A stretch of 64,000 nucleotides of DNA from Bacteroidales bacterium (GTDB taxonomy: Bacteria; Bacteroidota; Bacteroidia; Bacteroidales; UBA932). Position 1 is the first letter of the stretch. Each line of letters opens with the position of its first letter. Of this stretch, positions 1 through 64,000 are shown piece after piece. The notes under the pieces are model-generated. The model worked only from the letters and a program-made list of their open reading frames with translations, was not told the origin of the DNA and made no database searches. A program made the translations under genes and the position numbers. The stretch covers positions 1 through 64,000 of the forward strand of contig JAKSJO010000008.1 in NCBI GenBank assembly GCA_024398125.1, read 5' to 3'.

Positions 1-201
1 AATTTCAAGAAAAGCCCCATGACGAGGGCTGTTTATGACAGCGAGTACGCCCGCTTCCGTGACAACTACGAGTGGGCAACCGAGTTGACCTGCCTCTTCC
101 AGATCAGCGAACATATCAGCATTCAGCCCGCATTGCACATGTTCCTTCAGAAAGACCTCAAGGCAGCAGTGGTTTTTTGCAGAGTATCTATCTCTATCTG
201 A
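1..201 (+). CDS. C-terminal end of a porin-like outer membrane protein (partial)
   Basis: The reading frame is open from the first base and ends with TGA at 199-201, leaving 66 residues, so the gene begins outside the window. The tail has alternating hydrophobic strands (YEWATELTCLFQISEHISIQ, then AAVVFCRVSISI), which resembles the last strands of carbohydrate-selective porins (OprB type), where the phrase for the penultimate strand is typically followed by a final strand ending in an aromatic or hydrophobic residue. The in-frame ATG at 19 is probably internal. Assignment to the OprB family is inference from a short fragment; any outer membrane barrel would look similar. Confidence 0.5.
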   Translation, partial: NFKKSPMTRAVYDSEYARFRDNYEWATELTCLFQISEHISIQPALHMFLQKDLKAAVVFCRVSISI

Positions 202-207
202 CGAGAA

Positions 208-336
208 ATGACTATTTTTGTTTTTATCAGTCAGACTATTTTAGCAATCGCTTTTGTATTGATTGTTACGGGACTGATTCGGATGACCAGATATGATCCA
301 AGAACAAAGGAAGGTAACCCTGTAATTATAACATAA
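208..336 (+). CDS. Very small single-span membrane protein, hypothetical (42 aa)
   Basis: ATG at 208 lies 6 nt after the porin-like stop, and the frame runs to TAA at 334-336. The protein has one hydrophobic span near the N-terminus (residues about 3-24, IFVFISQTILAIAFVLIVTG) followed by a short basic, polar tail (RMTRYDPRTKEGNP). Close spacing to the upstream gene and to the next small membrane ORF suggests one transcript. I do not recognise a family. It is supported only by its tight placement and its plausible membrane segment. Confidence 0.4.
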   Translation: MTIFVFISQTILAIAFVLIVTGLIRMTRYDPRTKEGNPVIIT

Positions 337-348
337 TCTGTTTCCGCT

Positions 349-567
349 ATGAATGCAAACGAAGAAATCAAAAGTCAGAAGCGACATGCAATACGTGCGA
401 TTTTATTATGGGCACTGATTGCTTGGATGAATCTTAGTGATATTCTTGAGCTGGGCATCCATAAAGTGGGTGTAAGACATTGGATATTCCTTGGGCTCGG
501 AATCCTTGTGGTTATCTTTGAGATCGTGAATCTCCTCAGGATTCGTAAGCAGCAGAAGGAGCTTTAG
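349..567 (+). CDS. Small two-span membrane protein, hypothetical (72 aa)
   Basis: The 72-residue protein has a charged N-terminus (MNANEEIKSQKRHAIR), a first hydrophobic segment around residues 17-32 and a second around 46-62, ending in a basic tail (RIRKQQKEL). This is the pattern of a small inner-membrane protein with both ends probably in the cytoplasm. It starts 12 nt after the preceding 42-residue ORF, so the two may be co-transcribed. No family recognised. A reverse-strand ORF over the same bases has no membrane or domain logic and was not kept. Confidence 0.5.
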   Translation: MNANEEIKSQKRHAIRAILLWALIAWMNLSDILELGIHKVGVRHWIFLGLGILVVIFEIVNLLRIRKQQKEL

Positions 568-647
568 AGCGATACAAGAGCTCAAGGAGTCCATATTTTA
601 GTCGGGCAGTGTTTCATTTGGCATGTTCAAGTGAATGTGGTAAAATG

Positions 648-655
648 TATATTTG
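648..655 (+). promoter_or_regulatory. Candidate -7 box (TATATTTG)
   Basis: An exact match to the Bacteroidota -7 consensus TAnnTTTG. A TTTG at 617-620 lies 27 nt upstream, which is too far for the usual -33 element at about 19-21 nt, so only the -7 part is supported. It would drive the 38-residue ORF at 678. Confidence 0.35.
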
Positions 656-677
656 ACGTTGACAGATACTGACGCAT

Positions 678-794
678 ATGAAAATGAATGAAGATCAGAA
701 AAACATTGCCAAGAACTACGCAATCTACGCCATTGGCTATTGGAGCAAGGAATCCAAAGGACAAATAGTCTTCTCGGCTGACTATAATAATTGA
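678..794 (+). CDS. Possible small ORF, hypothetical (38 aa)
   Basis: ATG at 678 and TGA at 792-794 give 38 residues beginning MKMNEDQKNIAKNYAIYAIG. There is a -7-like box 22 nt upstream of the start. The peptide has no clear signal, membrane span or known motif; it may be a remnant of a larger gene. The next gene starts at 808 and its -7 box overlaps the end of this ORF. Low confidence that it is expressed. Confidence 0.25.
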   Translation: MKMNEDQKNIAKNYAIYAIGYWSKESKGQIVFSADYNN

Positions 795-795
795 C

Positions 796-803
796 TATCT
801 TTG
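796..803 (+). promoter_or_regulatory. -7 box TATCTTTG placed 4 nt before ATG
   Basis: Exact TAnnTTTG match. The final G is followed by four bases (TGAC) and then the ATG at 808. With the usual start of transcription a few bases after this box, the mRNA of the AraC-type gene would begin at or next to its start codon. No matching TTTG -33 element is seen at 19-21 nt. Confidence 0.6.
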
Positions 804-807
804 TGAC

Positions 808-1917
808 ATGGAATTCACGTTGCAGTCATATGAGATCTTGATCATCGGTCTGATGGTGATGGGTCTTTTTCTGGCAATCATACCGGTCAAGCCTGTAGAC
901 ACCCGTCTGAGGGGGTACAGAATCTCTCTGATCCTGATGGCCCTGTCGTTCATTTTCCTGGGGACATATTGTGTCTTCAAGGCACGCCTGCCAAGAGAAC
1001 TGCTGTTCATTCCTTTCTTCGTCTCGTCGCACATACAGGTCTGTCTGCTTGGTCTGGCTCACCTGAATCTGCTGAACTTGAATATCGTACACAGGAAGCA
1101 GATTCTGCTCAATTTCTGTCCTATGCTTGTGTGCGCTGCGGTTTATCTGGCGGTACAGTTGTTCTGCCCCTTCGTGCGCCTGACGTCGTGGGAGACCTTC
1201 TTCCACTCTCTGTCGAATCCTGGCGTCGCGGTCCGCGTGATCTGGCTGTTTGTCTACATTGGCCAGATCGTCTACTATGCCGTCGTATTCTTCCGTCAGG
1301 AGAAAATCTACAGCCAGGAACTGGGCAACTTCCTCTCGGATGCGCCTGACTCCAGGTATCGTCTCGCGCTCTACAGCTTCATCGGGGCGCTTGTGGCAGG
1401 ATTCGACTCGGTATGCATCTGTCTTACCCTCGACAAGTTCTGGGGCGGGCTTTTCAACTTGATCATGCTGGCGATCTATGCTGTCATGTGTGCCTTGTTC
1501 GTGCAGTATCCGTCGATCTTCTTCAAGATCTCCAGCATTGTTGCCGCAGCACCTGACAAGACTCCTTCAGTAGGCAGGACGGAAGACAGCTGGCCTATGC
1601 TGAAGGAGAGAATCTGTAAAGAGAAACTGTTCATTACTGAAAGTCTCACTCTGGAACAGTTGGCCTGTACCCTGCACATAAGCAAGGATTCTCTGTCAAA
1701 GATGATCAACACCAAGGAGGGTGTCAACTTCAATACATTCATCGGCGGGCTGCGGATAGCAGAGGCCCAGTCAAGAATGCAGGAGCATCCCGAGATGTCC
1801 TTTTCCGATCTTGCAGCATCTGTCGGATACAGCGAACAGAGTAATTTCTCGCGTCAGTTCAAGGCCATCACCGGATTCACTCCGGGAGAGTATCGCAAGC
1901 GCATCCGGATGGGCTGA
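808..1917 (+). CDS. Membrane-anchored AraC-family transcriptional regulator
   Basis: 369 residues. The first ~235 residues are strongly hydrophobic with about six to seven spans (for example ILIIGLMVMGLFLAIIPV near residue 10 and VIWLFVYIGQIVYYAVVFF near 145), followed by a linker and a C-terminal AraC-type double helix-turn-helix from about residue 265. The second helix-turn-helix is clear (FSDLAASVGYSEQSNFSRQF, then KAITGFTPGEYRKRIR). This arrangement suggests a membrane sensor wired directly to DNA binding; the signal is unknown. The ATG at 808 is chosen because of the promoter spacing. A gene of the same layout lies at 51120. A terminator-like hairpin follows at 1995-2030. Confidence 0.85.
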   Translation: MEFTLQSYEILIIGLMVMGLFLAIIPVKPVDTRLRGYRISLILMALSFIFLGTYCVFKARLPRELLFIPFFVSSHIQVCLLGLAHLNLLNLNIVHRKQILLNFCPMLVCAAVYLAVQLFCPFVRLTSWETFFHSLSNPGVAVRVIWLFVYIGQIVYYAVVFFRQEKIYSQELGNFLSDAPDSRYRLALYSFIGALVAGFDSVCICLTLDKFWGGLFNLIMLAIYAVMCALFVQYPSIFFKISSIVAAAPDKTPSVGRTEDSWPMLKERICKEKLFITESLTLEQLACTLHISKDSLSKMINTKEGVNFNTFIGGLRIAEAQSRMQEHPEMSFSDLAASVGYSEQSNFSRQFKAITGFTPGEYRKRIRMG

Positions 1918-1994
1918 TTGTTTAAAATCGTCTAAAAATACCTGTTTTTATCAATTCGGAGGGCGTTTTCCCGGTAAATCGATAAAGAGTTTAG

Positions 1995-2030
1995 AGACGT
2001 GTGTACGTATTTTTGTATACACGTCTTTTT
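1995..2030 (+). terminator. Intrinsic terminator hairpin after the AraC-type gene
   Basis: A 12-bp stem (AGACGTGTGTAC at 1995-2006 with GTATACACGTCT at 2015-2026, one G-U pair) is followed by a T run (2026-2030). The 8-nt loop region contains TATTTTTG (2008-2015), an exact TAnnTTTG match that could serve as the -7 box of the gene at 2047. The element may therefore stop the upstream transcript and start the next one. Confidence 0.65.
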
Positions 2031-2046
2031 GCTGACTCATCAGTTT

Positions 2047-2721
2047 ATGCGAGTTCTAATATCCTTCGTCATCACTATGGCGGTGCTGGCTTTGCCGGCA
2101 GATCTTCACGCGCAGGCACCATATGCCTGCGTCACCAAAGGGGCTACGCTCGAGTACGCCAACTATAACGAGTCCGACAAACTCCAGGGCTACACACGAC
2201 GTGAAATAGTCGAAGTTAGCGATCTGTCAGGCGGCAACTATGATCTGCGCATCGAGAATTCAAGGGTCAAGAAGCCTGGCAAGAAGAAAGCTGGCAAGAA
2301 CATGCAGCTCACCATCCATGAAATACGCCAGGGCTGTGCTCAGGCCTTTCCGATGGACACCGAGGGCTCTGTAAGCATCATAGAGGGCAAAGAGACATTC
2401 CTCCTTCCGAGCAGGTTAGCCGTGGGCTATCAGTTGCCTATCGGTGACGTGCGTCTCGACACAGGCGGCGTTCCATCCGTGGCCACGGTGACCGAGAATG
2501 AAGTAATAGGCCGTGAGGAAGTCACCACTCCGGCAGGAACTTTCAAGTGCTATGTGCTCAAGCAGACAATAACCTCATCCCTGATGGGTATGGCCGGAAT
2601 GACCATGACCACCAAGAGCTGGTACTGCCGTAACGTAGGCGTCGTCAAGTCGGAGACCATGATGGGCAACCATCTCATGCACCGCGAGGAACTTGTAACA
2701 TTTAAATCGAAAAAAAGATGA
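2047..2721 (+). CDS. Exported DUF3108-like (TapB-type) protein
   Basis: From ATG at 2047 the protein has 224 residues with a clean signal peptide (MRVLISFVITMAVLALPADLHAQ). The earlier GTG at 1999 would place the start inside a terminator hairpin and ahead of the signal peptide, so it was not used. The C-terminal half carries the DUF3108-like pattern TPAGTFKCYVLKQTI followed by a WYCRNVGVVKSE segment, known from Bacteroidota exported proteins of unknown function. Its stop codon overlaps the next start (ATGA at 2718-2721), so it is translationally coupled to the following gene. Confidence 0.75.
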   Translation: MRVLISFVITMAVLALPADLHAQAPYACVTKGATLEYANYNESDKLQGYTRREIVEVSDLSGGNYDLRIENSRVKKPGKKKAGKNMQLTIHEIRQGCAQAFPMDTEGSVSIIEGKETFLLPSRLAVGYQLPIGDVRLDTGGVPSVATVTENEVIGREEVTTPAGTFKCYVLKQTITSSLMGMAGMTMTTKSWYCRNVGVVKSETMMGNHLMHREELVTFKSKKR

Positions 2722-3098
2722 AAAAGATAATCTCCATACTCTTTGCAATCGTCCTGTTCTCTGCGCCTGCTCACGCCCAGAATCTGGAAGATCTCGGCAA
2801 TGCCCTTGGCAGCTTGCTCGGCAATATGCTCCTCAACTCCATAACCAACAAAGTGGAGCAGAAAGCTTCGGAAATCGGTAACAACACCATAGTGCAGACC
2901 CTCGCTGCCCAGGCGGATTCCACCGGAACAGGCCAGGATGCAGAAGGACTGGGAGGTCTGGGAAGGGCTCTCTCCGGTCTGAGTGCCCTGGTAGAGAACA
3001 GCAAGACAGCCGGCATGGCGCCGCTCCGCGACTTCAGAGAGCAGAATGCCGCGCGCAAGGAACAGAATCTCACACTCGTCTACGACGACTGGGATTGA
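2718..3098 (+). CDS. Exported hypothetical protein (126 aa)
   Basis: It starts by ATGA overlap with the preceding gene. A signal peptide is visible (MKKIISILFAIVLFSAPAHA, then Q). The mature part is Gly/Leu/Asn-rich with a low-complexity stretch (LGNALGSLLGNMLLNSI) and ends in a charged region containing REQNAARKEQN. No enzymatic motif is seen and I do not recognise the family. Its place between an exported DUF3108-like protein and an outer membrane barrel suggests an envelope role. Confidence 0.65.
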   Translation: MKKIISILFAIVLFSAPAHAQNLEDLGNALGSLLGNMLLNSITNKVEQKASEIGNNTIVQTLAAQADSTGTGQDAEGLGGLGRALSGLSALVENSKTAGMAPLRDFREQNAARKEQNLTLVYDDWD

Positions 3099-3130
3099 TA
3101 GGATAGTAATCAGCTTGCCCAGCAATAGCC

Positions 3131-3964
3131 ATGAGAAAAATAATCTTACTTACATTTGCGGCACTACTCGTGTCGTCGTATGCGTCAGCACAGAGCTTTC
3201 TTTCACAGCTCCAGGAGGGCCTTGGTTCCTTAAACGGTCTTAGTTCCATGGCGGGAGTCGGAGCGGCTCAGGCGGAGCCCGCAGATCCACTTGCCATGAA
3301 CCTTCTCGGCGGTCTTCGTGGAACGACGATGTCGGGCATCGTCATCGGGGTGAATTTCGGAGGTGAGGCCGAGGAGGGAAAGACAGGAAGCGCCCTTGAA
3401 AGGTTCAACGTGGGATTTGCGACAAGGATCGGTCTTCCGCTCGGATTCGCGTTCCAGCCGTCCATCATGTACACTACCAAGAAGCTCAGCGTCAAGGGTA
3501 TGGTAGACAAGTTGTCGCTTCTGAACTCGGTGGGCTTCATCGAGGTTCCTGCCCAGATTCAGTGGGGTGTGACAATCAAAAAGAGCTTCAGACCATTCAT
3601 CTTTGCCGAGCCGTTCATCGGCTACGCCATCACACAGAATAACAAACTCTTCGGCGATTTCAGCCTTGAAGGTATCCTTTCAGGCTCCTTGGACGCGGGA
3701 GATGGCGGGGAGCCTGAGCTCCCTGAGCTCCCTGACATGAATGATATCAAGGATGAGATAGTCAACAAGCTGGAGTACGGTATCGGTGGTGGCTTCGGTG
3801 TTTCATACGGCCCGGCCCAGCTTTACCTGAAGTATTATAGGAACCTGGGTAATCTCTACATCGACGAGACCAATATCGGCACGATAGGGGATGCCTTCAT
3901 GAGCGCGATGAAGGAGAATAGCTACATCAGCGGCGTCACCCTGTCGCTCGGTCTGGTGTTCTAG
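3131..3964 (+). CDS. Outer membrane beta-barrel protein (porin-like, PorT/OmpW size)
   Basis: 277 residues with signal peptide (MRKIILLTFAALLVSSYASA). After a linker of about 60 residues the sequence alternates polar and hydrophobic residues in strand-like blocks (SGIVIGVNFGG, NVGFATRIGLPLGFAFQPSI, GIGGGFGVSYGPAQLYLKYY) and ends with a final strand GVTLSLGLVF, the C-terminal Phe being typical of outer membrane barrels. A short acidic Pro-Glu stretch (GEPELPELPDMND) forms a likely external loop. It lies 32 nt after the preceding exported gene, apparently in the same operon. Substrate unknown. Confidence 0.8.
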   Translation: MRKIILLTFAALLVSSYASAQSFLSQLQEGLGSLNGLSSMAGVGAAQAEPADPLAMNLLGGLRGTTMSGIVIGVNFGGEAEEGKTGSALERFNVGFATRIGLPLGFAFQPSIMYTTKKLSVKGMVDKLSLLNSVGFIEVPAQIQWGVTIKKSFRPFIFAEPFIGYAITQNNKLFGDFSLEGILSGSLDAGDGGEPELPELPDMNDIKDEIVNKLEYGIGGGFGVSYGPAQLYLKYYRNLGNLYIDETNIGTIGDAFMSAMKENSYISGVTLSLGLVF

Positions 3965-4066
3965 CGTCAAAGCTCGCGCATATGTCTTGCCGTAATATGG
4001 ATTCGAAACAAGCTTGTCTTTATTATCATTGACCGGGACAACTGCCGCGGCACTGAGTGAAAGTCA

Positions 4067-4092
4067 AAAGCGCACCCGGATGGATGCGCTTT
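4067..4092 (-). terminator. Terminator-like hairpin after the GH51 gene
   Basis: A perfect 8-bp stem, AAAGCGCA (4067-4074) with TGCGCTTT (4085-4092), lies 22 nt beyond the stop of the minus-strand arabinofuranosidase gene. On the minus strand the stem is followed by TG and a short T-rich stretch, fitting a weak intrinsic terminator. Confidence 0.5.
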
Positions 4093-4113
4093 CATATCGA
4101 GAGTGGATGCACT

Positions 4114-6192
4114 TTACTGGATGGTGTACTCGTAGAGAATCACGCTATTCGCAGGAACTGTGATGTTCGCGCTGTACTTCTCTGTGCGGGTCTGTACGCG
4201 GATTACGTCAGGGTTGTCTACGGTGTTCGCGTCGGCCATCTTTGATGGAGCAAGAGCGTATACGGTGACATTCTTTGCAGGCTTTCCTCCGTCAAAGTTC
4301 AGTGCGAAGCTCTGGGCCTCCTCGGTAGGGTTGGCTACGGAAACGATGACCTTGCCGGTCTTGCTGTCCTTTGTGGCCATGATGTCCAGAGGATAGGTAG
4401 GGCTGCCGGATGGCTCCATAGGAATGTCCACGAACTGCGTTCCAGGAAGAGCGGGCTGCGGAACATTTCCACTCAGACCGAGAGGAAGGTCGCCCTGGCG
4501 CTCTATGAAGAGCTTGAAAAGAAGACCTGTCGCGCTGATGGTCGCCTTGACGTCATTTGAAGCATACAGGCTTGCGAAGCTGGTAAGTCCGCCCATCATC
4601 ACATAGCGGCTGCTGCGGTACATCTCGTGAAGTGCGACTGCGGCTCCGATCGTGTTTGCGAAACCGGCACCACGGCCAGGGACCCACTCGTCGATCCAGT
4701 ATGGAACAGGTTTTTCCTTGAGGCCTGGGATGAGCTCCTCGTACTTCTTCATGGTCTCAACCGAGTTCTTGACTCTGTTGGTTGAAAGGCGGATGGCCTG
4801 GAGGAAATCGAACTTGTAAGGAATCCAGCTCTGTGATGCCTCGTCGAAGTATGCGCTGGAGTTAGGGTAGATGTGGTCAGACATGTAGTCCGTGGTCTCG
4901 AGACAGTTCAGGAGAAGCTGGCCGGTCCAGTCGAAATAGCCGAGGAACTCGACAGGGAGCTGGGTCTGGAAAGGCTTGTGGTAGTTGCGGTACTGGCTGC
5001 TCTGCTCAGGAACAGAGGCTCCGGAGCCGATAAGCTTGATGGTAGGATCCTTCAGGAGCATCTCCTCTGCGAAATAGTTGTGCTTGAGCACATAGTGCTT
5101 GGCAGCCATATGTCCAAGCTGCCATTCGCCGTAGGCCTCGTTGCCGACACCCCAGTACTTGACGCCGTAAGGTGCAGGATGGCCGTTCTTTGCGCGAAGG
5201 AGACCCATAGGAGTGTCTACTGAACCGTTGACATACTCGACCCACTGGCCGGCAGAGTAAGCGTCGCCGAATCCGGTGTTCACGACGAGGTATGGCTCGC
5301 AGTCGATAAGCTTGCACCATGTCATGTATTCATCAGTGCCCATGTCGTTTGACTCGACGGTATTCCATGCATAGTCATAGCGAGGTGGACGCTGGTCCAT
5401 ATCGCCGATGCCGTCACGCCATTCGTAGCCTGAGAGGAAGTTTCCTCCCGGCCAGCGGAAGATAGGCGAGCCGATTTCCTTAAGGATAGCGATCATGTCG
5501 GCACGGTAGCCCTCGACGTTGTCGGCAGGCATCAGTGAAACCGCTCCGATCTCGAAGCTTCCGTTTCCTTCGCCCACGATCTCTATGGCTGCGTCCTGGA
5601 CGTCGGCACCTGCAGTGAAGGTGAAGTAGTATTTTGCGTAGTTCTTGGTCACGTCGTCAAAGACCACAGTCTGGCGATCGGATGCACCGTTGCCCCAGAC
5701 GAGGCTCACGCTTACCTTTGCGCCGCTTTCAGACCTGAGTACCACGCGGCCTTCGTAGCTGCGGCCATTCTCGATCCACAGTCCGGCCTGACGGATACCG
5801 TTCTTGCCGGCGGCAAGGCTTACAAGCGGTGACTGCTTGCCCACGTATGGCCCCTCTTTGTCCATTGTTACACTGGACTCCGGTCCGATTGGACGCCAGC
5901 GGAGCTGGTGACGCTTGGAGTTGGTCGGAGTAAGGGTCTCGGAATTGTCGACGGCGTAGAAGAACTTGCGGTCAGAGAGCATTTCTGCCCAGATTCCGTT
6001 CTCGAACATGTTGCTCAGCAGCTCTGTGAACATGCCATGTACAAAAGGATGGATAGGGTCGCCTACCTGATCAAGATGTACGGTTGCCTCGATCTTTGGC
6101 TGAGGTGCAGCTTCCTTCGCGAATGATGCAGTTGGGAAACTGATCTGTACCGCCAGTGCGGCGAGACAGATGGTTAACAGACTTTTTTTCAT
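4114..6192 (-). CDS. Alpha-L-arabinofuranosidase, glycoside hydrolase family 51
   Basis: 692 residues from ATG at 6192, chosen over the upstream in-frame ATG because it begins the signal peptide MKKSLLTICLAALAVQISFP. The protein has an N-terminal GH51 start (HPFVHGMFTELLSNMFENGIW), a carbohydrate-binding-like beta region, a TIM barrel and a C-terminal beta domain. The acid/base Glu is in GVGNEAYGEW (about residue 352) and the nucleophile Glu in WIDEWVPG (about 502). Members remove terminal arabinofuranosyl groups from arabinan and arabinoxylan; this copy is probably periplasmic or surface exposed. A -7-like box lies at 6220-6227. It follows greA by 40 nt but probably has its own promoter. Confidence 0.93.
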   Translation of the reverse strand: MKKSLLTICLAALAVQISFPTASFAKEAAPQPKIEATVHLDQVGDPIHPFVHGMFTELLSNMFENGIWAEMLSDRKFFYAVDNSETLTPTNSKRHQLRWRPIGPESSVTMDKEGPYVGKQSPLVSLAAGKNGIRQAGLWIENGRSYEGRVVLRSESGAKVSVSLVWGNGASDRQTVVFDDVTKNYAKYYFTFTAGADVQDAAIEIVGEGNGSFEIGAVSLMPADNVEGYRADMIAILKEIGSPIFRWPGGNFLSGYEWRDGIGDMDQRPPRYDYAWNTVESNDMGTDEYMTWCKLIDCEPYLVVNTGFGDAYSAGQWVEYVNGSVDTPMGLLRAKNGHPAPYGVKYWGVGNEAYGEWQLGHMAAKHYVLKHNYFAEEMLLKDPTIKLIGSGASVPEQSSQYRNYHKPFQTQLPVEFLGYFDWTGQLLLNCLETTDYMSDHIYPNSSAYFDEASQSWIPYKFDFLQAIRLSTNRVKNSVETMKKYEELIPGLKEKPVPYWIDEWVPGRGAGFANTIGAAVALHEMYRSSRYVMMGGLTSFASLYASNDVKATISATGLLFKLFIERQGDLPLGLSGNVPQPALPGTQFVDIPMEPSGSPTYPLDIMATKDSKTGKVIVSVANPTEEAQSFALNFDGGKPAKNVTVYALAPSKMADANTVDNPDVIRVQTRTEKYSANITVPANSVILYEYTIQ

Positions 6193-6219
6193 GGTTATCA
6201 ATGTAACGGTTAGTGACAA

Positions 6220-6227
6220 TAAAGGTA
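6220..6227 (-). promoter_or_regulatory. Near-consensus -7 box TACCTTTA before the GH51 gene
   Basis: Read on the minus strand the bases are TACCTTTA, one mismatch from TAnnTTTG at the last position. It lies 28 nt upstream of the GH51 start, between greA and this gene. The same octamer precedes the GH2 gene at 16702-16709. Confidence 0.35.
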
Positions 6228-6232
6228 GCAAT

Positions 6233-6697
6233 TTAAACTGAAATGCTGTCTATCCTCAGCTTCAGTATTCCTGCCGGGGTATGGGCTTCAACGGTCTCTC
6301 CGACCTTGTGGCCCATCAGAGCCTCGCCGATAGGGGATTTCATTGAAATCTTGCCCTGTTCGAGATTCATCTCGTGCGGGCTGACGATTGTAAGGGTCAT
6401 CTTTGTATCGGTCGCAAGGTTGGTGAACCCGACCTTGCTGAGCAGTCCGACCTTGTCCTTTGGCAGAACGTCGGTGTCGATGATCCTGGAATACCTGAGA
6501 ACCTTCTCGAGGAAGTTTATCCTGCTGATCATCTTTGCCTGTGCCCTTCGGGCAGCACGATAGCCGCAGTTTTCGCTGAGGTCGCCCTGGGCACGCGCTT
6601 CGGCAAGGTCATCCTTGACCTTGGGATACTGTACCTCGATGAGGTCCTTGAGCTCGGCCGCGATTTCGTTATATCTTTCTTTTGAGAGGTATTCCAT
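6233..6697 (-). CDS. greA: Transcription elongation factor GreA
   Basis: 154 residues, the usual GreA length. GreA enters the RNA polymerase secondary channel and stimulates cleavage of backtracked RNA. The N-terminal coiled coil carries the acidic tip in GDLSEN (residues about 38-43), keeping the Asp and Glu needed for cleavage, and the C-terminal FKBP-like domain has SPIGEALMGHKVGETVEAHTP. The residues right after the tip read ENCGYRAARRAQ, where most relatives have ENAEY followed by an acidic or neutral helix, so the tip surroundings are unusually basic. It is the last gene of the glmS-DUF4954-greA cluster (21 nt after the preceding stop). Confidence 0.93.
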   Translation of the reverse strand: MEYLSKERYNEIAAELKDLIEVQYPKVKDDLAEARAQGDLSENCGYRAARRAQAKMISRINFLEKVLRYSRIIDTDVLPKDKVGLLSKVGFTNLATDTKMTLTIVSPHEMNLEQGKISMKSPIGEALMGHKVGETVEAHTPAGILKLRIDSISV

Positions 6698-6718
6698 GAT
6701 CTGGGTTGAAATGGGATG

Positions 6719-8701
6719 CTACAGCTTCTCAAGTACTTCAAGCATGTGCTCGGCCAGAGCAGATTTCTCTTCGATATGCTTGAGCACGACGCCGACAAAG
6801 GAATTGCTCTCGAAGTCACCTCTTACCTGCTCGAAGTCCTGTTCCTTCTGGTCGCGGTCACCATCGGCGCCAAAGCCAGTCATGCTGGAGAGGTTGAACT
6901 CCTTGCGTGCGTCTTCGTAGATCATTTTGTCGAGCCTCAGGACGGCATCTTTCCATCGGTTGACGATCTTGACGGCGTCTTCCGGTGTCATCCTTGACGG
7001 GTTGACTCCATAGATCTTCTGGTAGTGCTGGAATGCCCATGTCCATTCGTATGAAGAGAAGTTGTCGTTCATTGCCTTGAAGGCCTCCTCGATCTGGTCA
7101 ACGGATGTGATTCTCTCTTCTTCCACATCATTCATAAGGGCCTCGACCTCGCTTTTTGGCACGATGAGGCCGGAAAGGTCGACCCATTCGCCTGAACCGA
7201 TCGGGCTGTCAGGCTTAAGAAGCTGGCGCATGTCCTCTTCTGAACTGAAATCTCCCTTGTGAAGCCTTGCAACCATGCATTCGCCCATGAACTTGTCTAT
7301 GGCCATGGTGTAGAAGTCGATGCCTTTGTGAAGGGCAGAATTCGTAATCTTGGTGCTGTGGAACGAGTAAATGTCGCTCAGCTCTCCGCTGGCTTCGAGC
7401 AGGCTCTTGAGAATCTCCAGTCCCTTGATCATCTTCTGAACTGTAAATGGAGTCAGCAGGTCGAAGTTGATCTGGTCAAGCTTTCGGCTGTCCTTGCGGC
7501 CGTCGCGTTTAGGCCATTTCTGGGCGTCGCGTATGGTTCCGACGCTGCGGAGGTTGACGCCTGGTGCCAGGTATGTATTGTTGCCCTTCTCGATCAGGTA
7601 TGAGAATGGCAGGTTTGTAGTGTCTGAATGTGTCACATGCCTGCCCATCACGAGCGAAAATGCGCCTACCCTGGACGGCCAGAGAATGTACGAATCGGAC
7701 GCGGTCTTGGCTCCGCGCTCCAGGGTTCCCTGGTGTATAGGTCCAAGCTTGTACATGTGGTTGGACTGGTTTGAACCGGATCCGGCGTTCATGAAAGAGA
7801 AGTTGCCGGCAATGAGCAGGGTGCTCTTGTGGTGTGTGACGGTATATGGTCCGGCAAACACGGCGCAGGCCTCTCCGTTTTCTCCCTGGCAGTTGCTGAA
7901 GAAGAGAGAGTCTGTCGCTGAATACGAATGACCGAAGATGCAGGCCTGGCCGACGAAGCAGCGTGTGAGCATCGTTCCGTCCTCGATCTGGCTTCCGCTG
8001 CAGATGATGAAGTCCTCGGCAACGACGTTGTGCCCGATGCGGACAGATGCAGGTTCGCAGCTGTTGATCGTTCCGTTGCAAAGGCGGCTGGCTCCGGAGA
8101 TTCGGCAGTGGCTTCCAATCCTGACATTGGCGATTGTCACAGTGTTGACAATGGTCGCCTCATCACCAATCTCTCCCGTGCTGGAGCGCACGGACTCGGC
8201 GTAATCAAGCGCAATCCTGTCAAGTTTCCTGACGAAATCAGGACGGTGACGGTAAAGCGCCGACATGTATGCCTGGTGGGATGAGAGACGGTCGTAGATT
8301 GTCACTTCGCGTCCTCCTGTCTCATTGAGTACGCTTACACGGACTCCGTTGCCGAAAGTCGAATCATATTCGGTAACTATCTTGCCGACGTTCTCGATGA
8401 AAGCATTGTTGCCTATGCGGTAGTTTGCTATGTAGTTATGAACCTCGCTGACAAGGCAGTCATCTCCGATCTCGACATTATGCAGCTTGGCACAGAACAG
8501 TCCGGCGTGTTTCTTCATGCCTCCTGGGAGGTCGAAGATACCTTGATTCGCGCCGATGCGGATACGTCCGCTTAACTGGCAACCGCGTACGAATGACGGG
8601 TCGAATCCATTCTCGGCGACTTCGATGTCTGTGTCTGGAAGAATGATGTTGCCTTGTGCAATAAGGCTTTCAAGTTCGTTTGGGGAAAGTTTTCTGGTCA
8701 T
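6719..8701 (-). CDS. DUF4954 family protein with left-handed beta-helix repeats
   Basis: 660 residues. The first ~400 residues show irregular hexapeptide repeats typical of left-handed beta-helix acyltransferases and nucleotidyltransferase partners (for example CRISGASRLCNGTINSCEP and VEIGDDCLVSEVHNYIANYR). A strongly conserved central block reads SNHMYKLGPIHQGTLERG, shared almost unchanged with the paralogue at 21440. The last ~200 residues are helical. DUF4954 is common in Bacteroidales and has no established function to my knowledge. It starts 6 nt after glmS, which suggests a link to amino-sugar or UDP-GlcNAc metabolism; that is inference. Confidence 0.85.
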   Translation of the reverse strand: MTRKLSPNELESLIAQGNIILPDTDIEVAENGFDPSFVRGCQLSGRIRIGANQGIFDLPGGMKKHAGLFCAKLHNVEIGDDCLVSEVHNYIANYRIGNNAFIENVGKIVTEYDSTFGNGVRVSVLNETGGREVTIYDRLSSHQAYMSALYRHRPDFVRKLDRIALDYAESVRSSTGEIGDEATIVNTVTIANVRIGSHCRISGASRLCNGTINSCEPASVRIGHNVVAEDFIICSGSQIEDGTMLTRCFVGQACIFGHSYSATDSLFFSNCQGENGEACAVFAGPYTVTHHKSTLLIAGNFSFMNAGSGSNQSNHMYKLGPIHQGTLERGAKTASDSYILWPSRVGAFSLVMGRHVTHSDTTNLPFSYLIEKGNNTYLAPGVNLRSVGTIRDAQKWPKRDGRKDSRKLDQINFDLLTPFTVQKMIKGLEILKSLLEASGELSDIYSFHSTKITNSALHKGIDFYTMAIDKFMGECMVARLHKGDFSSEEDMRQLLKPDSPIGSGEWVDLSGLIVPKSEVEALMNDVEEERITSVDQIEEAFKAMNDNFSSYEWTWAFQHYQKIYGVNPSRMTPEDAVKIVNRWKDAVLRLDKMIYEDARKEFNLSSMTGFGADGDRDQKEQDFEQVRGDFESNSFVGVVLKHIEEKSALAEHMLEVLEKL

Positions 8702-8707
8702 GTCGGT

Positions 8708-10561
8708 TTACTCTACGGTTACACTCTTTGCAAGGTTGCGAGGCATGTCAACATTCAGCCCCTTGGCAACGGCAATATGGTAGGCAAGTATCTGGAGAGG
8801 AATGACGGTCAGCAGCGGCGCAAGGCAGTTGAGGGTCTGAGGCACCTCGATGACTTCGTCAACCATCTTCTTTACCAGTTCATCGCCTTCCGTGACGATG
8901 GCAAGTATCTTTCCTTTCCTGGCAATAACTTCCTGCATGTTGCTCACCACCTTCTCATAGAGCTGGTGATGTGTGGCGATGAATACTACAGGCATGTCTT
9001 CGTCGACGAGGGCGATAGGTCCATGCTTCATTTCGGCTGCTGGATATCCTTCTGCGTGGATATAGCTGATTTCCTTGAGCTTGAGGGCACCTTCCAATGC
9101 TACAGGATAGTTGACGCCTCGGCCCAGATAAAGGAAATTCCTGCATTCAGCATATCTTGAGGCCAGAGTTTTAATCTTGTCGTTCTGCTCTAGAACCTTT
9201 TCTATTTTCTCTGGAATGAGCGCAAGCTCTGCGAGAACTTCTTGATAGCTGGCGGTGGAGATGCTCTTCTTTTCATGTGCGAGAGCCAGTGCCAGCATGA
9301 TAAGTACTGTGACCTGGCCGGTAAATGCCTTGGTACTTGCCACTCCGATCTCAGGACCGACATGGATGTATGTGCCGGTATCGGTGTGACGCGCTATGCT
9401 GCTTCCAACTGCATTCACGATACCGAATATCATTGCACCTTTTGCCTTGGCAAGGTTTATCGCCGCAAGGGTGTCTGCCGTCTCGCCACTCTGTGATATA
9501 GCTATGACGATGTCGCCAGGGCCTACAACTGGATTTGCGTAGCGGAATTCGCTGGCATAGGCGACTTCTACAGGAATCTGACAGAAATCCTCTATGAGCT
9601 GCTTGCCGATAAGGCCTGCGTGCCATGATGTACCGCAGCTGACGACAATGAATCGCTTTGCGTTCAGGAGTTCCTCGCGATGCTCGGTCACTGCAGAGAG
9701 GATCACTCTCTGGTGCTCAGGCAACAGGCGGCCGCGAAGACAGTCTTTAAGAACGTTTGGCTGGTCGAAGATTTCCTTGAGCATGAAGTGTGGAAAGCCA
9801 CCCTTGTCAAGCATGTTCAGGTCAAGATTCACCTTCTTGACCTTGGCCTCCACGCTGTCGTTTTCGAGGTTGAGGACCTTGAGCGGGCTTCCCTTTACGC
9901 ATACTGCGACCTCTCCGTCATTGAGATAGACCATGCGGTTCGTGTATTCTGCGATAGGGGAAGCGTCGCTGGCGATGAAGAACTCGCTGTCATTCTCGCC
10001 TATTCCTATTACCATAGGGCTTGCATTGCGGGCTGCTACGAGGACGTCCGGGGTACGCTTGTCCATGACCACGATGGCGTAAGCACCGATGGCTTTTGTT
10101 AGCGCAAGGCGTACTGCATTGACGATGTCGGTCTCCTGGGTCGTACGGATGAACTCGATCAGTTGTACCAGCACTTCGGTGTCGGTCTGGCTTTTGAATG
10201 TGAAGCCTTTAGCCTTGAGCTGGTCGCGAAGGACTGCGTAGTTCTCGATGATACCGTTGTGGACAAGGGTTATGTCGCCACTCTGTGAAACATGAGGATG
10301 GGCGTTTGCGACATTTGGAGAACCATGGGTCGCCCAACGGGTATGGGCAATGCCCATGCTTCCGCTCCTGTCGTGACCTTCGGCCGCTTTCTCAAGGTCA
10401 GAGACCTTGCCGCTGGCTTTGAAGATGTTCAGGTTTCCGTAATTCTCACTGAACAAGGCCGTTCCGGCAGAGTCGTATCCACGATACTCCAGCCTATGGA
10501 GTCCCTTGATCAGTATCGGGTATGCTTCACGGCATCCCGTATATCCAACAATTCCGCACAT
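8708..10561 (-). CDS. glmS: Glutamine--fructose-6-phosphate aminotransferase (isomerizing)
   Basis: 617 residues. GlmS makes glucosamine 6-phosphate from fructose 6-phosphate and glutamine, the first committed step to UDP-GlcNAc for peptidoglycan and lipid A. The N-terminal nucleophile Cys2 is present (MCGIVGYTGCREAYPIL), with the glutaminase pattern GIAHTRWATHGSP. Two SIS domains follow, with SCGTSWHAGLIGKQLIE and the ISQSGETADT sugar-phosphate motif, and the conserved C-terminus ends NLAKSVTVE. It appears to be the first gene of the glmS-DUF4954-greA cluster. No glmS ribozyme is visible in the 72 nt upstream, which instead hold the terminator of the next minus-strand gene. Confidence 0.97.
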   Translation of the reverse strand: MCGIVGYTGCREAYPILIKGLHRLEYRGYDSAGTALFSENYGNLNIFKASGKVSDLEKAAEGHDRSGSMGIAHTRWATHGSPNVANAHPHVSQSGDITLVHNGIIENYAVLRDQLKAKGFTFKSQTDTEVLVQLIEFIRTTQETDIVNAVRLALTKAIGAYAIVVMDKRTPDVLVAARNASPMVIGIGENDSEFFIASDASPIAEYTNRMVYLNDGEVAVCVKGSPLKVLNLENDSVEAKVKKVNLDLNMLDKGGFPHFMLKEIFDQPNVLKDCLRGRLLPEHQRVILSAVTEHREELLNAKRFIVVSCGTSWHAGLIGKQLIEDFCQIPVEVAYASEFRYANPVVGPGDIVIAISQSGETADTLAAINLAKAKGAMIFGIVNAVGSSIARHTDTGTYIHVGPEIGVASTKAFTGQVTVLIMLALALAHEKKSISTASYQEVLAELALIPEKIEKVLEQNDKIKTLASRYAECRNFLYLGRGVNYPVALEGALKLKEISYIHAEGYPAAEMKHGPIALVDEDMPVVFIATHHQLYEKVVSNMQEVIARKGKILAIVTEGDELVKKMVDEVIEVPQTLNCLAPLLTVIPLQILAYHIAVAKGLNVDMPRNLAKSVTVE

Positions 10562-10593
10562 GTTATGATAATAGGATTTAGTGTGTTTGATAA

Positions 10594-10624
10594 GGAAAAA
10601 GCAGCCTCGGATGACTGCTTTTCC
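10594..10624 (-). terminator. Terminator hairpin after the sugar symporter gene
   Basis: GGAAAAAGCAG (10594-10604) pairs with CTGCTTTTCC (10615-10624), leaving one bulged A. On the minus strand the stem ends in a T run. It lies just past the stop of the symporter gene and upstream of glmS. Confidence 0.55.
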
Positions 10625-10633
10625 ATATCGGGA

Positions 10634-12103
10634 TTATTTTCTGTTTTTCCAGAGAGCCGACATCTCCTCGAGAGTCTTGCCCTTGGTCTCAGGGACGAGC
10701 TTCCATACGAATACGGCAGCGATGACGCAGATCGCACAGTAGAGACCGTAGGTAGCCGATGGGCTCCATTCGTACATAGGAACGAAGGTAGAAGAGATGA
10801 TGAAGTTGAAGATCCACTGGAATGCAACTGCGATAGCGGTAGCGGCACCACGGATGGTGTTAGGGAAGATCTCAGAGATGAGAACCCAGCAGATAGGGCC
10901 CCATGAGAACATGAATGATGCGCTGTAGATCATCACGCTGATGACGCCGATGAAGCCAGGGAGAGAAGCGATGCTGTCTGCGAGAGCTACACCGAGAGCA
11001 CCTACTGCCATGCCGAGCGAGCCGATGATGAGGAGCGGCTTGCGGCCGAGCTTCTCGACAGAGAAGATGGCAACCATGGTGAATGAGATGTTCACGATTC
11101 CCATGAGTACGGCCTGGAACATAGGGTTGCCCATGCCCATTGATTCGAAGATACGTGGAGCGTAGTAGAGGACGGCGTTGATGCCGACAGCCTGCTGGAA
11201 TACGCTGAGCATGATACCGATGAAAATTACGAGGAATCCATAAGCCATGAGCTTCTCGGTCTTCTCGGTAGTGGTTGACTTGATTTCTGCAAGGATTGCC
11301 TTGCCCTTTTCGTCGCCATTGATGCGGCTGAGTACGTGGAGGGCCTTGTCGTCCTTGCCGATCATCGCGAGGTAGCGAGGAGTCTCAGGAACAAGGAGGA
11401 TGAGGATTGAGAAGAGAGCCGCAGGAACACACTCGCTGAGGAACATGAGTCTCCAGCCGGTGGTGATTGACCAGTTGCCGTCTGCTGCAAGGGCAGAAGC
11501 GTTGACGATCTGGTTGATACCCTCCGCCATAGCCTCCATCTTTGGAGCGATGTGGTCGCCGAGGATCACGAGATTGACGAAGTATACTACGAGCTGACCG
11601 AAGATGATCGCGAACTGGTTCCATGATACGAGGGTACCTCTCTTGTCGGCTGGAGCGATCTCTGCGATGTACATAGGGCAGAGGGCCGATGCCATACCTA
11701 CACCGATACCGCCAAGTACACGGTAGAGGTTGAATACTACGAGAAGTGAAAGGCATGCGTCACCCTTGTGGAAGAAGAGGAACTCAGGATAGTAGGAACC
11801 TGCAGCAGAAAGGAAGAAGCAGATACCTGCGACGAAGAGGCTCTTCTTACGGCCGAACTTTCCTGCCATGAGGCCGGAGATTGCACTACCGATGATGCAT
11901 CCGAGAAGTGCGCTTGATGAGGTGATACCGTGAAGGAAGTTGGTGTAGGTGAAGTCTTTCGCCTGCATGAAGAAGGCCTGGAGACCACGCTCGGCACCTG
12001 AGATGACAGCTGTGTCGTAACCGAAGAGAAGGCCACCGATCACAGCGACGAGGACGATAGTAAAGAGATAAGAACTAGATCCTCCGTTCTTTGTGTTGGA
12101 CAT
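10634..12103 (-). CDS. Sugar/H+ symporter, major facilitator superfamily (XylE-like)
   Basis: 489 residues, about 12 membrane spans. Sugar-porter signatures are all visible: GGLLFGYDTAVISGA near residue 20, GRKKSLF in the first inner loop, VPETPRYL after span 6, QQAVGINAVLYYAPRIF in span 7 (the sugar-contacting QQ and N), and VPETKGKTLEEM at the C-terminus. The family imports pentoses or hexoses with protons across the inner membrane; the close likeness to XylE suggests xylose or arabinose, which would fit the nearby arabinofuranosidase, but the exact sugar is inference. It is followed by a terminator and preceded by a 96-nt gap to the acyl-CoA ligase. Confidence 0.9.
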   Translation of the reverse strand: MSNTKNGGSSSYLFTIVLVAVIGGLLFGYDTAVISGAERGLQAFFMQAKDFTYTNFLHGITSSSALLGCIIGSAISGLMAGKFGRKKSLFVAGICFFLSAAGSYYPEFLFFHKGDACLSLLVVFNLYRVLGGIGVGMASALCPMYIAEIAPADKRGTLVSWNQFAIIFGQLVVYFVNLVILGDHIAPKMEAMAEGINQIVNASALAADGNWSITTGWRLMFLSECVPAALFSILILLVPETPRYLAMIGKDDKALHVLSRINGDEKGKAILAEIKSTTTEKTEKLMAYGFLVIFIGIMLSVFQQAVGINAVLYYAPRIFESMGMGNPMFQAVLMGIVNISFTMVAIFSVEKLGRKPLLIIGSLGMAVGALGVALADSIASLPGFIGVISVMIYSASFMFSWGPICWVLISEIFPNTIRGAATAIAVAFQWIFNFIISSTFVPMYEWSPSATYGLYCAICVIAAVFVWKLVPETKGKTLEEMSALWKNRK

Positions 12104-12199
12104 AAGGTTGTGTGTATTTAGGGTTATAATTATCGGTCAAGCGTGTAAATGTACGGCATAATTTCGGAAAATCATAATCGGAATAACCCCATCCAACTC

Positions 12200-13744
12200 C
12201 TATTCCCAGTCCTTGGTCTTTATGAGCTCCTTGAGTTTGAATCTCTGGAGTTTCTCCATCCTGGTCCTAGGGAGTATGTCTCGGTGGATATAAAGGCGTG
12301 CCAGCTTCTTGTACTGGGCAACCGACTCGTTGAAAGGCTGTATGACCTCCTTCCTGAGGATTTCCTTGATTTTGCTGTCGTCGCTCTCGTTCGAGAGGTC
12401 GTCGGAAGGTACTATGATTGCAACCAGCTTGTCGTCCTCGAATGTCACGGCCGCCTCCTTGACATGGTCAACGTAGTGCTCGAGCTTTTCCTCGATTTCA
12501 TTAGGGTTGACGTTTTTGCCGTTGGAGAGAACGATGATTTCCTTTCTTCTGCCTGTGATCGAGATTCTGCCCTTGCCGTCGATGGTACCGAGGTCGCCGG
12601 TGTGGAGGAATCCATCGCTGTCGATGACGTCTGCGGTTTCCTCAGGACGGCCGTAATAGCCCTTCATGATGTTGATTCCGCGAGCGCAGATTTCGCCGTC
12701 AATGATCTTTACCTCGCAGCCCTCGATGGCCTTGCCTACGCATCCTGGACGGAAATCTCCAGGACGTGTGAATGCAATCATAGGAGCGGCTTCTGTCATG
12801 CCGTAGCCTTCAAGCACGTCGAGTCCGAGTGTCTTCAGGCCTATGGCAGTCTCTTTGTCGAGAGCGGCACCTCCGCTGACCATGTAGGCAATCTTGCCGC
12901 CCATCTTCTTGCGTACAGAACTGAATACAAGCCGCGAAAGCGGACGGCACTGGAGTGCCGCGCAGATGTTGTAGAGCGCGCGTGTCACGCCGTTCGCGTC
13001 GATCTTGCCCTTGATGCTTCTGAAAAGGGTCTGCCAGAGACGTGGTACACCGATCATGATGCCGATCTCGCCTTTCTGCATCACCTCCATGATCTTTGGA
13101 CCTGCCAGAGAAGGACAGATGGCTACGCCTCCGCCACAGGTGAACGGCATTACGGCTGTTCCTACAAGCGGGAGGACGTGATGGAGGGGAAGTAGAATCA
13201 GAGTGCGGCGATCTGCTGTGAAAATAGGTACATGCTTGGAAACAGCGTCGATATTGGCTCTGACATTCGCAAAGGTCAGCATTACTCCCTTTGGCGATCC
13301 GGTTGTTCCTGAGGTGTAGCAGATGATGCAGATATTCTCCGAAATCTCCGGGATGAGGGCTGGCTCAAGAAAATCCACGTCATTGTCTTCGTATTCATCG
13401 ATGACACGGACTGGAATGCTGGCTCCGCAGATCTCGATGGCCTTCTTGGCCATATCCTTTTTCTTTGATGAGACCCACATCGAAGATGGCGCGCAATCCT
13501 TGATTATGTAGATGAGATCATCGATGGTGCATGCGGCGTCAACGGGTACGATGGTACTCTTGTTCGCCCAAATTCCGTACAGAGAATAAAGCCATCCTTC
13601 GCGATTCTCGCTGAAGACAAGGACCTTCTGCCCTTCGTCTGTCTTGTTAGCTGCGGCAAATTCCGAGGCATGCTGGAGCATCCTGCGGAAGGTTATTTTC
13701 TTGTCGCCGCTGATAATGGCAATCTTGTCTGTTGCAGCAATCAT
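12200..13744 (-). CDS. AMP-dependent acyl-CoA synthetase/ligase
   Basis: 514 residues from ATG at 13744; the longer in-frame TTG start at 13777 would overlap the -7 box and was rejected. The ANL-superfamily core is complete: P-loop motif YTSGTTGSPKGV, the adenylate-binding segment EGYGMTEAAPM, the hinge region GFLHTGDLGTIDGKGRISITGR, and the C-terminal catalytic Lys region RTRMEKLQRFKL. It is shorter than the usual ~600-residue long-chain fatty acyl-CoA ligase. It probably activates a fatty acid in the cytoplasm; the substrate cannot be read from the sequence. Confidence 0.88.
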   Translation of the reverse strand: MIAATDKIAIISGDKKITFRRMLQHASEFAAANKTDEGQKVLVFSENREGWLYSLYGIWANKSTIVPVDAACTIDDLIYIIKDCAPSSMWVSSKKKDMAKKAIEICGASIPVRVIDEYEDNDVDFLEPALIPEISENICIICYTSGTTGSPKGVMLTFANVRANIDAVSKHVPIFTADRRTLILLPLHHVLPLVGTAVMPFTCGGGVAICPSLAGPKIMEVMQKGEIGIMIGVPRLWQTLFRSIKGKIDANGVTRALYNICAALQCRPLSRLVFSSVRKKMGGKIAYMVSGGAALDKETAIGLKTLGLDVLEGYGMTEAAPMIAFTRPGDFRPGCVGKAIEGCEVKIIDGEICARGINIMKGYYGRPEETADVIDSDGFLHTGDLGTIDGKGRISITGRRKEIIVLSNGKNVNPNEIEEKLEHYVDHVKEAAVTFEDDKLVAIIVPSDDLSNESDDSKIKEILRKEVIQPFNESVAQYKKLARLYIHRDILPRTRMEKLQRFKLKELIKTKDWE

Positions 13745-13774
13745 CTTTTGTATTCGGTTTTTGGTTTTGTGATA

Positions 13775-13782
13775 CAAATTTA
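13775..13782 (-). promoter_or_regulatory. -7 box for the acyl-CoA ligase gene
   Basis: Minus-strand TAAATTTG, an exact TAnnTTTG match, 30 nt upstream of the ATG at 13744. Its position rules out the longer TTG start. Confidence 0.55.
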
Positions 13783-13864
13783 CATCCCATGTGTCTTGGC
13801 GAGAAATAAATGGGATTTTGGGTATGAAAAATGGTATTAAAATGTCATTCGGCGGAGAATTTAC

Positions 13865-13872
13865 TATATTTG
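13865..13872 (+). promoter_or_regulatory. -7 box for the LytTR regulator gene
   Basis: TATATTTG, exact TAnnTTTG match, 34 nt before the ATG at 13907. No exact TTTG at the -33 position. Confidence 0.55.
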
Positions 13873-13906
13873 TGGTATAAAAATATGATAATCCTTATTT
13901 AGTCCC

Positions 13907-14749
13907 ATGAGCAGATACTTTGACATGAAGCCTGTTTCCGACTTCAGGTTCGTGCTTGGCCCCAATATTCTCACCCAGGTGACATATGTCATCGTGCTGC
14001 CGGTATTCTTTATAATCTACAGTGTCGTCTACAATCCCTTCGGCATCCAGCAGTATTATGAAGAGACTTCCATGGGCTTCGGTTTCAACATAATCATGGT
14101 CACCTGCATCATGCTTGCAACTCTTGCCGTGACCAGGACAGCCTTTGCGTTCGTCATACGCCGGTTTGAGCTATCCAGGGGACAGTATCTCAGCTGGTGC
14201 CTGTTTGAGGTCTTCGCCGTATCTGCCTTCATCGCTCTGTATACGTCGTTGATGAGGCACAGCCAGGATTCTTTCCTGACTGTACTGGAAACCTGCATGA
14301 TCTTCTGCTACATGACGCTGATCCATCCATACCTGTACATCTATCTTGCCAGGACGGTAATGAGCAAGAATGCGGAGATTGCAGCAATGGAAGCTCCAAA
14401 GGATAACAGTCTCGTGCGTTTCTATGATGAGCATAAACGACTGAAGCTGACGATCGCGCCCTCTTCCATACTTTATGTCCGCAGTGAATTGAACTATGTA
14501 GTCGTCTACTATCTAGACGCGGGTAAGGTAAAGGATTACCAGATAAGATGCTCGATGAAAAGTATAGAGGACTCTGCCGACAAGCATTTCCTTTGCCGTT
14601 GCCAGCGTTCATACTTTGTCAATCCTGAGCATGTAACGGTTCTGAGGAAGGACAAGGAAGGCTTCATATTCGCCGAGCTCAACATCCCTGACCTGCCTCC
14701 GATCCCGGTCGGCAAGACGTATTTCAATACGCTTTCTGCGGTTCTTTAA
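13907..14749 (+). CDS. Membrane-bound LytTR-family DNA-binding regulator
   Basis: 280 residues. Four hydrophobic spans fill the first ~150 residues (VTYVIVLPVFFIIYSVV, FNIIMVTCIMLATLAV, LFEVFAVSAFIALYTSLM, ETCMIFCYMTLIHPYLYIYL). After a linker, residues about 175-275 form a LytTR domain (SILYVRSELNYVVVYYLDAG, then RCQRSYFVNPEHVTVL and the ending IPVGKTYF). Members bind DNA by this beta-rich domain; the membrane part is a likely sensor of unknown signal. The helicase gene starts 10 nt after its stop, so the two are probably co-transcribed. Confidence 0.85.
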   Translation: MSRYFDMKPVSDFRFVLGPNILTQVTYVIVLPVFFIIYSVVYNPFGIQQYYEETSMGFGFNIIMVTCIMLATLAVTRTAFAFVIRRFELSRGQYLSWCLFEVFAVSAFIALYTSLMRHSQDSFLTVLETCMIFCYMTLIHPYLYIYLARTVMSKNAEIAAMEAPKDNSLVRFYDEHKRLKLTIAPSSILYVRSELNYVVVYYLDAGKVKDYQIRCSMKSIEDSADKHFLCRCQRSYFVNPEHVTVLRKDKEGFIFAELNIPDLPPIPVGKTYFNTLSAVL

Positions 14750-14759
14750 CCTGTAAGTC

Positions 14760-16646
14760 ATGCCTGCAAGAGATCCCATACAGGAACTGAGCCGCCAGGC
14801 CATGCTGCTTCGCATGGAGTATGAAGCGGAGAAGGAGTCATTCCTCAAACAGACCCAGGATTCCGGAGTGCTGCGCAAGGTCAGGCGTGGAATGTGCTGG
14901 TATCCTGTCAAAGTCGGTCAGAGTTATTACAATTCCCTGAACCAACTGGTCGTAGAACTGTACCGTACCCAGGATAAGGATGTGGAACACTCTTTCGAGT
15001 ACAGCAAACCTGTCGTATTCTTTACATGGAAGCGTTCAGAGACCGATGTAAGGTTCATGCCGTACGTAGCGACCGTCAGCTTTGTGGACGACGACAGGAT
15101 GGTTGTTGCCCTTCCTCAGGGACGAGGCTATATGGAAATCGCCACTGCGGAGAATCTCGGTGTCCAGCTTTATTTTGACGAGACCTCCTACAGACTCATG
15201 TTCGAGGCCCTGAACAAGGTCATCAATGCGGGCAAGGGCCGTCTTATGGAGCTTCGAGACCTGATATACGGCAGTGCTCCGCTTGGCAAGCTGAATATGG
15301 CGCCAATGTCATTCCCCGGACTGAATCCAACCCAGGAACAGGCCGTCAATGAGGTCCTTCGGGCCAAGGAAGTCATGGTCGTGCATGGCCCACCCGGAAC
15401 AGGAAAGACAACCACGCTGGTGGAAGCCATATACGAGACCCTGCGTCGCGAATGTCAGGTCATGGTCTGTGCCCAGAGCAACATGGCGGTCGACTGGATC
15501 AGCGAAAAGCTGGTCGACTCCGGACTCAGCGTGCTCCGCGTGGGCAATCCTACCCGTGTAAACGACAAGATGCTGTCCTTTACATATGAGCATCTTTTCT
15601 CTGATCATCCGGACTATCCCCAGCTATGGAGTATCCGCAAGGCCATCCGCGACCTGCAGAACCAGAAAGGCAAGGGCGAATGCACAAGAAAGAAGATCAA
15701 TTCCCTCAGGGACAGGGCTACAGAACTGGAACAGCGCATCAAGGAACAGATATTCGCCCAAAGCCGCGTCATTGCGTGCACGCTTACGGGCAGTGCCAAC
15801 AAGGTTTTGAGCGGCATGAAGTTCTCGACACTTTTCATCGATGAAGCTGCCCAGGCACTTGAAGCGGCCTGCTGGATCGCAATGCGCAAGGCGAACCGCG
15901 TCATATTTGCCGGAGATCATCAGCAGCTGCCTCCTACTATTAAATGCTATGAAGCTGCCCGGCAGGGACTGGATCGCACCTTGATGGAGAGGATTGTCTC
16001 ATATCATCCCGAGAGTGTATCCCTTCTGCAGGTCCAGTATCGTATGAACGAAGCGATCATGCGTTTCTCCTCGGATTATTTCTATGAAGGAAAGGTCCAG
16101 AGCGCCCCTTCTGTGAAATCCCGTACCATTCTGGATTCGGATATGGACAATCCTGTCGTATGGGTCAACACCGAGGGCATGGACTGCAATGAGGAATTTG
16201 TCCAGGAATCATTCGGAAGAATCAACAAGCCGGAGGCGAATCTCAGCCTCCTGCAATTGAAAGATTATCTGATGAAAGTCGGCCGGAATCGAGTGCTGGA
16301 AGATCATGTCGATGTCGGCATCATAAGCCCGTACAAGGCACAGGTCCATTATCTGAGACAGAGAGTCAAATCGGATCCGTTCTTCAAACCGTTCCGTCAT
16401 CTTATCACCGTAAATACCGTAGACGGCTTCCAAGGCCAGGAAAGAGACATCATCATCATATCGCTGGTGCGTGCCAATGAAAACGGAGAAATAGGATTCC
16501 TTAGGGATCTGAGAAGAATGAATGTGGCCATGACCCGTGCCCGCATGAAGCTCATCATCCTTGGAGATGCATCGACTCTGACAAGGCATCCGTTCTACAG
16601 GAAACTTTATGCATCCATAGTCGCAGGAGAATCATCGGGAGCATAG
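14760..16646 (+). CDS. Superfamily 1 DNA/RNA helicase, IGHMBP2/DNA2-NAM7 type
   Basis: 628 residues. Helicase motifs appear in order: Walker A HGPPGTGKTTT (about residue 209), Walker B FIDEAAQALE (about 359), motif III GDHQQLPPTIK, motif IV QYRMNEAIMRF, and motifs V-VI TVDGFQGQERDIIIISLVRA with MNVAMTRAR. The N-terminal ~190 residues resemble the OB-like region of IGHMBP2 proteins. The protein unwinds nucleic acid using ATP in the cytoplasm; the cellular role in bacteria is not settled. It lies 10 nt downstream of the LytTR gene. Confidence 0.9.
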   Translation: MPARDPIQELSRQAMLLRMEYEAEKESFLKQTQDSGVLRKVRRGMCWYPVKVGQSYYNSLNQLVVELYRTQDKDVEHSFEYSKPVVFFTWKRSETDVRFMPYVATVSFVDDDRMVVALPQGRGYMEIATAENLGVQLYFDETSYRLMFEALNKVINAGKGRLMELRDLIYGSAPLGKLNMAPMSFPGLNPTQEQAVNEVLRAKEVMVVHGPPGTGKTTTLVEAIYETLRRECQVMVCAQSNMAVDWISEKLVDSGLSVLRVGNPTRVNDKMLSFTYEHLFSDHPDYPQLWSIRKAIRDLQNQKGKGECTRKKINSLRDRATELEQRIKEQIFAQSRVIACTLTGSANKVLSGMKFSTLFIDEAAQALEAACWIAMRKANRVIFAGDHQQLPPTIKCYEAARQGLDRTLMERIVSYHPESVSLLQVQYRMNEAIMRFSSDYFYEGKVQSAPSVKSRTILDSDMDNPVVWVNTEGMDCNEEFVQESFGRINKPEANLSLLQLKDYLMKVGRNRVLEDHVDVGIISPYKAQVHYLRQRVKSDPFFKPFRHLITVNTVDGFQGQERDIIIISLVRANENGEIGFLRDLRRMNVAMTRARMKLIILGDASTLTRHPFYRKLYASIVAGESSGA

Positions 16647-16701
16647 GTTGCAATTTCATCTTCACGGCATGACTTTGATTGGTTTTTTACTCAAGATTGT
16701 G

Positions 16702-16709
16702 TACCTTTA
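16702..16709 (+). promoter_or_regulatory. Near-consensus -7 box TACCTTTA before the GH2 gene
   Basis: TACCTTTA differs from TAnnTTTG only at the last base and lies 29 nt before the GH2 start. It is the same octamer as the one before the GH51 gene. Confidence 0.3.
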
Positions 16710-16738
16710 TATGCTAATCAACACAACACGAGAAAACC

Positions 16739-19700
16739 ATGAAAATCAAGATGATTACCGCCGCTCTGGCGCTTGCTTCGTCTTTCGTTCTGACCGCACA
16801 GAACAAACCATACATGCAGGATCTTCCATACTATGTGGAGAACCTGAATATGTATGGCGAAGGCCAGGAGGAAGGCCGTGCATTCCATATCCCTGCCCAG
16901 AACGTGTCGCTGAATGGAACCTGGAAGTTCCTTTACTGCGAATCTCCTTATGATGTCCCTCAGGACTTCTTCAAGCCAGGGTTCAATGACCGTAAGTGGT
17001 CCAATATCCAGGTACCTTCCAACTGGGAAATGCAGGGCTTCGGCCAGGCGGTATTCCGCAATGTCTCAGCTCCTTGGGCTACCATTACTCCTCAGGCAGC
17101 TAGAGAGGCCATGGCTAAGGCAAGAGGCGGCAGGATGTTCCCAGGCGGTGGACAGCAGGGTCCGGTGAATCCTTATGCTGTCACACCTCCAGAGGTTCCT
17201 ATGGAATACAATCCAACCGGTGCCTACAGGACTTCCTTCAGCATCCCTGCCTCATGGAAGGGCGATCAGATATTCCTTCGTTTCGAAAAGGTGGCTTCAG
17301 CGTCTTTCGTGTGGGTTAACGGCCAGCAGGTCGGCTACAACGAGGGTGCGCAGGAACCTTCTGAGTACAATATCACAAAATACGTCAAGCCTGGCAAGAA
17401 CACCCTCTCGGTACTCGTCCTGAAGTACAGCGACGGCTATTATCTCGAGGGCCAGGATTACTGGAGGCTTGCGGGAATATTCGATGACGTTACAGTATTC
17501 GCAAGCCCTGATACCAGAATCTGGGACTACCAGGTGATCACCGACTTTGACAGCAGTTTCAAGGATTCCAACGTGGATCTCACCATTGACGTGAGGTCGT
17601 TCACAAGCGCCGCTGAAGGATGCTCGCTCAGCGCAGAGATTTCCAAGGATGGCAAGGTAGTGGCAACCATGGACAAGAGCGGCATTTCAGTCGCAGCAGG
17701 CAGCACCAATTCGGTTCATCTCCGCGCAAAGGTCGCTTCTCCTCTCAAGTGGTCGGCTGAGACTCCTGAGCTCTATACTCTCACCATGACCCTCAAGGAT
17801 GCTTCCGGCAAGACTGTGGACAGCATGACCAAGAGAATGGGATTCAAGAAGACCGAGATCAAGGACGGAGTCTTCTATCTCAACGGCCAGCCTATCAAGG
17901 TGAATGCACAGTGCTCCCACATGCAGCATCCGACCCTCGGCCATGCAGTTGACGAGGCAACCGTAAGGAAGGATATGGAAATCCTCAAGAAGTTCGGTTT
18001 CAACGGCGTCAGAACCTCGCACTATCCTCCAGTCAACGAATATCTTGACCTTGCAGACGAATATGGCCTGTACATCATAGACGAGGCCGGCGTCGAGGCG
18101 CATGCTACTGAATGGGTATCCTATCTCCCTGAATACATCCCTATGTATCAGGAAAGAGTTCGTCAGATGGTGCTCCGCGACCGCAACCATGCATGTGTGC
18201 TCTTCTGGAGTGCCGGAAATGAATCCGGTGAAGGCCCGAATATCGGCGAAGTGGTCAAGGAGGGAAGCAAGTACGATCCTACCCGCTACTGGATGTACGG
18301 CGGCAACGCGCCTAAGCACGCAGCGGAAGACATCGTCGGTCCAAGATATCCTATGCCTATCGAGCACGAGCTCTCTTACGGTGTCGACCTGACAGACAAG
18401 AGACCGTCATTCATGGATGAGTACCTTTCGGTTGCCGGCAACGGTGGCGGCGGATTCGATGACTTCTGGAGAGAGATATACGACCATCCATCGCTTCTCG
18501 GCGGTGCTGTATGGGACTTCGTGAGCCCAGGCCTTGAGGAGCCTGTAAGGACTCTCGAGGACAAGTCTCCATATTCGACCAAGGCCAACATCATGGGCAA
18601 GGCAAAGCTCGTCAAGGGCAAGACCGGTCTCGCTCTCGACCTTGGAATGCGTGACCAGTGGGTTGAGGTTTACCGTGGTGACAATCTTGAGATCAGCGGC
18701 AACAAGCTCACCCTTACCCTCGACATCCTTCCCCGCAAGAACAACAAGAGCGGTGGCTATATGATCACCAAGGGATACAATCAGTTCGGCCTCAGACAGA
18801 TGGGAGCGGACAAGATTGAATTCTATATCGACAACGGTTCGAAGAACACCCTCTCCGGCGATCTTCCTTCGGATTGGGAGAACAAGTGGCACAACGTCAC
18901 CGCCGTTTATGATTCCGAGAAGATGGCAATCTACATCGACGGCAAGGAGGTAGCGAGCCAGCCTCTCAACGGTTATATCAGGAACCTTCCTCTCCCTGTA
19001 TGCATCGGACGCGACGCGGAGAAGAACGGCCAGGACACCAATGAATTCATCGCCGACGCCCTCATAGACAACGTCGGTATCTTTGCAGATGCAGTCACCC
19101 CTGACATGGGCTTTGACTCGTCAAAGTCTGCACTCTGGCTCGATTTCGAAAAGGAAACCAAGGAGGGAACCTTCTACACCTGGGGCCTCGGTGCACGTAC
19201 ATACGGAAGCATCTGGCCGGACAGAAGCATCCAGCCTGAGATGTACCAGATGAAGAAGAGCACCCAGCCATTCAGCTATACACTTCTTGACTCAAGGACC
19301 GGCTCGATCGAGATCTGGAACCACCTTGCCTTCGTGAATGCTTCTGCATACGTTACGACATGGACAATCACCGCAGATGACAAGGTCGTTGCATCAGGCA
19401 GCATGAACCTGGACATCGATCCTCTCCAGACCAAGGCATACAAGATTCCTTACACAAAGCCTTCGATCGAGGCAGGCAAGGAGTACAGACTCAATATCAG
19501 CACCTGCCTGGCAAAGGACGAGATCTGGGCAAAGAAGGGTCATGAGGTCGCATGGGAACAGTTTGAACTCTCAGACTGGAACATCCCTGCCGCAGTCGCT
19601 GCCAAGCCTTCAGGCCGCGTCACCATGGAGCAGTCGGACGGCAGAATCATCGCAAGGGGTGCAAACTTTACCTACACCTTCGACGCTGCAAGCGGCGAGC

Positions 19701-20584
19701 TCTGCGGCATGCAGGTAGATGGTCGCAATGTACTCACTGAGCCGCTCAAGCTCAACGTTTGGAGAGCTCCGCTCGCAAATGAACTCGACGGATGGAACAA
19801 TCTGCCTTCACGCTCGGCTGTCCTCAACAACAAGCAGGGATTCGGAGCGATCGGACACAGCAGCACGGTAGCAACCATATTCTACTCGGCAGGTCTCGAC
19901 AAGGTCGGATACAAGCCTATGTCTGTCAAGGCCCGCGAAGTTGACGGATCGGTATATGTCGATGTAAGAGAGTATGCTCTCTTCGGCGCAGCCGTCGAGA
20001 AACAGCTTGATGCCTACATCACCGGACGTACCAATGTCGGCATCGAAAGCTGCTACTCATACAAGATCGACGGTGACGGTACCATCACTGTACACCATCT
20101 CCTCAATCCTGAGGGTGACATGCCTGCATGGCTCCCTCGCGTGGGTGTGACAATGTCCATCAACAAGGAACTCGGCAACGTAGAGTGGTACGGAAGAGGC
20201 CCTCAGGCCTCATACCCTGACAGGAAGACAGGCTACCGCATGGGCATCTACAAGGATACTGTAGAGGATATGTACGAGCCATACCTCGTTCCTCAGGATT
20301 ACGGCCTCAGAATGGACAACCGATGGGTACGCTTCACCGACGAGAGCGGAAAGGGACTTGAGTTCAGGATGAACGAGCCGTTTGCATTCAATGCCTATCC
20401 ATTCACTACCGATAACCTTACAAAGAGTATGTACCAGTACCAGCTCCAGAAGAGCGGCGACATCACCGTAAACCTCGACTATGCGACAAGCGGCGTAGGT
20501 TGTACAGCCCGCTCGATCTTTGATGCGTACAGGGCATATCCTTCAGGCTACGAAAGAACAATCACAATCACTCCAATAAAGTAA
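16739..20584 (+). CDS. Glycoside hydrolase family 2 (beta-galactosidase-like) with an inserted LamG-like domain
   Basis: 1281 residues with signal peptide (MKIKMITAALALASSFVLTA). Order: GH2 sugar-binding jelly roll, immunoglobulin-like domain, TIM barrel, then C-terminal LacZ-like small-chain domain (ending GYERTITITP). The acid/base Glu is in FWSAGNESGEG (about residue 495) and the nucleophile Glu in FMDEYLSVAG (about 561). Between the barrel strand ending AVWDFVSPGLEEP (about 591) and FYTWGLGARTYGS (about 811) lies a ~200-residue concanavalin/LamG-like insert with WHNVTAVYDSEKMAIYIDGK and NVGIFADA. The enzyme probably removes beta-linked sugars from glycans outside the inner membrane. The flavodoxin-like lipoprotein follows by 2 nt. 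Confidence 0.92.
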   Translation: MKIKMITAALALASSFVLTAQNKPYMQDLPYYVENLNMYGEGQEEGRAFHIPAQNVSLNGTWKFLYCESPYDVPQDFFKPGFNDRKWSNIQVPSNWEMQGFGQAVFRNVSAPWATITPQAAREAMAKARGGRMFPGGGQQGPVNPYAVTPPEVPMEYNPTGAYRTSFSIPASWKGDQIFLRFEKVASASFVWVNGQQVGYNEGAQEPSEYNITKYVKPGKNTLSVLVLKYSDGYYLEGQDYWRLAGIFDDVTVFASPDTRIWDYQVITDFDSSFKDSNVDLTIDVRSFTSAAEGCSLSAEISKDGKVVATMDKSGISVAAGSTNSVHLRAKVASPLKWSAETPELYTLTMTLKDASGKTVDSMTKRMGFKKTEIKDGVFYLNGQPIKVNAQCSHMQHPTLGHAVDEATVRKDMEILKKFGFNGVRTSHYPPVNEYLDLADEYGLYIIDEAGVEAHATEWVSYLPEYIPMYQERVRQMVLRDRNHACVLFWSAGNESGEGPNIGEVVKEGSKYDPTRYWMYGGNAPKHAAEDIVGPRYPMPIEHELSYGVDLTDKRPSFMDEYLSVAGNGGGGFDDFWREIYDHPSLLGGAVWDFVSPGLEEPVRTLEDKSPYSTKANIMGKAKLVKGKTGLALDLGMRDQWVEVYRGDNLEISGNKLTLTLDILPRKNNKSGGYMITKGYNQFGLRQMGADKIEFYIDNGSKNTLSGDLPSDWENKWHNVTAVYDSEKMAIYIDGKEVASQPLNGYIRNLPLPVCIGRDAEKNGQDTNEFIADALIDNVGIFADAVTPDMGFDSSKSALWLDFEKETKEGTFYTWGLGARTYGSIWPDRSIQPEMYQMKKSTQPFSYTLLDSRTGSIEIWNHLAFVNASAYVTTWTITADDKVVASGSMNLDIDPLQTKAYKIPYTKPSIEAGKEYRLNISTCLAKDEIWAKKGHEVAWEQFELSDWNIPAAVAAKPSGRVTMEQSDGRIIARGANFTYTFDAASGELCGMQVDGRNVLTEPLKLNVWRAPLANELDGWNNLPSRSAVLNNKQGFGAIGHSSTVATIFYSAGLDKVGYKPMSVKAREVDGSVYVDVREYALFGAAVEKQLDAYITGRTNVGIESCYSYKIDGDGTITVHHLLNPEGDMPAWLPRVGVTMSINKELGNVEWYGRGPQASYPDRKTGYRMGIYKDTVEDMYEPYLVPQDYGLRMDNRWVRFTDESGKGLEFRMNEPFAFNAYPFTTDNLTKSMYQYQLQKSGDITVNLDYATSGVGCTARSIFDAYRAYPSGYERTITITPIK

Positions 20585-20586
20585 AC

Positions 20587-21396
20587 ATGAAAAGATATAT
20601 CATTCTTATGGCCATCGCCATGATAGCTCTTGCATCCTGCTCACCTAAGAAGGGCAGTGAATCAAAGAGTCTGGTTCTATACTATTCCCAGACAGAGACC
20701 ACCAAGACTCTTGCTGAACTTATCCAGCAGAAGACAGGTGCGGATATCGCCTCTATCGAGGTTGTAACCCCATACGGCGACTATGGTGAGACCATCCAGA
20801 GAGGAAGCCAGGAAGTAGCATCGCACAATCTTCCTGAGCTCAAGCCTTTGACCGTGGACCTCGAGGACTATGATGTCATCTATCTGGGAACTCCAGTATG
20901 GTTCGGAACAGTTGCAAATCCTATCCTCTCGCTTCTCGAGACCGAGAAGTTCGAGGGAAAGACGATCGTTCCATTCGTCACCTTCGGAAGCGGTGGCCGC
21001 AACACTGTCGAGGACTATCTCAGATCAACCCTGACCAAGGCTGACATCCAGGCATGCTATGGTGTACGCCAGGCTCGCATCGACAAGGCCTCAAAGGAGC
21101 TTGACAGATTTCTCGTCGAGCAGGGTCTCATAGAGGGTGAAGTCGATGCTCTTCCTGGATACACCGAAATGCAGCCGCTCACCGAGGAAGAGACCGCAAT
21201 CTTCGAGGCTGCCATCGCTACCTATCCTATGCTTGCCGGTACAGTTGCATCGACCTGTGGTGCACGCGTAACTCCTGACGGTACCGACTACATCTTCTCG
21301 GCAGGCACTCCTGACCGTCCGGGAAGCATGCAGATCGTGGTCACCGTTCCAGCAGGGGAGAATTCTGTCCCTGAGTTCGTGGAGGCCATAAGATAA
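20587..21396 (+). CDS. Lipoprotein with flavodoxin-like domain
   Basis: 269 residues. The N-terminus is a lipoprotein signal (MKRYIILMAIAMIALASC, lipobox ALASC with Cys18). Residues about 28-180 look like flavodoxin (LVLYYSQTETTKTLAELIQQ as the phosphate loop; YDVIYLGTPVWFGT; TIVPFVTFGSGG). The last ~80 residues form an extra domain with no recognised family. Flavodoxins bind FMN and carry electrons; a lipid-anchored form outside the cytoplasm is typical of some Bacteroidota proteins. It starts 2 nt after the GH2 stop, suggesting co-expression. Confidence 0.8.
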   Translation: MKRYIILMAIAMIALASCSPKKGSESKSLVLYYSQTETTKTLAELIQQKTGADIASIEVVTPYGDYGETIQRGSQEVASHNLPELKPLTVDLEDYDVIYLGTPVWFGTVANPILSLLETEKFEGKTIVPFVTFGSGGRNTVEDYLRSTLTKADIQACYGVRQARIDKASKELDRFLVEQGLIEGEVDALPGYTEMQPLTEEETAIFEAAIATYPMLAGTVASTCGARVTPDGTDYIFSAGTPDRPGSMQIVVTVPAGENSVPEFVEAIR

Positions 21397-21439
21397 CCAG
21401 ACCTACAAGCACAAACCAATAAATACCATTATCCGACAT

Positions 21440-23293
21440 ATGAGAAAACTATCCCTTGACGAAATCTCAATTCTTGAAAGCAATGGCTGTTTTTCCGACA
21501 GCTGGGACAGTATTTCTGTTGCAGACTCTTTTGACGTGCGATACTGCCGAGAGGTGAAATTCATCGATGATGTCACCATTGGCGAGAACGGTGGAACCGT
21601 CAAAGTATCCGACAGCTTTGAAAGACACTGCGGGCTTTTCAACTGTACATTGAGGAACGTCAGGATTGGCAATGACTGTCTCATCGAGAATGTCAGGGGA
21701 TATATCAGCAACTACACCATTGGAAACGGCTGCTACATCTCTGACGTGTACTGTATCGAGACGACATCCAATCCATCCTTCGGCGAGGGAAAGGTGATTT
21801 CCGTTCTCAACGAAGTAGGTGACGGCAACGTCATGATCTTTGATGGACTGAACTCCCAGCTTGCCGCTCTCATGGTGAAGTACGAACAGGACAAGGAATT
21901 CACTTCCAAGGTAAGATCGATCGTCGAGGACTATATAGCAGAAAGAAGGAAGAAGGCGGTCAACGGTACCATCCATCACAATGTAAGGATAGTCAATACG
22001 GGAAGAATCATAAACTGCCATATCGGAAACGACTGCCGCATCGAGGGCGCTCAGTGTCTCAATGAGTGTACCCTCAGGAGTCTTCCATCTGCTCCTGTAT
22101 GTATCGGAACAGGAGTCATACTTGAGAGCACGGTGGTTTATAACGGATCGACCATAGCAAACAACTCAAAGCTGGAGAACTGTTTCGTAGGTGAGGCCTG
22201 CAAGATCACGGACGGCTTCACGGCAGAAAGCTCCCTGTTCTTCGCGAACAACCATATGGCGAATGGCGAGGCTTGCGCGGCTTTCTGTGGACCGTTTTCG
22301 GCCAGCCATCACAAATGCAGCCTTCTCATCGGCTGTGAGCTCTCCTTCTACAACGCCGGATCGGCTACAAATTTCTCCAATCATGCCTACAAGATGGGTC
22401 CTATGCACTATGGCGTTCTGGAGAGAGGCACCAAGACGGCTTCAGGCTCCTACATCCTTCTGCCGGCACACATCGGAACCTTCTCGGTATGTTTCGGAAA
22501 GCTGATGCACCATCCGGACACAAGAAAGCTTCCGTTCTCATACCTTATTGCTTACGGCGAGGACATGTATCTCATCCCAGGTAGAAATCTGACGACGGTA
22601 GGTCTTTATCGAGACATCAGAAAGTGGCCAAAGAGAGACCACAGACCATCTGACGGCAAGAACTCCATTGTCAACTTCGACTGGCTGTCTCCATTCTCGG
22701 TAGGCGGTATCATGACGGCCAAGAGGACTCTCGAAGCTCTCAGAGAGGTCTCAGGAGATGTTGAGAACTACAACTTCCACGACTACATCATAAAGAATTC
22801 ATCCCTCAAGAAGGGAATCAAGTACTACGACATAGCCCTCCGACTGTACATGGGAGCCCTTCTCAAGCGACACAAGCTCGAGAGACCTCTCAGCGACGTG
22901 GGAACGGGAAAATGGTCGGATCTCAGCGGAATGCTTCTCCCTGTATCGGAAGAGATGAGGGTTGTACAGTCCATCAAGGATGGAACCCTTGACAGCGTCC
23001 TCGCCATCAGGGAAGAACTAGTCAGGATTCATGAAAACTACAACGAGTACCGCTGGGCATGGTCATACAGACTCATCAGGGAGTATTACGGCATTGAAGG
23101 CGATGTGACCCCTGAGTACGCGGAAAAGATCGAGGAAGACTATATCACCGCGAGAAGAGCTTGGATAGCCGAGATACGAAAGGATGCTCAGAAGGAGTTT
23201 GAACTTGGCGACGTTGACCAGAATGTCCTTGATGACTTCCTTCAGTCACTCGATAAGGAAGTCCAGTTTGAAAAACTGAAGTACTACCTGTAG
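21440..23293 (+). CDS. DUF4954 family protein, paralogue of the 6719-8701 protein
   Basis: 617 residues. It shows the same hexapeptide beta-helix N-terminal part (for example VRIGNDCLIENVRGYISNY) and shares the central block SNHAYKMGPMHYGVLERG followed by TKTASGSYIL with the glmS-linked protein. The C-terminal part is helical with a WSDLSGMLLPVSEEM segment that also matches the paralogue (WVDLSGLIVP). Function is unknown to me. Its last 149 bases overlap the end of the convergent NlpC/P60 gene. It lies 43 nt after the flavodoxin-like lipoprotein gene. Confidence 0.82.
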   Translation: MRKLSLDEISILESNGCFSDSWDSISVADSFDVRYCREVKFIDDVTIGENGGTVKVSDSFERHCGLFNCTLRNVRIGNDCLIENVRGYISNYTIGNGCYISDVYCIETTSNPSFGEGKVISVLNEVGDGNVMIFDGLNSQLAALMVKYEQDKEFTSKVRSIVEDYIAERRKKAVNGTIHHNVRIVNTGRIINCHIGNDCRIEGAQCLNECTLRSLPSAPVCIGTGVILESTVVYNGSTIANNSKLENCFVGEACKITDGFTAESSLFFANNHMANGEACAAFCGPFSASHHKCSLLIGCELSFYNAGSATNFSNHAYKMGPMHYGVLERGTKTASGSYILLPAHIGTFSVCFGKLMHHPDTRKLPFSYLIAYGEDMYLIPGRNLTTVGLYRDIRKWPKRDHRPSDGKNSIVNFDWLSPFSVGGIMTAKRTLEALREVSGDVENYNFHDYIIKNSSLKKGIKYYDIALRLYMGALLKRHKLERPLSDVGTGKWSDLSGMLLPVSEEMRVVQSIKDGTLDSVLAIREELVRIHENYNEYRWAWSYRLIREYYGIEGDVTPEYAEKIEEDYITARRAWIAEIRKDAQKEFELGDVDQNVLDDFLQSLDKEVQFEKLKYYL

Positions 23294-23867
23294 TACCATC
23301 CATCTTTCTTTCCCTGAGCATCTGGTAGTAATTCAGGATAGGAAGATCCAGAACCTCGTGCGGGTTTGCCAGCCCGTCGATACGCTTGAATCCGATAAGA
23401 CGCTTGTAGTAATAGTAGTCGTCGGGGAAACGGTCTATGGTCACGCCTTTGGTCACTGCGGCATGGATGAACTTGAAAGTCAGTCCACCGTCCTGGACTT
23501 CCGTGATTATGCCGACATGGCCAACCTTCTTTGAAGAGGCGTTTCTGCCGGTAAAGAACACCAGGTCTCCGGGACGGATCTCCTCTCTTTCAACCTTGGT
23601 GCCCTGGGTGTACTGGGAAGCGGAGGACGAGTTCAGCTTGAGGCCGAACTGCCCGAAAACGTAGGAAGTGAATCCGGAACAGTCGAATCCTCCGGGCTTC
23701 TTTCCCGCTGAACGATATTTGGTGCCAATATATTTGTTTGCAAATTCAAGCAGTTCCGTGACGTTTACCTGCTTGTCAATATCTGGAATTTCAGCATACG
23801 GAACGGCCGCGAAGGAAATAATCTCCGCGACCAGTAATGCCATTATTCCAGATAAAAGTCTTTTCAT
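23145..23867 (-). CDS. NlpC/P60 family cysteine hydrolase, exported
   Basis: 240 residues with a signal peptide (MKRLLSGIMALLVAEIISFA). The NlpC/P60 domain covers residues about 35-165, with the catalytic Cys in GGFDCSGFTSYVF, His in VGHVGIITEV and a supporting FIHAAVTKG segment. The family cleaves peptide bonds in cell-wall stem peptides in the periplasm. Beyond the domain the last ~70 residues are low in order and basic (for example GSHQGHSGQRRQVQ), and the last ~49 are antisense to the 3' end of the DUF4954 gene, so the tail may be an extension after loss of an earlier stop. Its start overlaps the upstream gene's stop. Confidence 0.88.
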   Translation of the reverse strand: MKRLLSGIMALLVAEIISFAAVPYAEIPDIDKQVNVTELLEFANKYIGTKYRSAGKKPGGFDCSGFTSYVFGQFGLKLNSSSASQYTQGTKVEREEIRPGDLVFFTGRNASSKKVGHVGIITEVQDGGLTFKFIHAAVTKGVTIDRFPDDYYYYKRLIGFKRIDGLANPHEVLDLPILNYYQMLRERKMDGTTGSTSVFQTGLPYRVTEGSHQGHSGQRRQVQTPSEHPFVSRLSKLFSR

Positions 23868-24550
23868 CAGTGAAGAATGATTCCAAAGCTGAAGGTATTG
23901 GTATCAGGACCGACGCCCTCCTTGAAAACTGATGAAGGGATGTACTTGAAGGACAACCCCAGGTGCCTGCGCATTATCGCGGCTCCGATACCGTACTGGA
24001 AGTCATTGAGACCTCCTGGGTTGAAAGTCTTGTCCTTTGGACGTCTTACGATGTTTACTGACTTTCCGAGGACTCCTGCGAAGGCGTAAGCCTCGACACT
24101 CCACTTCCTGTCAAGTCTTACGTTGATACCGGCAGGGATGCTCCAATAGGTGGTTCTGAGCTCGGAATTCTTGTAGTTAGGCCATTTGTCCCTGGTCAGT
24201 TCAATAGGGTATACCTGACCATCGTATCCGAAGGTGTACCTGTTCCTGAAGTAATACTCGTAGCGGTCCATGCGCAGGCCTGTGAAGGCCTTTATGTTGT
24301 TTTCCACAGGAATTGTGAGGCGAAGCATCTCGACGCCGAAGTGATGTGTCTTCTTTGTCCAGGTATCCATGTATTGAGTCTGCTCTCCTATGGCATCAGG
24401 GTAGACTATCCCGAACAGAGGAGCCTTGCCATATTCTGTGCTGGTAAGCAGCTTGAGCCTGATTTCGTTGTCCTTCCTTGATCTCGCGTCGGCTGTGGTA
24501 GCGATTGCAAGCACTGCAAGTACCACGAAAAGCATTTTTTTCATATCCAT
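23867..24550 (-). CDS. Outer membrane beta-barrel protein, hypothetical
   Basis: 227 residues from ATG at 24550 (a second ATG at 24544 is equally possible); the longer upstream ATG lacks a signal peptide. Signal: MKKMLFVVLAVLAIATTADA. Strand-like blocks follow (HHFGVEMLRLTIPV, YYFRNRYTFGYDG, WSIPAGINVRLDRKWSVEAY, GAAIMRRHLGLSFKYI) and the protein ends SFGIILH. It looks like an 8-10 stranded barrel of unknown substrate. Its stop and the NlpC/P60 start share one base, so the two are coupled. Confidence 0.7.
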   Translation of the reverse strand: MDMKKMLFVVLAVLAIATTADARSRKDNEIRLKLLTSTEYGKAPLFGIVYPDAIGEQTQYMDTWTKKTHHFGVEMLRLTIPVENNIKAFTGLRMDRYEYYFRNRYTFGYDGQVYPIELTRDKWPNYKNSELRTTYWSIPAGINVRLDRKWSVEAYAFAGVLGKSVNIVRRPKDKTFNPGGLNDFQYGIGAAIMRRHLGLSFKYIPSSVFKEGVGPDTNTFSFGIILH

Positions 24551-24603
24551 ATCAGTTTTATTCAGATATATGACGAACAATCTGCCTGTTTGTTAACAAA
24601 AAA

Positions 24604-25359
24604 TCAGCGTATTCCCCAAGGATCGCCTTCCCAGCTGCTTTCCGCGACATCCTCGATATCATCGTCCATCGACGCGAAGAAGTCGTAGCCAGTCATCTTT
24701 TCCAGCTCGTCGACGCTCATCGCACAGTCGCGGAGGTAGTAGCGCTCATCATCGTTGCCCATGACGAATGCCACGGAGATATACTTCATTCCATCGTATG
24801 CCATTACAGCCTTGAAGAAGGCGTCTGGCACGGTCACCTCCGTACGTCGTCCGATTGTGCCGTAGCTGTTCTTTCCTATGATAGGTCCGGCAACTATCCA
24901 GACCTTGCCGTAGTCGCGTGCCCATGCCCTTACCCTGCGCTCCAGGAACTCCCAGTCGCCGGCGTTGAGCTTCTCGCTCTGCGGACAGATGTTGGTCAGG
25001 TAGAAGGTTTCATCCATGGCTTCGCTGTTCCAGCGGAAGTCCGCGGCAGGTGCGAGATGGCCTCTGGTCCATCCAGAACCGGTATAATCCTCGCGCATTG
25101 CCTGATCGCGGTCAAGCTCTGGATCCATGCTGAACATGCGGTCGCCGCGATCCTCATCACCTCGAGTTTCTTCGTCAGTCAGTTCGTATGCCACCCAGAA
25201 CGGAATATGGTTGGCCTTGTCGTATGAAAGGGTGAATCCCTTGTGCTCGATTATTATCGCATTGTCATCGTACGCCGGGAGCTCCAGAAGCGCTTCGTCA
25301 ACGGGCACCTGGAACGTACATGCAGCGAGAAGTGGTAATATAAACAGCAGTCGCTTCAT
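24604..25359 (-). CDS. DNA/RNA non-specific endonuclease, lipoprotein (NUC1/EndoG family)
   Basis: 251 residues with a lipobox (MKRLLFILPLLAAC). The nuclease core is seen in TRGHLAPAADFRW (the His is the general base), NICPQSEKLNAGDWEFLE (metal-binding Asn and surroundings) and VWIVAGPI. Most relatives have DRGH; here the Asp is Thr. The family cuts single- and double-stranded DNA and RNA; a lipid-anchored copy would act in the periplasm or on the surface, possibly for nutrient or DNA turnover. Its start overlaps the tilS stop by 4 nt. Confidence 0.88.
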   Translation of the reverse strand: MKRLLFILPLLAACTFQVPVDEALLELPAYDDNAIIIEHKGFTLSYDKANHIPFWVAYELTDEETRGDEDRGDRMFSMDPELDRDQAMREDYTGSGWTRGHLAPAADFRWNSEAMDETFYLTNICPQSEKLNAGDWEFLERRVRAWARDYGKVWIVAGPIIGKNSYGTIGRRTEVTVPDAFFKAVMAYDGMKYISVAFVMGNDDERYYLRDCAMSVDELEKMTGYDFFASMDDDIEDVAESSWEGDPWGIR

Positions 25360-26717
25360 TTCTTGATGGTTATCTTCAATATTCTTGCAGTGTTGCCATC
25401 TATCTTGATGGCTTCGTCAATCCTTCCTATTGCAGGAATCGCGTAAACGTGGCTTCCCGAAGCGATACAGACGGTCGAGGACCTTCGGCTGATGCCGATT
25501 CCATCGTCCTTCAACATGTCTGACAGCTTCTTCCTGCGACCTTTCATTCCCAGCGGGCTCATCCAGTCTCCTTCATTCCATGTTCGTACAGTGAATGGGA
25601 AAGGCAGTTTGCCGGCGTCGCAGATGACACCATCCTCGATGGACAGTCTTTCCGGCATCCCGTTTTCATGGCTTATGCAGACAGTCATCGTTCCCACCCG
25701 ATACTGGCCTACGTCTGCAATCTCAACCGCACCATGATTTTCCGAGACTCTCTTGCTGATGACCAGCGACGTCCCGTCTATCACGCCATCGTAGGCGGGG
25801 GAGTGGAAGACTCTTCCTGACCTGATTACGCCATTGACGACCATTGCATGGATTCTGTCACAGCTATCCTGGCTGAAACCGTATCTTTCAAGGCATCTGA
25901 ACAACAGGTATTGCCAGTTCTCATGGCTTGAAAGCGTCATCAGGTCCACTTCTGCCCCTGTGTCTGAAGTGACATAGAATCCGTCCTTGATACTCTCGTA
26001 CCACGAGTCCAGGATGTCTCTGGCCTGTGCAAAGCGGCACATGTCTTCGTTCAGGGTCTGGAGGAAGGATGGATTGATTGTCTCGAACTCGGGGAATATC
26101 CTGTTCCTTATCCTGTTTCTCTTGTAGCCGATGTCCGTGTTGGTGCTGTCGTTGCGCCAGCTGACGTGCCTTATGGTCAAGAATCTTTCGATGTCGACCC
26201 TGGTGAAAGCCAGGAGAGGACGGACAAGGACAATGTCCCCATCGCTGCATGGCAGGGGAGACTTCGCTTCCATGCCGGCAAGGCCGCGGATTCCAGTGCC
26301 TCTGAGGAGGTTCAGGACCAGAGTCTCGGCATTGTCGTTGGCGTTATGGGCTGTCACCACTGCGTCGAGGTGATGCTCTGTACATATTTCGCCAAAACGG
26401 CGGTAACGCAGTTCGCGTGCCGCCATTTCTATGCTGACGCCGTTTTCTACAGCGTACTTTTCTGTATCAAAATGCTCTACAAACAGCCTTTTGCCATGAG
26501 TTTCGGCCCATTCGCGGACATACGCCTCGTCTGCGTCGCTTTCTTCGCCGCGCAGATGGAAGTTGCAATGGACAAGACTGAATTCAATGTCTCCGCAGGC
26601 GTCAAGGAGCTCGGCCAGACAAATGGAGTCCGCGCCTCCGCTGACAGCGGCAAGCAGACGTGCCCCTCTGGAAAACAGCTTCCGAATCTCGTCGTCGAAT
26701 CGGGCCTGAAGTGGCAT
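25356..26717 (-). CDS. tilS: tRNA(Ile)-lysidine synthetase
   Basis: 453 residues. TilS adds lysine to C34 of the CAU-anticodon isoleucine tRNA, switching it to read AUA. The PP-loop ATPase motif AAVSGGADSICLAELL lies near residue 22, followed by CNFHLRGEESDADEAYV and THNANDNAETLVLNLLRGTGIRGL, all typical of TilS. A C-terminal domain follows with SPLGMKGRRKKLSDML. The ATG shares a base with the upstream gene's stop (TAATG-type junction, 26715-26719), and the stop overlaps the nuclease start. Confidence 0.95.
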   Translation of the reverse strand: MPLQARFDDEIRKLFSRGARLLAAVSGGADSICLAELLDACGDIEFSLVHCNFHLRGEESDADEAYVREWAETHGKRLFVEHFDTEKYAVENGVSIEMAARELRYRRFGEICTEHHLDAVVTAHNANDNAETLVLNLLRGTGIRGLAGMEAKSPLPCSDGDIVLVRPLLAFTRVDIERFLTIRHVSWRNDSTNTDIGYKRNRIRNRIFPEFETINPSFLQTLNEDMCRFAQARDILDSWYESIKDGFYVTSDTGAEVDLMTLSSHENWQYLLFRCLERYGFSQDSCDRIHAMVVNGVIRSGRVFHSPAYDGVIDGTSLVISKRVSENHGAVEIADVGQYRVGTMTVCISHENGMPERLSIEDGVICDAGKLPFPFTVRTWNEGDWMSPLGMKGRRKKLSDMLKDDGIGISRRSSTVCIASGSHVYAIPAIGRIDEAIKIDGNTARILKITIKK

Positions 26718-27697
26718 TAACGTCTGAAAGGCTTGAACTTGTAGGTGTAGTTGATCATGAGGTACTCCTTGAACTGAGTCTTAGGAGTTCCTTCGATAAG
26801 GATGTTCTCGTCGTAGATGAGATAGGTCTTGAAAGTGAGTGCAAAATGCTTTGCAATCTGCCAGTCGACCTGGTTGTCCCAGTTCACGCGGAGATTCTGT
26901 GGCTTATGCAGGTAGTTCGAGAAGAGAACAAGCTGAGTCTTGTAGCTGAACACATCGTTGATGGTGAACTTTGCATCGGCAGTGAACTTCGCACCGAACT
27001 CGAACTTCGCAGGCTTGTAGGTGACAGCGTCATCAAGAAGAGGCATGCTGTACTGCTTTCTAAGTGACTCGTCAAGCACGATGGTGTAACCGCCGGTCAA
27101 AGGAGCGAAGTTGATCACCAGCCACTTGTTAGGTACCCAGTCGATACCGAAACCGAGGTCGGTGTATGCAGGAGCGAGGAAACCTGACTTGAGGACTCTG
27201 CTGTTGAGCCAATCCTTTCTGTTTGGATCCTCAACGTTAGGTACAGGGTAGTTGAAGCTGTTGGTGAACTGTGAACGGAAGTTGTACTTCGCGGTATAGC
27301 TGAGATTATCGGTAGCCTTGTAACCCCACTTGCTCTCGAAATAGATTCGGTCATTGTTCTTCTGGGTAACTGGCTTGTCGGCGGAACGGATGAAACCGTA
27401 GTCGAGCTGGAGATGGTTGTTCCAGTACATCGGACCGTCGGTGTAATTGGCGTTGCCGTCAAGGGAAGCAAGGAGTGTAAGAGTGTTGTAACCTCCGGCT
27501 GCCCAGTTGGTGAGCTGGGTATTGGTAAAGCCTACTGAAGCAACAGCATCGTCCTTCCAAAGGCTCTCCTGGGCGTTCTCGTTGCCAGGCTTGGCGTCGG
27601 CGATGGCCTTTGCTGCATCCTGAGCAGGGTTCTGTGCGAAAACACTGGCGCTTGCGGACATGAGCACCGCAGCCAGCATGATGAATGACTTCTTCAT
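26717..27697 (-). CDS. DUF3078 family outer membrane beta-barrel protein
   Basis: 326 residues from ATG at 27697. The longer ORF start at 27928 would run through the proS coding region and was rejected because the signal peptide (MKKSFIMLAAVLMSASASVFA) begins here. The mature part has the DUF3078 pattern: VGFTNTQLTNWAAGGYNTL, then YWNNHLQLDYGFIRSADKP and many alternating strands, ending MINYTYKFKPF. DUF3078 proteins are Bacteroidota outer membrane barrels of unknown function. It begins 11 nt after proS ends and overlaps tilS by one base. Confidence 0.9.
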   Translation of the reverse strand: MKKSFIMLAAVLMSASASVFAQNPAQDAAKAIADAKPGNENAQESLWKDDAVASVGFTNTQLTNWAAGGYNTLTLLASLDGNANYTDGPMYWNNHLQLDYGFIRSADKPVTQKNNDRIYFESKWGYKATDNLSYTAKYNFRSQFTNSFNYPVPNVEDPNRKDWLNSRVLKSGFLAPAYTDLGFGIDWVPNKWLVINFAPLTGGYTIVLDESLRKQYSMPLLDDAVTYKPAKFEFGAKFTADAKFTINDVFSYKTQLVLFSNYLHKPQNLRVNWDNQVDWQIAKHFALTFKTYLIYDENILIEGTPKTQFKEYLMINYTYKFKPFRR

Positions 27698-27708
27698 AGT
27701 TATATGTT

Positions 27709-29187
27709 CTAGTAAGAGATTGCGAATACTACGCGACCCTTTGAAGGCTTGCCTGAATAGATGTCTACGCCTTCCTCCTCGCATACGAAGCTGTCGGCAG
27801 GGATGCATCGGATTGTCGCCTTTGTTTCGTCCTTGATCTTCTGCTCGGTCTCGGCTGTGCCGTCCCAGTGGCAGAGAAGGAATCCGCCTTCCTTGATCTT
27901 CTCCTTGAATTCCTCCCAGCTGTCGCACTTCTGGACGTGCTCGTCGCGGAACTTGAGGGCCTTGTTGTAGATGTTTGACTGGATATCGTCGAGGAGCTCG
28001 TGGATCTTCTCGGCAACGCCCTCTACAGGGAGGGTCTCCTTGGTAAGGGTGTCACGGCGTGCAACCTCGCAGGTGCCGTTGGCGAGGTCACGGCCTCCCA
28101 TTGCGATACGGACAGGAACGCCCTTGAGCTCCCACTCGGCAAACTTGAAGCCAGGACGGAGTGTGTCGCGGTCGTCAACCTTGACGCTGTGTCCCATAGC
28201 CTCGAGAGCCTTCTTGATCTCGTACATGCGGTCGAGGATTGCCTGATGCTCCTCCTCGGTCTTGAAGATAGGAACCATCACAATCTGGATAGGGGCAAGC
28301 GCTGGAGGAAGCACAAGTCCGTTGTCATCACCGTGAGCCATGATGAGGGCGCCCATAAGACGGGTGGATACACCCCATGAGGTTGCCCATACATACTCCT
28401 GCTTGCCTTCCTTGTTGGTATACATTACATCGAATGACTTCGCGAAGTTCTGGCCGAGGAAGTGGGAGGTTCCTGCCTGGAGAGCCTTTCCGTCCTGCAT
28501 CATCGCCTCGATGGTCATGGTGTCGAGAGCTCCTGCGAAGCGCTCGTTAGGGCTCTTGTGGCCGATGATTACCGGAAGCGCCATGGTCTCGCGTGCGAAC
28601 TTTGCGTAAACGTTCACCATGGTCTCGGTCTCCTTCATCGCCTCGGCTGCGGTAGCGTGTGCAGTATGTCCTTCCTGCCAGAGGAACTCGGCGGTACGGA
28701 GGAACAGACGGGTGCGCATCTCCCAACGGACAACGTTTGCCCACTGGTTGCAGAGAATAGGAAGGTCACGCCATGATGTGATCCAGTTCTTGTATGTGCT
28801 CCAGATGATGGTCTCGGAGGTAGGACGTACGACGAGCTCCTCTTCGAGCTTCGCCTCAGGATCCACAACGACACCGTTGCCGTCAGGATCGTTCATGAGT
28901 CTATGATGGGTTACGACTGCGCACTCCTTGGCGAAGCCTGCTACATGCTCTGCTTCGCGGCTGAAGAAAGACTTTGGAATGAACAGAGGAAAATATGCAT
29001 TCACGTGACCGGTCTCCTTGAACATCTTGTCCAGGACATCCTGCATCTTTTCCCAGATAGCATAGCCATAAGGCTTGATCACCATGCAGCCTCTGACTGG
29101 AGACTGCTCGGCGAGGTCTGCCTTTACTACCAGGTCATTGTACCATTGTGAGTAATTCTCGAATCTGCTGGTTACTTCCTTTGCCAT
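27709..29187 (-). CDS. proS: Prolyl-tRNA synthetase (archaeal/eukaryotic type)
   Basis: 492 residues from ATG at 29187, which starts [20 protein letters not shown]; the upstream extension of the frame lies in the promoter region. Class II synthetase motifs are visible: [17 protein letters not shown] (motif 1 area), [17 protein letters not shown] and [20 protein letters not shown] (motif 2), and [15 protein letters not shown]. The short ~490-residue form without the editing insert is the ProS type common in Bacteroidota. It charges tRNA-Pro in the cytoplasm. It is first in a minus-strand run through DUF3078, tilS and the nuclease. Confidence 0.96.
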
Positions 29188-29234
29188 AATATTTAACTTG
29201 TTTATTGACGAATTTTGACTAATATTGCATAAAC

Positions 29235-29250
29235 TACCCTTGGTAGGGTA
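29235..29250 (-). promoter_or_regulatory. Small hairpin in the proS leader
   Basis: TACCCT (29235-29240) and AGGGTA (29245-29250) form a perfect 6-bp stem with a 4-nt loop. It lies inside the predicted ~80-nt proS leader. No T-box features (specifier loop, conserved NGGN bulge) are seen, so its role is open. Confidence 0.3.
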
Positions 29251-29272
29251 TGGAAATTGCAATAAAGATTTG

Positions 29273-29280
29273 CAAATATA
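29273..29280 (-). promoter_or_regulatory. -7 box for the proS operon
   Basis: Minus-strand TATATTTG, exact TAnnTTTG match, 85 nt upstream of the proS ATG. Confidence 0.5.
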
Positions 29281-29308
29281 AGAATTTAAAATCATTTAGG
29301 AACCGACT

Positions 29309-30568
29309 ATGAAAACGTACATTACAATTATCGCGGCTGCTCTTCTCACACTGAGTTCATGCAGTGTAACGGTAAACATGGCTTCCGACAGGAATCCATC
29401 CCGTCAGCAGTTCCAGGACGGCGTTTATGGCGCCGCCAACACCTCCCTCGCAGATCTTGCAACGTCAACCAAGGATGACGACCTGGTAGCCAGGACAAAA
29501 GATTCTAAAATCTATATCAAGCGCGGACAGGCTGATACCCTTATCATCCCTGAAAACAAGATAGCCCAGATTCAGTTCGACCGCAAGGACGACCTTGCGA
29601 CTGTGTCGATCTTCGACAGCTGGGATTTCGGCTATCATTCATACATGTCTCCGTATTACTATCCATACAGCCATTACTATGGATTCCGTTACGATCCATG
29701 GTTCTATGACACCTGGTATCATCCATGGAACCCATACTATAGCTCATGGTATTCATGGAGCCCTTGGGACTGGCGCGGATACTACTATGATCCGTGGTAT
29801 GGCGGCTGGTATGGCAGACCATATTACTCCAGCTGGTATGGATGGGGTTACGATCCATTCTGGTACGGTGGCCTGTACTATGGCGGTCCATACTGGGGCT
29901 ATGATCCATTCTATTATGACTGGTACTACGACCACTATTATCATCCAGGACACATCCACGGTGGCTCCCATGGTATCGGAGCAGGCCATTCATGGGGCTC
30001 GCGTGAAAGGAATATTGCCAGCGGAACCGTAACAGGAGGCGCAAGCCGCCGCTCTCCGGGCACCACCCGTTCAGGCGTATCGACCCGTGCAGGCTCCGGC
30101 ACCGCTTCAAGGACATCGGCCGGCGCCGTATCCCGCACATCTTCCGCTTCGGCATCACGCCAGTCGGCTTCTGTGGCAACCCGCGCGTCTGCTGCAAGCC
30201 GTGCATCAGTTGCGGATAGAAGCACATCAGCGTCAAATGGCACAGTATCCCGCAGCACAGCTGCACGTACGAGCGCTTCCACCAGTTCTTCAGCGAACTA
30301 TAGAAGGAATTCGTCGACAGCAGTCAGCGGAAATGCCGGCTCATCGTCATCATCTGCTTCACGCAGCTCAAGCTCAAGCAGCCGTAACAGCAATGCATGG
30401 TATAACAACAGCAGCAGCAACAGTGGCAGCTCAAGCATGAGCAGATCGTCATCGAGCGGCTATTCAGGAGCCTCTCGCAGCACCGGCGGTTACTCAGGCG
30501 GCGGCAGCTCGTCCTCAGGCGGTGGTGCAAGCCGCAGCAGCGGCGGCAGCAGCGCAGGCCGTCGATAA
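29309..30568 (+). CDS. Tyr/Trp-rich and Ser-rich surface lipoprotein, hypothetical
   Basis: 419 residues. N-terminal lipobox MKTYITIIAAALLTLSSC. Residues about 30-100 are an ordinary folded-looking segment (RGQADTLIIPENKIAQIQFD). Residues about 108-215 are packed with Tyr, Trp, Gly and Pro in short near-repeats such as YYYDPWYGGWYGRPYYSSWY. The remaining ~200 residues are almost only Ser, Arg, Ala, Gly and Thr (for example SSSSGGGASRSSGGSSAGRR). No enzyme motif is seen. The composition suggests an extended, surface-exposed or adhesive protein. The FadL-like gene follows by 44 nt. Confidence 0.75.
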   Translation: MKTYITIIAAALLTLSSCSVTVNMASDRNPSRQQFQDGVYGAANTSLADLATSTKDDDLVARTKDSKIYIKRGQADTLIIPENKIAQIQFDRKDDLATVSIFDSWDFGYHSYMSPYYYPYSHYYGFRYDPWFYDTWYHPWNPYYSSWYSWSPWDWRGYYYDPWYGGWYGRPYYSSWYGWGYDPFWYGGLYYGGPYWGYDPFYYDWYYDHYYHPGHIHGGSHGIGAGHSWGSRERNIASGTVTGGASRRSPGTTRSGVSTRAGSGTASRTSAGAVSRTSSASASRQSASVATRASAASRASVADRSTSASNGTVSRSTAARTSASTSSSANYRRNSSTAVSGNAGSSSSSASRSSSSSSRNSNAWYNNSSSNSGSSSMSRSSSSGYSGASRSTGGYSGGGSSSSGGGASRSSGGSSAGRR

Positions 30569-30612
30569 GACTTCTATCAAATAACCGGACTTAAACAAAA
30601 AACAGAGAAATC

Positions 30613-32208
30613 ATGAAGAAAACAATCATATCGGCACTGCTGATGTCGGCAGCCATCTGCGCGGGTGCGCAGAACATGAATGATGCTCTTACTTTCAGTG
30701 AGAATCATTATGAAGGTACAGCACGCTCCATGGCGCTTGGAAACGCCATGACTGCTCTCGGTGGAGATCTTGGTTCCATCGGCATCAATCCTGCCGGTTC
30801 TGCGGTATCAAGCTTCTCTCAGTTCACGATCACTCCGTCGATCTCGGTGAGCGCGTTGACTTCGTCATATTCTCCTGATGTGTTTACCGAGCATTACGGT
30901 GCTCTCGAATCATCCAGGAATCATCTCAATATGCCGAACATCGGCTTCAACTTTGTCTGGGATACATATCGCAAGCATGGCTTGAGGTCAATGGCTTTCG
31001 GCCTCATCTCGAATACCACGCGCAACTATTATGACAGGATGTCATCGTGGGGTGAGAATGCCAACTCGTCAATGTTCCAGTCTTATGCATACGACGCCTA
31101 TGGCTATTCTCCAGACCTTCTGAACTCGTTCAGCAGCTCGGCTCCATGGGACTATGCAGTTGCATATCAGTCCGGCCTTATCAGCAGGGTGAACGGTACC
31201 GATGACTATGTTGGAGCTACAGAGGTGGTAAGTGGAAATCCTGACGGTTCTCTTGATTTCAGGGTGCCTGGCATACTTGAACAGAGCTATGACAGGGTTA
31301 CATCCGGCATCAAGCGTGACATCGTGATGAATTTCGGTATGAACTTCGACGATCGTCTTTACCTTGGCTTCAACCTTGGCTTGCCTTCAATCGAATATGC
31401 TCTCGACGAGAAGTACAGCGAGACTCCGGTAAACCCTGGAGATTTCTCTTTCGATTATGATGACCTTGGTACAGTTTCCCTCAGCAAGGCGAGGAAGGAC
31501 TACTCATACAGGGCTTCATCTACAGGTATCTACGCCAAGATCGGTCTTATCTGGATTCCTTTCCAGGGCCTCAGGATCGGTGCTGCATACCAGACCCCTA
31601 CCGAGTTCGAGATTGAGGAGAAGTACCAGATATCCGGTTCGACGGAAATAATGCGTCAGGGATCCTATGATTATTATGATGCTCAGTCTCCTGTTGGCGA
31701 GTATGCATATTATCTCTATGCTCCGGCAAGATTCAATGTCGGTGCGGCATATACACTCGGCCGCAGTGCACTCGTAAGCGTTGACTACGAGCGTGCGAAC
31801 TATGGCCGCATGAGATTCGAGGATCTTAGATACAATGATGACTATGTCGACAACAAGACATTTGTGGAGACCAATGACTATATGAGAAACAAGGGCGCTG
31901 CCCAGTCTATAATCCGTGCAGGTGTCGAGTACAAGCCTGTTCAGGCTTTCGCTATCCGTGGCGGATACACCCAGATGTCAAATTCTGTGGTAGATGTCAA
32001 GGCTGCGACCAGATCATATGCTTTCGGCGTCGGCTATTCATCACCTGGATCCTTCTTCATGGATTATGTAGTACGCATGACTAATCATCCTGCCGAATAC
32101 TACAGTCCATACACAGACTGTCTCTCGGACACAGGCGACTACACACCTGAGATCCGTGCAACCAAGAACGTCTTTGACGTGGCTGTCACTTTTGGATTCA
32201 GATTCTGA
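30613..32208 (+). CDS. FadL/OmpP1-type outer membrane transport protein
   Basis: 531 residues with signal peptide (MKKTIISALLMSAAICAGA). The N-terminus carries the FadL-like hatch signature ARSMALGNAMTALGGDLGSI followed by INPAG, and many barrel strands follow, including LRIGAAYQTPTEFEIEEKY and RFNVGAAYTLGRSALVSVDY, ending DVAVTFGFRF with a terminal Phe. Family members let hydrophobic molecules cross the outer membrane; the substrate here is unknown. Its last 11 bases overlap the end of the convergent wbqC gene. Confidence 0.88.
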   Translation: MKKTIISALLMSAAICAGAQNMNDALTFSENHYEGTARSMALGNAMTALGGDLGSIGINPAGSAVSSFSQFTITPSISVSALTSSYSPDVFTEHYGALESSRNHLNMPNIGFNFVWDTYRKHGLRSMAFGLISNTTRNYYDRMSSWGENANSSMFQSYAYDAYGYSPDLLNSFSSSAPWDYAVAYQSGLISRVNGTDDYVGATEVVSGNPDGSLDFRVPGILEQSYDRVTSGIKRDIVMNFGMNFDDRLYLGFNLGLPSIEYALDEKYSETPVNPGDFSFDYDDLGTVSLSKARKDYSYRASSTGIYAKIGLIWIPFQGLRIGAAYQTPTEFEIEEKYQISGSTEIMRQGSYDYYDAQSPVGEYAYYLYAPARFNVGAAYTLGRSALVSVDYERANYGRMRFEDLRYNDDYVDNKTFVETNDYMRNKGAAQSIIRAGVEYKPVQAFAIRGGYTQMSNSVVDVKAATRSYAFGVGYSSPGSFFMDYVVRMTNHPAEYYSPYTDCLSDTGDYTPEIRATKNVFDVAVTFGFRF

Positions 32209-32854
32209 AAAGGTAAGAGATGGAATCGGGGCCTTCGTTGAACAGAAGGTCCATGATTGAAAGATTTGAAATGAAGCCGTGCTTCTGGGCGAAGACCTGG
32301 AAGTATGGCTTTTTCAGTTCCAGGTCTTCGAGAATGGTGTTGCTCCTTTTGGGGTGGATGGCCTCCCTGAGGTCCTTGCCATATATGCCGGAGTCCCTTG
32401 GGGTGAACTTGTCGGTCAGCCTTATCTCTGCGGCTATGCCTATCTTTCTAAGGAAAAAGTCCAGGATGGCCATGTTGAGACCGAATAAGGTTTCGGGTCT
32501 GCTCTCCAGAATCTCAAAGAGCTCGTCCTTGTAGTACTCGAAATATGCCGAGGAATCGTATGCCGAGGAAATGGCTCTTTCAGTCTGGATAAGCCATGGC
32601 GTTGACCAGTCCACCTTTATCGTGGAGATGGGGAGTGTATGAGTGCCTCCTTCGTGGATAATAGGTACGCGTAGATCCTGGACGCCGTTCTCGGCGTAAA
32701 AACGGCAGCGGTTGCGATAGGATTGTTTCTGGTAGTTCTCGCATGCCTCGATGTATACAACTGAAGGCATGACGCTGTCTTCCGACAGGCGCATGCCTTC
32801 CGCTATGGCCGCAAAGTATTCTATCGGCGGGAAATATGCTGTCGAAAGCAGCAT
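32198..32854 (-). CDS. WbqC family protein
   Basis: 218 residues. It opens with the WbqC pattern TAYFPPIEYFAAIAEG and contains YQKQSYRNRCRFYAENGVQ, LPISTIKVDWSTPWLIQTER and TPRDSGIYGKDLREAIHPK, all typical of the family. WbqC proteins occur in O-antigen and surface-polysaccharide loci; the exact reaction is not known to me. It follows lpxA by 3 nt and ends the lpxC-lpxA-wbqC run, which ties it to envelope glycolipid synthesis. Confidence 0.85.
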   Translation of the reverse strand: MLLSTAYFPPIEYFAAIAEGMRLSEDSVMPSVVYIEACENYQKQSYRNRCRFYAENGVQDLRVPIIHEGGTHTLPISTIKVDWSTPWLIQTERAISSAYDSSAYFEYYKDELFEILESRPETLFGLNMAILDFFLRKIGIAAEIRLTDKFTPRDSGIYGKDLREAIHPKRSNTILEDLELKKPYFQVFAQKHGFISNLSIMDLLFNEGPDSISYLFRI

Positions 32855-32857
32855 GTC

Positions 32858-33673
32858 CTAGATGTCGATGGAACCCTTGTCGCGAGGATCGTTCGCTCTT
32901 ACGATGCCTCTCTTTGAATTCTTGATGAAGTTGAGGATGGTGTCCTTCTCGACAGACTGAGGGAAGCCTGCAGCAACCCTGTCACATGCATCGGAGAAGT
33001 TGTATCCCTGGAAATAGATGACGTCGTAGATGTCCTTGATGGTTCTGATGGTGTCTGACTCGAAGCCTCTTCTGCGGAGACCTACGAGATTCACACCGGC
33101 GAAGCTGATAGGGTCGCGTCCGCAGAGTGAATATGGTGGAATGTCCTTGTTGACCTTGCATGCGCCACCTACCATTGCGTGGGTGCCGATGTGGCTGAAC
33201 TGATGAACCTTGGTACCGCCGCCGATGATTGCCCAGTCGTCTACATCGGTCTCGCCGGCAAGTCCTACGTAGCTTACGAGGATACAGTGGTTTCCGACCT
33301 TGCAGTCATGTGCAACGTGAACGTATGACATCACGAGGGTGTCGCTGCCGATGCGGGTAATGCCCTTGCCGCTCGCCTTGGTTCCGCGGTTGATGGTGGC
33401 GCACTCGCGGATGGTGACACGGTCGCCGATCTCCACGTAAGTGATCTCTCCATCAAACTTGAGATCCTGTGGCACTGCGCCTACAACGGCTCCAGGGAAC
33501 ACCTCGCAATCCTTGCCGATCTTGACGTATGAGTAGATGACGGCATGAGGATGAATCTTGCATCCATCGCCGATTTCAACATTTGCGTCGATGTATGCGT
33601 ATGGTCCGATCTCAATATTGTCTCCGAGCTTGGCATTTGGACTTACCACTGCCATTGGGTGTATTCTGTTCAT
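32858..33673 (-). CDS. lpxA: Acyl-ACP--UDP-N-acetylglucosamine O-acyltransferase
   Basis: 271 residues. LpxA transfers the first 3-hydroxyacyl chain to UDP-GlcNAc, the first step of lipid A synthesis. The hexapeptide left-handed beta helix is clear (VEIGDGCKIHPHAVIYSYVK, VRIREC-type repeats), with the catalytic His in VHVAHDCKVGNH and the ending FIKNSKRGIVRA. The size fits the family. It starts 6 nt after the lpxC stop. Confidence 0.96.
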   Translation of the reverse strand: MNRIHPMAVVSPNAKLGDNIEIGPYAYIDANVEIGDGCKIHPHAVIYSYVKIGKDCEVFPGAVVGAVPQDLKFDGEITYVEIGDRVTIRECATINRGTKASGKGITRIGSDTLVMSYVHVAHDCKVGNHCILVSYVGLAGETDVDDWAIIGGGTKVHQFSHIGTHAMVGGACKVNKDIPPYSLCGRDPISFAGVNLVGLRRRGFESDTIRTIKDIYDVIYFQGYNFSDACDRVAAGFPQSVEKDTILNFIKNSKRGIVRANDPRDKGSIDI

Positions 33674-33679
33674 ATGATC

Positions 33680-34585
33680 TTATTTTCTTACTGATTCGAT
33701 AATTGCCTTGGCGGCTCTTGTATTGAGGCTGTGGCCAGGCTTGAAAGCGCTTACCTTTGCCTTGAGGAAGCCGCAAAGCCTGAGGTCTCCCATGAGGTCG
33801 AGAAGCTTGTGCCTTCCGCATTCGTCGCTGAAATGGAGCTCGAGGTTGTTGAGGTATCCATTTTCGTTGACCTTGAGCTTCGGCTTGTTGAGCAGCGAAC
33901 AGATACTGTCCAGCTGGGCATCGCTTACGGGATGCTCAACGATGACTATCGCATTGTCCACGTCTCCGCCCTTGATGAGATTGTTGCTGAAAAGGAACTC
34001 AAGCTCGTGGAAGAAAACGAAGGTGCGGCATGGAGCAATCTCCGATGCGTATTCCTTTGTCCCATCCCACTTGATGGCCTGCTCGCCAAGAACCTTTGAA
34101 TTGAAATCGAGCACGATGTCGTATGACAGTTCGTCGGCAGGCTCGATCCTGATCCATGAGCCGCTTTTCTCGTCCTTGATCTCTATGGCTTCTTCGATGG
34201 TGGTATAGACACGCTCAGCGTCCTGCTCAATGATTCCAGCCTTGGTGAACGCCTCTACATACGGCTTGGCGGAACCGTCGAGAATAGGGATCTCCGGTCC
34301 GTCGATTTCTATGATTGCATTGTCGATGCCCAATCCGGTAAGGGCAGACATGATGTGCTCGATAGTGACGGCAGATGCACTGCCATCGGAAATGGTGGTG
34401 CTGCGGGCGGTATTGCTAACGTTCGATGCCGAAGCCTTGATGATGGCGTCGGGACCGAGGTCCGTCCTATGAAAGCTGATCCCGTTGCCCACGGGGGCAG
34501 GATTGACCGTCATATTGGCAAAACCGCCGGTATGAAGGCCCTTGCCTTCGAATCGGCAGCTTGTCTTTATAGTCTTCTGTTTCAT
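33680..34585 (-). CDS. lpxC: UDP-3-O-acyl-N-acetylglucosamine deacetylase (stand-alone form)
   Basis: 301 residues. LpxC is a zinc enzyme that removes the acetyl group in the committed step of lipid A synthesis. Conserved parts: CRFEGKGLHTGGFANMTVNP at the start, TIEHIMSALTGLGIDNAIIE with the first zinc His, the FPILDGS-like segment EIPILDGSAKPYVEAF, and LHFSDECGRHKLLDLMGDLR with the other zinc ligands, then FKPGHSLNTRAAKAI. In most Bacteroidota I know, LpxC is fused to FabZ in a ~460-residue protein; here the frame stops right after the LpxC domain and lpxA follows by 6 nt. Confidence 0.95.
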   Translation of the reverse strand: MKQKTIKTSCRFEGKGLHTGGFANMTVNPAPVGNGISFHRTDLGPDAIIKASASNVSNTARSTTISDGSASAVTIEHIMSALTGLGIDNAIIEIDGPEIPILDGSAKPYVEAFTKAGIIEQDAERVYTTIEEAIEIKDEKSGSWIRIEPADELSYDIVLDFNSKVLGEQAIKWDGTKEYASEIAPCRTFVFFHELEFLFSNNLIKGGDVDNAIVIVEHPVSDAQLDSICSLLNKPKLKVNENGYLNNLELHFSDECGRHKLLDLMGDLRLCGFLKAKVSAFKPGHSLNTRAAKAIIESVRK

Positions 34586-34602
34586 TATAAATTAATAGCC
34601 TG

Positions 34603-34610
34603 CAAAGATA
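34603..34610 (-). promoter_or_regulatory. -7 box for lpxC-lpxA-wbqC
   Basis: Minus-strand TATCTTTG, exact TAnnTTTG match, 17 nt upstream of the lpxC ATG. A TTG lies 20 nt further upstream (34633-34631), a partial -33 match. Confidence 0.6.
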
Positions 34611-34670
34611 GTCATAATAATGATTATAACCAACCTTGAGGCTGTCTGTAAAAAATGTGTTCAAAAGAGA

Positions 34671-35663
34671 CTACTTGTTCTCGCCGGCTCTTTTGAACAT
34701 CGCGTAGCTGCGCATGAAGGTCCTGTGGTCGATGGCCGGCATTCCCATGAGGGTTCTGCCCGGTTCCTTTATGGTTCCGATCACGCCGCTCTGGGCTGCG
34801 ATCGTGGTGTTGTCTGCGACTGACAGATGTCCGACGATGCCGACCTGGCCGGCGATGATGCAGTTCTTTCCAACCTTTGCGGATCCGGCGATGCCGGTCT
34901 GTGCAGCCATCACGGTGTTGTCGCCGATGACTACATTGTGCGCGATCTGGCAGAGGTTGTCGATCTTGACTCCGTTGCCGATGATGGTTGACTCCATTTC
35001 GGCTCTGTCGACTGTTGTGTTGGCACCGATTTCGACGTTGTTTCCGATGATCACGTTGCCGAGATGTTCGATCTTCTCCCATGTGCCGTCAGGCTGTGGC
35101 GCATTTCCAAATCCGTCTGAACCTATGACGCAGTTGGCATGGAGAATCACATTGTCTCCGATGACCATTCCGGGATAGATGCGTACGCCGGGGTAGAAGA
35201 TGCAGTTCTTTCCGATTACGGTTCCTTCGCCGATGCTTACATGGTCCGCGATATGGCAGCCATCGCCGATGCTGCACTTCGCACCGATTCTGGTGTAGTC
35301 TCCGACATACACCTTCTTGCCCAGCTTGGCGCTGAACGCGATGTGCGTGTAGCAGCCGCGGTATCTGCGGTGAGTCTTCTTCTGGTCGGAAACGTACTTG
35401 AGCAATGTCGCTATTGCGTTGTACGCATCAGCCACGCGTATCATTGTCGGAGCCACGGGCTGCTTGGGCTCGAAGCTTTCATTGACAAGCAGGATGCTTG
35501 CCTTGCTGGTGTAGACGTACTGTTCGTATTTAGGGTTTGCGAAGAAGCAGAGCTGGCCTGCCTTGCCATGTTCGATCTTTGCGAATGTGCTGACCTTGGC
35601 ATTCTCGTCTCCATCAACGCGTCCGTTGAGGACATGGGCCAGCTGTTTTGCTGTAAATTCCAT
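34671..35663 (-). CDS. lpxD: UDP-3-O-(3-hydroxyacyl)glucosamine N-acyltransferase
   Basis: 330 residues. LpxD adds the second 3-hydroxyacyl chain in lipid A synthesis. N-terminal uridine-binding domain ([20 protein letters not shown]), long hexapeptide helix ([39 protein letters not shown] with the conserved GFGxA segment), catalytic His in [13 protein letters not shown], and a helical C-terminus. It is divergently placed from rimP and separated from lpxC by 85 nt with a separate promoter for lpxC. Confidence 0.96.
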
Positions 35664-35707
35664 TGTCTGAGTTTAGTGGGTGTTGTTCGGAACACCTTGT
35701 TATACTG

Positions 35708-35715
35708 CAAATTTA
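35708..35715 (-). promoter_or_regulatory. -7 box for lpxD
   Basis: Minus-strand TAAATTTG, exact TAnnTTTG match, 44 nt upstream of the lpxD ATG, facing away from the rimP promoter. Confidence 0.55.
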
Positions 35716-35723
35716 CGATATTT

Positions 35724-35754
35724 TTTGTAATTCATCATTATTTGGGTATCTTTG
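35724..35754 (+). promoter_or_regulatory. Full -33/-7 promoter for the rimP-nusA-infB operon
   Basis: TTTG (35724-35727), 19-nt spacer, TATCTTTG (35747-35754): a complete match to the Bacteroidota TTTG-N19-TAnnTTTG consensus and the best promoter in the window. The predicted leader is about 50 nt. Confidence 0.8.
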
Positions 35755-35809
35755 CATGTGCGAAGGATAGGGGACAGCAGTTCTCTATCTTTTTTTAATG
35801 TTTTTGCTC

Positions 35810-36286
35810 ATGGATAGAAAGCTTTTGAACGAGACTGTGGAGAAGGTTCTCGCGGTGCGAGACTGTTTCCTGGTCGATATTTCAGTCAGTTCGGACAATG
35901 ATGTCACTGTCACGATAGAGAAAGAGTCCGGCTCGATAGATATGGATGACTGCATCGCGGTGAATGACGCCGTCCTGGATGCGTTCGACCGTGATGTCGA
36001 GGACTTCGCCCTGACCGTGACCTCGGCGGGTCTGGATCTTCCATTCAAGGTTCAGCGTCAGTTCAACAAGGCCCTCGGCAGCGCTGTGGAGGTCCTCGTA
36101 AAGGGTGGACGCAAGCTCATCGCGACGCTTGTCGCTGCTGATGCGGAGTCGATCACTGTCAAGTACAGCGCAAAAGAGGCTGTAGAGGGCAGCAAGAAGA
36201 AGCAGATGGTAGAGCACGAGGAGGTGCTTCAGCTCAGCGATGTCAACGCTGTCCGCTATCACATTGAATTCTCAGATAAGAAATAA
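35810..36286 (+). CDS. rimP: Ribosome maturation factor RimP
   Basis: 158 residues from ATG at 35810; the in-frame ATG at 35798 is only four codons earlier and is less likely. RimP helps assemble the 30S subunit. The order of an N-terminal alpha/beta domain (VRDCFLVDISVSSDNDVTVT, then MDDCIAVNDAVLDAFD) and a C-terminal SH3-like domain with a conserved GRKLIATLVAADAESITVKY segment fits the family. It opens the classical rimP-nusA-infB operon, 17 nt before nusA. Confidence 0.92.
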   Translation: MDRKLLNETVEKVLAVRDCFLVDISVSSDNDVTVTIEKESGSIDMDDCIAVNDAVLDAFDRDVEDFALTVTSAGLDLPFKVQRQFNKALGSAVEVLVKGGRKLIATLVAADAESITVKYSAKEAVEGSKKKQMVEHEEVLQLSDVNAVRYHIEFSDKK

Positions 36287-36303
36287 AAATAAACTATATC
36301 GCT

Positions 36304-37566
36304 ATGGAAAAAGAAAATGTAATGACTCTTGTCGATGCATTCAAGATGTTCAAGGACGAAAAGAACATCGACAGACCAGTCATGATGGGTGTGCTCAAGG
36401 ATGTATTCCTCACCCAGCTTGCCAAGACCTACGGAACAGCAGACAACTTCGATGTCATCGTGAACGTTGACAAGGGAACCTGCGAGATCTACCAGAACTT
36501 TGAGATCGTAGAGGAGGTTGAGGATGAAAACTGCCAGATGACCGTAGAGGAGGTCGCCGAGGAAACCGGCGATACCGACTACGAGATCGGCGATACATAT
36601 ACAAGACCATACGCACTCAAGGACTTCGGCCGTCGCGGAATTCTCAATATCCGCCAGAACCTCCAGGGTCGTATCATGGATATCGAAAAGGCCAATGTCT
36701 TCAAGAAGTACTCTGAGAAGGAAGGCGAACTCTTCACCGGCGAGGTATATCAGACCTGGTCCAAGGAGGTTCTCATCCTCGATGATGCAGGCAACGAACT
36801 CCATATCCCTAAGGAGGAGCAGATCCCTGGCGAGCGCTTCAAGAAGGGCGACAGCGTAAGGGCGGTCATCAAGAAGGTTGAGATGCGCAACAATACCACT
36901 CCATACATCGTGCTCTCACGTACCTCAAGCGAGTTCCTCGAGCGTCTCTTCGAGGCCGAGGTCCCTGAGATCATGGATGGTCTCATCACCATCAAGAAGG
37001 TGGTACGTGTACCAGGCGAGCGCGCAAAGGTAGCTGTTGAGTCATACGACGAGCGTATCGATCCTATCGGAGCTTGTATCGGTGTGAAGGGTGGCCGTAT
37101 CATCGGTATCGTACGTGAGCTCAGAAATGAGAACATCGACGTGCTCCAGTGGACCAGCAATCCTCAGCTCCTCATCCAGAGAGCTCTCGCTCCTGCAAGA
37201 GTATCCTCAATCGACATGGGCAACGGCACTGACAACAAGGTCAAGGTGTTCATGGACCAGGAGGAGGTCAAGAAGGGTATCGGCCGCGGCGGTATCAATG
37301 TACAGCTCGCCGGCATGCTCATCGACCGTGAGATTGAAGTATACCGTCTTTCACAGGATGCAGCCGAGGAAGAGGAGGACGTTCTCCTCAGCGACTTCAG
37401 CGATGAGATCGATGGATGGGTTATCGAGAAGCTCCAGTCGATCGGTTGCGATACCGCCAGGGGCGTTCTCGCACTTGATCCTGAGGACATCGCAAAGCGT
37501 GCAGATCTCGAGGACGAGACTGTCGAGGAGGTAATCAGCATCCTCAAGAAGGAATTTGAAGACTAA
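36304..37566 (+). CDS. nusA: Transcription termination/antitermination factor NusA
   Basis: 420 residues. NusA binds RNA polymerase and RNA to control pausing and termination. The N-terminal polymerase-binding domain is followed by the S1 domain (GELFTGEVYQTWSKEVLILD), KH1 and KH2 domains with the signature GACIGVKGGRIIGIVREL near residue 260 and WTSNPQLLIQRALAPARV. The C-terminal acidic region has helix-hairpin-helix-like segments (LQSIGCDTARGVLALDPEDI). It sits between rimP and infB, with infB starting 15 nt after its stop. Confidence 0.97.
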   Translation: MEKENVMTLVDAFKMFKDEKNIDRPVMMGVLKDVFLTQLAKTYGTADNFDVIVNVDKGTCEIYQNFEIVEEVEDENCQMTVEEVAEETGDTDYEIGDTYTRPYALKDFGRRGILNIRQNLQGRIMDIEKANVFKKYSEKEGELFTGEVYQTWSKEVLILDDAGNELHIPKEEQIPGERFKKGDSVRAVIKKVEMRNNTTPYIVLSRTSSEFLERLFEAEVPEIMDGLITIKKVVRVPGERAKVAVESYDERIDPIGACIGVKGGRIIGIVRELRNENIDVLQWTSNPQLLIQRALAPARVSSIDMGNGTDNKVKVFMDQEEVKKGIGRGGINVQLAGMLIDREIEVYRLSQDAAEEEEDVLLSDFSDEIDGWVIEKLQSIGCDTARGVLALDPEDIAKRADLEDETVEEVISILKKEFED

Positions 37567-37581
37567 CATTAAAGGAACGAT

Positions 37582-40500
37582 ATGGCAGAAATCCGAATAA
37601 ATAAACTCTTAAAGAAATACAACGTCGGCTTGAACGAGCTGGTGGATTTCCTTCAGAAGCAGGGCGCCCAGGTTGAAAACAACCCTAACGCAAAGGTTTC
37701 AGAAGATTTCGTTCCCGCTCTCGACCGCCATTTCAGCAAGGACCTCGAAATGAAGGAGAAGGCTGAGAAGGTGGACATCAAACTGGCGGAGATCCTCGAA
37801 AAGTCCGGACGCAAGCAGGAAAAGCCTGAGGCGGAGGACTTCGAGCCTTTCCAGGAAACAATAATCAAGAGCAGCATGCTCACAGATATCAACCGCAAGT
37901 CTGCCCAGGCTGAAACCGAACCTGTGGCTGAGCCTGAACCTGTTCAGGCTCCTGAGGTCAAGCCGGTCGAGCCGGTTGCAGAGCCTGCGCCTAAGGTGGA
38001 GCCTGTGGTCGAGTCAAAGCCTGAACCGGCTCCTGTGCCTGAGGTTAAGCCTGCCGAGCCTGTGGCTGCTCCTAAGGTGGAGCCTGTGGTTGAATCAAAG
38101 CCAGAGCCAGCTCCTGTGCCTGAGGTAAAGCCAGCTGAGTCTGTCGCAGAGCCTGAACCGACACCTGTACCTGAGGTAAAGCCAGTCGAGCCTGTGACTG
38201 CGCCTGCCCCTAAGGTGGAGCCTGTGAAGGTTGTCGCTCCTGCCGCTACGGTTGTGGCTGCTGCAGCTCCTTCCCAGCAGGGAGGTCTTCAGGTTGTCGG
38301 CAAGATCGACCTTTCACAGTTCGACAAGAAGAAGTCGAAGCGTGAGAGGATTGCAAAGGGCAGCCAGAAGGTGGATGTTACCAAGGCCGGTGCATCACAG
38401 CCTGCCCAGAAGCAGAAGAATGGAAACAATAACAACAACGGCAAGAACAATAATAACGGCAATGCCAACGGCGGACGCAATGGAAACAATAACGGCAACA
38501 ATGCGCGTCACGACCAGCAGGGCAAGGGCGGAAAGGGCAAGAAGGGACAGGATCGCTTCACCAAGCCTGCGATGACCGAAGCTGAACAGGAAGAACAGCA
38601 GAGGCAGATCCAGAAGCAGGTCAAGGAGACCTACGCCAAGATGAATGACAACAAGAAGAACAACTTCGGAGCCAAGTACAGAAAGGAGAAGCGCGAGCTT
38701 GCATCCCAGAAGGCGATGGAGGAAATGGAGCAGGTTGCAGCGGAGAAGAAGGTGCTCAAGGTAACAGAGTTCGTTACCGTGAACGACCTCGCCACCCTCA
38801 TGAACAATACTCCTGTTGTCAAGGTCATCGGTGCCTGCATGAGCCTCGGTCTCATGGTGTCGATCAACCAGCGTCTTGACGCTGAAACCCTCGTTCTCGT
38901 TGCCGAGGAGTTCGGTTACAAGGTTGAGTTCGTAACCGCTGAGATCTCTGAGGAGATCGGTGGAAACGAGGTTGACCGCGAGGAGGATCTTGTACCTCGT
39001 CCACCGGTGATTACAGTCATGGGTCACGTAGACCACGGTAAGACCTCGCTCCTTGACTATATCCGCAAGTCGAATGTAATCGCAGGTGAGGCCGGCGGTA
39101 TCACACAGCATATCGGTGCATACAGCGTGAAGCTTGAGGACGGCCGTCATATCACCTTCCTCGATACCCCTGGTCATGAGGCCTTCACCGCAATGCGTGC
39201 CCGTGGAGCGCAGATGACTGACCTTGCGATCATCATCGTGGCTGCTGATGATGCCGTCATGCCACAGACAATCGAGGCTATCAACCATGCTCAGGCTGCA
39301 GGTGTGCCGATGGTATTTGCGATCAACAAGATCGACAAGCCGGGCGCATTCCCTGATACCATCCGCCGTCAGCTCTCCGAGATGAACATTCTCGTCGAGG
39401 ACTGGGGCGGCAAGTTCCAGTGCCAGGAAATCTCAGCCAAGAAGGGTCTCAATGTAGATCTCCTTCTTGAGAAGGTCCTCCTCGAGACAGACCTTCTTGA
39501 GCTCAAGGCTAATCCGGACAGACTTGCATCGGGAGCTGTCATAGAGTCCTCTCTCGACAAGGGCCGCGGCTATCTCGCAACCATCCTTGTCCAGAACGGA
39601 ACGCTCCATGTCGGTGATGTCATCCTTTCCGGAAGCAACTATGGCCGTGTGAAGTCCATGTTCAACGAGCGTGGCCAGAAGGTCACCGAGGCAGGTCCTT
39701 CAACTCCGGTCTCAGTGCTCGGTCTCAACGGCGCTCCTGCAGCAGGTGAGAAGTTCAACGTCATGGCTGACGAGCGCGAGGCAAAGAACATCGCCAACAA
39801 GCGTGAGCAGCTTATCCGCATCCAGGGTATCAAGACCCAGAAGCATACAACCCTCGAAGATATCGGCCGTCGAATCGCGATCGGCAACTTCAAGGAACTC
39901 AATATCATCGTCAAGGGTGACGTGGATGGATCAGTTGAGGCACTTTCAGACTCGCTGATCAAGCTCTCTACCGAGGAGGTACAGGTCAATGTCATCCACA
40001 AGGCTGTCGGCGGCATCTCCGAGTCAGATGTATTGCTCGCGGAGGCATCGGATGCCGTAATCGTCGGCTTCCAGGTTCGTCCTACAGTCGAGGCCCGCAA
40101 GGCTGCAGACCGTGAAGGCGTGGAAATCCGCCTCTACTCTGTCATCTATGACTGTATAAATGAGGTCAAGGATGGTATCGAGGGTATGCTCGAGCCGGAG
40201 AAGAAGGAGGAAATCACAGCTACCGCTGAGGTTAAGCAGACCTTCAAGATCAGCAAGGTTGGAACAATCGCCGGCTGTCTTGTACGCGATGGCAAGATGA
40301 CCAAGGGTCCAGTCAGACTCATCCGTGACGGTATCGTTATCTACACCGGTGAGCTCAGCTCACTCAAGCGTGGCAAGGACGATGCCAAGGAAGTCGGCGC
40401 AGGTATGGAGTGCGGTCTCGGTATCGAGAGATTCAACGACCTCAAGGAAGGCGATATCATCGAGGCATTCCACGTAGTTGAGATCAAGAGAACTCTCTAA
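37582..40500 (+). CDS. infB: Translation initiation factor IF-2
   Basis: 972 residues. IF-2 is the GTPase that brings initiator tRNA to the ribosome. Order: short N-terminal IF2 helix domain, a Pro/Glu/Val-rich stretch with repeated EVKP units (about residues 120-225), an Asn/Gly-rich stretch ([20 protein letters not shown]), then the conserved core: G1 [12 protein letters not shown] near residue 480, [17 protein letters not shown] (G3), NKIDKPGA (G4), and domains III-IV ending VEIKRTL. The disordered N-terminal part is long but usual for Bacteroidota. The tRNA-Gln gene lies 73 nt downstream. Confidence 0.97.
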
Positions 40501-40514
40501 TCCGTTTTTTTGAT

Positions 40515-40522
40515 TATCTTTG
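40515..40522 (+). promoter_or_regulatory. -7 box before tRNA-Gln
   Basis: TATCTTTG, exact TAnnTTTG match, just after infB ends and 51 nt before the tRNA. The hairpin at 40524-40545 begins one base past this box. Confidence 0.55.
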
Positions 40523-40523
40523 C

Positions 40524-40545
40524 AGCCCCGCATTCGTGCGGGGCT
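40524..40545 (+). terminator. Strong GC hairpin between infB and tRNA-Gln
   Basis: AGCCCCGCA pairs with TGCGGGGCT, a perfect 9-bp stem with a TTCG loop. It is followed by TGTATATA rather than a T run, so it may be the infB 3' end structure, or the 5' end of the tRNA precursor, since the -7 box ends at 40522. Confidence 0.4.
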
Positions 40546-40573
40546 TGTATATAGCAGTTTGACTGCTTGGTAC

Positions 40574-40644
40574 TGAGGTATGGTGTAATGGCAGCACATG
40601 GGATTTTGGTTCCCCCAGTCAGCGTTCGAGTCGCTGTACCTCAA
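40574..40644 (+). tRNA. tRNA-Gln (anticodon TTG)
   Basis: 71 nt. Acceptor stem TGAGGTA (40574-40580) pairs with TACCTCA (40637-40643), discriminator A at 40644, no encoded CCA. The D arm contains GGTGTAATGGC, the anticodon loop is TTTTGGT with anticodon TTG, and the T arm is CAGCG TTCGAGT CGCTG. The sequence closely follows the usual bacterial glutamine tRNA. The outermost anticodon-stem pair is a T-C mismatch. It reads CAA/CAG glutamine codons. Confidence 0.95.
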
Positions 40645-40654
40645 CTTCCTATAC

Positions 40655-40770
40655 GGGGGACATGTCCCCCGAACCCCCAGCGCCGCTTAAGTGCCTTTCC
40701 ATATTTTCTCGCGCAGCTCGAAAATACACGGCACCGCGGCGGTCCGCTGATGCGGACCTCGCTTCGCTCA
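40655..40770 (-). repeat. Intergenic structured repeat, diverged copy 3 (inverted relative to copies 1 and 2)
   Basis: Read on the minus strand this stretch aligns along its whole length with the two direct copies at 44181 and 44291. Shared blocks include GCGAAGCGA, GCATCAGC, GTGCCGTGTATTT, GGAAAGG and GGGGGTT, and the element ends in a G-rich hairpin (here the 16-bp palindrome at 40655-40670). The hairpin around GCATCAGC has stem GGTCCGC/GCGGACC here but ATTTGC/GCAAAT in the other copies, and the second hairpin has TATTTTC/GAAAATA here but TATTTGT/ACAAATA there. Pairing is kept although the bases differ. Confidence 0.8.
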
Positions 40771-40850
40771 AAGAAGATCCCGATGCGGACTTTTGATGCG
40801 GATTTTTGCAATCGGGGGCTAAGATTGAACCGGATTGATAGAAGCTATGG

Positions 40851-40883
40851 GGTCATGCCCGTTCGGGCTTGACCTGTTTTTTT
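40851..40883 (+). terminator. Intrinsic terminator downstream of tRNA-Gln and repeat
   Basis: GGTCATGCCCG (40851-40861) and CGGGCTTGACC (40864-40874) form an 11-bp stem with one T-T mismatch, followed by seven Ts (40877-40883). It closes the tRNA transcript. The rest of 40771-41045 shows no gene; it holds TGATGCGGA-like fragments near 40780-40805 that echo the repeat, and AT-rich sequence before the next gene. Confidence 0.8.
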
Positions 40884-41045
40884 GTGTGCGGATTCCTTGG
40901 CTGTTTCCGGGACCAACTTAAACAATGTAACAGGAATCCAATATTTGTGAACAAAAATGACATTTTTCACGGCTCGAATGGCGTTTGGGCACAATGTTTG
41001 TGCGCTTTTTGACTCGTGTTTATAAAACTGTAAGTCGTGTTACAC

Positions 41046-44000
41046 ATGAAGAAATTACTAATCATGCTTACCAGCGTGTTGCTGGTTCTGGCATTCTCAG
41101 ACAAAGCCTTCGCGCAGAGGGCCAAGACTGATGCAACCATTACCATTACCTTGACGGATTCAATGACTGACGAACCTGTTGGCTTTGCTACTGTTCAGCT
41201 CCTCGTCCCTGGCGAGGACAAGGCGTACAAGTATGCTCTCAGTGACGGCGATGGTGTTGCAAAATTTGAAAAACTGAAGGCAGGTACCTACAATGTCAAA
41301 GCTGAGATGATGGGCTACATGGCCTATACAAAGGAGATAACTCTCGAGGCTTCCCAGAATCTTGATCTCGGAAAGGTCAAGATGGAACCTGACCAGAGAG
41401 TCCTCGATGCAGCAAAGGTTTCAGCTGTCGGAAACACCGTCATTGTAAAGAAAGATACGATCGAGTATAACGCAACCGCATTCAAGACTACCGAGAATGA
41501 TGTTCTTGAGGACCTCCTCAAAAAGCTTCCGGGAGTTGTTGTCGGCGATGACGGTTCAATCACCGTTAACGGCCAGACCATCACCCAGGTATATATCGAC
41601 GGCAAGACCTTCTTCCTCAATGACCCTAACCTGGCTACCAAGAACATTCCTGCGAAGATTGTCGAGAAGGTTAAGGTTGTCCAGAAGAAGTCAGACCAGG
41701 CTGAATTCACCGGTATCGACGATGGCCAGGAGACAACAGTCCTCGACCTTACCGTACAGCAGGGCATGATGAACGGCCTTATCGGTAACGCACAGCTTGG
41801 AGGTGGACACGATCTCCCGGCAAAGGCTTCCGCATATGATGACTACCGTTTCCAGAGCAATGTATTCCTCGGAAACTTCAAGTCTGATACCCAGCTCAGC
41901 ATCATCGCAAATGCAAATAATGCGAACAACCAGCGCTTCGGCGGTGGCGGCGGCATGGGCGGCGGTATGATGGGCGGCATGGGCGGCTTCGGCGGCGGCA
42001 TGGGCGGCGGTGGTGGAATCACCACATCCGGCATGCTCGGTCTCAATGCTGGCGGCAACTTCTTCGATGACCGCATGGAGGTGTCAGGTAACGGACAGCT
42101 CAACGGTTCACGTACCGATTCTCGTTCAGATGTCAACAAGCTGACCTCTCGCCAGGGTGATTACGATATCTTTGATGAAACCCACAGCATAGGCAACTCG
42201 AACAACTATGGCGAGAGCTTCGGAATGCGTCTCACCCATGAGTTCTCAAAGAACACTTCTATTGTGTTCCAGCCTCAGATCAGCTTCAACAACAGTCATA
42301 GCGACCGCATCCAGGATCAGACTTCGTTCAATCAGCTCAAGTCAAACGGCGACAGAACCAAGTCCAGCGACAGCTTCAGCAACAATGTCAGCGATGGCCA
42401 GAGCACCACAATCGGCGGTTCTCTCATGCTTCGCCAGCGTCTCGGTCTTCCTGGTCGTACCTTGACTGCCACCATCCGTCCAAATTTCACCAATTCCGAT
42501 ACAGACGGATACACCCAGTCTATCATGAATACCTACATCGGCGACAAGTCGATCTCGGCAATCACCAACCAGCGTACCTTCCAGAACAGCAAGTCATATT
42601 CAATGAATGCCAATGCGACTTACACTGAGCCACTCGGAAACCATTTCTACGCAGAGGCGAACTACGCATTCAACTGGAGCAAGACTGTATCGGAGAAGAA
42701 GGCGTGGGACAATCTCGACAATACAGGATTCAGCAAGGACAATCTGTTCTATAATACCGCCGGAGAGGTGTTCAATGGTGTATATTCAAACAATATCATC
42801 AATGAAACCACTCGCCAGACCATGGGACTCAACATGCTCTACCAGAGCGATCAGCTTCGTGCCCAGGTCGGTGTGAGCCTCATCCCTACCAAGATGCGCA
42901 ACGATACCGAGAGGGCAAATTACCAGCTTGACACCACCATCAACGTAGTGAACTGGTCTCCACAGGCTCAGGTACGTTGGGAGCCGAACGACAACAACAA
43001 TGTCCGTCTCAACTATCGTGGTAACTCAAGCCAGCCTTCGATCAACCAGCTCATGCCGGTTCCTGACAACTCGAACCCTATGAGCCAGACCCTCGGTAAC
43101 CCATCGCTTGCTCCTTACTTCAGCCACAACTTCGGTGGTGAATACCGTTACAACAACAGAAGGACCTTTTCATCATTCAATGTCAGACTGAACGGAGGCT
43201 TCACTCAGGATCCTATCACCAACGCGACCCTATACGGTGCAGGCAACACCAGATATTCAATCCCATTCAATGGAAAGAATACCTATAACTACAGCGGCAA
43301 TACCATGGTGAACCTTCCTATCGCGAAGTCCAACTTCTCGATTTCGAACGACCTCGGTTTCAATTCATCAACCTCTTCATCATACGAAGGCAGCAAGGAT
43401 CTTGATGTAACCAAGTATTACAACAAGGGCGAATTCGACTACAACGGCTTCTTCCGTGACTATCCAGACTTCACCAGGTCAAAGGACTTTACCGTCAACG
43501 ACATGGTTTCAAGAAGCTTCAACGAGAGATTCCGCTTGACATACCGTGCTGATGCAATCGAGGCACAGGTCGGCATTTCAACCAGGTACTCGAATACCAC
43601 CAACTCTATCGATACCAAGACCAACATCTCGAACTGGAACAATACCGCTACCGGATCCCTCACCTGGAACTGGTCACTTACCGGAATGTCAGTGCAGTCT
43701 GATGTGAATTATCGCTGGTATGCAGGTTATACTACTCCACTTGATCCAGAGTGCATCTGGAATGCTGAGATCACCAAGCTTATCCTCAAGAACAGGGTAA
43801 CAATGGCTCTCCGTGCAGTCGATATCCTCGGCCAGTCAAAGACCTTCACTGTTAGCGACAGCAGCAGTGCGCACACTGAGACCCTCAGCAATACCCTCGG
43901 ACGTTACATCATCCTTTCATTCACCTGGCGTTTCGGCAGCTTCGGCCGTGGCGGTATGGGCGGCGGCATGATGGGCGGCGGCGCAAGAGGTGGCCGTGGC

Positions 44001-44066
44001 GGCATGGGCGGCGGTCGTGGAATGGGCGGTCCAGGCATGGGCGGCTTCGGCGGCGGCAGATTCTAA
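41046..44066 (+). CDS. Outer membrane beta-barrel protein, TonB-receptor-like (carboxypeptidase-regulatory N-domain, OMP_b-brl_3 type)
   Basis: 1006 residues from ATG at 41046; the GTG three codons earlier is less likely. Signal peptide MKKLLIMLTSVLLVLAFSDKAFA. Then a carboxypeptidase-regulatory-like domain (TDSMTDEPVGFATVQLLVPG, KAGTYNVKAEMMGYMAYTKE), a plug-like region (LEDLLKKLPGVVVGDDGSIT, VYIDGKTFFLNDP) and a large barrel. Two Gly/Met-rich tracts stand out: one near residue 300 (GGMGGGMMGGMGGFGGGMGG) and one as a ~40-residue tail after the last barrel strand ILSFTWRF. This family is widespread in Bacteroidota; its substrate is unknown. Inverted copies of an intergenic repeat flank the gene. 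Confidence 0.88.
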   Translation: MKKLLIMLTSVLLVLAFSDKAFAQRAKTDATITITLTDSMTDEPVGFATVQLLVPGEDKAYKYALSDGDGVAKFEKLKAGTYNVKAEMMGYMAYTKEITLEASQNLDLGKVKMEPDQRVLDAAKVSAVGNTVIVKKDTIEYNATAFKTTENDVLEDLLKKLPGVVVGDDGSITVNGQTITQVYIDGKTFFLNDPNLATKNIPAKIVEKVKVVQKKSDQAEFTGIDDGQETTVLDLTVQQGMMNGLIGNAQLGGGHDLPAKASAYDDYRFQSNVFLGNFKSDTQLSIIANANNANNQRFGGGGGMGGGMMGGMGGFGGGMGGGGGITTSGMLGLNAGGNFFDDRMEVSGNGQLNGSRTDSRSDVNKLTSRQGDYDIFDETHSIGNSNNYGESFGMRLTHEFSKNTSIVFQPQISFNNSHSDRIQDQTSFNQLKSNGDRTKSSDSFSNNVSDGQSTTIGGSLMLRQRLGLPGRTLTATIRPNFTNSDTDGYTQSIMNTYIGDKSISAITNQRTFQNSKSYSMNANATYTEPLGNHFYAEANYAFNWSKTVSEKKAWDNLDNTGFSKDNLFYNTAGEVFNGVYSNNIINETTRQTMGLNMLYQSDQLRAQVGVSLIPTKMRNDTERANYQLDTTINVVNWSPQAQVRWEPNDNNNVRLNYRGNSSQPSINQLMPVPDNSNPMSQTLGNPSLAPYFSHNFGGEYRYNNRRTFSSFNVRLNGGFTQDPITNATLYGAGNTRYSIPFNGKNTYNYSGNTMVNLPIAKSNFSISNDLGFNSSTSSSYEGSKDLDVTKYYNKGEFDYNGFFRDYPDFTRSKDFTVNDMVSRSFNERFRLTYRADAIEAQVGISTRYSNTTNSIDTKTNISNWNNTATGSLTWNWSLTGMSVQSDVNYRWYAGYTTPLDPECIWNAEITKLILKNRVTMALRAVDILGQSKTFTVSDSSSAHTETLSNTLGRYIILSFTWRFGSFGRGGMGGGMMGGGARGGRGGMGGGRGMGGPGMGGFGGGRF

Positions 44067-44094
44067 TAACAAGGGGGAGACGGCTCCATAAAAT

Positions 44095-44109
44095 GGGGAG
44101 AAACTCCCC
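44095..44109 (+). repeat. Small G/C-run hairpin like the end of the intergenic repeat
   Basis: GGGGAG (44095-44100) and CTCCCC (44104-44109) form a perfect 6-bp stem with an AAA loop, resembling the terminal hairpin of repeat copy 2 (GGGGGAG/CTCCCCC). A second GGGGGAG lies at 44073-44079. It may be a partial repeat copy. Confidence 0.35.
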
Positions 44110-44129
44110 CTGATCCTCATAAAATTAAT

Positions 44130-44168
44130 AAGAACGACTCAGGCAAAACACCTTGGGTCGTTCTTTTT
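44130..44168 (+). terminator. Intrinsic terminator after the barrel gene
   Basis: AAGAACGACTC (44130-44140) pairs with GGGTCGTTCTT (44155-44165) including one G-T pair; a run of Ts ends at 44168. Confidence 0.85.
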
Positions 44169-44180
44169 ATTTATCTAAAT

Positions 44181-44278
44181 CTCGCGAAGCGAATTTGCAT
44201 CAGCAAATCGGCCGTGCCGTGTATTTGTGAGTTTACGAACAAATACGGAAAGGTGGAAAGGCCGTGGGGGTTACAGGG
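44181..44278 (+). repeat. Intergenic structured repeat, copy 1
   Basis: 98 nt, identical to copy 2 except one base (G/A near the 3' part). Internal hairpins: ATTTGC/GCAAAT around an ATCA loop (44193-44208) and GTATTTGT/ACAAATAC (44221-44246). It lacks the terminal G-run hairpin that copy 2 and copy 3 have. Period between copies 1 and 2 is 110 nt. Confidence 0.85.
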
Positions 44279-44290
44279 TAGTCGCTTTTT

Positions 44291-44402
44291 CTCGCGAAGC
44301 GAATTTGCATCAGCAAATCGGCCGTGCCGTGTATTTGTGAGTTTACGAACAAATACGGAAAGGTGGAAAGGCCGTAGGGGTTACAGGGGGAGTGTCTCCC
44401 CC
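44291..44402 (+). repeat. Intergenic structured repeat, copy 2, running into the end of phoH
   Basis: Same 98-nt unit as copy 1, extended by the hairpin GGGGGAG/CTCCCCC (44386-44402). The phoH stop codon (TAA on the minus strand, 44383-44381) lies inside the repeat's conserved GGGGTTACAGGG block, so the last codons of phoH are repeat sequence. Confidence 0.85.
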
Positions 44403-45337
44403 TTATTATTGTCAAAAGCCTTTACGATCTTTGATACCAGAGGGTGGCGGACGATGTCTTCATTGCTGAACTCGATGACGCTTACCCCCTTGATGTCCTT
44501 GACCAGAGAGATGCCCCGAAGCAGTCCTGAGTCATTGCGGTTGGGAAGGTCGACCTGGCTGGCATCACCGGTCACTATGAACTTGGCGTTGCAGCCCATG
44601 CGGGTCAGGAACATCTTCAGCTGACCGAGATTGGTGTTCTGGGCCTCGTCGAGTATGACGCAGGCACGGTCGAGAGTGCGTCCACGCATGTACGCGAGAG
44701 GGGCGATCTGGATGGTGCCTTCCTGGATGAACTCCTGGAGCCTGCGCGAAGGAATCATGTCGCCTAGGGCGTCATATAGTGGCTGGAGATATGGGTCGAG
44801 CTTGTCCTTGAGGTCTCCCGGAAGGAATCCGAGACGTTCGCCGGCCTCTACGGCAGGACGGGTGAGGATGATTCTCTTTATCTCCCTGTTCTTGAGAGCG
44901 CGGACGGCGAGGGCTATCGCGATATAGGTCTTTCCTGTTCCGGCAGGGCCGAGAGCGAAAACCAGGTCGTTGTCGAAATAAGCCTTGACCATGTCCTGCT
45001 GTGTACGGTTTCTGGCCTTGATAGGCTTGCCCTCTGTGTTGTAGACAATGGTGGCATCGCCGTCCAGCTTGAACTTGTCCGCAGAGGTCTCGCCATCGAA
45101 GATGTCCTCGACATCATACAGCGTAAGCTTGGTCTTGTGCTGACGTCTCTCGACGAGCTGAGCGAACTTGGTCTCGAAGTCCTCGATCTGCTCGGGCTTG
45201 CCGTCCAGAATGATGTCGGTTCCGCGCGCCACGACCTTCATGTCGGGATAGTAGCGGCAGAATTCCTCAAGTATCTTGTTGCCTGCTCCGTAAATCTCAA
45301 CGGGGTCGATGGCTTCCAGTCGGATAGTTTTCTTCAT
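44381..45337 (-). CDS. phoH: PhoH family P-loop ATPase
   Basis: 318 residues from ATG at 45337, chosen because a -7 box ends 4 nt upstream; the longer ORF runs back through the neighbouring gene. PhoH-type domain: ALGPAGTGKTYIAIALAVRA (Walker A), LTRPAVEAGERLGFLPGDLK, and VILDEAQNTNLGQLKMFLTR with TGDASQVDLP. The N-terminal ~110 residues include a KH-like segment (FCRYYPDMKVVARGTDIILD). The family is linked to RNA metabolism; its precise job is not settled. The C-terminal tail NNKGETLPL is encoded by repeat copy 2. Confidence 0.92.
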   Translation of the reverse strand: MKKTIRLEAIDPVEIYGAGNKILEEFCRYYPDMKVVARGTDIILDGKPEQIEDFETKFAQLVERRQHKTKLTLYDVEDIFDGETSADKFKLDGDATIVYNTEGKPIKARNRTQQDMVKAYFDNDLVFALGPAGTGKTYIAIALAVRALKNREIKRIILTRPAVEAGERLGFLPGDLKDKLDPYLQPLYDALGDMIPSRRLQEFIQEGTIQIAPLAYMRGRTLDRACVILDEAQNTNLGQLKMFLTRMGCNAKFIVTGDASQVDLPNRNDSGLLRGISLVKDIKGVSVIEFSNEDIVRHPLVSKIVKAFDNNKGETLPL

Positions 45338-45341
45338 GACA

Positions 45342-45349
45342 CAAAGATA
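45342..45349 (-). promoter_or_regulatory. -7 box TATCTTTG placed 4 nt before the phoH ATG
   Basis: Minus-strand TATCTTTG, exact match, followed by TGTC and then the phoH ATG. This predicts a leaderless or nearly leaderless mRNA, as for the gene at 808. Confidence 0.65.
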
Positions 45350-45372
45350 AGAGATATTCAAGGAATTATCAT

Positions 45373-45380
45373 TAAATTTG
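45373..45380 (+). promoter_or_regulatory. -7 box for the SPOR lipoprotein operon
   Basis: TAAATTTG, exact match, 21 nt before the ATG at 45402. It lies 23 nt from the divergent phoH -7 box. Confidence 0.55.
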
Positions 45381-45401
45381 CAGATTGTGAATAAGACCGA
45401 G

Positions 45402-45935
45402 ATGAAGTTTCGCATATCGACAATCAGCGCACTTCTGCTGCTCATGTTCAGCCTTACCGGCTGTGATTTCTTCCGTACTCTCGCAGGACGTCCCACCTCT
45501 GCGGACATAGCTGCGCGTGCCGAGAGAATCGCGCAGTATGAAGATAAGCTCATGAAGGAACAGGCGGTCCAGGATTCGCTGGCGGCTGTCCGGAAGGCTC
45601 AGGAGGCAAGGACAGCGGCAGCTGAGGCAATCGCGAACCTCGGCTATATTGTCCAGCCTTCAAATCAGGTAAAGTCACTCAATGGCATAAGACTTGAGCA
45701 TGACTACAGTCTGATGATAGGAACATACCACAATGTCGACAATGCAGTAAAGCTTGCCGAAAGCATCAGGGAACAAGGCTTTCCGACTGATGTCATCAGA
45801 TTCTTCTCCGGAGCCGTCGCCATCGCCACATGCGCAACCGACGATCCTGTGGAGTTTATCCAATTCATGGAAAAGGTCAAGGGACAGAGCTTCTGCCGTC
45901 CCGATGCATGGATTCTCAAGAAGGTAGCTGAATGA
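45402..45935 (+). CDS. SPOR-domain lipoprotein
   Basis: 177 residues from ATG at 45402, which opens a lipoprotein signal (MKFRISTISALLLLMFSLTG, then Cys). The TTG-initiated extension upstream overlaps the -7 box. A helical, Ala/Glu/Arg-rich segment follows (residues about 38-85), then a SPOR-like domain (YSLMIGTYHNVDNAVKLAES, then REQGFPTDVIRFFSGAVAI). SPOR domains bind denuded peptidoglycan strands at division or cell-wall sites. Its stop overlaps the start of the M28-like/TonB gene (ATGA), so the two are translated together. Confidence 0.8.
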   Translation: MKFRISTISALLLLMFSLTGCDFFRTLAGRPTSADIAARAERIAQYEDKLMKEQAVQDSLAAVRKAQEARTAAAEAIANLGYIVQPSNQVKSLNGIRLEHDYSLMIGTYHNVDNAVKLAESIREQGFPTDVIRFFSGAVAIATCATDDPVEFIQFMEKVKGQSFCRPDAWILKKVAE

Positions 45936-47263
45936 TGAAGAGGTTCCTGACAGCATTCATCCTCATCTTCGCCTGGATTTCCGCTTCGGCACAGTTCAGG
46001 ACTCCGGCTTATTCTGAGCTCCAGGACGGAGAGACCATTTCGTCACTCCGCAATCATATTGGTTATATCGCATCCATGGCTCTCGAAGGCAGGGTTGCCG
46101 GCTCGGAAGGAGAAAAAGATGCCGCCGCGTATGTCGGCGAGACCCTCACCAGCTATGGAATCGACCTTCTCAGTCCTGTGGATGGAGACATCTTCGGCAT
46201 GAAAAGACCGGCAGGGGATACCCTTGTCTCACGTAATGTAATCGGATATATCCAGGGCTACGATCCGGCTCTCCGCGATAGATACATAGTCATCGGAGCC
46301 CGTCTCGACAACATAGGAACACGCGACGTCACCATCAATGGCGAGGTCAGGACACGAGTGTACAATGGAGCGAATGGAAATGCCTCGGGACTTGCGATGA
46401 TGCTCGAACTTGCAAAACGTCTCCAGCTCAACTCCACCATGCTGAAGCGTTCCGTACTATTCGTGGCTTTCGGCTCATCTCTCGAGTCGTTTGCAGGCTC
46501 ATGGTACTTTCTGAACCGCTCATTCAAGGACACGGACAAAATTGACGCGATGATCAACCTCGACATCCTCGGAACTGGAAACTCCGGCTTCTATGCCTAC
46601 ACCTCCGCGAACGAGGATATGTCCGTAATCGTGCGCAAGCTTAAGGGAACTCTCCAGCCGATCCATCCTGAGCTGACCCTTTCGGAACCATTTCCTTCTG
46701 ACCACAGGGCATTCTACGACAAGGAAATCCCGTCAATACTCTTCTCCACAGGCTCTTACCCTGAGTACGGCAGCGACCGTGATGTCGAAAGCATCATCGA
46801 GTACGATATGATGGAGAGGGAACTCGAATATATCTACAACTACTCGGTAGAACTGGTAAACGGCCAGCGTCCCGTCTTCAATCCCAACAAGGAACAGAGA
46901 AACCGCATGGGCAGCCAGGGATCCGGGGTCGTGCCATACTATGACTGTGACTATCGTCCGACTTTCCTTGGCAGCAACAATCCCGAGACCTTCCTCAAGA
47001 AGTGGGTTTACGCCTATCTCAGGTATCCTGATGCTGCCGTGGCTCAAGGTATCCAGGGCCGCGTTCTCGTTGACTTCGTCATCGATGAGAAAGGCAAGGT
47101 GACCAATGTCCAGGTGCTTCGCGGTGTGCATGAACTGCTTGATGCCGAAGCCGTGAGAGTGATCAGTGCATCGCCGGACTGGAAACCGGGCCGACTGGGA
47201 GGAAAGAAGGTAAAGTCCGAGATCTCGGTATGGGTGGACTTCAGACTGAAAAAGAAAAAATAA
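45932..47263 (+). CDS. M28 peptidase-like protein fused to a TonB C-terminal domain; peptidase probably inactive
   Basis: 443 residues with signal or anchor sequence ([20 protein letters not shown]). Residues about 35-305 follow the M28 aminopeptidase fold, but the metal site is broken: the first His is Arg124 ([11 protein letters not shown]), the bridging Asp is Gly149 (GANGNASG), the Glu-Glu pair is Ser184-Leu185 ([11 protein letters not shown]), Asp211 is kept (NLDILG), and the last His is Gly280 (PEYGSD). Residues about 356-440 form a TonB C-terminal domain ([20 protein letters not shown], then [20 protein letters not shown]). It overlaps the SPOR lipoprotein and precedes leuS by 7 nt. 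A binding or scaffolding role is inference. Confidence 0.85.
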
Positions 47264-47270
47264 ACCATAT

Positions 47271-50039
47271 ATGGAATACGATTTCAAATCAATTGAGACC
47301 AAATGGCAGGCCTGGTGGGCTGCCAACAAGACATTCAAGTCGGCGGAGGATAACTCCAAGCCTAAGTATTATGTGCTCGACATGTTTCCTTATCCATCGG
47401 GAGCGGGCCTTCATGTCGGACACCCACTCGGATACATCGCCAGTGATATCTTCTCACGCTACAAGCGTCTGAAGGGATTCAACGTGCTTCACCCAATGGG
47501 ATATGATGCATTCGGCCTTCCTGCAGAGCAGTATGCTATCCAGACCGGTCAGCATCCGGAGGTCACCACCACCAATAACGTCAATCGCTACCGCCAGCAG
47601 CTCGACCGCATCGGTTTCTCATACGACTGGGACCGCGAGCTCCGCACCTGCGATCCTGAGTACTACAAGTGGACTCAGTGGGCATTCCTCAAGATGTTCG
47701 ACAGCTGGTATTGCAATGACTGCAACCAGGCACGCCCTATCTCCGAGCTCGTGGCACGCCTCGAGACCAAGGGAACAGAAGGACTCAACGCTGCGTGCAC
47801 CCGCGAGATCGAGCTCACTGCCGATCAGTGGAACGCAATGAGCGAGAAGGAGAAGTCATCCACCCTCATGAATTGGAGAATCGCATATCAGGGAGAAACT
47901 TCCGTCAACTGGTGTGAAGGTCTTGGAACCGTACTTGCGAACGACGAGGTCAAGGATGGCCTTTCAGTACGTGGCGGCTTCCCTGTAGAGCAGAAGAAGA
48001 TGACTCAGTGGCAGCTCCGCGTATCTGCATACGCAGGACGCCTCCTCGACTCTCTCGAGAACCTTCAGTGGACTGATTCCCTCAAGGAGATGCAGCGTAA
48101 CTGGATCGGCAAGTCATCAGGAACCGAAGTCGTATTCAATACTGTTAACGGCGACAAGGAGTATCCGATCACAATCTTCACCACACGTGTGGACACCATC
48201 TTCGGCGTAACCTTCATGGTTCTCGCTCCTGAAAGCGAGCTTGTCGACATCCTCACCTCCGAGGATCAGAAAGAAGCCGTTGCTGCATACGTAAGCGAGG
48301 TACGCAAGAAGACCGAGCGCGAGAGAATCGCCGAGACCAAGAGCGTCACCGGCGTATTCTCAGGCTCATACGGAATCAACCCGCTCACAGGCGAGAAGGT
48401 TCCGATCTGGATTTCGGAGTATGTCCTCGCAGGCTATGGTACCGGAGCCATCATGGCCGTACCTGCACATGACAGCCGCGATTATGCATTCGCAAAGAAG
48501 TTCAACCTTCCTATCGTCCCTATCATCGAGGGCTGCGACGTGAGTGAGGAGAGTTACGATGCAAAGGAGGGTAAGATGTGCAACTCAGGCTTCCTCAACG
48601 GCATGGACGTAAAGGAGGCTATCGAGGCTGCCAAGGACTATGCAGAGGCCAACGGTCTTGGCCGCCGCAAGACCAACTACCGTCTCCGCGATGCCATCTT
48701 CTCACGCCAGAGATACTGGGGTGAGCCATTCCCTATCTACTACAAGGACGGCATCCCAACTCCTGTTCCGATGGAGGACCTTCCACTCGTACTCCCTGAG
48801 ATCGAGTCGTTCAAGCCATCTCCTGACGGACAGCCACCTCTTGCGCGTGCAAAGGACTGGACCTACAAGGGATATCCACTCGAGACCAGCACAATGCCTG
48901 GTTTCGCAGGCTCGAGCGCATACTATCTCCGTTACATGGATCCTCACAACAATGAGGCTCTCGTGGACAAGAAGGTCGATGAGTACTGGAAGAATGTGGA
49001 CCTTTATATCGGAGGTACAGAGCATGCCACCGGTCACCTTATCTATTCTCGTTTCTGGAACAAGTTCCTCTATGACCTCGGATATGTATGCGAGCAGGAG
49101 CCATTCCAGAAGCTCATCAACCAGGGTATGATCCAGGGCCGCTCCAACTTCGTATATCGCGTGGTCGGCACCAACACCTTCGTATCTCTCGGCCTCAAGG
49201 ATCAGTACGAGACCACAGAGATCCATGTCGACGTGAATATCGTCCGCAACGACAAGCTCGACCTCGAGGCATTCAAGGCATGGCGTCCTGAGTTCAACGA
49301 CGCCGAGTTCATCCTTGAGAACGGCGAGTATGTATGCGGCTGGGCTATCGAGAAGATGAGCAAGTCGATGTACAACGTTGTCAACCCAGACCTTATCTGT
49401 GATACCTACGGCGCTGATACACTCCGTCTCTACGAAATGTTCCTCGGACCGGTTGAGCAGTCAAAGCCATGGGATACCAAGGGTATCGACGGTGTGAACC
49501 GTTTCCTCAAGAAGTTCTGGAGACTGTTCCATGACCGCGACAACTGGATCGTCACTGACGAGAAGGCTACAGCGGAGGAGCTCAAGGCACTCCACAAGCT
49601 TATCGGCAAGGAAGAGTCTGACATCCTGTCATTCTCATACAATACCACGATCAGTGCATTCATGATCGCACTCAACGAGCTTACTGCACTCGATTGCCAT
49701 AAGAGGGAGATTCTCGAACCGCTCGTAATCCTTCTCTCTCCATTTGCACCTCATATCTGTGAGGAACTTTGGGAACAGCTTGGACATGAGGCCGGCACTA
49801 TCAGTTATGCTTCTTTCCCTGAGTACAAGGAAGAGCTTACCGTCGAGAACAATTGTACCTATGCTGTCTCATTCAATGGAAAGACCCGCTTTACCGTTGA
49901 ACTTCCTAAGGCAATGTCAAAGGAAGAAGTCGAGGCAAAGGTCCGTGAGATGGACCAGACTGCAAAGTATGTGGCAGACAAGACCATCGTCAAGATGATC
50001 GTCGTTCCAGGAAAGATTGTAAATATCGTCATTAAATAA
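47271..50039 (+). CDS. leuS: Leucyl-tRNA synthetase
   Basis: 922 residues. LeuRS charges tRNA-Leu and proofreads. Class I signatures: the HIGH-type motif in [20 protein letters not shown] near residue 44, the editing domain ([18 protein letters not shown]), and the KMSKS motif in [15 protein letters not shown]. Anticodon-binding and C-terminal domains follow. The zinc-finger area has Cys residues in [11 protein letters not shown]. It sits between the M28-like/TonB gene and yitT and shares one base with the yitT start (TAATG). Confidence 0.97.
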
Positions 50040-50989
50040 TGGCACAGAAGCGTAGCTTCAACATACTGACCGTGATGAAGGAATATTCCCTCATCACGGT
50101 CGGTTGCATGATGTATGTGGTTGGATGGCTGATTTTCCTTGTTCCATGCAACCTTATCGGCGGTGGAGTGACAGGTATGTCATCCATCATCCAGTATGCG
50201 ACCAACGGAGCGATCCCTATGGGTTACTCCTATTTTGTGATCAACGTTTTCCTTCTTTTGCTGTCAATGGTGGTATTGGGCAAGGGCTTCGGCTTCAAGA
50301 CCATATATGCCATCATCCTGTCATCAGTCATGCTGAATGTCGGGCAGGGGCTGATACCGGAGTCCATCATCGAGTCGCTGGCATTTGAGAACGGCCATCT
50401 GATCTGTGTAATAATGGGAGGCATCATGTCTGGTATCGGAGTCGGAATCTCGATGGACCAGGGAGGCAGTACGGGAGGAACCGACATCATTGCGCTGATA
50501 ATAAACAAGTACAGGAACATGCCTCCGGGCAAGGTAATCCTCATGCTTGATGTCGTCATCGTGTCATCGTCGCTTCTCTTCCCATCCTATACCGCCGGCG
50601 GGGAACTGGTTCCTCTGATGACCAAGATCACGAACGTGATGTACGGTATGGTGCTTACGTTTGTCCTGGGAAACGTGGTCGATCTGTATATCTCCGGATC
50701 CCGCCAGTCAACCCAGGTTTTCATCATCTCCAAGAAATACGAGGAGATCGCCGACTGCATAGTCAATGTTCTTGACAGGGGAGTGACCGCGCTTGACGGA
50801 CAGGGATGGTATACGAAGGCTGACTCAAAGATCCTTCTTGTCATTGTCCGCAGATCCGACCTGAAGATGATTCTCCGTGCGGTTAAGTCCATAGATCCGG
50901 ATGCATTTCTTTCGGTCTCTTCGGCTTCAGCCGTATACGGACTGGGATTCGACACGATCAAAGGCTCAAAACCTAAGGGAAAGCGATAA
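50039..50989 (+). CDS. YitT family membrane protein
   Basis: 316 residues. Five to six hydrophobic spans fill residues about 15-220 (LITVGCMMYVVGWLIFLVPC, YFVINVFLLLLSMVVLGKG, GIMSGIGVGISMDQGGSTGG with its conserved Gly motif), followed by a cytoplasmic DUF2179 domain (QVFIISKKYEEIADCIVN, GVTALDGQGWYT). YitT proteins are inner-membrane proteins, probably transporters, of unknown substrate. It is the last gene of its operon; a terminator follows at 51022. Confidence 0.88.
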   Translation: MAQKRSFNILTVMKEYSLITVGCMMYVVGWLIFLVPCNLIGGGVTGMSSIIQYATNGAIPMGYSYFVINVFLLLLSMVVLGKGFGFKTIYAIILSSVMLNVGQGLIPESIIESLAFENGHLICVIMGGIMSGIGVGISMDQGGSTGGTDIIALIINKYRNMPPGKVILMLDVVIVSSSLLFPSYTAGGELVPLMTKITNVMYGMVLTFVLGNVVDLYISGSRQSTQVFIISKKYEEIADCIVNVLDRGVTALDGQGWYTKADSKILLVIVRRSDLKMILRAVKSIDPDAFLSVSSASAVYGLGFDTIKGSKPKGKR

Positions 50990-51021
50990 AAAGGTAAAAA
51001 ACCTATAAATCTTTTTTTAAA

Positions 51022-51053
51022 CCCCCTCTCAGACCCATCTGGGAGGGGATTTT
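51022..51053 (+). terminator. Intrinsic terminator after yitT-type gene
   Basis: CCCCTCTCAGA pairs with TCTGGGAGGGG (one G-T pair) around a CCCA loop, followed by ATTTT. The interval to 51119 also has a small hairpin (CTGCGATTTCGCAG near 51075) and no gene. Confidence 0.75.
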
Positions 51054-51119
51054 ATATACATATTCGCATGGCTGCGATTTCGCAGAAATAAAAAACCGTA
51101 CTAAAGATTTTATAAACCT

Positions 51120-52202
51120 ATGCGACTGTTTCTTACCTTTTCATTGTTTTCTTTCATGATTGTGGCAATCGTCATGATAATCCGCGAAGCTCGCACGGCC
51201 GGATTCGCGCTTCGATACTATGACTGCCGTATGCACCTGAGCTCCGCTGTTGTACCGATTGCCTTCGCTATTGCAGATATGATTGCAGGATGTGGAAAAG
51301 CCTATCCGGCAATCGTCGCCTCGGACCTGACGCTTGGCCCGATGATTCTCCTGCTGTGCCCGGCCAGACATGAAAAGGCAGCCATGTCGTACCAATATGC
51401 CTTCGCGCTTTTCTGTCTTCAGCTTGTGCTGTCGCTGACGGGTTTGTTCATCGGTGAGGCATTGGCATGGTGGAAGATGCCGTTATCGCTGATTTCCAGC
51501 CAGGTCTTGCTGCTGTGGTATCTGATACGCCGTACGCTGCTGCGCTATGAAAACGTTCGCAAGCTGTTCAGCAACCTTGCGGTATGGCATGGGACCTGTG
51601 ATGTGTCGCGTTTTGTCTACGCCCTGGCATTGTTCCTTGTGATGAGTATGGTGATGCAGGGAGGACTGGCCTGTTCGATGACAGCCTCGCTGCTGACATG
51701 TGCACTGTATGCAGCATGCTATATAAGAGTGACGGATGATACCGGGCTTCTGGTAGGCAAGGATGTCGAAGTGTGCATCAGGGATGCCATCAAGGGGCGT
51801 CTGTACGAACGGGCTGGTGCGACTCCGGACGATGACCGACGCATGATGCGCATGTTTGAACGCATCAAGGCCATCATGGATAAGGATAAACCGTACAGGG
51901 ACGAATTGTTCTCGCTTACGGACTTTGCGTCCATGCTGCTTACGAACAAAGTCTACCTGTCCAGAACCATAAACATGATGGCCGGTTGTAATTTCAGAAA
52001 CTTTGTCAACTGGTACAGGATCGAGGATGCCAAGACCATTATCAGGAATCATCCTGAGATGAAGCTGGCCGACATCATGGTGGAATGTGGATACCGGAAC
52101 CACCAGACATTCGAGGCAGCCTTCCTGCGCCAGTGCGGGGAAAACCCGAAAGATTTTCAGGAGCGGGCCAGGATAGAGAACCTGAGGCCCCGTAACGGCT
52201 AA
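51120..52202 (+). CDS. Membrane-anchored AraC-family regulator (second copy of this layout)
   Basis: 360 residues. About six hydrophobic spans in the first ~200 residues (LFLTFSLFSFMIVAIVMII, VVPIAFAIADMIAGCG, YAFALFCLQLVLSLTGLFI), then a linker and a C-terminal AraC-type helix-turn-helix pair from about residue 255 (FASMLLTNKVYLSRTINMMA, then ADIMVECGYRNHQTFEAAFL and NPKDFQERARI). The layout matches the protein at 808, although the two are not close in sequence. The sensed signal and targets are unknown. It converges on the next gene with a 4-nt overlap. Confidence 0.82.
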   Translation: MRLFLTFSLFSFMIVAIVMIIREARTAGFALRYYDCRMHLSSAVVPIAFAIADMIAGCGKAYPAIVASDLTLGPMILLLCPARHEKAAMSYQYAFALFCLQLVLSLTGLFIGEALAWWKMPLSLISSQVLLLWYLIRRTLLRYENVRKLFSNLAVWHGTCDVSRFVYALALFLVMSMVMQGGLACSMTASLLTCALYAACYIRVTDDTGLLVGKDVEVCIRDAIKGRLYERAGATPDDDRRMMRMFERIKAIMDKDKPYRDELFSLTDFASMLLTNKVYLSRTINMMAGCNFRNFVNWYRIEDAKTIIRNHPEMKLADIMVECGYRNHQTFEAAFLRQCGENPKDFQERARIENLRPRNG

Positions 52203-52804
52203 AGACCTTCGAACTGCTTGCGGAACTCCTCCATCTGCTTCTGCATCTCGACAGCGTTCTGGCGTGCCTCTTCTGCTTTCTTCTGCTGGATTTCCTCGTT
52301 ATAGAGTTCCCACTGCTTGAACTGGTCAGGAGTAAGGATCTTTACCATCTTCTTTGCACGGGCCTCGTTCTTCTTTGCCTCGCGCTGCATGGTCGCGTCG
52401 AATGCGCTGTTCGCCATGTTGGCAGGGTTGAAGTTGCCTCCGCCCATCGGGCCTCCCATAGGCATGCCGCCACCGAAACCGCCGCCGCCCATAGGTGGCA
52501 TACCGCCTCCCATAGGCATTCCACCGCCGAATCCGCCGCCCATAGAGCTGCGGTTGGCCTCCGCTGTATATTCGTTCTTCAGCATGGTGAAGATCTTCTT
52601 GTACTGCTTTGCATCAAGTCCAAGCCTGTCCTTGAGGGCATCGACCTCCTGGGTTGCGCGATCCTTCGGAGAAAGCTCTTCTTCCGATGAATTGCCCATG
52701 TTGAACATAGGAGGCATTCCGCCTCCGAAACCGCCTGGCTGTGCAATAGCGGTCAGTCCGGCTGCCATCAAGGTAGCGATGACTGTAATGATTCTCTTTT
52801 TCAT
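52199..52804 (-). CDS. Exported Gly/Met-rich helical protein (Spy/DUF4890-like)
   Basis: 201 residues with signal peptide (MKKRIITVIATLMAAGLTAIA). Two helical parts, ELSPKDRATQEVDALKDRLG with LDAKQYKKIFTMLKNEY and ILTPDQFKQWELYNEEIQQK, resemble the LTxxQ-type helices of Spy/CpxP-like periplasmic proteins. Between them lies a ~50-residue Gly/Met/Pro tract (GGGFGGGMPMGGGMPPMGGG). Such proteins may chaperone envelope proteins or bind metal, which is inference here. Its tract is similar in make-up to those of the barrel protein at 41046. Confidence 0.7.
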   Translation of the reverse strand: MKKRIITVIATLMAAGLTAIAQPGGFGGGMPPMFNMGNSSEEELSPKDRATQEVDALKDRLGLDAKQYKKIFTMLKNEYTAEANRSSMGGGFGGGMPMGGGMPPMGGGGFGGGMPMGGPMGGGNFNPANMANSAFDATMQREAKKNEARAKKMVKILTPDQFKQWELYNEEIQQKKAEEARQNAVEMQKQMEEFRKQFEGL

Positions 52805-52896
52805 TATGGTATTTATTAATGTGTTTCCGAGGGCATTCCCAAATCAATTATCAAGCCATTACGCGCGTACGTGAGCACTAAATGTCAAAAAAAGTG

Positions 52897-52904
52897 TAAT
52901 TTTG
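52897..52904 (+). promoter_or_regulatory. -7 box TAATTTTG placed 4 nt before ATG
   Basis: Exact TAnnTTTG match followed by CCGT and the ATG at 52909. Third case in the window with this exact spacing, predicting a leaderless mRNA. Confidence 0.6.
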
Positions 52905-52908
52905 CCGT

Positions 52909-53619
52909 ATGGAATACAGAATACTCGGAAAAGAAGAATACCTGGATCTGGAAAGCCGCATCCTGTACGAAGACAATCACATCCTCATAATCAACAAGAG
53001 GGTGGGCGAGATCGTGCAGGGCGACAAGACCGGTGACGAGTGCCTCGCCGACACGCTCAAGGCCTTCATCGCTCAGCGCGACTCAAAGCCAGGCAAGGTT
53101 TTCATGGGCATACCTCATCGTCTGGACCGGCCTGTGAGCGGCATAACCATGTTTGCCAAGACCAGCAAGGCGCTCGAGAGGCTTTCCGAGATGTTCCGAA
53201 CTTCCGATGTCCACAAGACCTACTGGGCGCTCTGCTGTGCCCGCCCGGATGGCGAGTCGGGTCATCTGGAGAACTGGATGCAGAGGAATGAGAAGATGAA
53301 CAAGTCTTTCATCGTAAAAGGCCCCAAGCCCGGCAGCGAGACCAAGCTCGCGAAGCTGAACTGGCGCTACCTTCGCAGCACCGACCGATACCATCTGCTG
53401 GAAGTTGAGCTGCTGACCGGACGCCACCACCAGATACGCTGCCAGCTTGCCGGCATGGGCTGCGTCATAAAGGGCGACCTCAAGTACGGTGCTCCGCGCT
53501 CCAATCCGGACGGCGGCATCAGCCTGCATTCCCGAAATGTACGCTTCATACACCCGGTCAAGAAGACCGAAATTGACATAACTGCGCCGGTTCCGTCAGC
53601 ATGGAAAGGCGTTGAATGA
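52909..53619 (+). CDS. RluA-family RNA pseudouridine synthase
   Basis: 236 residues. The catalytic motif is HRLDRPVSGITMFAKTSKAL (Asp in HRLDRP), preceded by LYEDNHILIINKRVGEIVQG and followed by TGRHHQIRCQLAGMGCVIKG, the usual RluA-family blocks. Members isomerise uridine to pseudouridine in rRNA or tRNA; the target cannot be told from this sequence. There is no N-terminal S4 domain, as in the short RluA/RluC-related group. The gene has a -7 box 4 nt before its start. Confidence 0.92.
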   Translation: MEYRILGKEEYLDLESRILYEDNHILIINKRVGEIVQGDKTGDECLADTLKAFIAQRDSKPGKVFMGIPHRLDRPVSGITMFAKTSKALERLSEMFRTSDVHKTYWALCCARPDGESGHLENWMQRNEKMNKSFIVKGPKPGSETKLAKLNWRYLRSTDRYHLLEVELLTGRHHQIRCQLAGMGCVIKGDLKYGAPRSNPDGGISLHSRNVRFIHPVKKTEIDITAPVPSAWKGVE

Positions 53620-53627
53620 TTCTTTTC

Positions 53628-53657
53628 TGCCATTTTGTCAGTGATGACCGAATGGCA
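53628..53657 (+). promoter_or_regulatory. Long inverted repeat upstream of dnaK, possible operator
   Basis: TGCCATT..GTCA (53628-53640) is mirrored by TGAC..AATGGCA (53645-53657): 13-nt arms with two mismatched positions around a GTGA loop. It is not a CIRCE element. Its place 78 nt before dnaK suggests control of the chaperone gene, which is inference. A second perfect hairpin, CCCGGT/ACCGGG, lies at 53682-53700. Confidence 0.5.
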
Positions 53658-53734
53658 AATCTTTTGATATTTCTCATGTGCCCCGGTCAAGGAAACCGGG
53701 ATAACAGGAAAAGAAACAAAAACAGTATAAAATC

Positions 53735-55624
53735 ATGGGAAAGATCATTGGAATCGATTTGGGTACTACCAATTCATGTGTATCCGTAATGGAAGGCAAC
53801 CAGCCTACCGTCATCATCAACAATGAAGGTCAGAGAACCACTCCTTCAGTCGTTGCTTTCGCAGAAGGCGGCGAGCGCAAGGTAGGAAGCCCTGCAAAGC
53901 GTCAGTCAATCACCAACCCTCACAACACCATCTACTCTATCAAGCGTTTCATGGGTGAGAGCTTCGATCAGGTACAGGCCGAGATCGCACGCGTTCCTTA
54001 CAAGGTAGTGAAGGGTGACAACAATACTCCACGAGTAGACATCGACGGCCGTCTCTACACTCCACAGGAGATCTCCGCAATCATTCTACAGAAGATGAAG
54101 AAGATCGCCGAGGACTATCTCCGCCAGGATGTTACCGAGGCTGTCATCACCGTACCTGCATACTTCAGCGACAGCCAGCGCCAGGCTACCAAGGAGGCCG
54201 GCCGCATCGCAGGTCTCGACGTAAAGCGTATCATCAACGAACCTACCGCAGCCGCTCTCGCATACGGTCTCGACAAGAAGGACCAGAACTGCAAGGTTGC
54301 AGTATTCGACCTCGGTGGCGGTACCTTCGATATCTCTATCCTCGAGCTTGGTGACGGCGTATTCGAGGTTCGCTCAACCAATGGTGACACCCACCTCGGT
54401 GGTGATGACTTCGACCAGGCAATCATCGACTGGCTTGCACGCGAGTTCGCAATGGAGAACGGCGGAATCGACCTCAAGAAGGACCCAATGGCACTCCAGC
54501 GCCTCAAGGAGGCTGCCGAGAAGGCGAAGATCGAACTCTCAAGCCAGAGCTCTGCGGAGATCAACCTCCCTTACATCATGCCTGTTGACGGCGTTCCAAA
54601 GCACCTTGTAAAGACCCTTACCCGCGCAAAGTTCGAGATGCTCTGCGACGACCTCTTCCAGAGATGCATCGAGCCATGCCGCAAGGCCCTCTCAGACGCG
54701 CGCCTCAGCTCATCTGACATCGACGAGGTCCTCCTCGTAGGCGGTTCTACCCGTATCCCTAAGGTACAGGAGATCGTAAAGCAGTTCTTCGGCAAGGAGC
54801 CTAACCGCAGCGTAAACCCAGACGAGGTTGTTGCAATCGGCGCTTCTATCCAGGGCGGTGTCCTCGCAGGCGACGTGAAGGATGTCCTCCTCCTCGATGT
54901 GACTCCGCTTTCACTCGGTATCGAGACCCTCGGCGGCGTTATGACCAAGCTCATCGACTCAAACACCACCATCCCTGCAAAGAAGTCACAGGTATTCTCT
55001 ACCGCAGCTGACAACCAGCCATCTGTACAGGTACGCGTCCTCCAGGGCGAGCGCCCTATGGCAAAGGACAACAAGCTCATCGGAGAGTTCAACCTCGACG
55101 GCATCGCACCTGCACCACGCGGAATACCTCAGATTGAAGTAACCTTCAACATCGACGCAAACGGTATCCTCAACGTGTCAGCAACAGACAAGGCTACCGG
55201 CAAGGCACAGAACATCCGCATCGAGGCTTCATCAGGTCTCAGCGACGATGAGATCCAGAGAATGCGTGACGAGGCAAAGGCCAACGAGGCTGCCGACAAG
55301 GAGGCAAAGGAGCGCGTAGAGAAGATCAACAACGCTGACGCCATGGTATTCCAGACAGAGAAGAATCTCAAGGAGTACGGTGACAAGATTCCAGCAGAGA
55401 AGAAGTCGGCTATCGAGGCTGCAAACCAGAACCTCAAGAAGGCTGTTGACGAGAAGAATCTCGCAGACATCGACAAGTACAACGCCGAGCTCGAGGCTGC
55501 ATGGCATGCTGCATCCGAGGACATGGCAAAGGCTGCACAGGCTGGTCAGGCAGGTCCTCAGGGTCCATTCCAGGGCGGCCCACAGGGACCATCAAACGGT
55601 CCTGAGGCACCAGACGAGCAGTAA
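53735..55624 (+). CDS. dnaK: Chaperone DnaK (Hsp70)
   Basis: 629 residues. Starts [20 protein letters not shown], with [20 protein letters not shown] and [16 protein letters not shown] in the ATPase domain and [20 protein letters not shown] at the entry to the substrate-binding domain. The C-terminal lid is helical and ends in a Gly/Pro/Gln-rich tail ([18 protein letters not shown]). It folds and protects proteins in the cytoplasm using ATP. It stands alone without grpE or dnaJ beside it. A strong bidirectional terminator follows. Confidence 0.98.
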
Positions 55625-55640
55625 GATCAACATATGTAGA

Positions 55641-55684
55641 CGAAAGAGGGAGCGCTTTGGCGCTCCCTCTTTCGTTATTTTTTA
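55641..55684. terminator. Strong bidirectional terminator between dnaK and nadD
   Basis: A perfect 15-bp stem (CGAAAGAGGGAGCGC with GCGCTCCCTCTTTCG, 55641-55674) around a TTTG loop, followed by TTATTTTTTT on the plus strand. It lies between convergent genes and probably serves both. The nadD stop codon lies at its edge. Confidence 0.92.
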
Positions 55685-56248
55685 CATCAGCCAGTCGGAC
55701 ATGTCGCGGCCCTCGGCCAGACCGTCACGGATTTCCGTGGACGATATTGTGACAAGCGGGGCTTCCACTGTCCTGATACGGTAGTTTGGGTTCTCCTCCT
55801 TAAGCTTGCCTATGTAGAAGTCCATGTCGAAGCCTTCGCGAGGGAAGACAGCGACCCCGTATTCCAGAAGTATCCTGTCGTGGTCTTTCCAGTTCCCGAA
55901 CCTGACAAGATTGTCGGCGCCTATTATGAGGGTGAAATCGCACTCCGGTTCTCTTTCGCGCAGTGCATCGAGAGTGCGGATCGTGTAGTGCGGCGGTTCC
56001 ATGCCCAGCTCGATGTCGTCAACCCAAACACGCAGCTCCGGGTGGCGGCATACGGCCTTCACCGCGGCTTCGTATCTGTCACGTGCGGTGAGGTTGTTCT
56101 CGGCGGACTTGAACGGATTCTGGGGCGAGACTATGAGATATACCCAGTCGAAGCCGCCCTCGCCTGTGAGTCTTTCCATTATGGCCTGGTGGCCTATGTG
56201 AAGAGGATTGAAGGAACCGGAGTAGACTGCGATTCTCTTCTTTGGCCT
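55682..56248 (-). CDS. nadD: Nicotinate-nucleotide adenylyltransferase, lacking a normal start codon
   Basis: 188 codons open from directly after the gmk UGA, in the same frame. NadD joins nicotinate mononucleotide to ATP in NAD synthesis. The nucleotide-binding motif SGSFNPLHIGHQ is intact, as are VSPQNPFKSAEN, DFTLIIGADNLVRFGNW and the ending VTISSTEIRDGLAEGRDM. No ATG, GTG or TTG lies between the gmk stop and the motif; the first ATG (56179) would delete it. Candidates are a rare ATC start at 56233 or readthrough of UGA; an assembly error is also possible. Length is normal for NadD if it starts near 56233. Confidence 0.85.
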   Translation of the reverse strand, partial: RPKKRIAVYSGSFNPLHIGHQAIMERLTGEGGFDWVYLIVSPQNPFKSAENNLTARDRYEAAVKAVCRHPELRVWVDDIELGMEPPHYTIRTLDALREREPECDFTLIIGADNLVRFGNWKDHDRILLEYGVAVFPREGFDMDFYIGKLKEENPNYRIRTVEAPLVTISSTEIRDGLAEGRDMSDWLM

Positions 56249-56818
56249 TCAGTTGTCTGTGAGGAATCCGTCCACTACCTTCTCGATCTCTGCGAAGGCG
56301 GTGGCCAGGTCGTCGTTGATGAGGACGTAGTCGAACTTGTCGGCATAGGTCATCTCTTCCGAAGCCTTGGCGACTCTCTTCTCAATCTCTTCCATGCTGT
56401 CGGTACCGCGGCCGATGAGCCTTTCGCGGAGCACCTCTACGGAAGGAGCCTGGATGAAGACTGAAAGAGCCTTGTCTCCGAAATACTTTTTGAGGTTGAC
56501 GCCGCCCTTGACGTCAACGTCGAAGATGATCACATGGTCTCTTTCCCAGATTCTCTCGACTTCGGACTTGAGAGTGCCGTAAAAGCGTCCGGGATAAACC
56601 TCTTCATACTCGACAAAACTGTCCTTCTCGATGAGTTCGCGGAACTCTTCAGTGCTGAAGAAGTGATATTCCACGCCGTTCTTCTCTTCGCCGCGAGGTG
56701 CTCGGGAGGTCGCGGAAATGGAGAATTCGACCTCTGGATGCAGCGAGAGTATGTGATTGACTACGGTGCTTTTTCCGGAGCCGGAAGGAGCGGAGAATAT
56801 GAGAGTTTTGTTGGCCAT
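56249..56818 (-). CDS. gmk: Guanylate kinase
   Basis: 189 residues from ATG at 56818; the longer in-frame start at 56872 lacks a kinase-like N-terminus. P-loop SAPSGSGKSTVVNHILSL, then SISATSRAPRGEEKNGVEYH with GMP-binding residues, and FDVDVKGGVNLKKYFGDKAL. Gmk converts GMP to GDP with ATP. It ends in UGA (56251-56249), directly followed in frame by nadD. A -7 box lies at 56843-56836. Confidence 0.95.
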   Translation of the reverse strand: MANKTLIFSAPSGSGKSTVVNHILSLHPEVEFSISATSRAPRGEEKNGVEYHFFSTEEFRELIEKDSFVEYEEVYPGRFYGTLKSEVERIWERDHVIIFDVDVKGGVNLKKYFGDKALSVFIQAPSVEVLRERLIGRGTDSMEEIEKRVAKASEEMTYADKFDYVLINDDLATAFAEIEKVVDGFLTDN

Positions 56819-56835
56819 GTTTGCTGAATTTTCCA

Positions 56836-56843
56836 CAAAAATA
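56836..56843 (-). promoter_or_regulatory. -7 box for gmk-nadD
   Basis: Minus-strand TATTTTTG, exact match, 17 nt upstream of the gmk ATG. Only two bases separate it from the opposing -7 box of the aldolase gene. Confidence 0.55.
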
Positions 56844-56845
56844 GT

Positions 56846-56853
56846 TAAATTTG
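56846..56853 (+). promoter_or_regulatory. -7 box for the aldolase gene
   Basis: TAAATTTG, exact match, 43 nt before the ATG at 56897, back to back with the gmk -7 box. Confidence 0.55.
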
Positions 56854-56896
56854 CCAAGATTATAACGAACACAAAATCTTAAACGAATAAACAATT

Positions 56897-57895
56897 ATGG
56901 TTTCTTACAAAGAACTCGGCCTCGTGAACACCAGAGATATGTTCGCAAAGGCAGTGAAGGGTGGCTATGCAATCCCTGCATTCAACTTCAACAACATGGA
57001 GCAGCTCCAGGCTATCGTAATGGCTGCAGCTGAGACCAAGTCCCCAGTTATCCTCCAGGTATCAAAGGGCGCACGCAAGTACGCTAACGCTACTCTTCTC
57101 CGCTACATGGCAGAGGGTGCAGTTGCATACGCCAAGGAGCTCGGTTGGGAGAACCCACAGATCGTTCTTCACCTCGACCACGGTGACAGCTTCGAGACCT
57201 GCAAGGACTGTGTAGACACCGGTTTCTCTTCAGTAATGATCGACGCTTCTCACCTTCCATACGAGGAGAACATTGCTCTCACCAAGAAGGTAGTTGAGTA
57301 CGCTCACCAGTTCGACGTTACCGTTGAGGCTGAGCTCGGCGTTCTCGCAGGTGTTGAGGATGAGGTTTCAGCAGCTGAGTCACACTATACCAAGCCAGAA
57401 GAGGTTATCGACTTCGCTACCCGTACCGGCTGCGACTCGCTCGCTATCTCAATCGGTACCTCACACGGTGCTTACAAGTTCACTCCAGAGCAGTGCACCC
57501 GTGACCCTAAGACCGGCAAGCTCGTACCTCCACCACTCGCATTCGACGTTCTCCACGAGATCGAGGCTAAGCTTCCTGGATTCCCAATCGTTCTCCACGG
57601 TTCATCATCAGTTCCACAGGACGAGGTTGACACCATCAACGCTTTCGGTGGCAAGCTTCCTGATGCAGTAGGTATTCCTGAGGAGCAGCTCCGCGAGGCT
57701 TCAAAGAGCGCTGTCTGCAAGATCAACATCGACTCTGACTCACGTCTTGCAATGACCGCTGCAGTTCGCAAGCACCTTGCTGAGAACCCATCACACTTCG
57801 ATCCACGTCAGTACCTCACCCCTGCACGTGACAACATGAAGAAGATGTACATCCACAAGATCGTGGAGGTTCTCGGTTCTAACGACCAGGCATAA
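56897..57895 (+). CDS. fbaA: Fructose-bisphosphate aldolase, class II
   Basis: 332 residues. Class II aldolases are zinc enzymes that split fructose 1,6-bisphosphate in glycolysis. The zinc-binding HLDHGDSFETCKDCVDTGFS, the EAELGVLAGVEDEVSA segment and VLHGSSSVPQDEVDTIN with the second zinc His are all present, as is the N-terminal YAIPAFNFNNMEQLQAIV. Codon choice looks strongly biased toward a few codons, fitting high expression. The FKBP gene follows by 12 nt. Confidence 0.96.
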   Translation: MVSYKELGLVNTRDMFAKAVKGGYAIPAFNFNNMEQLQAIVMAAAETKSPVILQVSKGARKYANATLLRYMAEGAVAYAKELGWENPQIVLHLDHGDSFETCKDCVDTGFSSVMIDASHLPYEENIALTKKVVEYAHQFDVTVEAELGVLAGVEDEVSAAESHYTKPEEVIDFATRTGCDSLAISIGTSHGAYKFTPEQCTRDPKTGKLVPPPLAFDVLHEIEAKLPGFPIVLHGSSSVPQDEVDTINAFGGKLPDAVGIPEEQLREASKSAVCKINIDSDSRLAMTAAVRKHLAENPSHFDPRQYLTPARDNMKKMYIHKIVEVLGSNDQA

Positions 57896-57907
57896 TACAT
57901 TTCCGGA

Positions 57908-58513
57908 ATGGATAAGCTCAGTTACGCATTGGGCATGAGCATCGCCCAGAACCTGCTTCAGTCGGGAGTCAGCAATCTCAATTGCGACGACTTCGCTGCT
58001 GCAGTCAAGGATGGACTTGAGGGAAAGCAGCCTGCCATCTCTTTCGAGGAGGCAAACGAGGTTCTCACAAAGTTCTTCCAGGAGACAGAGGCTGCCGAGG
58101 CTGCCGCACAGGCTGAAATGGCTGGTGCCATGAAGGCTGAAGGTGAGGCTTTCCTCGCAGAGAATGCCAAGAAGGACGGCGTGGTAGTGCTCGAGAGCGG
58201 TCTGCAGTATAAGGTTCTCAAGGAGGGCAACGGCAAGAAGCCGGGACGTACATCAAAGGTACGCTGCCACTACGAGGGTACTTTCACCAACGGTCAGATC
58301 TTCGACAGCTCTATCAAGCGTGGAGAACCGGCAGTCTTCGGTGTAAACCAGGTGATTGCAGGATGGACCGAGGCTCTTCAGCTCATGGCTGAGGGCTCAG
58401 AGTGGGAGCTCTACATCCCTTACCAGCTCGCTTACGGCGAGACTGGAGCTCACGGCAGCATTCCTCCATGTGCAGCACTGGTATTCAAGGTTGAACTCCT
58501 CGAGGTTCTTTAA
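57908..58513 (+). CDS. FKBP-type peptidyl-prolyl isomerase
   Basis: 201 residues. An N-terminal FKBP_N dimerisation part (MDKLSYALGMSIAQNLLQSG, then a helical Ala/Glu-rich segment to residue ~85) is followed by the FKBP domain (VRCHYEGTFTNGQIFDSSIK, VIAGWTEALQLMAEGSEWEL, IPYQLAYGETGA, and IPPCAALVFKVELLEV). It speeds cis/trans change at proline. No signal peptide is seen, so it is probably cytoplasmic. It lies 12 nt after the aldolase gene, probably in one operon. Confidence 0.93.
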   Translation: MDKLSYALGMSIAQNLLQSGVSNLNCDDFAAAVKDGLEGKQPAISFEEANEVLTKFFQETEAAEAAAQAEMAGAMKAEGEAFLAENAKKDGVVVLESGLQYKVLKEGNGKKPGRTSKVRCHYEGTFTNGQIFDSSIKRGEPAVFGVNQVIAGWTEALQLMAEGSEWELYIPYQLAYGETGAHGSIPPCAALVFKVELLEVL

Positions 58514-58543
58514 TTGAATATTAACCTGACTGAATAAGGAATT

Positions 58544-58945
58544 ATGAAAAAGTTATTGGCAATCCTGGTAGCTATGGTGGCATTCACCTTTGCTGCCAAG
58601 GCAGCTTCTTACGAGATCAACGATGCAAGCATCGACGCTCTCGTCGCAGAGGCGGAAATGGTTGCACCGGCATCGGCAGACGCTGCCGCAACCGCAGGCC
58701 TTTCAAGCGCGTCTGCGGACAGCAAGACCATCGTGGCTTTCGTCCTCGATACCGTCGGTCTCGGCGCTTTCGGTATCCATCGTCTCATCCTTGGTACCAG
58801 AGCAATCAATGTACTGCTTTATATCATCACCTTTGGTGGTATTTTCGGTATCATTCCTCTCGTTGACTGGATCATGCTGCTTCTCGACATTGTCGAGGGT
58901 ACTGCATCATACATCGGCAATCCTTCATTCATAATGTGGCTCTAG
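58544..58945 (+). CDS. TM2-domain membrane protein with signal peptide
   Basis: 133 residues: a signal peptide (MKKLLAILVAMVAFTFAAKA), an Ala/Ser-rich linker, then a TM2-type pair of spans (VLDTVGLGAFGIHRLILGTR, then INVLLYIITFGGIFGIIPLV with WIMLLLD). TM2 domains occur in small membrane proteins of unknown function. It is the first of four envelope genes; a terminator-like hairpin sits just after its stop (58967-58998). Confidence 0.8.
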   Translation: MKKLLAILVAMVAFTFAAKAASYEINDASIDALVAEAEMVAPASADAAATAGLSSASADSKTIVAFVLDTVGLGAFGIHRLILGTRAINVLLYIITFGGIFGIIPLVDWIMLLLDIVEGTASYIGNPSFIMWL

Positions 58946-58948
58946 CCG

Positions 58949-59695
58949 ATGGTTGACAATTCAAACAGGGCGGCCCTAAGCGGTCGCCCTTTATTTTTAC
59001 TTGCTGTCCTGTGCATGCTCCAGCTCAGTGCCGGAGTCTGCAGTGCACAGCGTCTGGTCCGTGCCGACGTCCAGACCACTCAGGTCACTGCCGGCAAGAA
59101 GACTGTCGTCAACAAGAACGTCTTCTGTCGCAATGACGGCACCTTCGTATCGCATTACAAGTCCAGCGGTGGCGAATTCTACATCGTAAGCAGCCGTCTG
59201 GGCGTGACCAAGGTCTATGCGCCTGCGACCAACGAGGCCATGACCGATACCCAGGGTCTGTTCTCTCCGAAAGATGAGCTTCTTTATATCTTTACCACGG
59301 GAGGAAGCCAGGATCTGGGACTGTCCGAGTACGGATTCAGGCTTAAAGACACAAAGAAGGACGGCACATACATCGTCCGCAATTATGTCGCGACCAAGTC
59401 CGGCAGCAAATGCGAAAGGGTGGAAATAGCCTACAAGGAATTCCTTCCTGTCTTTGCCGCCTACTACGATAAGAAAGACAAGGTCATAACCAAGACCTAT
59501 TTCTCGCAGTACAGCAAGTCCGGCACCTTCGCGTTCCCAATGCGCGTAACGGAAGTCACATACGGCAAGGAGAAAAATGACTCGACCGTCAAGCTCGATG
59601 TCTACTCAAATCTCAAGGTGGATGTGGATGATCCTATGTTCCACTACGACGTGCCGTCTACTGCAAGGATGGCCCAGCCGGGCAAGAAGAAATAG
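58949..59695 (+). CDS. LolA-like exported protein
   Basis: 248 residues from ATG at 58949, 3 nt after the TM2 stop. A signal-like N-terminus (NRAALSGRPLFLLAVLCMLQ, then AGVCSA) is followed by a beta-rich domain resembling LolA/LolB-type lipoprotein carriers, with the late pattern DVYSNLKVDVDDPMFHYDVP followed by STARMA. This fold holds lipids or lipoprotein acyl chains in the periplasm; the actual client is unknown. The first codons overlap a terminator-like hairpin, so the true start could be a later codon. Confidence 0.75.
   Translation: MVDNSNRAALSGRPLFLLAVLCMLQLSAGVCSAQRLVRADVQTTQVTAGKKTVVNKNVFCRNDGTFVSHYKSSGGEFYIVSSRLGVTKVYAPATNEAMTDTQGLFSPKDELLYIFTTGGSQDLGLSEYGFRLKDTKKDGTYIVRNYVATKSGSKCERVEIAYKEFLPVFAAYYDKKDKVITKTYFSQYSKSGTFAFPMRVTEVTYGKEKNDSTVKLDVYSNLKVDVDDPMFHYDVPSTARMAQPGKKK
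58967..58998 (+). terminator. Terminator-like hairpin inside the start of the LolA-like gene
   Basis: AGGGCGGCC (58967-58975) and GGTCGCCCT (58982-58990) form a 9-bp stem with one G-T pair, followed by TTATTTTT. It lies 22 nt after the TM2 stop and 18 nt into the next ORF, so it could end part of the upstream transcripts or act as an attenuator. Confidence 0.6.
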
Positions 59696-59698
59696 AAA

Positions 59699-60511
59699 AT
59701 GAAGCTGAAGCAGTGCATAGTTGGCATTTTGGCGGCATTCCTGATGCTGTCGGGGCTGGCTGCTGCTGCACAGCCAAAGATAAAAGGTCCGCTGTATATG
59801 GCGGATCGAATCATGTCCACCAACCGCATTTCCCAGGGAGGTCGCATGGAGGCTCTCAGAAACGCTGCGGGAGACCTGAGCCCGAAGGCATCGATAGTGT
59901 CCTTCGCTGTGCCGGAAGGCGTAAGCCCAAGACCGGTCAGCAAGGACTATGCATTCCTCAGCGACATGCTTGCAGGCGAACGCGGCGTCGAAATTCTTCC
60001 GCTGCTTTTTGCTGATGGCCTGTATCCGCAGTCGGACACGCTCAGCTTTCTGCGTGGTTGCGCAGCATTGGCTGCAAGGCAGTTCGGACAGGCTGAAGCC
60101 GAAATGGCTGCCGTGCCGGTTTCATCGGCCTTCCATCCTCAGGCATCGCTTATCCTCAGCCAGGTACTTGGTGGCCCTCAGGATAGAAGGAAGTCCCCTG
60201 TTGCCGCTGCTCTCATGTCGGCGGTCATCCCTGGCTCGGGAAAGATATACGCGGGCAATCTGCGCGAAGGAGTGTCGGCCCTGATAACCGTAGGCGCGCT
60301 TGCCGGGATGACGGCAGAATGCATATCAAAGAAAGGGGCAGGGGACTGGCGCAGCATCAGTCTCGCTGCAATTAGCGGACTATTCTATGCTGCAAACATC
60401 TATGGAAGCTATCTTAGCGTATCCACAACTGAAACAATCATAGACAATGCAAGGAAGACAACTGTTCTTTTTACTATTGGCGTTCCTATCTCTCAGTCTG
60501 TGGAACGCTGA
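59699..60511 (+). CDS. Membrane protein with PGxGxxYaG motif (DUF5683/TM2-like), hypothetical
   Basis: 270 residues with signal peptide (MKLKQCIVGILAAFLMLSGL, then AAAAQ). Residues about 30-165 are helical and TPR-like (SFLRGCAALAARQFGQAEAE). The C-terminal third has SAVIPGSGKIYAGNLREGVS followed by two hydrophobic segments, the pattern of DUF5683/TM2-like proteins. It starts 3 nt after the LolA-like stop and its end overlaps the next gene by 65 nt. The next gene has the same layout, so the pair probably arose by duplication. Function unknown. Confidence 0.75.
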   Translation: MKLKQCIVGILAAFLMLSGLAAAAQPKIKGPLYMADRIMSTNRISQGGRMEALRNAAGDLSPKASIVSFAVPEGVSPRPVSKDYAFLSDMLAGERGVEILPLLFADGLYPQSDTLSFLRGCAALAARQFGQAEAEMAAVPVSSAFHPQASLILSQVLGGPQDRRKSPVAAALMSAVIPGSGKIYAGNLREGVSALITVGALAGMTAECISKKGAGDWRSISLAAISGLFYAANIYGSYLSVSTTETIIDNARKTTVLFTIGVPISQSVER

Positions 60512-61166
60512 CGCGCAGGACAGGGACAGTCTTGCATTTGCCGCCGCGGAATATGAACTGCGGCTGTATGACTGTCCGCCAGACGAGACACTTGGGCTTC
60601 TGATGGCCAAGGCCGGATGTCAGCAGGAGGCTGGGATGTGGACTGACGCGCTCGAGACCTTCGGACGCATACCTATGTTCGCAATGGACGGCCCGACCAG
60701 AACTGAAGTCGTGACATCCATGCTGAGCTGTCTGTACATGAGCGGGCGATATGAAGAATTCATGACAACAGTGGACGAGGCCATGCTGACGGGCATATTC
60801 GGTGATAAGCTGTGCGCCGATCTGGAATCGTATCTGGCCTCGAACCCTATTAAGAGCAGGAGCGAGGACGTCGCCCTTCTCCTGTCGGCTGTGCCCGGAT
60901 TCGGACACTTCTATGCAGGCAAGCCTGTACAGGGACTCGGCCATCTGGCGCTGAACGGGGCCGTCATCGCGGCCGGAATCGCTTCATTCTGCTCGGGTCT
61001 CTACGTCTGCGCATTCCTGGGAGGAGGCATGGTGCTGGCAAGGACCCATACGGGAAACAGCGCCTCGGCAGTGAAGGCAGTCGCCGAATACAACAGTGAA
61101 GCGCAGAGGAAGCGCTGCGAGGCTGTCCTGGGCATGGTTATGCTTCAAGACTCCGAGCTACATTAG
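60447..61166 (+). CDS. Membrane protein paralogous to its upstream neighbour, hypothetical
   Basis: 239 residues with signal peptide (MQGRQLFFLLLAFLSLSLWN, then ADAQ). A helical TPR-like part (TLGLLMAKAGCQQEAGMWTD) is followed by LLLSAVPGFGHFYAGKPVQG and hydrophobic segments (AVIAAGIASFCSGLYVCAFL), as in the upstream protein. The ATG at 60447 lies 65 nt inside the upstream gene in another frame; no later ATG preserves the signal peptide. It ends the four-gene envelope cluster. Confidence 0.75.
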   Translation: MQGRQLFFLLLAFLSLSLWNADAQDRDSLAFAAAEYELRLYDCPPDETLGLLMAKAGCQQEAGMWTDALETFGRIPMFAMDGPTRTEVVTSMLSCLYMSGRYEEFMTTVDEAMLTGIFGDKLCADLESYLASNPIKSRSEDVALLLSAVPGFGHFYAGKPVQGLGHLALNGAVIAAGIASFCSGLYVCAFLGGGMVLARTHTGNSASAVKAVAEYNSEAQRKRCEAVLGMVMLQDSELH

Positions 61167-61188
61167 GCATTCTTTCAAAACAACTTCT

Positions 61189-61226
61189 TATATTTGCAAT
61201 TCTGTCCCGTGTGAGACAGATTTTTT
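61189..61226 (+). promoter_or_regulatory. -7 box with a terminator-like hairpin at the expected transcript start
   Basis: TATATTTG (61189-61196, exact match) is followed 4 nt later by TCTGTC/GACAGA (61201-61206 and 61215-61220) and six Ts (61221-61226). The hairpin could end the upstream operon or form the 5' end of the kinase-murQ mRNA, whose ATG is at 61242. Confidence 0.55.
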
Positions 61227-61241
61227 GCAATAATTCCGCAT

Positions 61242-62108
61242 ATGATAATAATTGTAGAAAGTGGCGCAACCAAGACAGACTGGTGTGCCGTACAGCAGGA
61301 TGGAGGCCTCGTGGAGGTCAAGACCGCGGGTATGAACGTGGCAACCATGCCGGCTGAAGCAATCAACAAGATCATCGCTGAAGCAGCCGCTCAGCTCAAC
61401 CCAGGCGGTGAGAAGGTCGAAGAAGTACATTTTTATGCTGCCGGACTCATCGTGCCGGAAGGAGAGAAGGTTCCAGCTGCCGCTGTGAATCTCGATAAGG
61501 AGCTCAGATCATTCTTCCCGGACGCGGAGATGGAGTACGCATCCGACCTGCTTGATGCCGCGCGTTCAGTCTGCGGCCATGAGCCTGGCATTGCAGTCAT
61601 TCTCGGAACAGGATCCAACAGCTGTTTCTATGATGGCGAGAACATCGTCAAGAATGTCCGCTCTGCAGGATTCATCCTCGGAGACGAGGGCGGTGGAGCC
61701 TGCCTCGGAAAGCTTTTCATGGCGGATTTCCTCAAGGGACTTGTTCCTGAGCCGGTCGCTTCTGAGTTCGCGGCCGAATATGAGGTGGACTATATGACAG
61801 TCGTGAAGAATGTATATCGCAGTGATGCACCATCGAAGTACCTTGGTCAGTTCGCTCCATGGATTCTCGAGCGTTACGACAGCTGCGAGTATGTGCGTGA
61901 CCTCGTCGACACAAACTTCCGCAATTTCATCGAGCGTGCTCTCAAGCAGTACGATATTGCAAACTATCCCGTAGGCGTGGTCGGCGGCTTCGGCTTCCAC
62001 CAGCAGGACAAGCTCCGCAAGGTTGCTTCGGAATACGGCATCCGTTTCAGTGACATAATCGCGGCCCCTATCGAGGGTCTTGTCAAGTATCACACAGGTA
62101 AAAGGTAG
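61242..62108 (+). CDS. BadF/BadG-type sugar kinase, probably N-acetylglucosamine/N-acetylmuramate kinase
   Basis: 288 residues of the ASKHA fold. Phosphate-1 motif IIIVESGATKTDWCAVQQ at the N-terminus, HFYAAGLIVPE, the phosphate-2 region AVILGTGSNSCFYDGENIV, and SAGFILGDEGGGACLGKLFM, then GVVGGFGFHQQDKL. The family includes bacterial GlcNAc/MurNAc kinases. murQ starts 4 nt after its stop, so this enzyme probably supplies MurNAc 6-phosphate during peptidoglycan recycling; that link is inference from the neighbour. Confidence 0.85.
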   Translation: MIIIVESGATKTDWCAVQQDGGLVEVKTAGMNVATMPAEAINKIIAEAAAQLNPGGEKVEEVHFYAAGLIVPEGEKVPAAAVNLDKELRSFFPDAEMEYASDLLDAARSVCGHEPGIAVILGTGSNSCFYDGENIVKNVRSAGFILGDEGGGACLGKLFMADFLKGLVPEPVASEFAAEYEVDYMTVVKNVYRSDAPSKYLGQFAPWILERYDSCEYVRDLVDTNFRNFIERALKQYDIANYPVGVVGGFGFHQQDKLRKVASEYGIRFSDIIAAPIEGLVKYHTGKR

Positions 62109-62112
62109 GATT

Positions 62113-62931
62113 ATGAGAACAACAGAGCAGTCATCTCTCTACAATAATCTCGAGACCCTCTCGACCAGAGAGCTCCTCGACAACATCAATACTGAGGACA
62201 GAAAGGTCCCTGTGGCAGTTGCAGAAGCGATTCCACAGATCGAGAAGCTTGTCGACGGCATCGTCGAGCGTGTGCCTAAGGGCGGACGCATCTTCTATCT
62301 CGGAGCCGGCACCAGCGGCCGTCTCGGCATCGTGGATGCATCCGAGATCCCTCCAACCTATGGCGTGGACGGCCTGTTCATCGGCCTCATCGCCGGAGGA
62401 GACTCTGCAATCCGCAAGGCAGTTGAGTCGGCCGAAGACAAAAAGGTCGGAGGTTGGGATGACATGCAGCCATACGAGCCTACAGTGAACGACATCGTTG
62501 TCGGCATCGCGGCATCCGGCGGCACCCCATACGTTGTCGGAGCCCTCGAAGAGGCTCGCAGCCGCGGAATGCTCACCGCCTGCATCACCTGCAACGCCGG
62601 TTCCCCGGTGGCAGCTGCATGCGACATTCCTATCGAGGTCGTCGTAGGTCCTGAGTTCGTTACCGGAAGTACCAGAATGAAGGCCGGTACCGCCCAGAAA
62701 CTCGTGCTCAACATGATTTCTACCGCAACCATGATACGTCTCGGCCATGTCAAGGGCAACAAGATGCTCGACATGCAGCTGACCAACAAGAAACTCGTGG
62801 ATCGCGGCACCCGCATGATCATGGGAGAGACGGATATCACTGACTACGAGTATGCCAAGTCGCTCCTCCTCAAGTACGGTCAGGTACGCGCAGCCGTCGA
62901 GGCTTACGAATCAGGCGAAGAAAGACAGTAA
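62113..62931 (+). CDS. murQ: N-acetylmuramic acid 6-phosphate etherase
   Basis: 272 residues from ATG at 62113; the earlier in-frame start lies within the kinase gene. MurQ cleaves the lactyl ether of MurNAc 6-phosphate to GlcNAc 6-phosphate in cell-wall recycling. The SIS domain shows GGRIFYLGAGTSGRLGIVDA, EIPPTYG, VVGIAASGGTPYVVGALEEA and VGPEFVTGSTRMKAGTAQKL, all typical. Its stop overlaps the recR start (TAATG). Confidence 0.95.
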   Translation: MRTTEQSSLYNNLETLSTRELLDNINTEDRKVPVAVAEAIPQIEKLVDGIVERVPKGGRIFYLGAGTSGRLGIVDASEIPPTYGVDGLFIGLIAGGDSAIRKAVESAEDKKVGGWDDMQPYEPTVNDIVVGIAASGGTPYVVGALEEARSRGMLTACITCNAGSPVAAACDIPIEVVVGPEFVTGSTRMKAGTAQKLVLNMISTATMIRLGHVKGNKMLDMQLTNKKLVDRGTRMIMGETDITDYEYAKSLLLKYGQVRAAVEAYESGEERQ

Positions 62932-63557
62932 TGAAGGAACAGTATCCATCGGAACTGCTGCAGAACGCAGTCGATGCCATCAGCTCGCTCCCCGGAGTCG
63001 GAAACAGGAGCGCGCTCAGGCTTGCCCTGCACCTTCTCTCGCAGCCGAAGGATAATGTACATCACTTTACAAATTCCATCAACCGGCTGGTTGACGAGGT
63101 CCGCTACTGCAACGAATGCATGATGATCTCCGATACCGACCACTGCAGCATCTGCTCTGACCGCACCCGTGACCACAGGACCGTCTGTGTCGTCGCTACA
63201 GTGCGGGACGTGATGAGCATCGAGGCTACGGGACAGTACCGCGGAGTCTATCATGTTCTCGGCGGCATCATTTCTCCGATCAACGGAATCGGCCCGTCCG
63301 ACCTGACCATACGTCAGCTGGTCGAGCGTATGGGGACGCTTTCGAAGGGGGATGGTGCCAAGCCTGAGGTCATTCTTGCCCTGAGCGGAGACGTCGAGGG
63401 TGAGACCACATCATTCTATATCTATCGCCAGCTCTCAGGACTGGACGTGCAGGTATCTACCCTTGCCCGTGGACTGGGATTCGGCGATGACCTGGAGTAT
63501 GCCGATTCGCTGACCCTCGGACGTTCCATCATCAACCGGCAGACATTCAAACCATAG
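62931..63557 (+). CDS. recR: Recombination protein RecR
   Basis: 208 residues. RecR works with RecF and RecO to load RecA at gaps. A helix-hairpin-helix start (ISSLPGVGNRSALRLALHLL), a C4 zinc finger (YCNECMMISDTDHCSICSDR), a Toprim domain (VCVVATVRDVMSIEATGQYR, GVYHVLGGIISPINGIGPSD) and a conserved C-terminal end (VSTLARGLGFGDDLEYADSL) are all present. It shares a base with murQ and lies 3 nt before mntP. Confidence 0.96.
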   Translation: MKEQYPSELLQNAVDAISSLPGVGNRSALRLALHLLSQPKDNVHHFTNSINRLVDEVRYCNECMMISDTDHCSICSDRTRDHRTVCVVATVRDVMSIEATGQYRGVYHVLGGIISPINGIGPSDLTIRQLVERMGTLSKGDGAKPEVILALSGDVEGETTSFYIYRQLSGLDVQVSTLARGLGFGDDLEYADSLTLGRSIINRQTFKP

Positions 63558-63560
63558 TCT

Positions 63561-64000
63561 ATGAGTTTTCTGACTTCTCTTATCTTCGCTGTGTCACTCT
63601 GTGCGGACTGTTTCGCTGTATCTCTCTGCTCAAGCACATCCTTGAAGAAGATAGACGTGCCTTCCCTTGTGAAGATCATGGTGTCGTTCGCCGTGATCCA
63701 GGCAGGCTTTCTCATGGTCGGCTGGGCATTCGGCTGGGCGCTGGTAGGCCTGGTCGAGAGAATCTCGCATATCATCGGCTTCCTGCTTCTCCTGTACGTG
63801 GGCGGCAGCATGCTGCTGGAAGGAATCAAGGGTGAGGCAGAGAGCAAGGACCTGAACGGTTGGCGCAACATCATCATAGGCGGAATCGCGACCAGTATCG
63901 ACGCTCTTGCCGTAGGTATCTCCCTCTCCATGGACAGCCTTCGTTTTTCCGACCTGTGGATGCTCTTCCTGTTCGTATTCATCGTTACTGCGCTTTCTGT
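63561..64000 (+). CDS. mntP: Putative manganese efflux pump MntP (partial, runs off the window)
   Basis: The frame opens at ATG 63561, 3 nt after recR, and is still open at the last base (146 codons seen). It begins MSFLTSLIFAVSLCADCFAV and has the second conserved block GGIATSIDALAVGISLSMDS. These two Asp-bearing motifs define the MntP/DUF204 family, which exports Mn2+ across the inner membrane. At least four spans are visible. Family MntP proteins have about 185-190 residues, so about 40 are missing. Confidence 0.88.
   Translation, partial: MSFLTSLIFAVSLCADCFAVSLCSSTSLKKIDVPSLVKIMVSFAVIQAGFLMVGWAFGWALVGLVERISHIIGFLLLLYVGGSMLLEGIKGEAESKDLNGWRNIIIGGIATSIDALAVGISLSMDSLRFSDLWMLFLFVFIVTALS

Follow-up and report, generated by a model that had tools for sequence, protein, structure and literature searches.

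A candidate small interspersed element with a covarying fold in one genus of Bacteroidales

The window analyzed here, a 64,000-nt stretch of Bacteroidales DNA, contains three copies of a structured intergenic repeat around a barrel gene, and the question it raises is whether this repeat is a small mobile element or a structured RNA. The first-pass annotation had placed two direct copies at 44181-44278 and at 44291-44402, with a third copy, inverted and diverged, at 40655-40770, and had read them as an undescribed REP-like or small non-autonomous element or a structured RNA. We favour a small non-autonomous element over a structured RNA; specifically, we give about even odds (0.5) to a new BOX/ERIC-like small non-coding interspersed element that is copied in trans and whose copies are sometimes kept.

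The window copies and their fold

All three copies are present with the stems and loops ascribed to them, and the inverted copies do lie on either side of the barrel gene (Table 1). A covariance model, R1, was trained on ten copies from the genome that carries the window, w1, w2 and w3 among them. The P5 end of w3 lies ∼6 nt from the 3′ end of a tRNA-Gln gene. Elsewhere, the types of gene beside copies are quite different from the barrel gene.

Table 1. Coordinates of the window copies, their helices and their neighbours
Feature	Position	Strand	Description
Copy 1 (w1)	44179..44288	+	P1-P4 core, P5 degenerate (no proper hairpin); opens 110-bp tandem pair; cmsearch R1, 114.6 bits, E 3.8e-21 (w1 itself among the model's training copies)
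Copy 2 (w2)	44289..44405	+	Complete element, P0-P5; cmsearch R1, 143.1 bits, E 3.7e-27 (w2 itself among the model's training copies)
Copy 3 (w3)	40652..40772	-	Diverged, complete, inverted; cmsearch R1, 89.7 bits, E 7e-16 (w3 itself among the model's training copies)
P1 hairpin of w2	44303..44318	+	ATTTGC-ATCA-GCAAAT
P2 of w2	44319..44374	+	44319-44323 (CGGCC) pairs with 44370-44374 (GGCCG); P3 and P4 inside
P3 of w2	44326..44364	+	44326-44328 (GCC) pairs with 44362-44364 (GGT); internal loop with GGAAA (44357-44361)
P4 hairpin of w2	44331..44356	+	GTATTTGT/ACAAATAC
P5 terminal hairpin of w2	44386..44402	+	GGGGGAG-TGT-CTCCCCC; end abutting neighbour gene
tRNA-Gln	40574..40645	+	Neighbour of w3, outside the element
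PhoH-like gene	44381..45553	-	Reading frame enters w2; stop codon 44381-44383 within the element
Barrel gene	41037-44066		Matches OMP_b-brl_3 and CarboxypepD_reg

On the folded strand, hairpin P1 is followed directly by helix P2, which encloses P3, P4 and an internal loop containing GGAAA, and the layout closes with the 3′ hairpin P5. The compensatory changes listed by the first-pass annotation are genuine in the sequence, and P2, which it had missed, adds to them (CGGCC/GGCCG in copies 1 and 2, CGCCGC/GCGGCG in copy 3). In the family alignment, two-sided changes were found at 31 of 35 pairs, and the number of two-sided cells (291) exceeded that expected by chance, as judged by slides and by shuffles (66 ± 7). 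Strong covariation was present on two overlapping alignments, which upholds the earlier proposal that the folded form is under selection. P2 was paired in 98.8% of cells, with two-sided changes at four of its five pairs, and P3 and P4 were paired in 99.3% and 98.9% of cells, respectively. The P4 hairpin has a loop that varies in length across the family but mostly retains its TTT/AAA orientation in the helix, and CATCAG of P1 is retained in 112 of 144 copies. G.U and A.C cells stood at 47:3 on the folded strand, a count that points to one defined strand as the folding one. The folding energies of copies 2 and 3 were below those of shuffles on both strands, with z of −2.7 to −3.8 as RNA and −3.6 to −5.0 as DNA.

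Family size and distribution

The covariance model found 10 full-length matches in the 2.34-Mb genome that carries the window. When copies 1 and 2 were used in a plain DNA search of this genome, eight more places were hit in addition to the query itself and copy 3, seven at E ≤ 1.1e-38 and one weak. The terminal hairpin pattern GGGGGAG N1-6 CTCCCCC occurred at 9 places, and the reversed control pattern at 0. The idea that P5 is a separate hairpin of the host that serves as a target was rejected because, of the nine sites that carry this hairpin exactly, seven are full copies and two are fragments of the element. Matches were mostly 91 to 125 bp long, within a range of 46 to 149 bp that includes fragments and long P4 loops.

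A search of related genomes for further copies, suggested by the first-pass annotation, was successful: of 400 genomes from the genus, which is inferred to be Cryptobacteroides, 161 had matches, as had 64 of the 150 of good quality. An order-wide sample gave matches in 2 of 393 genomes, both from the same genus. Among the genomes sampled, the element appears only in one genus. Searches against Rfam 15 returned tRNA alone for the window at the gathering threshold, with nothing on the element, and no family on the element in eight loci at E ≤ 1; no group II intron was among these matches. None of the titles and abstract openings listed in a literature search names it, though unnamed motifs may be present in the supplementary tables of PMC8040213. 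An origin in phages or plasmids was dropped: phages and plasmids gave no match to one copy used as query, and viral contigs gave none to an exact pattern, which would miss divergent variants.

Neighbouring genes and orthologous sites

In 32 of 120 copies the P5 end lay −5 to 10 nt from a gene end; the opposite end of the element did so in 5 of 119 (Fisher P 1.3e-6). When a coding sequence came within −5 to 12 nt of P5, it was its 3′ end that faced the element (15 of 15). The neighbour on the P5 side was a tRNA in 33 of 120 copies versus 6 of 222 background features (P 2e-11); 12 tRNA genes had their 3′ end 4 to 11 nt from P5, and 6 abutted it by their 5′ end. The P5 end is often flush against gene ends, those of tRNA genes above all. 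The 15 coding sequences and the 12 tRNA 3′ ends are what a cis-acting 3′-end or processing signal would produce, with the hairpins acting in the transcript of the abutting gene at its stop codon or tRNA 3′ end. However, such a transcript carries the complementary strand, while the 47:3 ratio favours the other, and six abutting tRNA genes present the wrong end to P5, so that we consider a signal of this kind improbable.

Among the 96 copies with neighbours on both sides, 36 lay between convergent and 20 between divergent genes, while 24 were antisense and 16 sense to both. On the folded strand, GC skew of the flanks exceeded 0.03 in 36 of 121 copies and fell under −0.03 in 14; these copies are not independent of one another, and the evidence for a replication-strand bias is weak. 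TAnnTTTG is a Bacteroidetes −7 promoter motif; a scan for it gave 12 of 144 copies forward and 8 of 144 reverse, with 3.9 expected by shuffling, and on the other flank, pointing at the element, it was found in 16 of 144. A match of at least 14 nt to the element's own 3′ end was present upstream of 16 of 144 copies, versus 2 in one random-pair control.

Sister species differ in the presence of the element, in tandem number and in one inversion between inverted copies. The w1/w2 site holds two tandem units here versus three in the sister species, in which the two barrel-flanking sites lie ∼3 kb apart on one contig in unchanged relative order; a composite transposon around the barrel gene therefore has no support. 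One site (L130) is empty in genome G000, with no target-site duplication evident at this single clean empty site (n = 1), and another (L005) is occupied by unrelated sequence in G235. At two more sites G000 retains the element ends alone; as these two absences are deletions within the element, loss accounts for part of the presence/absence pattern. Homology among copies mostly ends near the element edges in two genomes (G006 and G008). In three others (G003, G012 and G035) it extends past the element, and the two C1 copies in the genome of the window lie within a duplicated region; segmental copying therefore accounts for some copies.

The element was conserved significantly better than both flanks at four of nine orthologous sites and not at the others, as tested on all 15 between-genome pairs, each against its better flank. 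Specifically, the pair L098/L169 had 2 mismatches in 103 positions where 16.2 were expected and L017/L123 had 2 in 118 where 12.6 were expected, and in both pairs the adjoining 60 nt aligned poorly. The pair L091/L107 was not significant against its better flank. The four sites indicate that not every copy is neutral debris. Such conservation is unexpected for a purely selfish repeat and to that extent counts against the reading we favour.

It is, together with the one-strand fold and its conserved loops, what a multi-copy structured non-coding RNA would predict. In that case the copies would be RNA genes or cis-acting RNAs that are not mobile and were multiplied by tandem or segmental duplication or by recombination. 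Against this, sense transcription is not preferred (16 of 96 copies sense to both neighbours), conservation upstream of the element is poor at several sites, P5 lacks a U-tract, and 239 of 400 genus genomes have no match at the sensitivity used. An immobile RNA family is the main rival to the interspersed element, and we hold it to be possible, if distinctly less probable. Two narrower readings were dropped: that of a riboswitch, as the downstream gene is not fixed, and that of an attC-like site, as no attC core boxes were seen by eye.

Mobilization and relation to known repeats

The REP-like part of the initial proposal was not supported. REPs are described in PMC3733652 as 20 to 40 bp palindromes tagged GTAG or CGTC, of which the CGTC repeats have no transposase dedicated to them and are found in several phyla, Bacteroidetes included. 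A REP/BIME-type element mobilized by a RAYT, a Y1 tyrosine transposase, would fit an element that is intergenic and structured and can supply a stop codon, the last of which that account reports for GTAG REPs, and Y1_Tnp matches, many of ∼300 aa, are found in most of the genus genomes tested. However, the distribution of these genes does not follow that of the element: a Y1 match was missing from 4 of 19 copy-rich genomes and present in 7 of 10 copy-free genomes, and 30 Y1 loci with ∼1.5 kb flanks (11 from the same genus) contained no copies. To judge from the same account, REP/BIME and CGTC repeats share with the element a structured, intergenic placement near stop codons, but the element is larger (∼115 bp) with several helices, and neither tag was seen, GTAG being absent from its ends. 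This explanation, already disfavoured, is very unlikely. What stands of the proposal, besides selection on the folded form and the further copies in related genomes, is that Rfam 15 had no match to the element in the window and eight loci.

Copying by a reverse transcriptase, whether of the group II intron type or another, would fit the RNA-like fold and the copies next to tRNA genes and gene ends. Yet 14 of 19 copy-rich genomes, including that of the window, had no RVT_1 match, 5 of 10 copy-free genomes had one, and a group II intron was absent from the Rfam matches; a retro-element is disfavoured as a current requirement, although activity in the past is possible, and is the least probable of the explanations weighed. 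Six families of ORFs of at least 100 aa recurred in at least four loci, and all six, named by eye, look like housekeeping neighbours at orthologous sites and were rejected as mobilisers. A larger mobile unit in G012 was likewise rejected; there, the repeats of the L142 array adjoin ORFs that resemble transporters, and inspection by eye showed none that resembles a transposase. That the families examined (Y1, RVT_1 and recurrent ORFs) include no mobilizing enzyme is an observation against copying in trans.

In its descriptive features, the element belongs with BOX and ERIC: it is small, intergenic, dispersed and structured and has no gene of its own. BOX of Streptococcus pneumoniae is described in PMC3049150 as a small interspersed repeat with a predicted fold that is over-represented between convergent genes, provides a gene with its stop codon in 36 cases, transposes slowly and has a module, boxB, that can be missing or multiple. 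As far as this description goes, both are small, interspersed, folding repeats found between convergent genes that can supply stop codons and vary in module number, but their sequence and architecture are unrelated, and the element is set apart by genus-wide covariation, enrichment of tRNA neighbours, one end at gene ends, and orthologous copies some of which show higher conservation than the flanking sequence. ERIC/RU-1, RU-2, RU-3, Correia/NEMIS and MITE-like repeats, as presented in PMC2229807, are dispersed repeats of ∼100 to 200 bp with predicted base-paired transcripts; in most of the ERIC/RU/Correia type the two ends pair with each other through terminal inverted repeats, and a target-site duplication is present in several. 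The element is of the size class of ERIC/RU-1, RU-2, RU-3 and Correia/NEMIS, with similar dispersal and predicted pairing, and, like MITEs, is small, non-coding and present or absent among relatives. In contrast, its 5′ end (TCTCGCGAAGCGA) shows by inspection no complementarity to its 3′ end (CTCCCCCTTA), and each forms a separate hairpin; this lack of terminal inverted repeats also speaks against the favoured reading, as, to the extent that a single site can, does that of an evident duplication at L130. CIR repeats of Caulobacter and Brucella have a conserved two-armed RNA fold and a GANTC motif (PMC2229807); on that description, a conserved RNA fold is common to both, and phylum, sequence and the GANTC motif set CIR apart.

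In the interspersed element that we favour, the absence of a gene of its own suggests copying in trans by an enzyme of the host or of a mobile element. This enzyme would recognise the folded single strand, as ssDNA or RNA, and copying would leave the P5 end beside gene ends, above all those of tRNA genes. Some copies would later be retained by selection for local action of the folded strand, and others would be lost through deletion. A more specific version, which we consider rather doubtful, is that of a genus-specific multi-copy structured RNA or ssDNA element that spreads through the genome, settles P5-first beside gene ends and tRNA genes, and is kept at many of these places for its action on the neighbour. 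It would be a mobile but domesticated regulatory element, with a recognition fold of its own, that is spread by a mobilizing enzyme. The folded strand might, for example, recruit a protein through its GGAAA internal loop and its CATCAG hairpin.

The covariance model allows annotation of a widespread feature that was missed by the Rfam searches made here, and the element probably accounts for assembly breaks, and for an inversion, in these genomes. BOX, ERIC and similar small structured repeats are often regarded as parasites. Whether such repeats are debris or domesticated RNA or DNA devices becomes a testable question with this family, because it combines a covarying fold, a singled-out strand and P5 at gene ends with orthologous copies open to comparison across many species of a single gut genus.

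Copies, fold and covariation of the element

The window holds two direct copies (w1 and w2) and one diverged inverted copy (w3) of a structured repeat, as the first-pass annotation had described. A covariance model built from the ten full-length copies of the source genome (G000; 2.34 Mb, 49 contigs) returned those 10 at full length (E ≤ 7e-16) and two more matches that are weak and partial. When the window copies served as queries in a plain DNA search, 9 of the ten were recovered, as separate places or as query parts, with copy 3 found weakly. The structured interspersed element family is real.

Features of the element, its surroundings and related loci
Feature	Location	Strand	Remark
Copy w1	window 44179-44288	+	direct
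Copy w2	window 44289-44405	+	direct
Copy w3	window 40652-40772	-	inverted, diverged
tRNA-Gln	window 40574..40645	+	
Barrel gene	window 41037-44066		between w3 and w1
PhoH-like gene	window 44381..45553	-	
PhoH-like gene end	window 44381-44405		last residues and stop codon supplied by element
P5-like G-run hairpins	window 44073-44111		after barrel gene, without adjoining core
Group I intron match	L059 1186-1384		borderline
Composite array	L142 3800-5230		
~300-aa protein	L080 868-1881	-	RAYT-like by eye
Inverted segment (L255, L257)	G000:C3:27936-32249		
Inverted segment (L255, L257)	G235:C9:37961-42175		partial end copy

Conserved loops and spacers are visible in the alignment of the source-genome copies, as is an overlooked helix, P2 (CGGCC/GGCCG, and CGCCGC/GCGGCG in copy 3). 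In the usual order, the P1 hairpin is immediately followed by P2; next come P3, a GGAAA-containing internal loop, P4 and a linker, and finally P2′, a G-rich spacer and the 3′ terminal hairpin P5. The P1 loop is usually ATCA, with CATCAG kept in 112 of 144 copies; the P4 loop varies in length, and the TTT/AAA orientation of P4 is largely kept. A 5′ hairpin of the GCGAAGCG type, P0, is optional.

The earlier claim of a fold maintained by compensatory changes stands. Model R1, built from the ten source-genome copies, gave an alignment of 56 matches at 48 loci, some overlapping, from which 52 distinct rows were used for pair statistics. Of 1618 cells, 95.2% were paired, versus 73.5% in shuffles; two-sided changes occurred in 31 of 35 pairs, and 291 cells had changed on both sides, versus 66.4 ± 6.9 in shuffles. 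The covariation score of 0.421 fell to 0.047 or less when the partner was slid by 1–3 columns. In a second alignment of 85 rows from public genome contigs, which partly overlaps the first, 92.5% of cells were paired (61.6% in P0), two-sided cells numbered 508 versus 148 ± 9, and the covariation score was 0.445 versus 0.108 for the control, the pair numbers of both alignments being biased towards structure because the rows are related and were fitted by covariance models. We judge the gap between covariation and controls too large for alignment bias to account for. Since G.U cells exceed A.C cells by 47 to 3 on the strand with P5 at its 3′ end, the data point to this as the folded strand, for RNA or single-stranded DNA alike, although an alignment made for that strand favors G.U somewhat.

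Distribution and candidate partner enzymes

In a first sample, 13 of 61 genomes matched: the source genome and 12 of 36 congeneric ones; none of the 24 genomes representing other families of the order did. A second model, R2, matched 161 of 400 genus genomes (nine candidates scored per genome, making copy numbers lower bounds) and 64 of the 150 that were ≥90% complete and ≤5% contaminated. An order-wide sample gave 2 matches in 393 genomes, both of the same genus; the listed nonmatching rows include a third genus member and three other family members. A pattern scan covering 84,980 species, with one genome per species, yielded 100 stretches; R2 matched 77 of the 80 listed ones, and the other three carry the titles Pedobacter, Clostridia and Gottesmanbacteria. 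We infer that the genus carrying the element is Cryptobacteroides. The pattern scan found no such stretch in viral contigs, blastn with copy 2 found no match in phages or plasmids, and no Rfam family fell on the element (window at gathering; eight loci at E ≤ 1).

The first-pass suggestion of an associated RAYT-like Y1 enzyme was not borne out. Y1_Tnp matches were present in 15 of 19 genomes that had at least five element matches and in 7 of 10 that had none, they did not track the element in the first genome sample either, and 30 Y1 loci, 11 of the same genus, held no element copy. The other family compared, RVT_1, matched in 5 of 19 and 5 of 10, respectively. Proteins of ~300 aa that match Y1_Tnp weakly are encoded in many genus genomes, at zero to six per genome (Y1 loci L081–L089).

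Placement relative to neighboring genes

For neighbor analysis, collapsing 208 entries left 144 distinct copies, whose neighbors were called by a crude ORF finder (≥90 aa) and ARAGORN. Among the 120 copies with a neighbor on the P5 side, 32 had a gene end within −5 to 10 nt of the P5 end, versus 5 of 119 at the other end (P 1.3e-6), in counts that include orthologous sites and are not fully independent. All 15 CDSs within −5 to 12 nt of P5 have their 3′ end facing it, versus 33 of those farther away, with 36 not (P 9e-5). tRNAs were the P5-side neighbor of 33 of 120 copies, versus 6 of 222 features >1.5 kb from copies (P 2e-11). Among the 96 copies with both neighbors, the P5 side was nearer in 56 and farther in 40 (P 0.13, not significant); thus, there is no general rule that the P5 side is nearer, and the asymmetry is limited to extreme proximity.

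In the window, tRNA-Gln lies ~6 nt from P5 of w3, and w2 contains the stop codon of the PhoH-like gene. Elsewhere, tRNA-Gln/tRNA-Met flank copies in three loci (L032, L049 and L135), tRNA-Ile and tRNA-Ala enclose copies of either orientation (L150, L170; L200, L207), and RNase P RNA lies 4 nt from P5 in L053. The P5-like hairpins that follow the barrel gene have nearly identical counterparts in the sister species. The borderline group I intron match at L059 (51.1 bits; gathering 50) is ~600 bp away from the closer of two copies.

Conservation and turnover

Between genomes, both flanks were matched for 15 pairs at 9 sites; in every one we tested the element against its better flank, using uncorrected tests with mostly coding flanks as the yardstick. 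In 11 pairs, similarity was higher for the element than for either flank, and the difference reached P < 0.05 at 4 sites (7 pairs): L017/L123 (2/118 mismatches versus 12.6 expected, P 2e-4), L098/L169 (2/103 versus 16.2, P 4e-6, excluding 12 gap columns), L044/L204 (10/111, P 0.02) and the metK site (P 0.003 to 0.03 in 4 of its 6 pairs). Two metK pairs, L011/L159, L108/L126, L091/L107 and L126/L197 were not significant. L117/L127 (40/110 versus 18.8 expected) and L055/L121 (50/103 versus 34.5) ran in the opposite direction, which fits diverged or replaced copies. Recent homogenization would be an alternative cause of the likeness of the orthologs on contigs C34 and C1 (~99%), but it appears unlikely there, since paralogs within G000 and the sister species G235 differ by up to ~17% (w3 left out) and the variants shared at C34 are locus-specific.

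Sites also differ between the sister species. The window tandem site has two copies in G000 versus three in G235, and the w3 site is retained in G235 in a much-changed form (74% identity across the element; 81.4 bits with R2). In G000, the L130 site is empty, L117 retains just both element ends, L113 just P5 and a few bases, and one flank only of L119 was located. In G235, the L005 site holds unrelated sequence, and the L006 flanks lie 10 kb apart, each with a weak element match next to it (36.8 and 17.8 bits). A 4.1-kb segment that lies between two inverted copies on contig C3 has the opposite orientation in G235, where each of its ends carries element sequence, partial at one of them. Directly upstream of 16 of 144 copies lies a match of ≥14 nt to the copy's own 3′ end, compared with 2 in one random-pair control, a pattern expected from tandem arrays that shrink. 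Composite arrays of ~1 kb combine the element with other repeated modules at L142, L115 and L097 (G012, Candidatus Cryptobacteroides onthequi). Because several copies lie near contig ends (L023, L027, L030, L041, L042, L050 and L051), the element may cause assembly breaks, and true copy numbers may be higher than those counted.

The function of the folded strand and the mode of spread are matters of inference. The element family is without a name in the literature searched, and the nearest known systems in behavior are the BOX and ERIC repeats.
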